From a virus: a DNA stretch of 36,254 bases. A model generated the notes under the pieces. It saw nothing but the letters and a program-made list of their open reading frames with translations. It did not search any database and was not told where the DNA came from. This document shows, piece after piece, positions 1 through 36,254 of this stretch (positions are counted from its first letter, which is position 1; every line of letters begins with the position of its first letter). The DNA is taken from positions 1 to 36,254 of the IMG/VR virus record IMGVR_UViG_3300035182_000709; one strand, 5' to 3'. Made by a program: the position numbers and the translations under genes.

Positions 1-41
1 GAACCAGGGGGTCGTGGGTTCGAATCCTGCCGGGCGCACCA
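1..41 (+). tRNA. tRNA-Arg (probably ACG), 3' part only
   Basis: The window opens inside a tRNA gene. Visible are the 3' half of the anticodon stem (CCAGG), the variable loop, a T-arm GTGGG-TTCGAAT-CCTGC, the acceptor 3' strand CGGGCGC, discriminator A and an encoded CCA (39-41). The implied 5' acceptor GCGCCCG and a G at position 36 fit tRNA-Arg of the NCG type; from memory of proteobacterial sequences ACG is the best match. The anticodon itself lies outside the window, so the isotype is an inference. Confidence 0.85.
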
Positions 42-50
42 GTAAGAACA

Positions 51-82
51 ACGGCTTAGACAGAAATGTCTGAGCCGTTTTC
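51..82 (+). terminator. Rho-independent terminator of the tRNA gene
   Basis: A 12-bp stem (51-62 with 67-78, one G-T wobble) closes a GAAA tetraloop and is followed by a short T-run. It lies 10 bp after the tRNA CCA end. It is host sequence just outside the prophage. Confidence 0.85.
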
Positions 83-136
83 CTTTGTGGCCCCGTAAAT
101 GGGAAGCGCCAGCGAGATCGCTGGAGGTGTAACGAC

Positions 137-175
137 GCGCGATATTTGGCACACATTTGCGCGATAAATGGCACA
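137..175. repeat. Phage right-end transposase-binding sites (R1, R2-like)
   Basis: Two 17-bp copies of GCGCGATAWWTGGCACA lie at 137-153 and 159-175, starting 22 bp apart. That is the spacing of Mu R1 and R2. The same motif, inverted, occurs at 35866-35882 and in weaker form at 35920-35936 and 36002-36018. The TG at 128-129 is the likely phage terminus. Binding by the transposase encoded at 31716-34031 is inferred from position and from the Mu paradigm. Confidence 0.75.
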
Positions 176-208
176 TAAGTTTATTGCACTATGAGCAACG
201 TAATTGCC

Positions 209-721
209 TTAGATAACATCTACCGCGCTCACAGTATCGGCAGATTCAACTGCGGCTTTCCGCGCCCAACTTACTGCATACGCCGTTTGCACTTGTGCGG
301 CGATTGCGCCAGCGATTGCCAGCAGATCAGCAATCCCAGTTATCGCCATGTCGCCGTTGTCAGCGTCTCGCCACACAGCCGGCAGCGGAAGTCCTGCGCT
401 GGCCAGCATGATTGCCTGACCGAGCAGAGACTGTGATCTGCTGTCGGCCTGCCAGGTCCGACCGTGAGCGGTGACGTTGGCAATGCAGGCGAAATCGCGA
501 TCGCGCTCAATCTGGATCAGTTTTGCGGCGATTGCATCGGCAAGCGTCAAGACGAACGGTGTAACTGGCCCGAATTCACCCGCAACAGCGCGCGCAAACA
601 GCCCATAGTCGTTAGATGGCGTTGCGGTGAACGGAACTTCTCCAAGGTCTGCAAAATAAACAGTTATGTCAATGTCGCCGGTCGGCGTGTATTGCGGGGA
701 GTGGGCTGAAATAATTTGCAT
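209..721 (-). CDS. Tail fibre assembly protein (DUF4376-like)
   Basis: This 170-aa protein is the last gene before the phage right end, directly downstream of the tail fibre gene, which is the usual place for a fibre-folding chaperone. The C-terminal half has the DUF4376 pattern: a TWQAD stretch, then WRDADN near residue 117, then an alanine-rich helix ending in a WxxK motif. The start ATG at 721 has AAGGA 8 nt upstream. It would act in the cytoplasm, helping the fibre at 731-1534 to trimerise. No invertase or alternative fibre cassette is present, so host-range switching of the Mu Gin type is not expected. Confidence 0.75.
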   Translation of the reverse strand: MQIISAHSPQYTPTGDIDITVYFADLGEVPFTATPSNDYGLFARAVAGEFGPVTPFVLTLADAIAAKLIQIERDRDFACIANVTAHGRTWQADSRSQSLLGQAIMLASAGLPLPAVWRDADNGDMAITGIADLLAIAGAIAAQVQTAYAVSWARKAAVESADTVSAVDVI

Positions 722-730
722 GAGAAATCC

Positions 731-1534
731 TTACGCGATGCGTTGAAATAACGTAACCGCTTTATTTCCGGCGTAGGGGGTTGCCGTCCCTAGCGCACGC
801 CATGTCCCTGATAACGCAGCCCCTCGGATCGTTGAAGACAGAACAGTGCCGCCGGCTGAGCCATCCGATTGCTCACCAATTGGCAGTAAATCCGACCCGG
901 CATACGTGCTTCCAGCAGTTATGGCGCCGGCTGCACCAGTAGTTTGTCGTTCTGCAAATACCAGGCTTCCTACGTTGGCATGACCATGATCGTGTTTGAC
1001 GGCCTTGATGGCGTCCGCCTGCGGGCTGCTGGATACGGTCGGCGTTGCCCCTGATCCGGTGCCGCCATTGGCTACACTAATGGGGTAGCTGATAGGCACC
1101 GTTTTGCCGACTGTCTTCCACGCCGTCCCATTGCACACGACCAAGCAGGATTCGCCCGCTGCCAGCGTGATCGTACTTGCCCCGTCGATCAACTCTGAAG
1201 CATTGGGATCGAGCGTGATGACGCCGGCTCCGCTGTTGCGCACGCCAACAACAAACCCGTCACCCAGCGTTGCCGATGCGGTAAACCCCAGGCTCCATGT
1301 GCCGCTGGTTGCGTCGATCAGATTTCCGCGATCTGAGGCAATAACCGTATAAGCAGCAGACTTTCCGACCACGCCATTGAGCGCCGCGCCGAGTGCCGCA
1401 AGTGCTGCCGCCTGCGTACCTTCCGTGCCGAGCAGTCCGGACAAGAAGTCATGCAAGTCGGTGAGTGCAGTCTTGAATTGGGCTTCGGTAATGCCGGCGC
1501 CGGTAAATGCTGCTGCTGAGGGTAGGGCGGGCAC
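731..1534 (-). CDS. Tail fibre protein
   Basis: This 267-aa protein follows the tip protein with no gap. It starts with GTG at 1534, with GGAGG placed about 7 nt upstream inside the end of the preceding gene. The N-terminal 50 residues are helical and alanine-rich, probably the virion-attachment part. The middle is beta-rich and repetitive, and a VANGGTGSG segment near residues 154-162 is a common hinge motif of phage fibres. The C-terminus (RALGTATPYAGN region) resembles receptor-binding fibre tips. It would decorate the siphophage tail tip. It is short for a fibre, so it may be a side fibre rather than the only receptor-binding protein. Confidence 0.75.
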   Translation of the reverse strand: MPALPSAAAFTGAGITEAQFKTALTDLHDFLSGLLGTEGTQAAALAALGAALNGVVGKSAAYTVIASDRGNLIDATSGTWSLGFTASATLGDGFVVGVRNSGAGVITLDPNASELIDGASTITLAAGESCLVVCNGTAWKTVGKTVPISYPISVANGGTGSGATPTVSSSPQADAIKAVKHDHGHANVGSLVFAERQTTGAAGAITAGSTYAGSDLLPIGEQSDGSAGGTVLSSTIRGAALSGTWRALGTATPYAGNKAVTLFQRIA

Positions 1535-4500
1535 TTAGTACCTCCACATCTTGGTTGATGAATCGGCGTTCCACATCGCGGTGGTGTCGACGGCCGACCA
1601 CATATAGTCGGCGGAACTGCCATAGTTGATCTGCACCCACGGTCCCTTGGCGATGCCGACTGCGGCCACGCGGAGGATGGTGGCGCTGCCGTAGAGCGCT
1701 GTCGCTGTGTAGTTGCTGGTGGATGTCTCACCGGTGCGCGTCCAGGTCTGGCCATCGCTGGATTGTTCGATGATGTAGTAATCGGCCCACGGGCTAGGCT
1801 GCCAGGTCAGCAGCATCTTTTCGGGCGCGGCGGGCATTGAGCGGGTAGAGAGACCCAGAATGGAGGGCGCGTTGGTATAGCCGGCAAGTTGGCTGGTCTG
1901 GATGGTCGGCGCAATCTCGCCCGTCTCTGCGGTGTGGACGTTGGCATCTTCGTTGATCGCCTCGATCTCGGCCGAATAAAGCCCACGCGGACGGACGGCG
2001 ATGACACGGGCGGGCTGGCGCCAGGTATCGGCCCAGCCGAAGGCGTAATGCGTGCGTTCTTCGGTGCCGCCGGTGTATGACTCAAAACCCGGCACACCAG
2101 GAATGCACACTTGATTGGGTAGCGGGCCTGGATAGCAGGCGTACGGGCCGTAGACGCTGCCGTCCCGCTTGCGCAGTGCAATGTAATGGGTTCCGCTGCC
2201 CCATGTCAGAGGTTCGGATAGCGTCAGCGTTTCAAAGGTGCCAGTCCATAATTCGGCCGATCCCGTTGCCGCAACCGACAAAGTCCAGTGAGATGCCCCA
2301 GCGCCTGGATAAAATCGGTACATCAAGCGGTCGTTGCTGCCGAGTACCACGGCAATGATGGTGATCTTCCACCACGCCCCCCAAGACTCCACCGATACAC
2401 TATCGCCGGCCGTTACGATTTGATTAAACGCGCCGGTAGACGTGTCTACATTCGCGTACGTGTATTGCGGCGTACCCCCGCCGCCGCTGGCATAGCGGTC
2501 GGTCCGGATGGTCACAAAACGGCTGGAGATTGCGTCCTTACGCACAAAGAAACTTTGCGTGTATGCATTGCCGGAGATGACGGCTTCTTCCGGTGAGTAG
2601 ATGTAGCCATAAACGCTTGTGCTCGCATCTGTGACAATCGCGCCGTAGGTAACGCCATCCGGCCCGATTGATCCGGATGTTGGCGCACTAACGCCCACTG
2701 TCATCCAGGCGCTGACAGGGGCAATAGACTCGGAAACGTCTGCTGCTACCACCTCTCCACCCTGACCCCATGCCGGCATATCGTGCTGCACGGCAATAAG
2801 GTCACCGAAGCTGGGAATGAACCCCTCCATTTCGGTGCTGAACTTGATGAGCTTGCGCCGGTATCGGTTGCTCGCGGCCTGATACATGCCCTCGCGGAAA
2901 GCGTGGTCCCGGTTGGTTACGCCGAATAGTTCGACCTTGGCGGCGCGTGCTGCCGTGCTGCCCGGCAGCTTTGCACGGACCCGGCGCGGCGCCCAGTTCG
3001 TCGCGTCGAAATAGCCCACATCAATGGCATCGGCAGTGTCTGCTGTGGGCATCAAGTAATCAACGCTGAATGACCCCCGGGCAATATTGCGCATGCTGTA
3101 AAGCTGCACCGGCAGGGTTTGCGCCTGGTCGCGCATGATCCGAACAATGCCGGCCTGCTGGAAGGTCTTTGCGCGGCCAGCCGCCGCAATCTTTGAAACA
3201 GCCTCCCAGAAGCTGATGAAATTGTCGAAGCGGGCGTCGAAATGGTCGTCGCGGGCCGACCAGGTGGCGTCAAGTGCAAGCAAGGCCGGCAAGTCGATCT
3301 GTGCATCGGTCAGCCCGATCTGCTTGCATACATAGACGATGGGCCAGGCAATCGAGCGGGTGGCGGTGTTGGCACTCCAAGCCGTCCCGTTCCAGGTTGG
3401 AATCTTGCGGGTGGCGATGACGTTGACCTTGCGGCTGGCTTGCATCGACAGGTTGTTCGAGGCTCGCATCCGCATTGCCAGCAATGTCACATCGCCATAG
3501 GTACGCGAGTCGGGCAAATAGGCGCGGAGGCCGGCCCATGCAATGTCATGCCCATACGCCGTATCGGTCTGCTCGACATCGATTCGACGCGCCCGCACCT
3601 GATACCGGGCAGGCGAAATATTGTTGCGCTCGCTATACCGCTGCGGCGTGGTGGTAGCGGCCGAATAACTGGGGGCGGTCAACGTGAACCAGGCACCGAA
3701 TACCGTGCCTGAATCATCCACCGTGCGGGCCTCTACAACCGCTGCCAGAGAGATCATATCCAGCGCGCCGGTCGTCGCATCCGCGTGATACAGACCTCGC
3801 GGAAGAACGAAATCGACGCCTAGAAAGTTGGCCTGAGTGGCTGCTGCATTGGCTGTGAAAGGGCCAACCCAGGTCGAGACGGTGCAGGTACTCCCGGCGG
3901 CGATTGTGCCGCTGGCTGCTGTAGTGACCGTGAATGTATCGACAGTGGGCGCCGTGACCACCGTATACGTACCATCCAGCGCCCCACCGCTGGTGAAGTC
4001 CAGATAAACAGTGCTGCCCGTTGCCAGACCGTGTGCAGTAGCTGTCACAGTGACCGTGCTGCCGCTACGGGCGTAAGTGCCGGCGATACACGGCAGGTCT
4101 TGGCCGGAAACTTCGGTCGCTGACACCACATTCGCCGGGAACAGGGTCAGCGCGCCACCGGGCGGAATGATCTCGTAGGTGATCTCGGCAAAGCTGCTGA
4201 TCGGGGTGTCTTCGATGCGGATCGCCTCGATGTCGAACTGACCCCGGCCAATGCAGAACAACTGATAGAGGTATTGCTCATTCCCGGCGTACTCCTGGTA
4301 CGGCTGCGCGGCATAGTCCGGGTAGGCGAGCATGCGACCGAAATGCTCCGGGATGGCCGCCTCCAGCCGGGCTGCATTGCCCTGCGCTTGCAGGTTGTAG
4401 GTTGGCGACGGGGCGGCGAGGGCGGCGGCTTGTTGCGGGCTGGTGAGCTTGGGCGGTGGAATCAGTGCGTTGACCAGCATCATGCCGGCCATCGTGGAGC

Positions 4501-4864
4501 CAATGCCGATGGCGCTCTCCAGCATGCTGCCCGCAGCGAAATCCATGCCCAGATTGCCGGCGATGTATAGCCCGGCCATCGGCGCAAACATCATGACCGC
4601 CATCATCAAAATCATCTGCAAGGGGTTGCTGCCACCCTTGCCGCCGCCCTGCGGGATCGCCTCGACATCGATGAAGGCCAGCGTCTCGCCGTGGTGAAGT
4701 TGCCTGTCCCAGTCACGGCGTAGCACCGCCTGACCGTTCAACACGGCAATATGCGGTCGCCGCCAGTCTGGCGCCAGGCTGCGGATACTACGCGGCGCGA
4801 CGTGATCGACGCGGCGCTTGCTGGGTACCAGCGCGTGTTGCAGGTAGATGACAGAGGCGGTCAT
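1535..4864 (-). CDS. Tail tip / host-specificity protein (lambda J-like)
   Basis: This 1109-aa protein is the central tail tip. The N-terminus holds a glycine- and methionine-rich hydrophobic stretch (residues 82-140). The core of residues 150-700 is typical of phage tail-tip proteins. A fibronectin-III-like module lies near residues 1013-1077. Two segments look like insertions: a small beta domain around 260-330 with the TATAHGLATG motif common in phage structural proteins, and a jelly-roll-like, probably carbohydrate-binding segment around 712-880. It overlaps the NlpC/P60 gene by 4 bp (ATGA). Order tape measure, two minor tail genes, NlpC/P60, J matches the lambda H-M-L-K-J series. A separate lambda I homologue is missing; its function may be in the hydrophobic N-terminus. 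Confidence 0.88.
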   Translation of the reverse strand: MTASVIYLQHALVPSKRRVDHVAPRSIRSLAPDWRRPHIAVLNGQAVLRRDWDRQLHHGETLAFIDVEAIPQGGGKGGSNPLQMILMMAVMMFAPMAGLYIAGNLGMDFAAGSMLESAIGIGSTMAGMMLVNALIPPPKLTSPQQAAALAAPSPTYNLQAQGNAARLEAAIPEHFGRMLAYPDYAAQPYQEYAGNEQYLYQLFCIGRGQFDIEAIRIEDTPISSFAEITYEIIPPGGALTLFPANVVSATEVSGQDLPCIAGTYARSGSTVTVTATAHGLATGSTVYLDFTSGGALDGTYTVVTAPTVDTFTVTTAASGTIAAGSTCTVSTWVGPFTANAAATQANFLGVDFVLPRGLYHADATTGALDMISLAAVVEARTVDDSGTVFGAWFTLTAPSYSAATTTPQRYSERNNISPARYQVRARRIDVEQTDTAYGHDIAWAGLRAYLPDSRTYGDVTLLAMRMRASNNLSMQASRKVNVIATRKIPTWNGTAWSANTATRSIAWPIVYVCKQIGLTDAQIDLPALLALDATWSARDDHFDARFDNFISFWEAVSKIAAAGRAKTFQQAGIVRIMRDQAQTLPVQLYSMRNIARGSFSVDYLMPTADTADAIDVGYFDATNWAPRRVRAKLPGSTAARAAKVELFGVTNRDHAFREGMYQAASNRYRRKLIKFSTEMEGFIPSFGDLIAVQHDMPAWGQGGEVVAADVSESIAPVSAWMTVGVSAPTSGSIGPDGVTYGAIVTDASTSVYGYIYSPEEAVISGNAYTQSFFVRKDAISSRFVTIRTDRYASGGGGTPQYTYANVDTSTGAFNQIVTAGDSVSVESWGAWWKITIIAVVLGSNDRLMYRFYPGAGASHWTLSVAATGSAELWTGTFETLTLSEPLTWGSGTHYIALRKRDGSVYGPYACYPGPLPNQVCIPGVPGFESYTGGTEERTHYAFGWADTWRQPARVIAVRPRGLYSAEIEAINEDANVHTAETGEIAPTIQTSQLAGYTNAPSILGLSTRSMPAAPEKMLLTWQPSPWADYYIIEQSSDGQTWTRTGETSTSNYTATALYGSATILRVAAVGIAKGPWVQINYGSSADYMWSAVDTTAMWNADSSTKMWRY

Positions 4865-5259
4865 TTGATGCCTTGGAACGTGTAGTACTCGCGCCGACCG
4901 AAACCCGACATGCGCCAGGATGAGTCAGAGGTGAACACCACACCGGCGCCGCGCACACAATGCAACACGCCGCCGCCGTCGATCTCCAGCCAGGTGCCGA
5001 TGTGCATGGGTTTGTGGATGATGACCGCATCGCCGTGACGTGGACGGTCAACCCGCTGCCAGCGCGAACGCTCGGCATGGTTGCCGAACAACTCCACTAG
5101 CACGGTGTGGTCTTCGTAGTCGGGCGCGATGATGGCCGGGACCTGAATGCCGAAATGCCGCGCCTGGATCAAGCGGAAGAAGCTCATGCAGTCGTAGGCC
5201 TGCGGCCCTTGTGCGCCGGCTTCCCAGGGGGTGCCGATGTAGCCGGCGTAATCGGTCAT
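4861..5259 (-). CDS. NlpC/P60 tail assembly protein (lambda K-like)
   Basis: This 132-aa protein has the NlpC/P60 cysteine peptidase layout. The catalytic Cys lies in YDCMSFF (about residue 24), and a His lies in MHIGTWL near residue 87, followed by a GGGVLHC strand. Phage members are tail components that cleave peptidoglycan during entry or help tip assembly. ATGA overlaps join it to the DUF1833 gene upstream and to the tip gene downstream, so translation is coupled. The Cys context is DCMS rather than the more usual DCxGL, and catalytic activity is not certain. Confidence 0.8.
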   Translation of the reverse strand: MTDYAGYIGTPWEAGAQGPQAYDCMSFFRLIQARHFGIQVPAIIAPDYEDHTVLVELFGNHAERSRWQRVDRPRHGDAVIIHKPMHIGTWLEIDGGGVLHCVRGAGVVFTSDSSWRMSGFGRREYYTFQGIK

Positions 5260-5780
5260 ACCACCAACCCCGGAAAGGTTTCGGAGTCGTATTCAGTCGT
5301 CGGAAAGCGGCGGTTGATCAGGTCAGGGAAGCCGGCGACGGCCTTCACGCGGAACACGTCCGCCGTGATGCTCATGATGGTCATGTGGATCGGCGGATCG
5401 TTCTGCGGGCCTGTCAGGTCGCTGCTCAGGTATTCCCGATACGTCGCCTGAACCATATCGGTTGAACTCAGCGCCGCCTCGATGTTGGCGACGATGGCGC
5501 GGTCTACGTTGTCAATCTCGATGGTCAGTTGCGGCACGCCGCTGGCGCTAACCTCGGGCTTGGTGAAGTCGAAAGCGAAGCGCACGAAAGTGACGCTTGC
5601 GCCAGGGTCGGCCGGTGCGCTGGCTTCGAGCGTAGCGGTCAGGTCTGCCCAGTCGCGCACGACGCGGATCGGTGCACTGAATGCCGGGTGGCGCAATTCA
5701 AGCGTGTGGTAAATCACCTGATCGGCGGGGGCGCTGGCGTAGGCTTCGCGGATCGCCTGGCTCAAGGTGGTATCGGTCAT
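5256..5780 (-). CDS. DUF1833 family minor tail protein (lambda L-like slot)
   Basis: This 174-aa protein belongs by sequence pattern to the DUF1833 phage tail family: an N-terminal LELRHPAF strand, a central FTRFAFDF-like beta segment, and an IDNVDR motif near residue 90. It occupies the position of lambda gpL between the M-like and K-like genes and overlaps both neighbours by 4 bp. A role at the tail tip is inferred from position and family. Confidence 0.75.
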   Translation of the reverse strand: MTDTTLSQAIREAYASAPADQVIYHTLELRHPAFSAPIRVVRDWADLTATLEASAPADPGASVTFVRFAFDFTKPEVSASGVPQLTIEIDNVDRAIVANIEAALSSTDMVQATYREYLSSDLTGPQNDPPIHMTIMSITADVFRVKAVAGFPDLINRRFPTTEYDSETFPGLVV

Positions 5781-6136
5781 CGGATTTCCAGTTGCGCGGA
5801 AACAGACCAGTTCATGCCCGGCGTCAGGGTCGATTTCCAGATACCGGCAAATCGCGCCTCTACGCCGTCGATTCCGGTGGTGCCGACCGCCAGCGCCACC
5901 GTAAACCAGGCCGCGCCGCCCGCCGCTTCGGCGTCGCTATCGAACCAGGTGCGGAAGCTAGCCATCTGCGCGTCGGTGAATATCCACGTCACGTCGATCT
6001 TGTCGTTGCGGGCCTTGGTGCGGCGCCGCGCGCGGGGGCTGCCGACCTCCATCTCGGTACGGATAACCGGATCAACCGGACTGAGTGCGTAGCCGTCGAA
6101 TGTCGGTGCGGGCAGCGTGGCGGGAAAGGTCGGCAT
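5777..6136 (-). CDS. Minor tail protein (lambda M-like slot)
   Basis: This 119-aa protein follows the tape measure gene directly (stop at 6138, start at 6136). It is beta-rich, with an R-A-R-R-R-T-K-A-R basic segment (residues 35-43) and a DAQMASFRTWFDS helix. I recognise the general type found after tape measure genes in B3/D3112-like phages, but not a specific named family. By position it is probably the distal tail or M-like protein that links the tube to the tip. Confidence 0.65.
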   Translation of the reverse strand: MPTFPATLPAPTFDGYALSPVDPVIRTEMEVGSPRARRRTKARNDKIDVTWIFTDAQMASFRTWFDSDAEAAGGAAWFTVALAVGTTGIDGVEARFAGIWKSTLTPGMNWSVSAQLEIR

Positions 6137-6137
6137 A

Positions 6138-9107
6138 TCAGTACGCTCCTGCTACGCGGTTGAGGCCATAGGTTGAAGCCAGCGCCCCGGACACTGGGCC
6201 GTTACCCCGCGCAATATCTCCGGCAATGGCCCCTTTGACCTGCTCGATCAGCACATCAATGATCTTGCCGCCGCTGCCATCACTCCGCTCGCGGCTGGTC
6301 GCCTGTGTGCCGCTGGCGTTGTTGATGACATTGACGACCACACTGGTGCCAAGACCGCTTGCATCTACGCCCAGGCGGCCAGTTGGCCCCTTGGATATTG
6401 GCATGATGGCTTCGGGTCCCGCCTCGCCCATGATGCCGCCCTTGGCGAAAAAGGTTGGCTTATCCACGATCTGGTTGCGCCAGGCGCTGATACCCGGAGG
6501 CGTGCCACCTTTGGCGTAGGGGTTCATCGCAGCGAGAGTTACGGCATCCGATGAAACTGAGGCGGCAGAGCCGGCACCGCCGAACCAACTGCCGACCAGG
6601 TTACTGAACAGGCCGGCGAGCGGCTTGGTGATGCTTGCTTGGACAGCCATGCGCACCATGTCGGCGATGATGCTGTTTGCCAGGCTCTTGAAATCGAGTT
6701 TCCCAGTCATAACGAACTGGGTCAGGGCGTCTTCCATCCCCTTGAATGCACCGGAGACGGAGGTTTTCACGGTGCTGAAAGTGTCTGTGACCGTTTGTGC
6801 GTAATCATTTAAACCCGCTTGCAATCCTGCGAACGGGCCAACCTGTTTGCCGGTGGCCTGCATGCCGCCGATTTCGGCGTACAGGGCGCGCCATTTCTCG
6901 CGGGTGGCGTCATCGGGCGCGGCGTCGATCAACTGGCGCAGTCGCGGTAACAGCGATCCGGACAACTCATCGCCCAACTTGCCGGTTTCCTGACGCAGTT
7001 CGATCTGCGCGGCAGTTTGCGACTTGAGGCCGATGCTGACCTCGGCATCCAGTCTGCTGCGGATGCTATTCAGCCTCGCCTGGCTGGCGTCGAACGCGGC
7101 GGTCACATCTTCGCCGCTGGCAATCTGGCTGTAGAACTGGCTGATCTGCTCGGCTTGTTGGCGGATCATGTCCATGGTTTCGCTATCACCTGCGAACCCC
7201 GTACTGGCCAACTGCCGGCCGGCTTCACGTTGTGCGAGTTTGAGCTTGGTTTCCTGCTCGATGCGGTAATCCTCAACCTCCATCGCCGCGTCGAATTCCG
7301 CTTTTTGGGTATCTGTGATGCGCTTTAGGGCAGCTTTATCATCTGTTCCAGTGAATTTTTTTGTGATCTCCTTCACTGCCTCGCCATGAGCAGCGCGCAC
7401 TCTTTTAACGGCGTCTGAATAGTCCTGATCAGACCTGAATACGCCCCCTTTTTTGCGGTCTTCCGCCAGCCTCGCCAGGATCTGATTGGCCGCTTTTTCT
7501 TCCTCCTTCAGCGCACGTTGTTTTTCCTGCTCTTTGGTTAGGCGAGTTGCATCCTCAAGATAGGCGCGCAGATATCCGCCGGCGCCAGATGCGGAATCTT
7601 TCAGCAACGCTTGAAGCCGCTCGATGGCGTTATTGTTGGCGTTTATTTCCAGGTTGATATCGCGCAGCGTCATGTGCGTACCAGCCGTAGCGAACGCGCT
7701 TTTGGTTTTCTCCTTTTGCCGATCTGCTTCAACGCCAAGACTGGCGTTTTGACTCTGCATTTCCAGAATCTTTTGCCGAATCATCTCGGTGGAGTCGCCA
7801 ACGGTAGCCTCGCGCGCTTTCTTTGATGCTTCGATGGCCTTATCAGATGCGCTTTTTGCCGAGTTACCCCATGCCATCCATGCAGCGCCCAGCAGCCCAA
7901 TTGCCGTAATGCTTGCGCCAATGGGTCCGCCCAATAATTGGATTGCCTGGCCAGCCAGCGTTCCGGCCGTTCCAAAACGTGATAGCGCGCCGCCGGCCAG
8001 CGTAGTTGCCTTGGCCAGAGCGTCTTTCGCATCCGCCAGTTTTTTTACGGCAATGACGCTGCCAAGCCCATTTGCCGCTTGCGTTGCTGCATAGGCAGCC
8101 TCGGATGCTGCTGCGCGCAGCGTGGCTTGTGCAGCAGCAGCCTGGGCAACAACATAGAAGCCAAGCCCAACGGTTTTCTTGGCAATCAGCGCAGCGGATA
8201 CCGTCAGGGCGGTGATCAACAGTGCGAATGCGCCCTTTACCAGAGCATCCATGTTTACACTGACGGCACCGATCGCTGCATTGAATGCGCTGGATGCGCC
8301 AATGCTCTTGTTTAGGGCATCCAGTGCCTGCCCGCTGGCATTGCCCAACTTGTTCATGCCGGCGGCAAAGGTAAGCGGTATGCCGGCGGCGGCAGCAGCC
8401 AGCGTAGGCGCAGATTTCTCGATTGCGCCCAGCACTTCCGTGACGGTCAATTTACCGGCCTCGCCCAGTTGGCGAAGCTCTCCGATGGATTTTCCAAGGC
8501 CGGAGGCGATCGCGTTGCTCAATACCGGGAATTGCTCCATCACAGAGCGCAGTTCATCGCCGCGCAGTTGTCCGCTGGCGATGGATTGGCCGAACTGTTG
8601 GAGTGCAGCGGTCACGCTGGGCGTGGCGCCCCCCATGGCCTTGATGGCATCGGTCAGCGATTGCGTGATGCCCATCACCCGCTGTTGCGTCAGGCCAAGC
8701 TCGCTTGCATTACGCGCAATCGAGACATAGACACTCCCCACATCTTCAACCTTTGCGCCGGCAGACTGCGCCATCTCAAATATTGCGCGCTGAGTCTCTG
8801 CAGCATTTCCCAGCGCTTTGCTGGCAATGCCAATTTGCGCCATCGATACGCTGAATTCATCGGCAGATCGCATAGCACCGGACAGGGAGGCACCAACCGC
8901 CTGAAATGCGTTTTGCAGGGCATAGATTGCGCCGCCAAGGTGGCCCATACCGGCCAGCTTTTCCTTCAGCTTTTCAGTGCTGTCCGCCGCGCTTTTGCTG
9001 CTTTTACCGATTCCTTTGAATTGGTCTGAAAGCTGCTTCAGCATCTCGTTCGCCTGCTTCGTATCAGCGGCGATGCGGATCATCAATCCTTGCATATTGG
9101 TAGCCAT
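6138..9107 (-). CDS. Tail tape measure protein
   Basis: This 989-aa protein sets tail length and is ejected through the tube at infection. The N-terminus is helical. A tape-measure domain covers roughly residues 75-250, with the QRAIFEMAQSAG and RNASELGLT signatures. Hydrophobic segments lie near residues 285-310 and 390-410. A long coiled coil rich in K, E and Q spans about 420-760. The C-terminus has the lambda-tail pattern: an SLANSIIADMVRMAVQ helix followed by a GGIMGEAGPEAIMPISKG motif near residue 915. The size predicts a tail of roughly 140-150 nm using the usual 0.15 nm per residue. It sits between the chaperone pair and the tip genes. Confidence 0.92.
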   Translation of the reverse strand: MATNMQGLMIRIAADTKQANEMLKQLSDQFKGIGKSSKSAADSTEKLKEKLAGMGHLGGAIYALQNAFQAVGASLSGAMRSADEFSVSMAQIGIASKALGNAAETQRAIFEMAQSAGAKVEDVGSVYVSIARNASELGLTQQRVMGITQSLTDAIKAMGGATPSVTAALQQFGQSIASGQLRGDELRSVMEQFPVLSNAIASGLGKSIGELRQLGEAGKLTVTEVLGAIEKSAPTLAAAAAGIPLTFAAGMNKLGNASGQALDALNKSIGASSAFNAAIGAVSVNMDALVKGAFALLITALTVSAALIAKKTVGLGFYVVAQAAAAQATLRAAASEAAYAATQAANGLGSVIAVKKLADAKDALAKATTLAGGALSRFGTAGTLAGQAIQLLGGPIGASITAIGLLGAAWMAWGNSAKSASDKAIEASKKAREATVGDSTEMIRQKILEMQSQNASLGVEADRQKEKTKSAFATAGTHMTLRDINLEINANNNAIERLQALLKDSASGAGGYLRAYLEDATRLTKEQEKQRALKEEEKAANQILARLAEDRKKGGVFRSDQDYSDAVKRVRAAHGEAVKEITKKFTGTDDKAALKRITDTQKAEFDAAMEVEDYRIEQETKLKLAQREAGRQLASTGFAGDSETMDMIRQQAEQISQFYSQIASGEDVTAAFDASQARLNSIRSRLDAEVSIGLKSQTAAQIELRQETGKLGDELSGSLLPRLRQLIDAAPDDATREKWRALYAEIGGMQATGKQVGPFAGLQAGLNDYAQTVTDTFSTVKTSVSGAFKGMEDALTQFVMTGKLDFKSLANSIIADMVRMAVQASITKPLAGLFSNLVGSWFGGAGSAASVSSDAVTLAAMNPYAKGGTPPGISAWRNQIVDKPTFFAKGGIMGEAGPEAIMPISKGPTGRLGVDASGLGTSVVVNVINNASGTQATSRERSDGSGGKIIDVLIEQVKGAIAGDIARGNGPVSGALASTYGLNRVAGAY

Positions 9108-9121
9108 GCTATATTTTCCAC

Positions 9122-9313
9122 ATGCTTGAATTGATCGCTTTCCTGATGATGCTGGCCTTCGGTGCGCTTTGTGCCGGGGTGCTGTTCTTACTGCTTGGGC
9201 CGTGGCTATCGCTGCTGATTACGACATTGCTGGTCGTCATGGGCGTACAGACGTTCAAGACCGGGTTCAAAAAAGAGTACGAACGTCTCACGCGCCATCT
9301 CCGCTCATCCTGA
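9122..9313 (+). CDS. Small two-helix membrane protein, antisense in the tail operon
   Basis: This 63-aa plus-strand ORF fills the 180-bp gap between the tail chaperone and tape measure genes. It has two hydrophobic helices (about residues 3-25 and 27-43) and a basic C-terminus with KKEYERLTRHLR, a natural-looking inner-membrane topology. There is no Shine-Dalgarno before ATG 9122, but a TATATT box lies at 9110-9115, so a leaderless message is possible. The minus-strand ORF over the same bases looks non-coding. Function unknown. Small prophage membrane proteins read against the late genes are sometimes superinfection-exclusion factors, but nothing in the sequence proves this. Confidence 0.45.
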   Translation: MLELIAFLMMLAFGALCAGVLFLLLGPWLSLLITTLLVVMGVQTFKTGFKKEYERLTRHLRSS

Positions 9314-9928
9314 GCCCAAACGCCGCCAGCGCTGCATCCCGCTCGCCATCGTCGGCAATCACGCGGGCCTCTACCCCGTTCAACTGATCCACCAACTGCC
9401 TGAAGTCGGCTGCCTCACCCCATGCTGCCGTGCGCAGCGCAACGGCTTGCATCGCTTGCGCCCGGCCCTGCTGGCGCTGTATGGCTGCGACAAGGCCGGT
9501 CATTTGGGCGAGCGTCAGGTCTGTGCACTCTCGCCAGGCCAGTCCTCCGGCAAGGAGGATGGCGAATGCGTCGCCCCAAGAATCCTGCTGAGACTCTCGC
9601 TGACCTGGCTGATGACCGGGGTCAGCCGATGGACGAAAAAATCGGCGTTAACCTCAAGCACTTTGCTGGCGAGTTTGACGAAGTCATCGGCATCCAGATC
9701 GCCCAGCCACTCAACCTGCTCGCCGGTGGCAATGCTGACCGCGCGAACCAGGTCATCGCCCGCCACTGCAACGGCAGTGAGTATTTCACCCGCCATAAGC
9801 GGCCCCATGACCGGTGAAATGGCGCGGGTGAAACCCGGAATCTGGCGGACCTTGAGCGGGGAAACGGATAGCGTCTTGCCGCCGACCAGGCACAGGGTGG
9901 GTTGGTTGATGTAGGTATCTAAGTTCAT
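9288..9928 (-). CDS. Tail assembly chaperone, -1 frameshift product (G-T-like)
   Basis: This is the long form made when ribosomes slip at 9641-9635. The first 98 codons come from the short chaperone frame. After the -1 shift the reading frame runs on to a stop at 9288, giving about 213 aa. The added part reads as real protein before any possible internal start: DSWGDAFAILLAGGLAWREC, then the LTLAQM segment. Treating 9503 (ATG) as an independent start would discard this conserved-looking stretch. In lambda the equivalent gpGT binds both the tape measure and the tube protein, and it is absent from the finished virion. The gene order tube, chaperone pair, tape measure is the same here. Confidence 0.8.
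9515..9928 (-). CDS. Tail assembly chaperone, short form (G-like)
   Basis: This 137-aa protein starts at ATG 9928, which overlaps the tube-gene stop by one base (TGATG). It has a compact N-terminal beta section (LCLVGGKTLSVSPLKVRQIPG region) and a helical second half. Without frameshifting it ends at 9515, with a low-complexity tail that looks like a by-product of the zero frame. It corresponds to lambda gpG: it coats the tape measure during tail assembly. Confidence 0.8.
   Translation of the reverse strand: MNLDTYINQPTLCLVGGKTLSVSPLKVRQIPGFTRAISPVMGPLMAGEILTAVAVAGDDLVRAVSIATGEQVEWLGDLDADDFVKLASKVLEVNADFFVHRLTPVISQVSESLSRILGATHSPSSLPEDWPGESAQT
9635..9641 (-). promoter_or_regulatory. Slippery heptamer for -1 programmed frameshift
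   Basis: On the minus strand the message reads T TTT TTC, with codons 97-98 of the chaperone in the zero frame (preceded by GAT). This is the canonical X XXY YYZ form. The -1 frame is closed by TGA and TAA just upstream and is open from here to 9288, so the slip can only work in a window that includes this heptamer. Confidence 0.8.
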
Positions 9929-10890
9929 CACAGGGTCACAATCTTCAGTTCGTCATTGCCGGCGTTCGGCGTAAAGCGCAGGTCGAAGCCGATCAGTCGG
10001 CGGCCGTCCTGCTCCTCTTTTTTCGGGTTGATGCGCTGCACCTTGGGGCCGTATAGCTGGACCTTGTAGCCGGTGGTCGTGCCGAACTGGAAACCCAGCG
10101 CCGTCAGGGTGTTGGCGTTGACCTCGGTCATGGCCGCTACTTCGCCGGCGGCATCCAGATCAATGCTGATCGCCCCGGTGACCTCTCGGTTGGTGATGTC
10201 GACGCTCTCGCCGCCCAGCAACGTGCTGTGATTGACCGAGTTGCCCAGGTTGAGGCTGAGGCCCTTGCTGGGGAAGGTGGTCCCGCCGGACAACGCGCCG
10301 GCCGACCAGGTGACCGCGCCCAGCATGACGTCTCCGGCGTTGGTATCGGTCATGGTGACTGGCGCTTTCCAGGCGGTCAGGGTCGACGCGCTGGGGGTGG
10401 CGGCCGTGGCGCCGCCGTCGATGCCGGTGAACTTGTAGGACATCAATGGGCGTTCGCCAGCGCCCATCTTGAATTCGACCGTGCCGCGACAGCCCAAGGC
10501 TTTATGCAGTACGCCATCGTCATAGAAGTAGATGGATACGCTCTTGGTGGCAGCGCCGTCGGTATTGGGATCGTAGGCAACCCAGCTCGCGCCGATGGTT
10601 TGCGTCATACCGCAGGCTTGCAGCAGCGGGCCCCATGCTGTGGGAGTGGCGGCGGCGCCGGAGCCGGCTATTTCCACGTCGAAATCGATTTCGATATTGC
10701 GCGTGCCGGCCAGTTGTTCGGCGCCGCCGAAGAACGGGCGTACCAAGGCGCGATCGACGTTGTTGTAGTTGTACTTGATCGACAGATTGCTGACTAGGAG
10801 CGCGTTGGCCGCCGGGGTAGGCACAACATCGGCGCCGTAGGTGGCTTCGACCTTAGCCAGCACGACTGAATTGCGGATGTAACGGGCCAT
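9928..10890 (-). CDS. Major tail tube protein (siphovirus type)
   Basis: This 320-aa protein begins at ATG 10890 with GGAGG 8 nt upstream. It is beta-rich. An N-terminal helix-strand unit (VLAKVEATYGADVVPTPA) and paired domains with NxxFDVEIAGSG and RLIGFDLRFTP strands match the tube proteins of B3/D3112-type transposable siphophages. It polymerises into the non-contractile tail tube. No sheath gene precedes it, unlike Mu L/M. Position between the gp37-like gene and the frameshifted chaperones supports the call. Confidence 0.8.
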   Translation of the reverse strand: MARYIRNSVVLAKVEATYGADVVPTPAANALLVSNLSIKYNYNNVDRALVRPFFGGAEQLAGTRNIEIDFDVEIAGSGAAATPTAWGPLLQACGMTQTIGASWVAYDPNTDGAATKSVSIYFYDDGVLHKALGCRGTVEFKMGAGERPLMSYKFTGIDGGATAATPSASTLTAWKAPVTMTDTNAGDVMLGAVTWSAGALSGGTTFPSKGLSLNLGNSVNHSTLLGGESVDITNREVTGAISIDLDAAGEVAAMTEVNANTLTALGFQFGTTTGYKVQLYGPKVQRINPKKEEQDGRRLIGFDLRFTPNAGNDELKIVTL

Positions 10891-10893
10891 GAG

Positions 10894-11058
10894 TTAGCCC
10901 TCCTGGGCAGTAGTTGCAGACTTGGCCGGCTTGACCTTGGCCGGCGCGGGCTCAGGTGCAGGTGCTGCATCCGGCGCCGGCTGCGAATCGGCGCCCTGAT
11001 ACGGTTGGCGGACGCGGCCGTAATCGGCGGGGTTTTGGGAGGTGTCGGGCTGGGGCAT
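10894..11058 (-). CDS. Small proline/alanine-rich phage protein
   Basis: This 54-aa ORF starts at ATG 11058 with AGGAG 8 nt upstream and ends just before the tube gene. The N-terminus is QPDTSQNPADYGRVRQPYQG; the rest is a proline-, alanine- and lysine-rich tail, probably disordered. It occupies the slot of the small Mu gp38 gene between gp37 and the main tail protein. No function can be assigned. The good ribosome-binding site and tight spacing argue that it is expressed. Confidence 0.65.
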   Translation of the reverse strand: MPQPDTSQNPADYGRVRQPYQGADSQPAPDAAPAPEPAPAKVKPAKSATTAQEG

Positions 11059-11067
11059 GGGGGTCTC

Positions 11068-11475
11068 CTAAGAGCGGCTATCGAAGCGGGTGGAAAACTC
11101 ATCGCGCCAGACCGCCATGCCGGCTTGAAACTCGACCAGGCGACCGCTGACAAACGCAATGGGGTCATAGGCGGGCGAGGGTTGCCAGCCTTTCAGGGCG
11201 GCCATCACTTCAGCGCGCACTGACTCAAGCAACTCGGCTGCCGGGCCGCCACTGGCGGCCTGACTGGCGTGCTTGAGCATGATTTCTATGCCGAAACGGC
11301 TGGTGATGATCTGGCTGTGAACACCCAGTAACGGGTTCTCGCCTGCGGTCTCTGACAGCGGCAGCACATAGGCCGCCGGGTAAGTGACCGGCACCGCGCC
11401 GGACAGGGCATAGAGCGCCTGCGTCAGCGTCGGACACTGGGCAGAAAGGCGGGAAACGATGGGCGTTAGCAGCAT
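11068..11475 (-). CDS. Mu gp37-like tail terminator / head-tail protein
   Basis: This 135-aa protein has the pattern of the Mu gp37 (DUF1834) and tail-terminator family: an N-terminal helix (PIVSRLSAQCPTL), a YVLPLSETAGEN strand, and a HSQIITSRFGIEIMLKHAS strand pair in the middle. These proteins cap the tail tube and join it to the head. It is the first gene of the tail block, and the conserved dyad at 11513-11528 begins 53 nt before its ATG. There is no Shine-Dalgarno before this start. Confidence 0.7.
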   Translation of the reverse strand: MLLTPIVSRLSAQCPTLTQALYALSGAVPVTYPAAYVLPLSETAGENPLLGVHSQIITSRFGIEIMLKHASQAASGGPAAELLESVRAEVMAALKGWQPSPAYDPIAFVSGRLVEFQAGMAVWRDEFSTRFDSRS

Positions 11476-11512
11476 GGCGGCGATGTTGCCGCGTGCGCGC
11501 GATAAAGGGGAT

Positions 11513-11528
11513 GCTGGCCTAGGACAGC
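11513..11528 (-). promoter_or_regulatory. Conserved late-operon dyad, copy before tail block
   Basis: The minus strand reads GCTGTCCTAGGCCAGC followed by ATCCCC and, a little further, ATCGCGCGC. The dyad begins 53 nt before ATG 11475. The same layout occurs at 15539-15554 and 24980-24995. One arm differs at a single base (GCTGTC). An 8-bp inverted repeat (11530-11556, GGCGCAAT with ATTGCGCC) lies just upstream. I propose a binding site for the Mor-type activator or a late promoter element; no clear -10 box is visible. Confidence 0.55.
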
Positions 11529-11564
11529 AGGCGCAATGCCCGTTGGTTATTGCGCCCTACGGGG

Positions 11565-11954
11565 CTACATCGCGCCTAAGCTGTCCGCGTCGAACACGCG
11601 GCCGGGCGTGCTGAAACTGACGCCGCCGCTGACGGGTTCTGGGGTCGACACCCCCAGGCTGATCTGGCCGGAGCCCAGGCGGGTGAGGTAATTCACCGCG
11701 TCTTTGTAGCGCGCCAGAACCACATCGTTTGCCGCATCGCTATAAAGCCGGTACCGCGCGATGTCGCAAGCGTACTGTTTGAGGATGGGCGGCACGCTGG
11801 CCAGGGGAAGGCTGTAGCGGCCGGCCAGGTAGCCATCGATCAGCGCATCGGCATCGGCCAGGGCTTGCGCTACCGCGGCGGCATTGGCGGCAACGAATTG
11901 CGCCACCTCGTCGCCGTAGCGGGCTTCGAGGTCGGCTTGCAGGGCGTAGGTCAT
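11565..11954 (-). CDS. DUF1320 protein (Mu gp36-like)
   Basis: This 129-aa protein starts MTYALQADLEARYG and has ALADADALIDGYLAGRY followed by IARYRLY, the hallmarks of the DUF1320 family (Mu gp36). It belongs to the head-completion set and is thought to sit at the head-tail connector. It overlaps the upstream gene by 4 bp (ATGA) and is the last gene of the capsid block, just before the dyad of the tail block. Confidence 0.85.
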   Translation of the reverse strand: MTYALQADLEARYGDEVAQFVAANAAAVAQALADADALIDGYLAGRYSLPLASVPPILKQYACDIARYRLYSDAANDVVLARYKDAVNYLTRLGSGQISLGVSTPEPVSGGVSFSTPGRVFDADSLGAM

Positions 11955-12313
11955 GCCAGGATTTCGGCCTTGCGACTGGCTGCCAGCTTACCCTTGCTGA
12001 TCAGGTAATCCACGCCAGCGATGACATCGGCGCTGTCCAGATCGATGCCATCACGGTTGGTGGCCACGCGCAGCAGCAGCAGTTGCGCGCCCACATCGCC
12101 CGCGCCGGAGTATGCCAGCGCAGATACGCCCGCCAGTTCAGCAGCGGTAAAACGGTCGCGGAATTCGGCGGCGTCGATCAGGCGCGGCAGAGTGGTTACA
12201 ACTGTGGGGCGTTCATCCGCGCTGTCGTACACATCAACCATGCCATCGTTACGCAGAGCGCCGCCGAACGGTGGCTGATCAGTCAGGAATTGATCAATAG
12301 TCAGGGTGCGCAT
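11951..12313 (-). CDS. Hypothetical head protein (Mu gp35-like position)
   Basis: This 120-aa protein starts at ATG 12313, which shares a base with the stop of the upstream gene (TGATG); a GGAG precedes it. The C-terminal part (SADVIAGVDYLISKGKLAA) is helical and the N-terminus reads TIDQFLTDQPPFGG. I do not recognise a named family. Its place between the capsid-region genes and DUF1320 corresponds to Mu gp35. Starts further upstream would overlap the preceding gene by 90 bases and have no ribosome-binding site. Confidence 0.65.
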   Translation of the reverse strand: MRTLTIDQFLTDQPPFGGALRNDGMVDVYDSADERPTVVTTLPRLIDAAEFRDRFTAAELAGVSALAYSGAGDVGAQLLLLRVATNRDGIDLDSADVIAGVDYLISKGKLAASRKAEILA

Positions 12314-13032
12314 CACATCACTCCGCGTTCCAGCCACAGGCTGAAATGGAAAATAGTTTGCGTGGTGGTTACCGCAGCATTTTGCGCAGAGAGGCGTAAC
12401 CAACAGTCTGTGGATAGGTCGGGGAGTGTGGCAACGGAGGATGGAGATGTATTGGCGCCAGACGCAAACACAGAGTTTGGCAAAGACCGCCGTTGTGCGT
12501 TGCTGGTAAACACGTTAATTTTATCGACAACCTGAACAATGTTACCTGTGCTGGTTGTCGTTGTAGTCGACAATAATGGAGATGATCCATCCACCCCCGG
12601 CGTGGCGGATAACCGCCCCCGCAATGTACGTGCGCCAGCATCCAGCGTGCCGCTGAACTCCTCAAAGGATATTTGCCGAATGATGTCGCCGGGCTTGATC
12701 GTGCCGCCCGGAATCAGTATCTCCGGCCCGATGAAGGTCTCGGCCGTACCGGGGGCAACGGCCAGGCCAGAATCGCCAAAACTGAGCGCTTGCAAGCAGG
12801 TAATGGCGTAACGGGCATTTGCGTTATCGCTCGACTTGTTGACGTACACAGCATCAATGGCCGTGATGCGGTAGCTGGCGCCGTTGCGGTAGGGGCCAAA
12901 CCTCCGGACCACGTTGGCCGGAACGGCGTGTGTTGCACCGCCAATTTCTACAATTGCTTGACCGACGACATCCAGCCTCTCGCCAGACTCCAGCCGGTTG
13001 GTATGGGTGTCGCCTGGGTTAATCATCGGCAT
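12313..13032 (-). CDS. Hypothetical structural protein, probable head decoration
   Basis: This 239-aa protein follows the small gene behind the capsid gene. It begins INPGDTHTNRLESGERLDVVG and is rich in beta-prone, Thr/Ser segments, including a TTTTTSTGN run near residue 160. The C-terminal strand set (CWLRLSAQNAAVTTTQTIFH) looks like a structural domain. I do not recognise a family. Position and composition suggest a capsid decoration or head-fibre protein; this is an inference. Confidence 0.6.
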   Translation of the reverse strand: MPMINPGDTHTNRLESGERLDVVGQAIVEIGGATHAVPANVVRRFGPYRNGASYRITAIDAVYVNKSSDNANARYAITCLQALSFGDSGLAVAPGTAETFIGPEILIPGGTIKPGDIIRQISFEEFSGTLDAGARTLRGRLSATPGVDGSSPLLSTTTTTSTGNIVQVVDKINVFTSNAQRRSLPNSVFASGANTSPSSVATLPDLSTDCWLRLSAQNAAVTTTQTIFHFSLWLERGVM

Positions 13033-13043
13033 GGTTTACACCC

Positions 13044-13241
13044 TCAGGTTTTTCCGCGTGACGCGGTTTTGGGATTTGCGGCCTTGGCCGCAGGCGCCGC
13101 ATCTGGCGCCTGCGGTAGCTGCTCCACTGCCAGGGTATGCAATTCTGGGGCATATTGATCGGCATCGATCACCACAAACGCCCCTTGCGTAGCGGGGTCT
13201 GTGGCAACGATGCGCAGGGTTTTAGGCTGCGCCATGATCAT
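13044..13241 (-). CDS. Small hypothetical protein after the capsid gene
   Basis: This 65-aa ORF begins in the TGATG overlap with the capsid stop (a second ATG, at 13235, is possible). The first half is beta-prone (LRIVATDPATQGAFVVIDAD). The second half is an alanine-, proline- and lysine-rich tail ending in SRGKT. It resembles the small proteins often found beside phage capsid genes, but no function is recognised. Confidence 0.6.
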   Translation of the reverse strand: MIMAQPKTLRIVATDPATQGAFVVIDADQYAPELHTLAVEQLPQAPDAAPAAKAANPKTASRGKT

Positions 13242-14386
13242 CAGCCCAACAACAGCGCGCAGTGTTCCGGCTTCATGACCGCCACGCCCCAGCAGGCTGC
13301 GACCTCATATTGCACCTGGCGATACTGGCGATACTCGGAGACCTCGAACGAGAGGCCGGAAACCGGGTCGGTGACCACGGTGCGATCATCGGCCATGTCA
13401 CGGCCATCCGGCAACGCGGGCAGGCGCTGCGCCAGCACGATGGCAGAGCGGCTAAACGCCATATTGCGCGCGCTGTTGCCCAGCACGGTAATTGCGGTAG
13501 CCGATGCCGGGATGGCCTGCTGCAAGCCGGGCGCGGCCAGAGTGATGCTGCCACCACTGACCGCAGCCGTGCCGCTGGCGACCACGTATTTGTTGGTGTC
13601 GCCAGCAAACGTGATGACATCACCAGCCAGGATGGCGCCGGTACCGGCGGCGGCCAGCGTGATAGCGGTAGCACCCACGGCGTAGCCAGCGGCGTTGGTC
13701 GTCGCGCTGGCGCCGGTGCCCTTGGTAAAAGTGCGTACCTGGGCGGATTCGCGGATTGCCATACCGTGCACATCCATCAACACCCCGCGCCGCAACAGGC
13801 TGTCATCGCGGCTGGCCGCCATGATCTGCTTGCCGCGCAAGTTGGCGCCGGCGGCGGTATTGAGCACCAGCGTCAGCGTGCTTTCATTGGCGCCGTTATC
13901 CATCAGGATTTTGCGCACCAGCGCAGAATCGGTGTAATCACCCGATGTACCAAACGGCGTTGTTCCGGGGGTACCAGTCGCCCGGCTGGAAGCAATATGC
14001 AACGCGGCCAGGTCAGACTCGATCTCGTTGACCAGCGTGCGGATTGCCTGCGAAATTTGCGCCAGACGGATAGCCGCCTGCCCAGGGCCGCCGTTGACTG
14101 ACAAGGTCTCCTCGCCGGCCCAGCGAAATGGCACACGGCGCGCCTTGGTGATGGCAATGGTACGGTTACCGATGGCCTGGTCGCCATCGTTTGGCGGCGT
14201 GACAGCCGGCGTTATGTCGGTAGCGCTGGAAGCCGGCGCGACAAACGAGCGCACCGTCTGATTCAGCGCTGCACGGCTGGCGACGGCGTCTATGGTCACG
14301 CTGGGGATAAACCCGGTCAGCTCGCGCGAGACGACATCCAGCGCCTGGTAAATATCCGGTATCAGGTTGGTGAGGGTATTGGCCAT
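13241..14386 (-). CDS. Major capsid protein (P22-coat-like)
   Basis: This 381-aa protein is the major head subunit. It starts MANTLTNLIPDIYQALDVVSRELTG, typical of P22 gp5-type coat proteins. An inserted beta domain (about residues 230-290, with GDVITFAGDTNKYVVASG) is characteristic of that family, and the C-terminus returns to the HK97 fold (VSEYRQYRQVQYEVAACWGV). It lies directly after the protease/scaffold gene, as the Mu T gene does, but it does not resemble Mu T. This suggests capsid-gene replacement within a Mu-type head operon. Confidence 0.8.
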   Translation of the reverse strand: MANTLTNLIPDIYQALDVVSRELTGFIPSVTIDAVASRAALNQTVRSFVAPASSATDITPAVTPPNDGDQAIGNRTIAITKARRVPFRWAGEETLSVNGGPGQAAIRLAQISQAIRTLVNEIESDLAALHIASSRATGTPGTTPFGTSGDYTDSALVRKILMDNGANESTLTLVLNTAAGANLRGKQIMAASRDDSLLRRGVLMDVHGMAIRESAQVRTFTKGTGASATTNAAGYAVGATAITLAAAGTGAILAGDVITFAGDTNKYVVASGTAAVSGGSITLAAPGLQQAIPASATAITVLGNSARNMAFSRSAIVLAQRLPALPDGRDMADDRTVVTDPVSGLSFEVSEYRQYRQVQYEVAACWGVAVMKPEHCALLLG

Positions 14387-14403
14387 GGGTTATCTCCTGG
14401 TGA

Positions 14404-14832
14404 TTAACCGTTGATGCGGACGCCGGCCAAAGCCTTGGTCATGCGTTGTTCTGGGGTTAGCGAATCAAATGCCTCGCGGCTCATACTCTCGGCTGGCGCA
14501 TCGCCAGGGCGGTCGGCGCCGCGCTCGGCAAAGTCAACCACTACCGGCGCAGCAGACAGCGCTGCTTTCAGCGCCGCCGGCAACGGCTGGGCGGCATCGC
14601 CCTCACCAAAGGCCGGGGCCTCGGTAGCTGCCAGGTGATCCAGCGTAGCCACGATCAGCGGCGCAATGCCGGGGACCAGACGGCCGGCTCTGACCAGACC
14701 ATCGGCAAAGGCGGCGTTTTCGGCGTGTAGCGCCAGGCGGTCGGCAGCGGCTTTTTCGGCCTTGAGCGCGGCCAGTTCGCTGGCCAGCGCGGCGTTTTGC
14801 GCCTCAATGGCGGCTTTCTCTTCAGGGGTCAC
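14404..14832 (-). CDS. Internal in-frame scaffold protein (Mu gpZ-like)
   Basis: Inside the protease gene, a GTG at 14832 is preceded by a perfect AAGGAG (14844-14839) with 6-nt spacing. It would give a 142-aa protein that starts just before the coiled coil (VTPEEKAAIEAQ) and holds the whole scaffold. Mu makes its scaffold Z the same way, from an in-frame start inside I. The ribosome-binding site is much stronger than that of the protease itself. Confidence 0.7.
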   Translation of the reverse strand: MTPEEKAAIEAQNAALASELAALKAEKAAADRLALHAENAAFADGLVRAGRLVPGIAPLIVATLDHLAATEAPAFGEGDAAQPLPAALKAALSAAPVVVDFAERGADRPGDAPAESMSREAFDSLTPEQRMTKALAGVRING

Positions 14833-15501
14833 TTGGGTCTCCTTGGGTTGGATGGGGTCGGCATAGACCGGCATGGGGACTACGGAATTGGTTGCGGGCG
14901 CTTCTGCGATTTCCTGGCGGGCGGCATCTTCCAGCGTGGCCACGGAATAGCCGGGGACGATCTTGTCGGCCTCGTCCAGGCCAAACTTGCCGATAAACCA
15001 CTCACGCAGACTGCGCCACAGGCCAGCGTTGACGCTGTCGTCGTACTCGCCGGCAAAGGACACAATCAGCACATCGGCAGCGTCGGCGGCAAACTCGACC
15101 GGCTTCAGGCCAGACACGGCAGGCGCGGCCGCCCCCAGAAAACCGATGTGCTTCAGGTAGTAGCTGCCCGGTGTGGGGTTGCGCGGATGTTCCGGCATGA
15201 ACCAGGCGGCAGAAACTTTTTTAAATCGCCCCGCACGCACCATGTCGGCAAACTGCGCCTCCACCTGTCCGGCGTCGGCATACAACTGGCCGGCCTCATC
15301 GCGCACCGCCTCAACCCAGCCATAGGCCGGCGCATCAATGGCGGGGTGCCCCACCACGATAGGCGCTTGCCACTTGGCAGGATCATAGGCAGCAGCAGCA
15401 GCGGCCAGATCAGCAGCGCTGAATTCGATGGATTGCCCGGACATGGCGGTATGCACGCCAGGACGGAAGAAGTGAATCGGGGGGAGGGGCGCTTTGTCCA
15501 T
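14404..15501 (-). CDS. Head maturation protease and scaffold (Mu gpI-like)
   Basis: This 365-aa protein matches the Mu-like prophage I family. The N-terminal protease part includes GQSIEFSAADLAAAAAAYDP, IVVGHPAIDAPAYGWVEAV and a KKVSAAWFMPEHPRNP region. The C-terminal third is a scaffold with an EAQNAALASELAALKAEK coiled coil. It processes the capsid during maturation. The start is taken at ATG 15501, 53 nt after the start of the conserved dyad; the longer reading frame upstream runs through the dyad itself. No Shine-Dalgarno is visible. An internal start produces the scaffold alone (see 14404-14832). Confidence 0.85.
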   Translation of the reverse strand: MDKAPLPPIHFFRPGVHTAMSGQSIEFSAADLAAAAAAYDPAKWQAPIVVGHPAIDAPAYGWVEAVRDEAGQLYADAGQVEAQFADMVRAGRFKKVSAAWFMPEHPRNPTPGSYYLKHIGFLGAAAPAVSGLKPVEFAADAADVLIVSFAGEYDDSVNAGLWRSLREWFIGKFGLDEADKIVPGYSVATLEDAARQEIAEAPATNSVVPMPVYADPIQPKETQVTPEEKAAIEAQNAALASELAALKAEKAAADRLALHAENAAFADGLVRAGRLVPGIAPLIVATLDHLAATEAPAFGEGDAAQPLPAALKAALSAAPVVVDFAERGADRPGDAPAESMSREAFDSLTPEQRMTKALAGVRING

Positions 15502-15538
15502 GGCCGCCAGTTTCTGGCAGCGGATGGGGGCGGGGGAT

Positions 15539-15554
15539 GCTGGCGTAGGCCAGC
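15539..15554 (-). promoter_or_regulatory. Conserved late-operon dyad, copy before capsid block
   Basis: The minus strand reads GCTGGCCTACGCCAGC then ATCCCCC, beginning 53 nt before ATG 15501. The two arms are perfect 6-bp complements. The 3' part also shares AGAAACTG..GGCCATG with the lysis-block copy. This is the position of the Mu P(I) late promoter. Confidence 0.55.
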
Positions 15555-15598
15555 GGGAAATCTGGCTGGCGCAGCTTTCGTAGCCGCACTTTTTTACC

Positions 15599-15628
15599 CT
15601 GGCACAGAACAAAACGCCGGCCTATACT
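15599..15628 (+). promoter_or_regulatory. Sigma-70 promoter for the plus-strand island
   Basis: A CTGGCA -35 element (15599-15604), an 18-bp spacer and a TATACT -10 (15623-15628, five of six) face right. Transcription from about 15635 would run through the structured RNA into the two small plus-strand genes and stop at the terminator at 16392-16416. Confidence 0.5.
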
Positions 15629-15634
15629 GGCCGC

Positions 15635-15813
15635 ACTGAATGCTATGGCGGTAGCTGCACCGATCAGCAGCCACTGCCGCCCACCTTACCCGTGGGCGTT
15701 TCCTTTTCTGGTCGGGTCGAGAGCGCCGAATACAACACCCGCAAGGGGAATGAGCGCCGGGCTTCCATAGAGCCCAGTTGAGACCCGACCACCCGCCGAC
15801 TACTAACCGGCGG
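15635..15813 (+). ncRNA. C4-antisense-RNA-like structured leader
   Basis: The region folds strongly. CGCCCAC (15678-15684) pairs with GTGGGCG (15692-15698), followed by a pyrimidine/T-rich run. GGTCGGGTC (from about 15710) pairs with GACCCGACC (ending about 15790) around two inner hairpins (CCC-GCAA-GGG type and GGGCT/AGCCC). CCGCCG then pairs with CGGCGG (to 15813). Order, and the segment TTTCCTTTTCTGGTCGGGTC, resemble the C4 RNA leaders that control icd/ant-type genes in P1- and P4-like elements. A 42-codon ORF from ATG 15644 overlaps the structure. The C4 assignment is from memory and needs a covariance search. Confidence 0.5.
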
Positions 15814-15842
15814 TGTTCGCAACTGAATCTATGAGGTCCATC

Positions 15843-16049
15843 ATGGCTATGATCATCCCCTTCCCTATGCGTACCGCGTCAAACCATCAACATGATATTG
15901 AGGCGGCGTTAATTCGGCAATTGGCCGCCGAGCGCGCCCGCGTGCTGTTGGCTGAGGCCGCGCCGCAAGACGACCTAGCGCAGCGGCTGAACTCTATCGA
16001 GGCGAAGCTGGATACACTACTGAGCAAGCAAAAAAGGAGAGCGTCATGA
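15843..16049 (+). CDS. Small hypothetical protein, coiled C-terminus
   Basis: This 68-aa plus-strand ORF begins at ATG 15843 with GAGG 7 nt upstream. The N-terminus is hydrophobic (MAMIIPFPMRT). The rest is an alpha-helix with heptad-like spacing (IRQLAAERARVLLAEAAP, LNSIEAKLDTLL). It follows the structured leader and overlaps the next gene by 4 bp (ATGA). Function unknown; transcription opposes the late head operon. Confidence 0.6.
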   Translation: MAMIIPFPMRTASNHQHDIEAALIRQLAAERARVLLAEAAPQDDLAQRLNSIEAKLDTLLSKQKRRAS

Positions 16050-16279
16050 GCGAAACCCGTAAAACACCACGCGAAGCCGCGTTGGCTCGTCCAAAGTCGT
16101 CTTTGCTGGCGATTGCTGCGTTTTGCTTTGACTGCATGGGCGGCGCTAGCACTGAAAATCCATCCGTCACCAAAGCTGCCGTGCGCGACTGCAAATCGAC
16201 CGATTGCCCGCTGTATCCACACCGAGGATGGAGAAAAATCACAACGCGCATTCGGCTCAAGAAAACACCAACAGTTTAA
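16046..16279 (+). CDS. Small Cys-rich (probable zinc-binding) phage protein
   Basis: This 77-aa protein has CFDCMGG near residue 27 and CKSTDCPLYPHRGW near residue 49. That CxxC...CxxxDCPLYPxR pattern is a widespread family of small phage/prophage proteins of unknown role, probably one zinc site. It is translationally coupled to the gene before it. It is oriented against the neighbouring late genes, so it is probably expressed in the lysogen or early, under the leader RNA at 15635-15813. The following 16280-16391 shows no gene. Confidence 0.7.
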   Translation: MSETRKTPREAALARPKSSLLAIAAFCFDCMGGASTENPSVTKAAVRDCKSTDCPLYPHRGWRKITTRIRLKKTPTV

Positions 16280-16391
16280 CGCCGGTTGACGCCGGCTAAT
16301 TCCGCAAGGAATCGCTTGAAAGACTGCCGCCTATGTCACGGCATCTATTTGTTACTTGAACGCAGCCAGCGAGCTCTACAGCGTTTCCCTA

Positions 16392-16416
16392 CCCCGGCCA
16401 TGAGCCGGGGTTTTTT
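16392..16416 (+). terminator. Rho-independent terminator of the plus-strand island
   Basis: CCCCGGC (16392-16398) pairs with GCCGGGG (16404-16410) around CATGA and is followed by six T (16411-16416). The T-run is only on the plus strand. It ends at the stop codon of the convergent G-like gene. Confidence 0.9.
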
Positions 16417-16933
16417 ATGGCTGCCCCAGATACCGGCTCAATATCGACAGGATGCTTTGCTCATCCTCATCGCTGACACCCAAAAACGGCCGCGCCGGAA
16501 TGGTGCCTTTCTTGTTGCCGAACTGGTGCACGGCAGCGCCTGCCTCCCATCCGCCATTCTCGGAATCGCTGAAACGATCGGTACCAATTACAACGCCGTT
16601 ATCGATGTGCTGCCAGATGATCGATCCTTGAAGCTGGCCAGTATCAACCAGTGGCCGCTTGTTCATGGCGTAGCCTGATCCCTTGGCGCTGATCTTGCCG
16701 CTTTTCTTCTGGTAGCTGCCAGACTTACCGGACAGGTAGCTCAAAATCGTCGCCTGACTGTTTGGCGCCCAGCGCTGACCATCCGGCCCGGTGCTGGTAT
16801 TGAAGCGGGCCTGGGTTGATTCCTTCAGTTTTTCGCCGATCTCGGCAAATGCCGGGCGCATGTTGTCGATTTTCCCGGCCAGATTGTTCAGTGCAGTGAG
16901 CACGCTGCGGTTATCAATTTCGATGGTAATCAT
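16415..16933 (-). CDS. Virion morphogenesis protein (Mu gpG-like)
   Basis: This 172-aa protein belongs to the phage virion morphogenesis family (Mu G, tail completion). It has MITIEIDNRSVLTALNNL, FNTSTGPDGQRWAPN, LVDTGQLQGSIIW and a C-terminal IPARPFLGVSDED motif. It joins tail to head late in assembly. It overlaps the RMF-like gene by 4 bp and is the last gene of the lysis/packaging block, convergent with the plus-strand island. Confidence 0.9.
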   Translation of the reverse strand: MITIEIDNRSVLTALNNLAGKIDNMRPAFAEIGEKLKESTQARFNTSTGPDGQRWAPNSQATILSYLSGKSGSYQKKSGKISAKGSGYAMNKRPLVDTGQLQGSIIWQHIDNGVVIGTDRFSDSENGGWEAGAAVHQFGNKKGTIPARPFLGVSDEDEQSILSILSRYLGQP

Positions 16934-17145
16934 TTGAGCATGGCCTTGAGTTTTGCCAGATGGGCGCGGGCTGTCGGGCTGGCATCAATCGGTTCTGGTG
17001 TTGACTGCGCGTTGTGCCAGGCATGCCAGCCGCGCAGCCAGTGTGCCTTCAGATCATGCCTGCGCAGGGTGCAGTCATCGCGGGACAGGCCACGCATGGC
17101 GGCTTGTTCGCCGAATTCGTAGGCTTGTTGTTCTGCGGGTGTCAT
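16930..17145 (-). CDS. RMF/CrpP-like small protein
   Basis: This 71-aa protein reads AYEFGEQAAMRGLSRDDC then LKAHWLRGWHAWHN. The pattern AYxxGxxAxxxGxxxxxC...WxxGWxxA is that of the ribosome modulation factor / CrpP fold. RMF dimerises 70S ribosomes in stationary phase; CrpP-type phage relatives have been linked to other roles, so the job here is open. It starts at ATG 17145 with AAGGA 8 nt upstream and overlaps the G-like gene by ATGA. Its place in a head operon is unusual for a ribosome factor. Confidence 0.6.
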   Translation of the reverse strand: MTPAEQQAYEFGEQAAMRGLSRDDCTLRRHDLKAHWLRGWHAWHNAQSTPEPIDASPTARAHLAKLKAMLK

Positions 17146-17160
17146 CTGCTATCCTTGGCT

Positions 17161-17251
17161 TGTCTGGTCGTCGCAGTGCATTGAATCGGAAAAAGGAAGG
17201 CGGCAATTGCCGTCGCTTATGTGGGTTCGACTCCCACCCGGCGGCCAGACA
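17161..17251 (+). other. tRNA-like structured element
   Basis: A 13-bp stem (17161-17173 with 17239-17251, two G-T pairs) encloses a perfect tRNA T-arm, GTGGG-TTCGACT-CCCAC (17221-17237), and a second hairpin around CGGCAATTGCCG (17200-17211). The T-loop has the universal TTCGANT form on the plus strand. I could not fit a normal D-arm or anticodon arm. It overlaps the last codons of the F-like gene (ending ...RRVGVEPT, an antisense reading of the T-arm). It may be a degraded tRNA, a tRNA mimic or an mRNA hairpin of the late transcript. Confidence 0.5.
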
Positions 17252-18470
17252 CTTCAACGGGCAACCACTTACCACCCTTTACCGCACCGGCGATGGTTTT
17301 GTCATCTACCCGGAAGGCAGTTGTAATCTGGTTAACTCCATTCCGTTTCACGGCTTTGCCGACAAATTCCACCGCTGCCTTGTTGGGCCCAACGCCGTCC
17401 GCCACATAAACCAGATTTCCAGACCCCGTGTCGTAGTAGATCGCACCGGGCTTATCCAGCAGCGCCGGCAACGCCCGCCATTCTTCCATGGTCAGACCAT
17501 TCTGGTCGGCCTCATGGCGCAACTGCTTCACCCCTTTCGGCAGGTTGTCTAACACGGCAACCTCGGCGGAAATCGGCTGTGGTTTGCCGTTGATGCTCAG
17601 CCAGTTCACCGTCTCTGGTGAGAGCGCGCCCACTACAAACGATTTACCGCGTGCGTGCGGGTCCGCCGACAATTCATCCAGCGTTTTCCACCATTCCAGC
17701 TCACGCTCCATCGCCAGTGCCGGCTTGAGTTCTTGCCACATCGCCGCGCCGATGGGCGCATCCAGCTTGATCAGCTTCTGGTCGATCAGCTCACGTAGCG
17801 GGGTGACTGCGTTGGCGCCCGGCGCATACCCCCAACCCTTGTCGATGCCAGGCTGCTCGCCGGTCTTGGCATCAATGGCGTTCCAGCCATCCGGCGGTGT
17901 GGCTTTATCGCCGCTGCCCGGCTGGCTTTGCGCAACGATAGTGCAGCGACAGCCCCAGCCATTGGGTGCAAAGTGGGTCTGCCAGAATGGATGATCGTGT
18001 CGCAAGGTCAGGCCGTTCCAGGCCAGATGCTGTGGGCGCGGGTGCATCACGCTGTCGTTATGCACATAGCGCCAATACGGCATTGCAGCCAGGCTATCGG
18101 GGTCGGTCAGTTGCCGGTAACGCCCAGCGGCATGGCTGGTGCGTACGTTGGTTTCATAGATCACCTTGGTGCGCCAGGCTTCGCCACCTTTGCTGCCTTC
18201 TCCGGTCCAGCCGGTCCAGCCGTGTTGCGCCACGATGCGCTTGAAATCCTTGCGGAACGCATCCAGCGTGCCACGTTGCAGCGGCGAGACAGCTTGGCGC
18301 AGATCGTCGAGCAGATCCGCCTTCATGGCGCCGGCCACGACAAAGGCGCGGTCGTGTGCGCCTTTCCAGATATCGTCCCAGCGTTCGGTGGGCAGGTTGA
18401 GCTTGGCGCGGAAGAAGTCGATCTGCTCTTGAAAGGGCAGGTTCAGCGCAAGTTTCAGCGGGTCAGGCAT
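17217..18470 (-). CDS. Head morphogenesis protein F-like, with C-terminal nuclease-like domain
   Basis: This 417-aa protein has a Mu F-like head morphogenesis domain in the N-terminal half: YETNVRTSHAAGRYRQL, then a HPRPQHLAWNG region and the hallmark GWGCRC at 171-176. F-like proteins are minor head components. From about residue 260 to 405 a second domain (SADPHARGKSFVVGALSPETV, QLRHEADQNGLTMEEWRALP, PGAIYYDTGSGNLVYVADG) resembles the phage-associated barnase/EndoU/colicin-E5/RelE-like (PBECR) nuclease group often fused to F-like proteins. Its last ten residues are encoded by the tRNA-like element. It overlaps the portal gene by 8 bp. Confidence 0.85.
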   Translation of the reverse strand: MPDPLKLALNLPFQEQIDFFRAKLNLPTERWDDIWKGAHDRAFVVAGAMKADLLDDLRQAVSPLQRGTLDAFRKDFKRIVAQHGWTGWTGEGSKGGEAWRTKVIYETNVRTSHAAGRYRQLTDPDSLAAMPYWRYVHNDSVMHPRPQHLAWNGLTLRHDHPFWQTHFAPNGWGCRCTIVAQSQPGSGDKATPPDGWNAIDAKTGEQPGIDKGWGYAPGANAVTPLRELIDQKLIKLDAPIGAAMWQELKPALAMERELEWWKTLDELSADPHARGKSFVVGALSPETVNWLSINGKPQPISAEVAVLDNLPKGVKQLRHEADQNGLTMEEWRALPALLDKPGAIYYDTGSGNLVYVADGVGPNKAAVEFVGKAVKRNGVNQITTAFRVDDKTIAGAVKGGKWLPVEVSGRRVGVEPT

Positions 18471-19962
18471 TGCTGCCCGCCTCGACCATGCCCGCCAGTT
18501 CCGCCGCCGCGAAGGCCAGCGCCATGATCCGCGTTAATTCCTCGGTGTCGAGATTGCCGTAGGCGTTGACCAGGTCACGTTGCAGGTCTTCGATTGATGC
18601 GGCGGCGGCAACCATTTTGCCGACCTCGGCAATCAGGTCTGTCATGGCATTGGCCGTGTCAGCGGCCAGACGGGCGGCCTGGGTATCCGGGGTATCAGGT
18701 TCAGGGATGGGGTCGGCAAATTCAGCGGTTCCCTTGGCGACAACGGCCACGCCCGCCGCCGGCAACGTGCTCGGCGTGGCGGGTGCTGGCGCCGCTGCTT
18801 CCCACTCGCCGCCGTAGGTGTCCTGGATGTATTTCAGGCTTGGCTTGTAGCCGATGCTGGTCAGCTTCACATCACGTTCGGCGCGGGTGTTGAGGTCGTC
18901 TTCTTCTTCCATGATGCGCCACACCTGTGGCAGCGCGGCGCCGGGGAAATTCCATTCGGTCAGCCAGCGCGCTACCGTGGCGTTGAAACTCATGCAGACC
19001 AGGTCGGCATCGGCCTTGCTGATGTCGGCGCGCACCTCGCTTTGATTCTGGTCATTGCCCAGCTTGCCCGGTGTGCCTTGCGTGCTGGCGGTCTGGCCGA
19101 TGGTGATCACCAGGATGGCGGCATTCATCGCCGCCGCGAAGGTGGCGTAATCCGCCGTTCCGCCGCGCGTGGCTTCGAGCAGGCTGGCGTTCATGCCGTC
19201 CGGGAAAATGATGGCGCTGTCGGTCTGGATGGCGCTGAGCGCGGCCAGCAGGTTGGCCTGATCGGTGGGCGAGGTGCCGGGCGGGAAGGTGCCCATGGCC
19301 GTGGGGCTGGCGAACTTTTCCAGGAAATTGGCCCAGAACTTGACCCCGTTACGCTTGAGCCACACCGGCCAATACAACCAGTGCGCCAGGCCCAGACCAT
19401 AGGGCGCGTCGTCATGGTCGGCGCCGGTGGAGAAGTGCCAGAATTTGCGCTCCGGCAGCAGCTCGCCTTGCGGCATGGCGCGGGTTTTTAGGCGCAGGCG
19501 GTCGGCGCCATCGAAGGCAAAGCGGCGGCGATCGCGTACTTTGATTTCATCAATGCCGATACGCACGCCATCCGTCTTCCACAGCACTTCCGCCACCGCG
19601 TAGCCGTAGAACACGCCGGCCAGCATCTTTTCGGTAATGGCATCCCAGCGCAGCGCTTCCAGCTGCTCTTCCAGGTAGAGCGCGGCTTGTTTGTCGATGC
19701 GTTTTTCGCCGCCGGGCCGCACTTCCCACGGGCGCGAGGTGACCGCGTTGACGCGCTGTTGCAAAGCGGCCTTGACGTGATCGTCGCGCAGTACTTCGCG
19801 GTAAAGCGTGTAATCACCAGTGCCGCGCGTCATCAACACATTGTCGTCTGGCGGTTGCAGGGTCAACGGGTTGAGCCAAAAACGGGTGATGTCGCGCCCG
19901 TCCAGCGCGCTGGCGACTTCGTCGGTATTGGGTTTGCCGGGGGTGTCGGTTGTTTCTGCCAT
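18463..19962 (-). CDS. Portal protein (DUF935, Mu gp29-like)
   Basis: This 499-aa protein is the DUF935 portal of Mu-like phages. Characteristic parts are ALQQRVNAVTSRPWEVRPGG (about residue 65), LAGVFYGYAVAEVLWK, the FWHFSTGADHDDAPYGLGLA region and QTASTQGTPGKLGNDQNQSE near residue 300. The portal ring is the DNA entry channel of the capsid. The C-terminus is alanine-rich and helical. It lies 9 bp after the terminase gene; AAGGG precedes ATG 19962. Confidence 0.92.
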   Translation of the reverse strand: MAETTDTPGKPNTDEVASALDGRDITRFWLNPLTLQPPDDNVLMTRGTGDYTLYREVLRDDHVKAALQQRVNAVTSRPWEVRPGGEKRIDKQAALYLEEQLEALRWDAITEKMLAGVFYGYAVAEVLWKTDGVRIGIDEIKVRDRRRFAFDGADRLRLKTRAMPQGELLPERKFWHFSTGADHDDAPYGLGLAHWLYWPVWLKRNGVKFWANFLEKFASPTAMGTFPPGTSPTDQANLLAALSAIQTDSAIIFPDGMNASLLEATRGGTADYATFAAAMNAAILVITIGQTASTQGTPGKLGNDQNQSEVRADISKADADLVCMSFNATVARWLTEWNFPGAALPQVWRIMEEEDDLNTRAERDVKLTSIGYKPSLKYIQDTYGGEWEAAAPAPATPSTLPAAGVAVVAKGTAEFADPIPEPDTPDTQAARLAADTANAMTDLIAEVGKMVAAAASIEDLQRDLVNAYGNLDTEELTRIMALAFAAAELAGMVEAGSNA

Positions 19963-19971
19963 GGGATGCCC

Positions 19972-21720
19972 TTATAGGTAGCCGGCCATGCCGCCGCCGG
20001 CGGCGCTGCGCGTGCCGCTGGATTGCCATTCGTTGGCCTGATAGCGGGTGGTCGCCAGCATCCACAGAATGGCCAGCGCGGATAGGCCGTCGTAGTGGTG
20101 GTTGGGTTGCGCTTCGGGCCAGCTATCCAGCTCGGCAAGCAGCGCGATCAGGACGGGCGAGAACAGGATGCGCGGCTCCATCTGGTCGGTAATGAACGGC
20201 TCCAGGGCATCGACGCGGCTTTCCAGATCGCCCACGGCGGTAATGCCGATCATCGGCAGCGCCACGCCGGCACGCAACGCGCTGCGGACGATGTTCTGCC
20301 GCATGCCCTCGAAGGCACCATTGTTTTCGAAGCCAAAGGCCTGGGTTTTGTACTCACGTTGCGCGCTGATCAGATCGGTCTCCAGCTTGCTGGGCACGCG
20401 GCGCTTGATCTCGGCGTGGATGACGTTGAGTTTCTGGCGATAGGTGTCGTAGCCACCGATCAGGATGGCGGATGGATCTGAGTTTTGGCCTTTGCCGATG
20501 GACGGGTCGCAGGCGCCGAACATGCGCCAGCGTTCGGAGCGCAGCACCCAGAACTTCACCGCCTGGAACACCTTGTCTTCATCGCTGCGCGGGTCACCTT
20601 GCAGCTCGGTACCGAAGGCCTTGGGGTTCTTGGCACGCTGGCGCATCAGCCAGTACAGCGAGCGCACGCCCGGCCAGGAGATCACCGCGCCGATGTTCAT
20701 GTCGTCTTTACACCGGGTGTAAAACTGGTAAGACGGCAGTCTCTCATCGGGGCACACCTCGCCGCGCTCGGCGGCGTATTCCATCACCGCCTTGTCATCG
20801 TTGAGCATGACCGCTTGGCATTCATCCCACAGATCCATGCGAGCTGGGAAGGCCTCGATGGCGCGGAAGTGGTGCACAAGGTGGCCGACGGTGCGCTTGG
20901 CGCGGCTGATCGGGTCATCCTTGTTGAGGATGGTGCCAACGCCGATGTACTTCACCGATCCATCCGGCGGGCCGAGGTAGTCGATGGCCTTTTCCAGCCA
21001 GTCCCAGCGGTGGTCGCGTTCGGTCGGGCTCTTGGCTTCCTTGTCGGTAATCAGATCATCGCCCAGCAGCAGCTTGGGCCGGCTTGCGCCGTGGAAGGTG
21101 CCCCGGATCGCCTGTTCGGCGCCGAAGGCTTCGAACTTGACGCCGGCGGCGCTGACGAACTCGCCGACCTTCCACTGCACGCCCCGGCCGCAGGCCTCCG
21201 GGAAATCGAGGTTCAAGGCCGCATTAACTGTCAGCTCGGTTTTAACGACTTCGAGCAGCTTGGTGGGCAGCTTGGTTTCCGCGCCCAGCAAGGTCAGGTA
21301 GTCGACGAAATACGGCAGCTCACCGGTCCAGCCCAGTTCCTGGCGTACCGCCTCGCGTTGCAGCAGCGCGCGCACAGCAACCCAGCACGGGCCGACCTTG
21401 GTCAGCAGCGACGATTTGGCCTCGCCGCGCGGGGCGATCCACCATTCCTTGCAGCCGCTTGGCGCGTCCAGCAGTTGCGGGTAGCGGACGAAGAAGTGCC
21501 GGTGAAAGCTCGATGTCGGAGGCCGGATGTGGTGCGGGAAATAGGTGTAGGCGAAGAACTCGAAATCACGATCGACCAGCACGCGGCGGCGCCGCGCAAG
21601 GCGCGCGGCCGGCGACGGGTCGAGGCCGATCTGGTGCGCCTGGATTTCGCCGCGCAACTCGCGCGCCAGGTCGGCCAGTTCGGCGCGGAAGTCTTTTTCG
21701 GTGGTGGGTTTGGTGGACAT
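19972..21720 (-). CDS. Terminase large subunit (Mu gp28-like)
   Basis: This 582-aa packaging motor has an N-terminal ATPase: WIAPRGEAKSS (about 94-104) serves as Walker A and LLLGDDLITD as Walker B (about 222-231). The C-terminal RNase-H-like nuclease begins at MFGACDPSIGKG near residue 400 and includes FGFENNGAFEGM. It cuts and pumps DNA into the prohead; in Mu-like phages packaging takes flanking host DNA. The start ATG 21720 overlaps the upstream stop (TGATG). Confidence 0.92.
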   Translation of the reverse strand: MSTKPTTEKDFRAELADLARELRGEIQAHQIGLDPSPAARLARRRRVLVDRDFEFFAYTYFPHHIRPPTSSFHRHFFVRYPQLLDAPSGCKEWWIAPRGEAKSSLLTKVGPCWVAVRALLQREAVRQELGWTGELPYFVDYLTLLGAETKLPTKLLEVVKTELTVNAALNLDFPEACGRGVQWKVGEFVSAAGVKFEAFGAEQAIRGTFHGASRPKLLLGDDLITDKEAKSPTERDHRWDWLEKAIDYLGPPDGSVKYIGVGTILNKDDPISRAKRTVGHLVHHFRAIEAFPARMDLWDECQAVMLNDDKAVMEYAAERGEVCPDERLPSYQFYTRCKDDMNIGAVISWPGVRSLYWLMRQRAKNPKAFGTELQGDPRSDEDKVFQAVKFWVLRSERWRMFGACDPSIGKGQNSDPSAILIGGYDTYRQKLNVIHAEIKRRVPSKLETDLISAQREYKTQAFGFENNGAFEGMRQNIVRSALRAGVALPMIGITAVGDLESRVDALEPFITDQMEPRILFSPVLIALLAELDSWPEAQPNHHYDGLSALAILWMLATTRYQANEWQSSGTRSAAGGGMAGYL

Positions 21721-22010
21721 CAGTCAGCAAACAACTCTGGGCACCACTGACGCAGCACAGATTCTTCGGCCTCGGCTCGGCATGCAGACTCAAGCGATCG
21801 CTCGACCATGACATGGCCGGTGGAAATGCACTCCAGCATGACCACGCGCGGAATTTCCGGCACGGTGGAAATCTTGTAGGCGGTACGCGGTCGGCCATCT
21901 ATGCGGGTTGCAAGGCGATCCAACCACGCGCCGATACGCTCGCGCCGGCTTTCTGGCGTATTGACCCGCAAGCGCCAGTGATATTCGGCCGTTATGACTT
22001 TCTCAGCCAT
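21720..22010 (-). CDS. Hypothetical protein before the terminase
   Basis: This 96-aa ORF lies between the DUF1804 gene (8-bp overlap) and the large terminase. It reads AEYHWRLRVNTPESRRERIG near the N-terminus, and MLECISTGHVMVERSLESAC later. No family is recognised. Tight packing between two packaging genes argues that it is real. Confidence 0.6.
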   Translation of the reverse strand: MAEKVITAEYHWRLRVNTPESRRERIGAWLDRLATRIDGRPRTAYKISTVPEIPRVVMLECISTGHVMVERSLESACRAEAEESVLRQWCPELFAD

Positions 22011-22503
22011 ACGCTTTCACCACTTCCTCGCCAAACCCTTCCAGCATTTCCGCCAGGTTGGAAAGGTTGCCGGGGTAACGCGACTTGGCGTATTCGGTCA
22101 GGCGCTTGAGGGTATCCATCGCCACGCCAAGCCTGTCGGTCTGCGGCATCGACCGCTTCGATGCGCTAATGATCTTATTGTAGGCATCGGCCAGGCTGGC
22201 CAGCATCTGCACCTTGGTGGCCGGTTCCATGTCCGGCGATTGCTGGATCAGCTCCACCGTGGCTTGCACCTGCTGCACCACCACGGCCAGCGTCTGCCGC
22301 ACCACGTCTTCCAGGCCGCCGCCGGCGATCATCTGGGCGGACCTTGCCCGCTCCCAGTCGTCACCCGCCGCGCGGGCCTCGCGGATCCAGCGTCGGGCGG
22401 TGGCCACCGGCACTTCGGCCTTGATCGCCGCCAGTTCCAGGCTGAGCTGATCAAACACGAAGGCCGCGCGGACGGCGCGGCGGGTGTCTTCGCCGTGGGC
22501 CAT
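22003..22503 (-). CDS. DUF1804 protein, candidate small terminase
   Basis: This 166-aa protein starts MAHGEDTRRAVRAAFVFDQL and contains an HTH with VPVATARRWIREARAAGDDW, the signature of DUF1804. That family occupies the slot before the Mu-type large terminase and is probably the DNA-recognising small subunit. The C-terminal half is helical (MLASLADAYNKIISASK). The start ATG 22503 overlaps the upstream small gene stop (TGATG). Confidence 0.85.
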   Translation of the reverse strand: MAHGEDTRRAVRAAFVFDQLSLELAAIKAEVPVATARRWIREARAAGDDWERARSAQMIAGGGLEDVVRQTLAVVVQQVQATVELIQQSPDMEPATKVQMLASLADAYNKIISASKRSMPQTDRLGVAMDTLKRLTEYAKSRYPGNLSNLAEMLEGFGEEVVKAYG

Positions 22504-22658
22504 CAGGTTGCCTTGCCGACCCTTGCCGGCGGGGTTGGTTGGTCTTGCACTTTGATGGTCTGGATTAGGTTGATTTCCATGTGGCGCAGGGCGCTGGCGA
22601 TGTCGGATAGGCCAATGACCAGGGCAATGGCGATGGATAAGGCGCCGACGGTGTTCAT
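22503..22658 (-). CDS. Small membrane-anchored protein
   Basis: This 51-aa ORF (start ATG 22658) has one N-terminal hydrophobic helix (VGALSIAIALVIGLSDI) and a polar C-terminus ending TPPARVGKAT. It is coupled to the downstream DUF1804 gene by TGATG and overlaps the upstream winged-helix gene by 4 bp. No function is recognised; it could belong to the lysis set upstream. Confidence 0.55.
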   Translation of the reverse strand: MNTVGALSIAIALVIGLSDIASALRHMEINLIQTIKVQDQPTPPARVGKAT

Positions 22659-22948
22659 GCCACATCCCCCGGTTCCGGCCGCTTCACCCCCGGCACCATC
22701 GCCCGCCCCATCACCACGTCAGAGCCGCGATCGGTGAGGGTGGCGACGATGCCGGTCCAGTCGGCCAGGCCTTGTTCGGCCAGCCAGGCGCAATCGGTGG
22801 AAAGCCGGTCCAGGCTGGTGTTGTAGCCGACCAGGGCGAGCTGCTCGCGCAGGGCGCGAACCGGCATCATGTAGGCGGGTGCAACTTGCAGCGCGGCCAG
22901 GATGGCGCGGCGGCGGTCGAGTTCGGCCATGCGGTCGGCGGTGCTCAT
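22655..22948 (-). CDS. Mu gp26-like winged-helix protein
   Basis: This 97-aa protein (RMAELDRRRAILAALQVAPA, then MPVRALREQL, then DRLSTDCAWLAEQGL) has a winged-helix layout ending in TDRGSDVVMGRA. It matches the VpaChn25_0724-type family found at the Mu gp26 position. It is probably DNA-binding, with unknown target. ATGA overlaps link it to both neighbours. Confidence 0.75.
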   Translation of the reverse strand: MSTADRMAELDRRRAILAALQVAPAYMMPVRALREQLALVGYNTSLDRLSTDCAWLAEQGLADWTGIVATLTDRGSDVVMGRAMVPGVKRPEPGDVA

Positions 22949-23298
22949 TGCATGCCCCGCTCAGCAATGCGCGACAGGATCAAGCGCAGGTTTTCATTGA
23001 CGCCCTTCATCTCGCCGGACATCTGGCTGACCGCTTGCGCCGTGGTGTTGACCTTGTCGTACAGCTTGGACAGGTCGCTATGCGTCGGCGCCCGTTCGAT
23101 CATGCCGGTGAGGCGGGAAATGACGCGGTCCTGCTCATCCAGACGGGCGTCGAACTTGCTCTCGACTGTCTCGAATTTTCGGTCGATCTGCTTGTTGCGG
23201 TCACCATAGCGGACGTATAACCAGAGGCCGCTGCTGGCGACGGCGTTGAGCACCTGGAAGCCCGCCATGACCCAGAATTTCATTTCGTCCAGGCTCAT
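22945..23298 (-). CDS. DUF2730 protein (Mu gp25-like)
   Basis: This 117-aa protein has an N-terminal membrane helix (MKFWVMAGFQVLNAVASSGL, about residues 6-25) followed by a long coiled coil (KFETVESKFDARLDEQDRV ... MKGVNENLRLILSRIAE). That matches DUF2730, the Mu gp25 family. Its role is unknown. It overlaps the zinc-finger gene upstream by 4 bp. Confidence 0.8.
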   Translation of the reverse strand: MSLDEMKFWVMAGFQVLNAVASSGLWLYVRYGDRNKQIDRKFETVESKFDARLDEQDRVISRLTGMIERAPTHSDLSKLYDKVNTTAQAVSQMSGEMKGVNENLRLILSRIAERGMQ

Positions 23299-23516
23299 TT
23301 CACCCCCTGCATGCGTTTGAGTTTGATTTCATGTTCGTAGCCATCCCGGCAGTCGACATCGCAAAAGCGATGGCCTTCGGGCAGGATGGCATCGCAGAAA
23401 TAACAACTGCCGGTATAGGGCAGCGCGTTTTTCTCGGCCTGGTAGCGCCGCTCGCGCTCGCAATCGTCTTGATATTGCTGGTCGCGGAACTGGGCGCGGT
23501 CGATCTCATCCGGCAT
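23295..23516 (-). CDS. C4 zinc-finger protein (TraR/DksA-like)
   Basis: This 73-aa protein has CYFCDAILPEGHRFCDVDC near the middle, two Cys pairs as in the zinc finger of TraR/DksA-type regulators. The N-terminal part is charged and helical (AQFRDQQYQDDCERERRY). TraR-like proteins bind the RNA polymerase secondary channel, but this one is short and may bind something else. ATG 23516 is the preferred start. It overlaps the 30-aa membrane ORF by 11 bp. Confidence 0.7.
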   Translation of the reverse strand: MPDEIDRAQFRDQQYQDDCERERRYQAEKNALPYTGSCYFCDAILPEGHRFCDVDCRDGYEHEIKLKRMQGVK

Positions 23517-23598
23517 GCAGCGCCCCAATCAACAGCATCATCACCAGCACGATCAACGTCGCAACGGCCTCCTGTTTCCACAGATCACGTTCGCGCAT
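23506..23598 (-). CDS. Tiny membrane peptide
   Basis: This 30-aa ORF begins at ATG 23598, three bases after the Rz stop, with GGAG 6 nt upstream (inside Rz). It has a short charged N-terminus (RERDLWKQE) and one hydrophobic helix (VATLIVLVMMLLIGALHA). Its place next to the spanin genes suggests a lysis-related membrane peptide, but that is an inference. Confidence 0.45.
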   Translation of the reverse strand: MRERDLWKQEAVATLIVLVMMLLIGALHAG

Positions 23599-23601
23599 CG
23601 C

Positions 23602-24135
23602 TCACTCCATCACGGCGGCGCCGGTGCTGAACATGCCCATTCGGCCAACGTCCGCAGTTGTTCCCGGCACAACTGATACTGCTGCGCCACCTCGATGTGG
23701 TTCGTCAGCAGATCCATCAACCCGCCCGATATGGGCTGCGCCAATTCCGGGCAGGGCTGCGTAAGGTGTGGCGGCGGCAGGCGCAGCGGCAATGGTGCCG
23801 GCATTGGCGGCGGTCCAGAGGCGCAGGCCGTCAGCATCAAGGCCACAAGGATCGTTATCGTGATTGAGCGCATAGCGGCTGGCCTCCTGGTTGAGTGATC
23901 GGTAAACCACGCGGATGGATTCCGCCCGCGCTTCATGGAAGGTGAGGACTTCGGCATCCTGTTGAGCGATCTCCGCCGCCTGCTCTATGGCCCGGCGCAG
24001 GCTGGCGACTTTCGCGGCTTCGGCGGACTGGCGCTCATCTGCGCGGCCGTCGTGCAGCCCGAGCAGATAGAGGCCGACAGGAAGGACAATGATGGCCAGC
24101 ACGCTGACCAGGCGCAGCCACAGACTAGGCGACAT
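23602..24135 (-). CDS. Rz-like inner-membrane spanin
   Basis: This 177-aa protein has an N-terminal membrane anchor (LVSVLAIIVLPVGLYLLG, about residues 9-26) and a periplasmic helical segment (QSAEAAKVASLRRAIEQAAE). It overlaps the holin gene upstream and contains the Rz1 lipoprotein in another frame. Rz/Rz1 bridge the inner and outer membranes and fuse them after the wall is cut. Confidence 0.8.
   Translation of the reverse strand: MSPSLWLRLVSVLAIIVLPVGLYLLGLHDGRADERQSAEAAKVASLRRAIEQAAEIAQQDAEVLTFHEARAESIRVVYRSLNQEASRYALNHDNDPCGLDADGLRLWTAANAGTIAAAPAAATPYAALPGIGAAHIGRVDGSADEPHRGGAAVSVVPGTTADVGRMGMFSTGAAVME
23610..23873 (-). CDS. Rz1-like outer-membrane lipoprotein spanin
   Basis: This 87-aa protein is nested in a different frame inside the Rz gene. 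It has a signal peptide (MRSITITILVALMLTAC) with an LTAC lipobox, then a proline-rich segment (GPPPMPAPLPLRLPPPH) typical of Rz1, and a C-terminal helix. After lipidation it would sit in the outer membrane and bind Rz. Confidence 0.85.
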   Translation of the reverse strand: MRSITITILVALMLTACASGPPPMPAPLPLRLPPPHLTQPCPELAQPISGGLMDLLTNHIEVAQQYQLCREQLRTLAEWACSAPAPP

Positions 24136-24367
24136 CGGATTTACCCTCCGGTTTGTTGACGCTGTAGCGCATCGACAGCCACTTGCTGGCAGTCGCCGAC
24201 GCGCCTACCACGCCCAGGTAGATCAACCAGATATCAGCCGTGGCAGTGCCCTTGTAGACCGTCCACGCAAAGGCCAGCGTACCGGTCAAGTAGGCCACAT
24301 TGGCCCACAGCTTGGAATGCGACATCTGTCCGGTACCGGCGTCGCGGATCAGGTCTGAGGGTTTCAT
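24125..24367 (-). CDS. Putative holin (DUF2644-like)
   Basis: This 80-aa protein starts at ATG 24367 in an ATGA overlap with the endolysin stop. It reads MKPSDLIRDAGTGQMSHSKL, then two hydrophobic helices (NVAYLTGTLAFAWTVY and DIWLIYLGVVGASATASKW). That layout matches DUF2644-type phage holins. It would form the membrane lesion that releases the amidase. Confidence 0.75.
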   Translation of the reverse strand: MKPSDLIRDAGTGQMSHSKLWANVAYLTGTLAFAWTVYKGTATADIWLIYLGVVGASATASKWLSMRYSVNKPEGKSDVA

Positions 24368-24942
24368 GCCAGGCTTCCCGGTAGGGCCTTCATGCCACCG
24401 GCCAGCCAGTCGGACACATCGAAACCAGGGCAGGCCTTCGCCACACCGGGGATTTCGTTGTGGCCGCAGATTCCGGGAGTAACGACGTAGCGTTTTCCGT
24501 CCCGGATGCTGAGCGTTGGCGGGATTGCGGGGATGTTCAGGCGCTTGGCAATGCCGCCGACGGTCTGCGCCAACATGGCCCATTGCAGGTCGGTGAATTT
24601 GTCCGTGCCGACCAGGCAGATGCCCAAGCTGGCGGCATTCCAGCCCTCGACCTGCGCGCCAACTTCGTCCTCTGCGCGTCCGCTGAACACGGCGGCGTTG
24701 CGGGCGATGATGTAGTGATAACCGATGGCTTCAAGCGACGGATTCTGACGGCCGCGCCAGTAGGTGTCGCGCTTGAAACCCCGCGCCTTGTGCCAGGCGT
24801 CGATCTCCATCACCGGACTGCGAAATCCGGGCGTGCCGTACTGACCGGAGAACAACGTGCGGTCATTGGGCGACGCGCTGCAATGAATGACAATCAGCCG
24901 GATGTTGCGGGCTGGGGCGGGAATGGGGGCTGGCGTAGGCAT
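24364..24942 (-). CDS. Endolysin, N-acetylmuramoyl-L-alanine amidase
   Basis: This 192-aa amidase is of the T7-lysozyme type. The zinc ligands are the His in VIHCSAS (residue 20), the His in ICGHNEIPG and the Cys in KACPGFDV near the C-terminus. It cuts the amide bond between muramic acid and the stem peptide. It has no signal peptide, so it needs the holin. ATG 24942 is taken as start; a GTG at 24960 is in frame, and neither has a Shine-Dalgarno. Its first codons contain a partial copy of the dyad repeat that lies upstream. It is the first gene of the lysis/packaging block. Confidence 0.9.
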   Translation of the reverse strand: MPTPAPIPAPARNIRLIVIHCSASPNDRTLFSGQYGTPGFRSPVMEIDAWHKARGFKRDTYWRGRQNPSLEAIGYHYIIARNAAVFSGRAEDEVGAQVEGWNAASLGICLVGTDKFTDLQWAMLAQTVGGIAKRLNIPAIPPTLSIRDGKRYVVTPGICGHNEIPGVAKACPGFDVSDWLAGGMKALPGSLA

Positions 24943-24979
24943 GGCGGACAGTTTCGCCACGCGCGCGCGATGGGGGGAT

Positions 24980-24995
24980 GCTGGCTTAGGCCAGC
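24980..24995 (-). promoter_or_regulatory. Conserved late-operon dyad, copy before lysis block
   Basis: The minus strand reads GCTGGCCTAAGCCAGC then ATCCCCCC and ATCGCGCGC, beginning 51 nt before the ATGCC at 24942. The arms are perfect 6-bp complements around CTAA. It occupies the position of the Mu P(lys) late promoter. A partial copy without the second arm lies at 24925-24940. Confidence 0.55.
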
Positions 24996-25000
24996 GGTGG

Positions 25001-25033
25001 GCAATAAAAATCCCCGGTTTTTTAGGCCGGGGC
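25001..25033 (-). terminator. Rho-independent terminator facing the lysis block
   Basis: On the minus strand CCCCGG pairs with CCGGGG (25032-25027 and 25017-25012) and is followed by ATTTTTATT. It would stop early or middle transcription before the late dyad at 24980-24995, insulating the lysis genes in the lysogen. Confidence 0.75.
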
Positions 25034-25135
25034 GGAAGCCGCTGTTAGGCAGTGGCGGGGAAAACAAAATCCTGTGTCCAATAACATGGCTATTGGCAGG
25101 TTATTGGTCAGATGGGGGATAACATGCGTTGGGCG

Positions 25136-25378
25136 TCATGGTTTCACCAGCATTCTGGCGGTGCTCAGAGCATCGGTAAGCTGTGCTATCGGCACTTCTA
25201 TGCACTGCTCGAGTTCCGTTTTTGTGTCGAACGTCGTGAAAATCGCCACACCATCGGACAGTTGAATCGTGGTGTCGCCAATGTGAAAAATAATACAGTC
25301 CATTCCATTTCCTCCAAGCCCAACATTTAGGTCAAGCGGGACGCTCGAACATGCCACTTCACTTCGTAGTTGGTTCAT
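25136..25378 (-). CDS. Small cassette protein, unknown
   Basis: This ORF of about 80 aa starts at ATG 25378 (a GTG lies three bases earlier) with AAGGGG about 11 nt upstream. It is beta-prone in the middle (MDCIIFHIGDTTIQLSDGVA) and acidic later. Its stop codon touches the left direct repeat. No family is recognised. Base composition differs from the phage genes around it. Confidence 0.5.
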   Translation of the reverse strand: MNQLRSEVACSSVPLDLNVGLGGNGMDCIIFHIGDTTIQLSDGVAIFTTFDTKTELEQCIEVPIAQLTDALSTARMLVKP

Positions 25379-25401
25379 CACTCGCGCCCCTTACCAAAGC
25401 G

Positions 25402-25584
25402 TTATGAGGTTGCCTCAATGGCAAGGTTCAGCGGTGTAATCACGTCGCCAATAGCAATGCGGAGCATTGATGCATCTTCTTCGCCCAATGCGTTCAAACC
25501 TCCTGCTAAATCCTTCAACGATTTCAAGCGTTCATCCGCGAGAGCAATCATTTTCTTTACTTCATCCAAACTGGGATAGTCCAT
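25402..25584 (-). CDS. Small helical cassette protein, unknown
   Basis: This 60-aa ORF starts at ATG 25584 with GGAG about 9 nt upstream. It reads MDYPSLDEVKKMIALADERL and then a helical segment, as expected for a small regulator or antitoxin-like protein, but no family is recognised. Its start shares the CCATGG palindrome with the plus-strand ORF at 25583. Confidence 0.5.
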   Translation of the reverse strand: MDYPSLDEVKKMIALADERLKSLKDLAGGLNALGEEDASMLRIAIGDVITPLNLAIEATS

Positions 25585-25729
25585 GGCAGCACACTCCGAA
25601 AACGCGGTTGATAAACTGGTTAAAAAACTTCAAGAACGGCACGAATACATTGTTTCAACAATGCGTGGTAGGCCAGTGAAATCCGATGAAATCCATGAAC
25701 AATTACCCAGAGACACACAGGGTTGTTGA
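25583..25729 (+). CDS. Small cassette ORF (48 aa)
   Basis: This ORF starts in the same CCATGG as the divergent ORF on the other strand. It encodes a charged helical peptide (NAVDKLVKKLQERHEYIV, then MRGRPVKSDEIHEQLP). The ribosome-binding site is weak. It overlaps the next plus-strand ORF by 44 nt in the +1 frame. Real expression is plausible but not shown. Confidence 0.4.
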   Translation: MAAHSENAVDKLVKKLQERHEYIVSTMRGRPVKSDEIHEQLPRDTQGC

Positions 25730-25811
25730 TCCTTCAGAAATACGCATTGCAGTTGATGATTTCGCAACCATCCTGAAAGAAATAAAGCTAACGCTTGGCA
25801 AGAAAAAATGA
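25686..25811 (+). CDS. Small cassette ORF (41 aa)
   Basis: This ORF runs from ATG 25686 (or ATG 25695) to TGA 25809-25811. It encodes a mixed peptide (NNYPETHRVVDPSEIRIAVD, then a lysine-rich end). Its stop lies five bases before the big palindrome, the spacing expected of a gene and its attC in an integron cassette. Unknown function. Confidence 0.4.
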   Translation: MKSMNNYPETHRVVDPSEIRIAVDDFATILKEIKLTLGKKK

Positions 25812-25816
25812 CCCAT

Positions 25817-25874
25817 AACGAATAAGGTTAGATCGTGCGAAGCGTAGCGGAGCCACGATCTAACCTTATTCGTT
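25817..25874. repeat. 21-bp perfect palindrome with 16-nt loop
   Basis: AACGAATAAGGTTAGATCGTG (25817-25837, 21 bases; key ends AACGAATAAG and GATCGTG) is exactly complementary to 25854-25874. The loop is 25838-25853. No T-run follows, so it is not a simple terminator. It is followed directly by GTTGGGC. The loop bases CGAAGCGTAGCGGAGC are of the kind common in REP-like and some attC elements. Confidence 0.85.
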
Positions 25875-25907
25875 GGGCGTTGGCGTGCATGGCGTTCCTT
25901 TCAGTGG

Positions 25908-26333
25908 TTAAAACAAACTGCCCTGTGTGGTTTCGATCACCGTGCCGCCGCTGTCGGGTCGGTTGACGATGCTGGTTACGGTGCGCCAGTCGTAGTAATA
26001 CGGCGGCCGGGCGGCCATGTCCTGGATGACACTGCGCGATGTTTCTCCGGCGCGGGTGCGGCGGTCGTATTCGGCGCGCATGTCGTCCTGGTAGGCGATG
26101 CGCAGAGCGTCTTTGCACTGCGGCACACGCAACGGCGTGCTGCGGTACATGCGCGCCAGGGTCTCGGCGGCGGTCTCACCTAATATCTCTGCCAGGTGCG
26201 CGCGCGTGGCGGCGCGGTTGGGGAAAATCTCGCGTCCACCCGAGTGCTGCACCAGCGCCAGCATGGCATCCTGGCCGATGATCTGGGACAGCAGCACGGC
26301 ATTCTTTGGCAGGTGCGACAGGTTGAGTTTCAC
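25908..26333 (-). CDS. Mor-family middle/late transcription activator
   Basis: This 141-aa protein has the Mor/C pattern. A dimerisation half (QIIGQDAMLALVQHSGGREI, then LAEILGETAAETLARMY) is followed by a DNA-binding half (PLRVPQCKDALRIAYQDDM, then SRSVIQDMAA). In Mu, Mor activates the middle promoter and C the late ones. Only one such gene is visible here, so it may drive the three late blocks directly. It starts at GTG 26333 in a 4-bp overlap with GemA. It is the last gene of the early operon. Confidence 0.78.
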   Translation of the reverse strand: MKLNLSHLPKNAVLLSQIIGQDAMLALVQHSGGREIFPNRAATRAHLAEILGETAAETLARMYRSTPLRVPQCKDALRIAYQDDMRAEYDRRTRAGETSRSVIQDMAARPPYYYDWRTVTSIVNRPDSGGTVIETTQGSLF

Positions 26334-26812
26334 AGCGCTGCCTTTTTTTGCCGTTTAACGTAGACGCTCAACGCTTGCACCAGGATGCGCAGTTCTGCGG
26401 CGTCGCACATGCGCAGGGGCTTGTGGGCGCTGGCGCCCTTGAGCCCGGCGGCCTGTTTGGCGATGCCTTCGATGTAGGCGATCTGCCCGCCGCGCGCGAT
26501 GCCAGCGCTCTTGGCCAGCATGATCAGCTTGCGCAGTTGCGGTTGTCGATTCGGCGCTGCGCTGTCGACCCAGGCCCATTCGTTGGGGGTTTGGCTGCTG
26601 TGTCCACTCTGGCCGGTCTTGCTGTTCAGGTGCGCCTGCATCTTGCGCCAGTCGGTGGCGTTGAACGCCGTGGTGCTGGCCTTGCCGATGATGTTCATAT
26701 TCATGGCGTGGCGGGCGTCCTCGTCCAGCCCAAGGGCTTTGCAGGCGGCGAAGTAGGCGGTGCGGGGGTTCTTGATCTTGCTGATGATCTTGTCGCGGTC
26801 GGATTTGTTCAT
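26330..26812 (-). CDS. GemA-like protein (Mu gp16, DUF1018)
   Basis: This 160-aa protein matches the GemA/gp16 family: KSDRDKIISKIKNPRTAYFAACKALGLDED at the N-terminus, RQPQLRKLIMLAKSAGIARG in the middle and a C-terminal ELRILVQALSVYVKRQ. GemA in Mu alters host gene expression, possibly through DNA topology. ATG 26812 is preferred; the upstream extension is poor and includes a repeat. It overlaps the activator gene by 4 bp (GTGA). Confidence 0.8.
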   Translation of the reverse strand: MNKSDRDKIISKIKNPRTAYFAACKALGLDEDARHAMNMNIIGKASTTAFNATDWRKMQAHLNSKTGQSGHSSQTPNEWAWVDSAAPNRQPQLRKLIMLAKSAGIARGGQIAYIEGIAKQAAGLKGASAHKPLRMCDAAELRILVQALSVYVKRQKKAAL

Positions 26813-26845
26813 GTGAGCTTCCCCTGGTTGGTTACGGTGAGTTGC

Positions 26846-26871
26846 GTTGGGCTTTCTGGCGACAGCCCAAC
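26846..26871. repeat. REP-like palindrome
   Basis: GTTGGGCT (26846-26853) pairs with AGCCCAAC (26864-26871) around a 10-base loop in the gap between HU and GemA. The form resembles common extragenic REP palindromes of proteobacteria and shares GTTGGGC with the cassette repeats. It is not followed by a T-run. Confidence 0.65.
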
Positions 26872-26928
26872 CTACTGAAGGTCTTCCGGATCGACCTGCC
26901 GGCATCGGCAAGGCGATCGAGACGAGCG

Positions 26929-27222
26929 TCAGGCGATGTCGTCCAGCAACGCCTTGGCCGGCACAAATTTGACGCCGTTCTTGGCGGCAATCTCGATGGC
27001 CGCACCGGTCTGCGGGTTGCGTCCGGTGCGGGCGGCACGGCGCGTTTCCTTGAATTTGCCGATGCCCGGAAGGATCACTTCGCCGCCTTCGAGTTGCATT
27101 TGTTGCGTGACGATGTCATCCAGCGCGTCGAGCACGGCTTTGATGTCGGCCTTGGTCAGGCTGCGTTCGTAGGTGTGGTTGGCCTTGAGGGTCAGGGCGT
27201 CGATCAGTTGTTGCTGGTTCAT
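26929..27222 (-). CDS. HU-family DNA-binding protein
   Basis: This 97-aa protein starts at ATG 27222 after an AGGAGCAAC ribosome-binding site. It has the HU/IHF fold: MNQQQLIDALTLKAN, then LEGGEVILPGIGKFKETRRA and ARTGRNPQTGAAIEI (the DNA-embracing arm), ending FVPAKALLDDIA. Mu uses host HU to build its transposition complex; this phage carries its own relative, beside Gam and GemA. The longer frame upstream looks non-coding, and 27223-27365 contains no other gene that I can see. Confidence 0.93.
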   Translation of the reverse strand: MNQQQLIDALTLKANHTYERSLTKADIKAVLDALDDIVTQQMQLEGGEVILPGIGKFKETRRAARTGRNPQTGAAIEIAAKNGVKFVPAKALLDDIA

Positions 27223-27365
27223 GGTGTTGCTCCTGTTGCGGTTGAGTGATGGGGTGCCGGTTCCTGGCGCGCGTGAAACCGCGATGGTCTGCGGGAAGGG
27301 AGAGCGTCTTTGCTGTTTCCATGCCGGCGGGTTCCGTTGGCTCACGGTTTCCTGGATGACATGTT

Positions 27366-27956
27366 TCAGGCGGTTTCTTTGACTTTGGCTTTGCCTTTCT
27401 TCTTCTTCGGCGCTTCGTCTTCGCCCTGGCGGCGCTGGGCGTCGGCGATGAACAGGCGGGCGATCTTTTCGACATCGCTGTCGCCGATGGTGATGTACGG
27501 TTGGTCGGCGCCTTCAATGCGGCGGATGCCGATACGACGGTGTTCAACGGCGCCCATCTGCTCGATGGCGTCGACCACCACGCTCTCCTGAGTGCGGACG
27601 CACAAATCGGCCTGATCGGGGTAGAGCGCGCGGATCCGGGCGATGATTGCGGCATCGTCGTCCCAGTCCAGCGAATCGGCCTCTTTACGGTAGCCGCAGC
27701 GCACGCCGTCAACGGCGATGCTGCGCGGCTTTGCAAACAGGTGCGGGGTTCCGGCAATCAGATCCTCCAACACGCTGTAGGCATGCGCTTCTTCGGCTGC
27801 GGTGTGGTCCAGGTGCGTTTTATGCCGGCTGTAGATCGGCTGGATGGCCTGGCTCAATTCTTCTTGCAGCAGGGCGGCGCTGGCGGCGCTGGCTTGGTGT
27901 GCACGGGCCAACGCTTCGGCGGCGGCACGGATTTCGACGAGGGTGATTTCAGGCAT
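27366..27956 (-). CDS. gam: Host-nuclease inhibitor Gam
   Basis: This 196-aa protein is a Mu Gam homologue: LARAHQASAASAALLQEELS, then FAKPRSIAVDGVRCGYRKEA, then LDWDDDAAIIARIRALYPDQ and DLCVRTQESVVVDAIEQMG. The C-terminus is a lysine-rich tail (PKKKKGKAKVKE). Gam binds DNA ends and shields them from host exonucleases; it is related to bacterial Ku. ATG 27956 overlaps the upstream stop by one base (TAATG) with GGAG 8 nt before. Confidence 0.9.
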   Translation of the reverse strand: MPEITLVEIRAAAEALARAHQASAASAALLQEELSQAIQPIYSRHKTHLDHTAAEEAHAYSVLEDLIAGTPHLFAKPRSIAVDGVRCGYRKEADSLDWDDDAAIIARIRALYPDQADLCVRTQESVVVDAIEQMGAVEHRRIGIRRIEGADQPYITIGDSDVEKIARLFIADAQRRQGEDEAPKKKKGKAKVKETA

Positions 27957-28516
27957 TACAGGGCTCCTTTCGTGAGCGTGGACTTCATGTCTGCCAGCGC
28001 TTTGGCGGCGGCAGCGGGGTTGTGGGCCGGCTTGGGTGCGGCCGGCTCGGGTTTGAACTGTTTGTGGGCGTTGCTGATGCCGACCGGGGTGTTTCCCTGC
28101 GCCCGTGTCTCGCGGCTGCGTTCGTCACGGCCGGCGGCTTTGCCAGCCAGGGAGTGCACGACCTGGAACAAGTAGCCGTGGCCTTTGAACGGCAGTTCGA
28201 GCGTGCCGGCGTCACGCGCCAGCAAGACTTCTTCGATGCCCTCTTTCCACAGCGGCAAGGGGGCGACGCGCTGCACCTTGTTGCGTTCAACGCGTGCCTG
28301 GCTGATGCAGTCGGCCAGCTCGGCGAGGATCTTGCCGGCCCGTTCGGCGCGCAGGCCCTGCTTGGCCGGGCTGAACAAGCGCAGGTACTGCACCACGTAA
28401 GGCGCGAGTTCGCTGGGCAGGGACAGCGCGGGCACCAATGCGGCGCGCCAGTGCGCGTCGTTGATGAACGCTTCCAGGTCGCCGCTGAAGCCGCAGCCAG
28501 GGCAGGTAGCTTTCAT
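27956..28516 (-). CDS. Hypothetical early protein with N-terminal CxxC
   Basis: This 186-aa protein starts MKATCPGCGFSGDLEAFIND at ATG 28516, two bases after the upstream stop. One CxxC pair opens the protein; no second pair is obvious. The middle is helical (SELAPYVVQYLRLFSPAKQG, then ILAELADCISQARVERNKV) and the C-terminus is basic and proline-rich. Similar proteins lie upstream of gam in other Mu-like phages, but I cannot name a function. Confidence 0.7.
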   Translation of the reverse strand: MKATCPGCGFSGDLEAFINDAHWRAALVPALSLPSELAPYVVQYLRLFSPAKQGLRAERAGKILAELADCISQARVERNKVQRVAPLPLWKEGIEEVLLARDAGTLELPFKGHGYLFQVVHSLAGKAAGRDERSRETRAQGNTPVGISNAHKQFKPEPAAPKPAHNPAAAAKALADMKSTLTKGAL

Positions 28517-28517
28517 T

Positions 28518-28811
28518 TCAGCGCATCCGGTGAACAGTGGACGTGCCGTCGATGGTCTTGACGCCGGTTTGCGTGAGCTTCTTGCCGGCATCCGGCGCGG
28601 GTGGGGCATCCAGCATCGGTACAAATCCGGTTCCAGTGGCGCGCCCGGTGGCACGGGCATAGTCCACCTCGACCTTGGCGCTGTTGATGATGGTCTGGCA
28701 GGTTTCATTGATGGCGCGGGCATTTTCGATTTCAATGCTCCCGTTTTTCAGTCCTTCCAGGGTTTCGAACAGGGCTGCGCGCAGGGCGCTGATGTCATTG
28801 CTGGTGTTCAT
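28518..28811 (-). CDS. Hypothetical early protein
   Basis: This 97-aa ORF starts at ATG 28811 with GGAG upstream, and overlaps the HNH gene by 17 bp. The N-terminal helix reads NDISALRAALFETLEGLKNG, followed by ARAINETCQTIINSAKVEVD. The C-terminus is basic (DGTSTVHRMR). It resembles small proteins common in the early region of Mu-like phages. Function unknown. Confidence 0.65.
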   Translation of the reverse strand: MNTSNDISALRAALFETLEGLKNGSIEIENARAINETCQTIINSAKVEVDYARATGRATGTGFVPMLDAPPAPDAGKKLTQTGVKTIDGTSTVHRMR

Positions 28812-29427
28812 CAATGTTTCTCCTGATTTTTGCGTTGAGCCGAATGAGCGCTTTCAGCTCCGGCGGGTAGCGGTGGATGGTGTTGCGAGCGACCAGTTGC
28901 TGGCGGCTGAGCAGTTCGAGGTTGTCGACGGCGACATCCAGGCAGTTGCCGTTGCGAAAAACGATGACATGCCCGTCCGGGATGGGGCCGTAGGCGGCTT
29001 CCCAGTTGATCCGGTGCACCAGATCCCAGCGCAGGTGCGTGGGGCCGGTGTCGCGCATCTTTCTGTACAGGTAGCCACCCCGGACGCGCTCGGCGCCAAT
29101 CGGCTGGTAGAGCTTGGCCGCCATACCTCCTACGTGTCCCGGCTTGAACTGAGTTGCCTCGCCGCCAATCTGCAAGCCCTTCATGCCGGCGTTCCAGGTT
29201 TTGTGGCCCTTGGCGAAACGCGTTCCCGCGCCCTTCTTGCCGTCCAGGCGGTGGGCCTGTTCGGATGCGTAGAACGCGGCGGATTTGCTCAGGCCCAGCC
29301 GTGCCGCTTGCTGGTAGACCTGGCCGACCGGCCGCCCCAGGGCGCGGGCGATGTCCGCCGTCAGGCTGTCCGGGTAGTTGTCGCGCAACACCTTGAGCTC
29401 TATCTCGGTCCAGGGGACGCGGCTCAT
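28795..29427 (-). CDS. HNH-type endonuclease-like protein
   Basis: This 210-aa protein combines an N-terminal Myb/SANT-like helical segment (WTEIELKVLRDNYPDSLTAD, then ALGRPVGQVYQQAARLGLSK) with a C-terminal HNH-like module: DLVHRINWEAAYGPIPDGHV, then VFRNGNCLDVAVDNLELLSR. It may be a homing-type or phage-defence nuclease or a DNA-binding protein that lost cleavage. It starts at ATG 29427 in an ATGA overlap; the longer frame upstream has no ribosome-binding site. Confidence 0.75.
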   Translation of the reverse strand: MSRVPWTEIELKVLRDNYPDSLTADIARALGRPVGQVYQQAARLGLSKSAAFYASEQAHRLDGKKGAGTRFAKGHKTWNAGMKGLQIGGEATQFKPGHVGGMAAKLYQPIGAERVRGGYLYRKMRDTGPTHLRWDLVHRINWEAAYGPIPDGHVIVFRNGNCLDVAVDNLELLSRQQLVARNTIHRYPPELKALIRLNAKIRRNIDEHQQ

Positions 29428-29597
29428 GGCTGCACCTCCCGCGCCGCATGGCAAACCGCCACCGCGCCGCGCAGTTGCGCGTTTTCCAGGGCCACCGCGT
29501 CGGCATAGTCGCCACTGCCGGCAGCGGCGAACGCCAGCAGGATGATGATCAGCACCAGGCTGACCTGGATGCGGGATTTCAGTTTTTCCGGGGTCAT
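29424..29597 (-). CDS. Small membrane protein in the early operon
   Basis: This 57-aa ORF starts at ATG 29597, two bases after the upstream stop. It has one hydrophobic helix (VSLVLIIILLAFAAAG) after a basic N-terminus (TPEKLKSRIQ) and a polar C-terminal half. It is coupled to the HNH gene by ATGA. An inner-membrane location is predicted. Function unknown. Confidence 0.55.
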   Translation of the reverse strand: MTPEKLKSRIQVSLVLIIILLAFAAAGSGDYADAVALENAQLRGAVAVCHAAREVQP

Positions 29598-29599
29598 GC

Positions 29600-29947
29600 T
29601 CAGGACTCCTTTTCGGGTTTGTGCGGGCAGGTCTGGCAGGCGCGCCGGTGGGTCAGGGCGTTCGGGTCCCAGGTCGGGGCGGGTCCGGTGCTGATCTCGG
29701 CGCAGCGAGCGCGTTCGATTTCAAGGCCCAGGTAGGGGCAGGCGATGCGGTCGAGCTGGGCCAGTGCTACGGCCAGCACGGCATCTGAATTGGCCGGATA
29801 AGTACCATCCATGACCATGCTGACTGCGCTGCGGCCCAGGCCGATGCGATCGGCGACCAGGGACTTCTGGCCCAGCCGATCTTTTTCAGACCAAAGCAGC
29901 GCCAGCGCGCGTTCGCGTTGTTCCGGGGTCAGGCGGGCGCGGCTCAT
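29600..29947 (-). CDS. HTH DNA-binding protein with C-terminal Cys pair
   Basis: This 115-aa protein carries an HTH: QKSLVADRIGLGRSAVSMVM, then DGTYPANSDAV. The C-terminal part has Cys in CAEISTG and CQTCPHKPEKES, which may bind zinc. It is a likely early regulator. It overlaps the upstream gene by 4 bp. Confidence 0.65.
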   Translation of the reverse strand: MSRARLTPEQRERALALLWSEKDRLGQKSLVADRIGLGRSAVSMVMDGTYPANSDAVLAVALAQLDRIACPYLGLEIERARCAEISTGPAPTWDPNALTHRRACQTCPHKPEKES

Positions 29948-30543
29948 TCCAGCACCTCGTCGGCCACTGCGTCCGCGCCCTGCATCCAGACCACCTGGTG
30001 CAAGTTGGGGTCATAGACGGCTTTGATCCGGGTGATCATCGGGGCGCGCGGCCCACTGATGCGGTTCTTGATAGCGCGGTAGATCGTGGGGCCGCCGCTC
30101 TTACCGGCCAGGGCAATCGTCAGATACCCGGCGCGCTCCAGGAACATGCAGTAGCTTTTCGCAGTGGAAGCCGAAACGCCCGCCAGGTCGGCGATTTGAT
30201 GCGCGGTGAAGGTGTCGAGCACCCGGATCGCACCCCACAGCCCTTCATTGCCTTGGCCCTGGACAACTTCAGTTCCATCGGCGCGCACACGCGGCGCTTC
30301 AATGCCGTTATCGCGCGTCAACCAGTAGCGGATTTTTACGCCGCGCCGGTCTGCTTGGGTTTGTGCCAAATATCCCGCACAAACCAGCCCGGCCAGGTAT
30401 TCCCGCGCCGTGCCGGCGGGAACGTCGCCGGGGGTGACTTCGGCGCCGGTGAACTCGCCGCTGGAGTGCATGCGAATGCGTTCCCAGATGCGCTGGCGCG
30501 GGCTTCTGCCGCCGGCAAGAGTGGTGATGGGGGCGAGACTCAT
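29944..30543 (-). CDS. Early protein with two winged-helix-like segments
   Basis: This 199-aa protein seems to contain two HTH-like units: RQRIWERIRMHSSGEFTGAE to YLAGLVCAGYL (residues 15-60), and AIRVLDTFTAHQIADLAGVS to ERAGYL (residues 100-140). The C-terminus is mixed. It may be an early transcription regulator; no named family is recognised. It overlaps both neighbours by 4 bp, in the operon downstream of the B gene. Confidence 0.65.
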   Translation of the reverse strand: MSLAPITTLAGGRSPRQRIWERIRMHSSGEFTGAEVTPGDVPAGTAREYLAGLVCAGYLAQTQADRRGVKIRYWLTRDNGIEAPRVRADGTEVVQGQGNEGLWGAIRVLDTFTAHQIADLAGVSASTAKSYCMFLERAGYLTIALAGKSGGPTIYRAIKNRISGPRAPMITRIKAVYDPNLHQVVWMQGADAVADEVLE

Positions 30544-30878
30544 GTGCGCCTCCTGCGGAGCCCGAAACGGGTCTTCCTTTCAAACTGGACGGGTTTATAT
30601 CCATGGCTTTCAAAACCTCTATCCAGGCAATCAAGCTCGGCCAAAATCTCCAACTTATGGCCAATCTCAACCAGGGCATTGCCGATCTGTACGGCCTCAA
30701 ACCCACAAAGTCCGATTTGCGCTGTGTATTCAGGTGTTATCAGAGTGAGCGCACATAGACGGAGGCCATCAATGCCTTCCATCGTTCCGACTTGCAACAG
30801 CAGCTCATCGTTGATGCGGTTTTTGTGTTTGGTGCCAAGCACCCAAGAACAGGAAGTGAAGTCGATGCTGAGTTCCAT
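30540..30878 (-). CDS. Hypothetical early protein
   Basis: This 112-aa ORF starts at ATG 30878, sharing a base with the B stop (TGATG). It contains INDELLLQVGTMEGIDGLRL and a helical segment ALVEIGHKLEILAELDCLDR, and ends in a basic tail (KTRFGLRRRRT). No family is recognised. Confidence 0.6.
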   Translation of the reverse strand: MELSIDFTSCSWVLGTKHKNRINDELLLQVGTMEGIDGLRLCALTLITPEYTAQIGLCGFEAVQIGNALVEIGHKLEILAELDCLDRGFESHGYKPVQFERKTRFGLRRRRT

Positions 30879-31654
30879 CACACGCCCCTCCTAGGTGCCT
30901 TGTTGTTCTGCAACGTCCGACCGCCCCAGGTGGCCAGGTCAACCCGGCTCCAGCCTTCTTCCCGTGCCGCTTCGGCGATCAGCGCCAGGTTGTTGCCCAG
31001 CCGGCGCACGCTGCCGGCGGCCAGGTCCACCAGGTGTTCCAGCAGGTTGTCGGCCACGTTCAGGCCGGGGCAGCGGGACTGCGCCAGAATGCGGGCATCC
31101 GCCAGCTTGGCCATTTCGGCCGGGAACCAGTCCAGCATGCGGCCGTGGAAGCGCTCCCAGGCTTCCAGCTTCTGCGGCAACATCTCTTCGCCAATCAACA
31201 GGATCGCGGCCTTGCTGCCCTCGTAGAGGCTGCGCACGGACTCCACCAACCCCTTGGCGACGCAGTAGTCGAATTCATCGATGATCAGCAGCCGCTGGCT
31301 GCATTCCAGTTGCGCCTTGACCGCCTCGGCCATGGTGTAGATGTCCGGCGTGTAGGCCTTTGCGCTGTCGCCCTTGCCACGCGTGTAGTTCAGCCCGAGC
31401 GCCTTGGAAATGGCGATCAGCATGGTCTTGCGCGTCCAGAAATCGTCCGCCTGGACGTAGTAGGCCCGGTGCCGCGAGGTGATCCAGGCCGCCGCCGTGC
31501 TTTTGCCCGTGCCGGAGGGGCCGTGCATGATGCCCAGGCCGGGATCGGTTGGCCCGCGTTTCATCAGCCGGGTATGCGCCCGCTCGGCGACGGCGATGTT
31601 GGAGAGCGGGAGAATTCCGCTTCCGGCTTGCGTGAGTTGCTGCAAATTGCTCAT
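30878..31654 (-). CDS. Transposition activator ATPase (Mu B-like)
   Basis: This 258-aa AAA+ protein has Walker A GPSGTGKST at about 45-53 and Walker B LLIIDEFD at about 122-129, with a sensor-like ILLIGEEML stretch following. Like Mu B it should coat target DNA and activate the transposase, giving near-random insertion and target immunity. The start is set at ATG 31654, which has GGAG 6 nt upstream; an upstream in-frame start lacks one. It lies 61 bp after transposase A. Confidence 0.9.
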   Translation of the reverse strand: MSNLQQLTQAGSGILPLSNIAVAERAHTRLMKRGPTDPGLGIMHGPSGTGKSTAAAWITSRHRAYYVQADDFWTRKTMLIAISKALGLNYTRGKGDSAKAYTPDIYTMAEAVKAQLECSQRLLIIDEFDYCVAKGLVESVRSLYEGSKAAILLIGEEMLPQKLEAWERFHGRMLDWFPAEMAKLADARILAQSRCPGLNVADNLLEHLVDLAAGSVRRLGNNLALIAEAAREEGWSRVDLATWGGRTLQNNKAPRRGV

Positions 31655-31715
31655 ACTGACTCCGTAGATGTGTTTCAAATCGGTTCGATGGCGGTGGCAG
31701 CCGCCGTCGAACCCC

Positions 31716-34031
31716 TCAACTTCCCGCTCCGAAGGCCTCTTTCATGACCTTCATCGCGGCAAACTTGCTGGTCTTGTGAAATCCCGCGCGGAACCGCCGC
31801 TGCCAGTCATGCGGCAAGCAGACGCCGGCACACCCATCACACAGGCCATTGCAGTGACCGGCCGTGTGGTGGGCGCTGGCCACCGCATCCAGCTCGAACC
31901 ACAACGTGTATTTCTCTTCATCCGAGAAGCCGGAAAGCGGGTTGTCCGCGCCCATCCGGTCGGCCGGGCTGGGCATCTGCAGCACGTCCGCCTTCGGGTT
32001 GAACTGGGTCATCAGCGCCTTCGCTTCGGCGATCAGTTGTTCCGCCTTGGCGCTGAAGGCCGGCGGCGTGTCTTGCGCCGCTACCACGCGCGCCGCATCG
32101 TCCAGGCCGGCGGAGGTGTGCGTCTCGCCGCGCGGCTTCAGGTGCGCCAACTTGCCTGCCTTGGCGGCGCGTTCCATGATGATTTCGCGCGCCAATTGAT
32201 CCGGGCTGACCAAGCCTTTCTTGGCCTTCTTGAACATGGCGCGGGTGTCGCGCATCCAGTCTTGCTGCTTGGCGTGGCCCTTGGCGGCGATCTCGGCGCG
32301 CGGAACGCCGGCCAGGCTGGCATTCACCGCCACGCACAGGAACTGGCCATCCACCCGCACCACAATCCGCCCCATGTCGTTCGGGTCCAGCCGAATGTCG
32401 GCCAGCTTGCCGGCGTGCAGCGGCAACTCTTCATGGATGTAGTCGACACGTTCGTAGCGGATGCCCTTGGCACTGATCGTCGGCGGCTTTTTCACCGGCT
32501 TCATCAGCAGCATGTCCAGCGCGCGCTCGTTTTCAATCCGCTTGATCGGCGTGGTGGAGCTGGCCACCCGCGCAAACGGCGTCATGCCCAGGGTGCGGTG
32601 CTCGCGCTGCATATAGGTGCCTTCGACCCACGCATCCGACAGGGCTTGCAGTTCCTCCACCGTCAAATCCACCGAGACCGCGCCACCCTTTTTGAATAAG
32701 TGCTCGGCAAAGGTTTTCTTGGCGTCGATGGCGCTACGTTCAGTCACGTTGTGGCCGACAAACGCATCCAGCACTTCCAGCAAGGAATGCAGGTAAGTAC
32801 CTATGAAGCGTTCAACATGCGGCTTTTTCTGCGGGCTGAACGGTGGGCAAAACACCTGCTCAACGCCGATTTCTTCCAGAAACAGGCGGAATTCGTGGCT
32901 CTTGTAGTCGCTGCCGTTGTCGGTCTTGACCTGGCCGTCCGGCACGCCCCAGGCCAGCACCGCGTCGCGCATCAACAGCTTGTTGGTCTCGGTCTTGGCG
33001 GTGCGGCTGAAGCGGATCATCGGCCGCCGGCTCCAGACATCAATCACCACGCTGGCCGTGTAGCGCGACTTGCCGCTGCCGTGGTTGAGCAGCCAGTCGG
33101 CCGGAGTGCCGTCCATCTCCCACAACTGGTTCATCCGGTGCACATCGGCGTCGGCCTGGCCCAGGCTGGACAGATAGCGGCTCTTGAACTGGTCCGGGTT
33201 GGTGGTCAGCATCAGCGCGGCGGCGTTCTGCGCGCTCCACTTGGCGCGGTAGCGCGTCACCTGGTCATATTGCAGCGGGGCAAACAACACCTCGCCGGTG
33301 GCGCGGTCGTAACGGCATTTGTTGAGCATCGCCAGCAGGTCAATGCTCTGGATGTGCGGTTTCTCGCTCAGGATGGCGATGAATACGTCATGCAGCAGCG
33401 GCGTTGTTTCGAACACGCTTTTCTTGCGCTTGGCCCCGCTGCAACGCATGTCCGCCACCGGCGCCAGGCCGTTTTTCTCGTTTTCCAGCACCCAGCGCTG
33501 AATCGTGCGCATGGAGATCGCCGGGTATTTGGATTTTGCCTTGTCGCTGGCCGGTATCTGGCCGGAATTCCAGGCTTCGGCAAACTGCCCGAATGCCACA
33601 TTGCGGCCGAGTTTTGGCGTCTGTGCCAACTGTTGCGCAAACCAGTCGCGCCAGGCCAGCAGCACGTCGTAATGCGCGCCGAATTTCTCCTGCCCCTTGG
33701 GCGTCAACAAGCCCATCAACTGGTCGGCGGTCACCGCCTGTTTGCGCGCCTGCTCGGCCACCACTTCCGCATGCGCCATATTCCGCGCCGCCAACGTGTG
33801 GCGGGCATCGGCGCCCTGGGTGCGGGCGTGGGTGAGCTTGCCGATCAGGTTGGATACGGATTCGGGGGGGAGATACAGCCGCGTCACGCCGTTGCGGCCA
33901 CGCGATTTTTCTTCGCGGTATTCCCAGGCTTCACGCTCGACTATCTTCTCCCAGCCCTGCCGTGTTGCCGGATACCCAGGCAGCTTCAACGCCGCCAGCT
34001 CGGCGCAGGTGTAGTGCGTCTTCTCGCTCAT
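31716..34031 (-). CDS. Transposase A (Mu-like, DDE)
   Basis: This 771-aa protein is the phage transposase. The N-terminal winged helix (YTCAELAALKLPGYPATRQG) resembles the repressor at 35320-35862. The catalytic rve core carries Asp307 (in WEMDGTP), Asp371 (in KTDNGSDY) and Glu407 (in KKPHVERF), a D-35-E spacing typical of DDE enzymes. A Mu-type C-terminal domain follows. It is somewhat longer than Mu A (663 aa). It is expected to bind the 17-bp end sites and to replicate the phage by transposition. Confidence 0.95.
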   Translation of the reverse strand: MSEKTHYTCAELAALKLPGYPATRQGWEKIVEREAWEYREEKSRGRNGVTRLYLPPESVSNLIGKLTHARTQGADARHTLAARNMAHAEVVAEQARKQAVTADQLMGLLTPKGQEKFGAHYDVLLAWRDWFAQQLAQTPKLGRNVAFGQFAEAWNSGQIPASDKAKSKYPAISMRTIQRWVLENEKNGLAPVADMRCSGAKRKKSVFETTPLLHDVFIAILSEKPHIQSIDLLAMLNKCRYDRATGEVLFAPLQYDQVTRYRAKWSAQNAAALMLTTNPDQFKSRYLSSLGQADADVHRMNQLWEMDGTPADWLLNHGSGKSRYTASVVIDVWSRRPMIRFSRTAKTETNKLLMRDAVLAWGVPDGQVKTDNGSDYKSHEFRLFLEEIGVEQVFCPPFSPQKKPHVERFIGTYLHSLLEVLDAFVGHNVTERSAIDAKKTFAEHLFKKGGAVSVDLTVEELQALSDAWVEGTYMQREHRTLGMTPFARVASSTTPIKRIENERALDMLLMKPVKKPPTISAKGIRYERVDYIHEELPLHAGKLADIRLDPNDMGRIVVRVDGQFLCVAVNASLAGVPRAEIAAKGHAKQQDWMRDTRAMFKKAKKGLVSPDQLAREIIMERAAKAGKLAHLKPRGETHTSAGLDDAARVVAAQDTPPAFSAKAEQLIAEAKALMTQFNPKADVLQMPSPADRMGADNPLSGFSDEEKYTLWFELDAVASAHHTAGHCNGLCDGCAGVCLPHDWQRRFRAGFHKTSKFAAMKVMKEAFGAGS

Positions 34032-34127
34032 GGCTGCACCGCCGGTTGTTGGGCGAGGGGCCGCCCGCTAGAGTGCATGCGCCGACTCGACATTGGCATC
34101 CATCCACTTTTTACGGGAGCACCCTCA

Positions 34128-34313
34128 ATGACTAGAGAAGAACTGTTTCGCATGGCAGTTAATTTGACCGCGCAGTTCATTGCCAACCGCGACATTGGCG
34201 GCCGCGTGGCGAATCCGGAAGACCAGGTGCATGACCGCATCATTGGCCTCTATCACCGCTTGGAATCGGCTTGGCTGGAAGTGGGCGCAGACGAAGGCTC
34301 ACGCGGTACATAA
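34128..34313 (+). CDS. 61-aa ORF antisense to the early operon
   Basis: This plus-strand ORF starts at ATG 34128 with GGGAG 9 nt upstream. It encodes MTREELFRMAVNLTAQFIAN and then DQVHDRIIGLYHRLESAWLE, a natural-looking helical protein. It lies between transposase A and the small minus-strand gene and overlaps the latter tail to tail by 61 bp. Function unknown. The long plus-strand frame that continues upstream of it inside the transposase gene is a shadow. Confidence 0.5.
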   Translation: MTREELFRMAVNLTAQFIANRDIGGRVANPEDQVHDRIIGLYHRLESAWLEVGADEGSRGT

Positions 34314-34429
34314 ACCGTCATCCCGCCATTCGGCTGCTCGTTCAGGGCCTTCGCCAGCACGGCGGCGGCGCTGGGGTGTACCCGCGCCCAGGCCAGCAGG
34401 GTGGCGGTGGTTTTGATCAGCGCGCTCAT
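34253..34429 (-). CDS. Small early protein (58 aa)
   Basis: This ORF begins at ATG 34429 in an ATGA overlap with the upstream HTH gene. It reads SALIKTTATLLAWARVHPSA then LAKALNEQPNGGMTVYVP. The coupling argues for translation. It ends inside the region of the antisense ORF at 34128-34313. No family is recognised. Confidence 0.5.
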   Translation of the reverse strand: MSALIKTTATLLAWARVHPSAAAVLAKALNEQPNGGMTVYVPREPSSAPTSSQADSKR

Positions 34430-34875
34430 TTCATCCCCCTCACTTTCAAGGCCGCTTCCAGCACCTTGCGGCGCTCGGCCAGTTCACGTTCCTGGTGATG
34501 CAGCCGCGCCCATTCCAGCAGCGCCGCATCGTCCTGGTTGATCACGGCGCGTTCGCCGCGCTTTCTTGCATACAGATTCAGCAGCGTGTCGCCGCTCAAT
34601 GCCGCATCCAGTGCCATCGCCCGGCGCAGGCTGATTTCATGCTGCCCATGCGCCTGGCTGACGTAGTTGTTCAGCATGTTTTCGCTGAGCTTCTCGCCCA
34701 GGTGAAAGCTCATCCGCTCCGCCACCTGCTCGCGCGTCATCCCACGTTCCTTGCGCACCCGCTCCAGAGCCTCGCCAATGCTGGCCGCAATCTCGATCGC
34801 GCAGCCCAGCGCACCGGGCCGGTTCGGCGCATCGGCAAATAAATCAGAAGTTCGGACGTCAACGTCGGAAGTCAT
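34426..34875 (-). CDS. XRE-like HTH early regulator
   Basis: This 149-aa protein (start ATG 34875, one base after the ner stop) has an HTH-like core: LERVRKERGMTREQVAERMS then LSENMLNNYVSQAHG. The C-terminal half is a helical segment with many Glu and Arg (HHQERELAERRKVLEAAL). It lies between Ner and transposase A. A longer frame to 34911 overlaps ner and has no ribosome-binding site. Its target is unknown. Confidence 0.7.
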   Translation of the reverse strand: MTSDVDVRTSDLFADAPNRPGALGCAIEIAASIGEALERVRKERGMTREQVAERMSFHLGEKLSENMLNNYVSQAHGQHEISLRRAMALDAALSGDTLLNLYARKRGERAVINQDDAALLEWARLHHQERELAERRKVLEAALKVRGMK

Positions 34876-34876
34876 G

Positions 34877-35206
34877 TCAAATGCCGCTTCCGTTGTTGTC
34901 AGTACACCCATTGGGTGCTTTGCTAGACTTGGCCTTGTAGCGTCCTAATCCGCGCTCTCCGCGTCCGGACTTCGGCGTTCCGTCCAGGTTGTAACGGCTC
35001 GGCCATATTGCTTTAGGCAGGGCGCCGATTGCTTCGGCAATCAGCCGCTCCGCCCTCGGATACGGCCGCACCAGCGCCGGACGCAGCGAGTCGATGTCCT
35101 GGTAACCGTGGGCGAGGGCGACGCTACGCAGCGTGATGTTCTTGCTGTGCAGCGCATACTTGATCGCGGCGGGCGTCCAGTCTTTCGAGGCTGGTTTTTT
35201 TGCCAT
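34877..35206 (-). CDS. ner: Ner-like transcriptional regulator
   Basis: This 109-aa protein belongs to the Ner/SfsB family: KDWTPAAIKYALHSKNITLR, then a second helix VALAHGYQDIDSLRPALVRP, then the diagnostic AIWPSRYNLDG. In Mu, Ner turns down early transcription and the repressor promoter during lytic growth. This copy has a basic C-terminal extension beyond the 75 aa of Mu Ner. It is the first gene of the early operon, behind the promoter at 35240-35268. Confidence 0.93.
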   Translation of the reverse strand: MAKKPASKDWTPAAIKYALHSKNITLRSVALAHGYQDIDSLRPALVRPYPRAERLIAEAIGALPKAIWPSRYNLDGTPKSGRGERGLGRYKAKSSKAPNGCTDNNGSGI

Positions 35207-35226
35207 GTCTGATTACTCGTTCGTGT

Positions 35227-35255
35227 TTGACATGCAGCCATTCTGGTAAAGCAAT
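35227..35255 (+). promoter_or_regulatory. Candidate repressor promoter
   Basis: A perfect TTGACA (35227-35232) faces the repressor gene; with a 17-bp spacer the -10 is AGCAAT (35250-35255), a weak match. It overlaps the early promoter head to head and its -10 abuts operator 1. Confidence 0.35.
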
Positions 35256-35268
35256 TAGCAACTGTCAA
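35240..35268 (-). promoter_or_regulatory. Early promoter (ner-A-B operon)
   Basis: On the minus strand a perfect TTGACA (35268-35263) is followed, after 17 bp, by CAGAAT (35245-35240, four of six). Transcription would start about 35233 and reach the ner ATG at 35206. The -35 lies in the spacer of operator 1, so a bound repressor should block it. Confidence 0.65.
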
Positions 35269-35280
35269 GCGTTGCTTATT
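35253..35280. promoter_or_regulatory. Operator-like palindrome 1
   Basis: AATTAGCAAC...CGTTGCTTATT holds the inverted repeat AGCAAC (35257-35262) / GTTGCT (35271-35276) with an 8-bp spacer. It overlaps the early promoter. It is the likely binding site of the repressor, Ner or transposase (Mu operator / internal activating sequence region). Confidence 0.6.
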
Positions 35281-35319
35281 AATTTTTTGTGTTTATTGCA
35301 AAATCAAGGACTTATAAAT

Positions 35320-35862
35320 ATGCATGAATTAGCAACAGGCGTTGCTTATTCTTGCGATGACCTCGCAAGCATGAATCTGCCTGGATACCCTGTCAGTCGT
35401 CAGGGGTGGGATATGCTTGTGAAGCGTCAGGAATGGCCATACCGCGAGGTCAGAAGCAAAGGCCGTGGCGGCCTGCGCCGTGAATACCAGCCGCCGCCAC
35501 ATGTCATGGCCTTGATCGAGCAACGCCGCAAAGGGGAAATCGGCCTCGGCGATGAGCGTGGCGGCTTCCGAGTCCGGGCCGATGGCCGCAAGCTGTATTA
35601 CGCCGAACCCGCGCCGGCAGCGGATAGAGACCCAGTTCTTGCGTTTCTTGATCCAACCGAAGAAGAGCGGCTACAGATGCTTTCCGTGGTATTGCGCGTT
35701 GCGGAATCGAAGCTCAAAGAGCCATTGAATCCAGACCTGGCCGGGAAAATCCTGGAGCTAGTCGCCGCCTGGACGCCGTTCGCCGTGAAGCATCCAGATT
35801 TTCTGCAACGCCTTGAAGCCCTCCGCACCGCCTGCGTTCTATTTGCATCAGAAACGCGTTAA
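35320..35862 (+). CDS. Phage repressor (Mu c-like)
   Basis: This 180-aa protein begins at ATG 35320 with AAGGA 9 nt upstream; a longer frame to 35200 runs through the operator and promoter region. The N-terminus (YSCDDLASMNLPGYPVSRQG, then WPYREVRSKGRGGLRREYQP) closely matches the end-binding domain of the transposase, as Mu repressor and transposase A do. The C-terminal part is helical (LSVVLRVAESKLKEPLNPDL). It keeps the prophage silent by binding the operators and competing with transposase. It is transcribed toward the phage end, divergent from ner. Confidence 0.85.
   Translation: MHELATGVAYSCDDLASMNLPGYPVSRQGWDMLVKRQEWPYREVRSKGRGGLRREYQPPPHVMALIEQRRKGEIGLGDERGGFRVRADGRKLYYAEPAPAADRDPVLAFLDPTEEERLQMLSVVLRVAESKLKEPLNPDLAGKILELVAAWTPFAVKHPDFLQRLEALRTACVLFASETR
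35327..35350. promoter_or_regulatory. Operator-like palindrome 2, inside the repressor start
   Basis: The same AATTAGCAAC...CGTTGCTTATT lies 74 bp (seven helical turns) from copy 1, with AGCAAC (35331-35336) and GTTGCT (35341-35346) but only a 4-bp spacer. It covers repressor codons 3-10. Confidence 0.6.
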
Positions 35863-35865
35863 CTC

Positions 35866-36018
35866 TGTGCCACTTTTCGCGCAAAAAATGACGCTTTTAG
35901 ACCGTTTTTGCGCGTTTTTTGTGCCACTTCCGTTAATTGCCTAAATCGGTCGAATCCCGCTCTGCCATTGGCTTCCCGCGTTTTTTTCTCTTTTTTTGTT
36001 TTGTGCCAATTCAAACAC
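35866..36018. repeat. Phage left-end transposase-binding sites (L3, L2, L1-like)
   Basis: TGTGCCACTTTTCGCGC (35866-35882) is the inverse of the right-end motif. Weaker copies begin with TGTGCCA at 35920-35936 and 36002-36018. The 54- and 82-bp offsets recall the wide L1-L2 gap of Mu. The T-rich stretch at 35980-36002 between the outer two sites may be where HU bends the DNA. Confidence 0.65.
35878..35920 (+). terminator. Rho-independent terminator of the repressor gene
   Basis: CGCGCAAAAA (35878-35887) pairs with TTTTTGCGCG (35905-35914) and is followed by six T. It overlaps the innermost end site and would stop repressor transcription before the phage end. Confidence 0.7.
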
Positions 36019-36203
36019 TCCCCCTGGGGAGGCCATGTTCATTACTTGCCTGGCACTTGCTAGTGATTACTTGCAGAAGTCTCGCTACATTCGATCCACT
36101 TGGCATCCCCGCTCGCTGCTAACGCAAACTTCCGCGGGTAAGTACGAGGCGATGGCCAACATATGAAACCGGTCATGAGACGCGGATTCAGAGGAAAGTA
36201 ATC
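36019..36203. other. Host flank, no gene seen
   Basis: No ORF with a good start or RNA gene is visible. A small GC-rich palindrome, CTCCCCCTGGGGAG, occurs at 36018-36031, beside the proposed phage end. The region probably holds the promoter of the gene starting at 36204. Confidence 0.5.
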
Positions 36204-36254
36204 ATGCGATGTTTGATTTCGACAGTTTCCATAGCGATTGCGCTCAGCCTGCTG
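36204..36254 (+). CDS. Host gene start with signal peptide (partial)
   Basis: ATG 36204 is preceded by GAGGAAAG and opens a frame to the window end: MRCLISTVSIAIALSLL. The basic first residues and hydrophobic core are typical of an exported or lipoprotein signal peptide. Only 17 codons are visible, so the protein cannot be named. Confidence 0.6.
   Translation, partial: MRCLISTVSIAIALSLL

Follow-up and report, generated by a model that had tools for sequence, protein, structure and literature searches.

What is the 744-bp segment that, in a Mu-like phage, separates the late activator gene from the lysis genes, and how did it come to be there? The stretch of DNA analysed here (the window) is a 36,254-base virus record whose PHROG matches, among them Gam and transposase genes, are those of a Mu-like phage. 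The original prediction described an AT-richer segment with CGTTGGGCGT repeats 744 bp apart, placed between a Mor-type activator and lysis genes, and both points were borne out. The window contains exactly two copies of CGTTGGGCGT, at 25127 and 25871 (0.14 copies are expected, and two copies were reached in 2 of 100 shuffles), and the GC content of the segment was 0.51 and 0.46 in two 500-bp bins, compared with about 0.62 in the surroundings. The flanking phage genes encode an amidase on the lysis side (24364–24960, minus strand; phrog_822, E = 3e-33) and a Mor-type late transcription activator (25908–26333, minus strand; phrog_836, E = 4e-19); the ORF that comes next after mor starts at 25890 on the minus strand and extends into the inserted DNA. 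A terminator with a 9-nt loop was seen by eye before the amidase gene (about 25010–25040, minus strand), and we do not claim it because the terminator scan did not list it. A 25-nt repeat, GGGGGATGCTGGCNTAGGCCAGCGG, is present in three copies in the window (11506, 15532, and 24973), each between gene blocks.

The segment had been read as one integron-like cassette, to be checked by an attC covariance search. We built a covariance model (R1) from 47 attCs of arrays beside integron integrases; the training set left out the attC type resembling that of the window, and R1 recovered left-out attCs of the contig G096 at 39–74 bits. In the window, R1 gave a single significant match (38.8 bits, E = 6e-7), to a site that the prediction had missed. 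This site, attC1 (25318–25407, plus strand), consists of R'' (GCCCAAC, 25318–25324), L'' (GGTCAAGCGGGACGC, 25330–25344), L' (GCGCCCCTTACC, 25384–25395), and R' (G|TTATGA, 25401–25407), and its L'' and L' pair fully except for three extrahelical bases, which all belong to L''. The predicted DNA fold of the attC1 strand was not more stable than those of shuffled sequences. This architecture, with R' placed at 25401, divides the 744 bp into two cassettes of 273 and 471 bp; the integron origin and the exact G|TTRRRY boundaries were upheld, but the notion of a single cassette was not.

Cassette 1 (25129–25401, plus strand), which was delimited by its end match, its attC, and a copy in another virus described below, begins with TTGGGCGT after G25128 and ends with G25401 of its own attC; its 5' end, TTGGGC, matches GCCCAA of its own R'' over 6 nt. 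Cassette 2 (25402–25872, plus strand) begins with TTATGAGG, and its 5' end, TTATG, matches CATAA of its own R'' (CCATAAC, 25813–25819) over 5 nt, position 25402 being the best match to this R'' among 76 GTT starts in 4 kb. Both cassettes therefore show G|TTRRRY boundaries and a 5' end complementary to their own R'', and cassette 1 is the only one in the window having an attC with R'', L'', L', R', and extrahelical bases. Judging from the relatives of a single gene, the host of the phage would belong to the family of a Thiobacillus MAG (G002) that holds a related amidase, and an integron integrase was found in 74 of the 117 genomes of that family. In integrase-adjacent arrays of this host-related family, a match of at least 5 nt between 5' end and R'' was present in 38 of 46 cassettes, whereas 2000 shuffles gave 9.1 of 46 on average and never more than 18. 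The closest relatives of attC1 are sites within a complete integron on a betaproteobacterial chromosome: BLAST showed 85% identity to a site on G096, a contig with an integrase at 2828–3772 and at least six attCs. A second site, in G075, which is outside the set shown to have an integrase, was 74% identical; both sites come from Burkholderiales genomes.

The segment was predicted to carry four tiny separate ORFs, a count that has to be corrected to three genes. ORF1 of cassette 1 (25136–25303, minus strand; 55 aa, MDCIIFHIGD...) has GGAGG before its ATG and gave no match in Pfam or PHROG. Cassette 2 carries ORF2 (25402–25584, minus strand; 60 aa), a member of the phage family phrog_22889 (E = 1.3e-5), and a broken gene (25583–25811, plus strand) to which both plus-strand ORFs belong: a 2-bp deletion near 25695 has frameshifted what is a 76-aa gene in the second virus, where the intact form matches phrog_22692 (E = 1.1e-15). 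Our initial reading of the plus-strand ORF as spurious was dropped after this protein match. The cargo of cassette 2 thus comprises two phage protein families, one of them broken in the window. Searches of the 117 genomes of the host-related family yielded no homologue of ORF1 or of ORF2, and the cassette DNA had no match among plasmids and phage records.

The second virus, reached via ORF2, is the viral contig IMGVR_UViG_3300036715_000408 (37,432 bp; hereafter G512), a siphophage with genes for tape measure, tail, and RecT-like proteins (these three recognized by ORF reading), RusA, a helicase, and a YdaS-like protein. Its nucleotide similarity to the window is limited to 25017–25819 (the first 6.8 kb of G512 were compared), and within this region cassettes 1 and 2 differ at 5 of 691 positions. 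The ORF1 protein is identical, the single nucleotide difference being synonymous, and ORF2 is 100% identical in G512, compared with 50% in the viral contig L239. The flank differs at 8 of 112 positions, all between 25027 and 25079, and is thus more diverged than the cassettes (Fisher p = 8e-5). Its last part (25080–25128, plus strand), which ends with GGATAACATGCG|TT, has no difference from G512, a hint that it may be an attI-like receptor site. It had no clear similarity to host attI regions and only one weak 33-bp match in 399 genomes of the order; an attC of an earlier cassette was considered for this flank and rejected, with no pairing by eye and no model match. Cassette 2 of G512 ends in a canonical attC (49.5 bits with R1), followed by a third cassette with its attC, so that the array is longer there. 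At its opposite end, the G512 contig again has the end of cassette 1, here joined to a different cassette, with the change occurring just after G|TT; the repeat measures exactly 127 bp and may be an assembly k-mer, and we therefore regard it as an assembly branch and not as proof of two copies. A second cluster of five attC matches lies at about 30.5–32.0 kb of G512 (L245, 12508–13964), on the strand opposite to the first.

A precise empty site in a related prophage, another expectation of the original prediction, was not found. The nearest relative spanning the slot, L226 (MuA 84%), fills it with a Rha-like regulator flanked by two small genes (11963–13268) and has no attC there. Because L226 carries other genes at this place, the slot between the activator and the lysis genes is variable. 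When the sides of the window are joined, the predicted empty site would read ...GGATAACATGCG followed by TTGGGCGTTGGCGTGCATGG.... The cassette idea was to be given up if no attC scored and all relatives carried the same segment without a precise empty site; an attC does score, and L226 is without the segment. R1 also gave attC matches in three more Mu-like contigs among the fetched loci, namely L044 (1636–2708; three matches, one weak), L228 (11694–12178; two), and L047 (6528–6590; one). The attC orientation opposes that of the neighbouring phage genes in all six arrays (the window, the two regions of G512, L044, L228, and L047), which, with six arrays judged by eye and an uncorrected two-sided value of 0.03, is a hint only. 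A comparison of ORF direction between phage and native cassettes (p = 0.013) was set aside, since choosing the longest ORF gives the wrong assignment for the cassettes of the window itself.

At the end of cassette 2 the window and G512 part company. The palindrome there had been taken for the attC of the cassette; the 21-bp perfect inverted repeat is real, but its role as attC was not sustained, as it has no attC-model score and G512 has a canonical attC at this place. The palindrome (25817–25874) has arms at 25817–25837 and 25854–25874, a 16-nt loop, and a DNA fold with z = −7.8; with R1 it gave no significant score, and at most a partial match of 11 bits with filters off. Between R'' CCATAAC and R' GTTGGGC the window sequence is wholly unlike that of G512, the R'' and R' core being the same, so the palindrome replaces the interior of the attC. 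Its exact pattern was found among viral contigs only in one that is near-identical. Hairpins of the same family (TAACGAATAAGGTTAGATCGTG...) are present in many Burkholderiales genomes, and many copies continue rightward into conserved sequence. In L120, L122, and L126 the right side runs into an IS91-type transposase gene, and the L120 protein matches Y2_Tnp and Zn_Tnp_IS91; in G168 two hairpin copies bound a 2,453-bp repeat. The IS91-like elements of L120, L122, L126, L163/L164, and L202 have their hairpin end on betaproteobacterial attC R'' boxes.

Because the hairpin sits on R'' boxes in IS91-like elements, that of the window stands at a typical element site, without the element. We lean slightly towards the view that an IS91-like element once targeted the R'' of cassette 2 and, on its later deletion, left the palindrome as a remnant, or else that the palindrome is a small non-autonomous relative of such an element. 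The TAAC|GAATAAGG junction and the left arm are the same as in intact elements (Y2_Tnp, Zn_Tnp_IS91), the hairpin family abuts Y2 transposase genes, and the hairpin lies at cassette ends in L120 and L128 (circular matches of 11 and 10 nt). Unlike the IS91 end (GAACCGTTTGTTGGAC), however, the window palindrome has a right arm fully complementary to the left, no IS91 sequence follows it, and the segment lacks a Y2 transposase gene, none of its ORFs having a Pfam match above the cut-off. IS91-like hairpin ends apparently re-form an attC-like site at R'' boxes, and a hairpin of this kind sitting on an attC is a natural test of such re-formation by a transposon end.

Taken with the shared cassettes, these features very probably mean that the segment represents two integron cassettes, standing without an integrase in a variable slot of a Mu-like phage, with phage genes as cargo; they would have been moved by a host integrase in trans. 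Cassette 1 keeps its canonical attC, and a perfect hairpin of the IS91-like end type stands in place of the R''–R' interior of the cassette 2 attC. In the proposed mechanism, the bottom strand of attC, once folded, would be the substrate on which a host integron integrase acts in trans, moving cassettes between phage genomes and host arrays. No integron integrase was detected in the window record (TIGR02249) or in G512. The window has neither the intI gene of a complete integron nor more than a presumptive attI-like flank. As in a CALIN, there is no nearby integrase; a CALIN has at least two attC sites, of which the window has one canonical and G512 has at least ten matches. In its attC architecture the segment resembles the sedentary chromosomal integrons of betaproteobacteria (L175–L210, G096), which, unlike it, adjoin a chromosomal integrase. 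Counting against our reading are the lack of an empty site, the non-canonical attC of cassette 2, the assignment of the host from a single gene, and the fold of attC1 when compared with shuffles.

Simple insertion at one G|TT of a Mu-like phage does not explain everything, because the left flank is common to G512, and homologous recombination between phages would also explain the shared cassettes. There is a real chance, although we rate it below even, that the cassettes are inert relics of a host integron that reached both phages by homologous or illegitimate recombination, with no integrase action in the phage. The shared left flank, the loss of the canonical attC2 and the breakage of one gene in the window, and the missing integrase all fit this alternative, and Qi et al. 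(2023, PMC9892861) have raised illegitimate recombination for attC clusters in other phages. It does not readily account for a flank more diverged than the cassettes, for the joining of the cassette 1 end to two different cassettes in the G512 assembly with the switch just after G|TT, or for ORF1 and ORF2 proteins that are unchanged.

The palindrome might itself serve as a hairpin-swapped attC, in which R'' and R' are kept around a perfect stem without extrahelical bases; such a site would be expected to abolish strand choice and to permit insertion in either orientation. The AAC and GTT boxes are intact at both ends, only the interior differs from G512, and one copy of the hairpin family lies inside an integrase-adjacent array (L202). 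We nevertheless consider a functional site unlikely, given that the palindrome has no attC-model score and that solitary perfect palindromes of the family occur away from detected attCs in G070, G086, and G318. An element bounded by REP or REPIN sequences, the rival raised by the original prediction on the strength of the perfect palindrome at one end, is rejected as highly improbable, since there is a single palindrome and none at the left end, and the internal attC and the comparison with G512 explain the boundaries.

Integron cassettes have been known since 2023 from a few phage genomes, and in the assay of Qi et al. (2023, PMC9892861) IntI1 recombined five of the six phage attCs tested. 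Like those phage CALINs, the segment has attC gene cassettes in a phage genome with no integrase, recognized here from its sequence; unlike them, it lies in a Mu-like phage, has only one canonical attC, includes phage protein families in its cargo, and shares nearly identical cassettes with an unrelated phage. Two phages that are unrelated and lack an integrase, one Mu-like and the other a siphophage, carry the same two cassettes with phage-gene cargo. Because the cassettes are almost identical in an unrelated virus, the findings suggest that phages of these bacteria trade genes via the bacterial cassette system. Should their movement be the work of a host integrase, integrons would serve phages as a route of gene exchange in addition to storing genes for bacteria, and phage genes would join the list of cassette cargo. 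More tentatively, and with doubt outweighing belief, unrelated phages of integron-bearing betaproteobacteria may share a pool of phage-gene cassettes with antisense attCs, shuffled by host integrases, the host integron being the exchange platform. An Rfam search of the window returned no attC family, and its sole match lies outside the segment, between phage genes and with no attC match nearby: sRNA-Xcc1 (RF02221, 56 bits; 15710–15798, plus strand), an sRNA that Xanthomonas integron cassettes are known to carry (PMC12444791).
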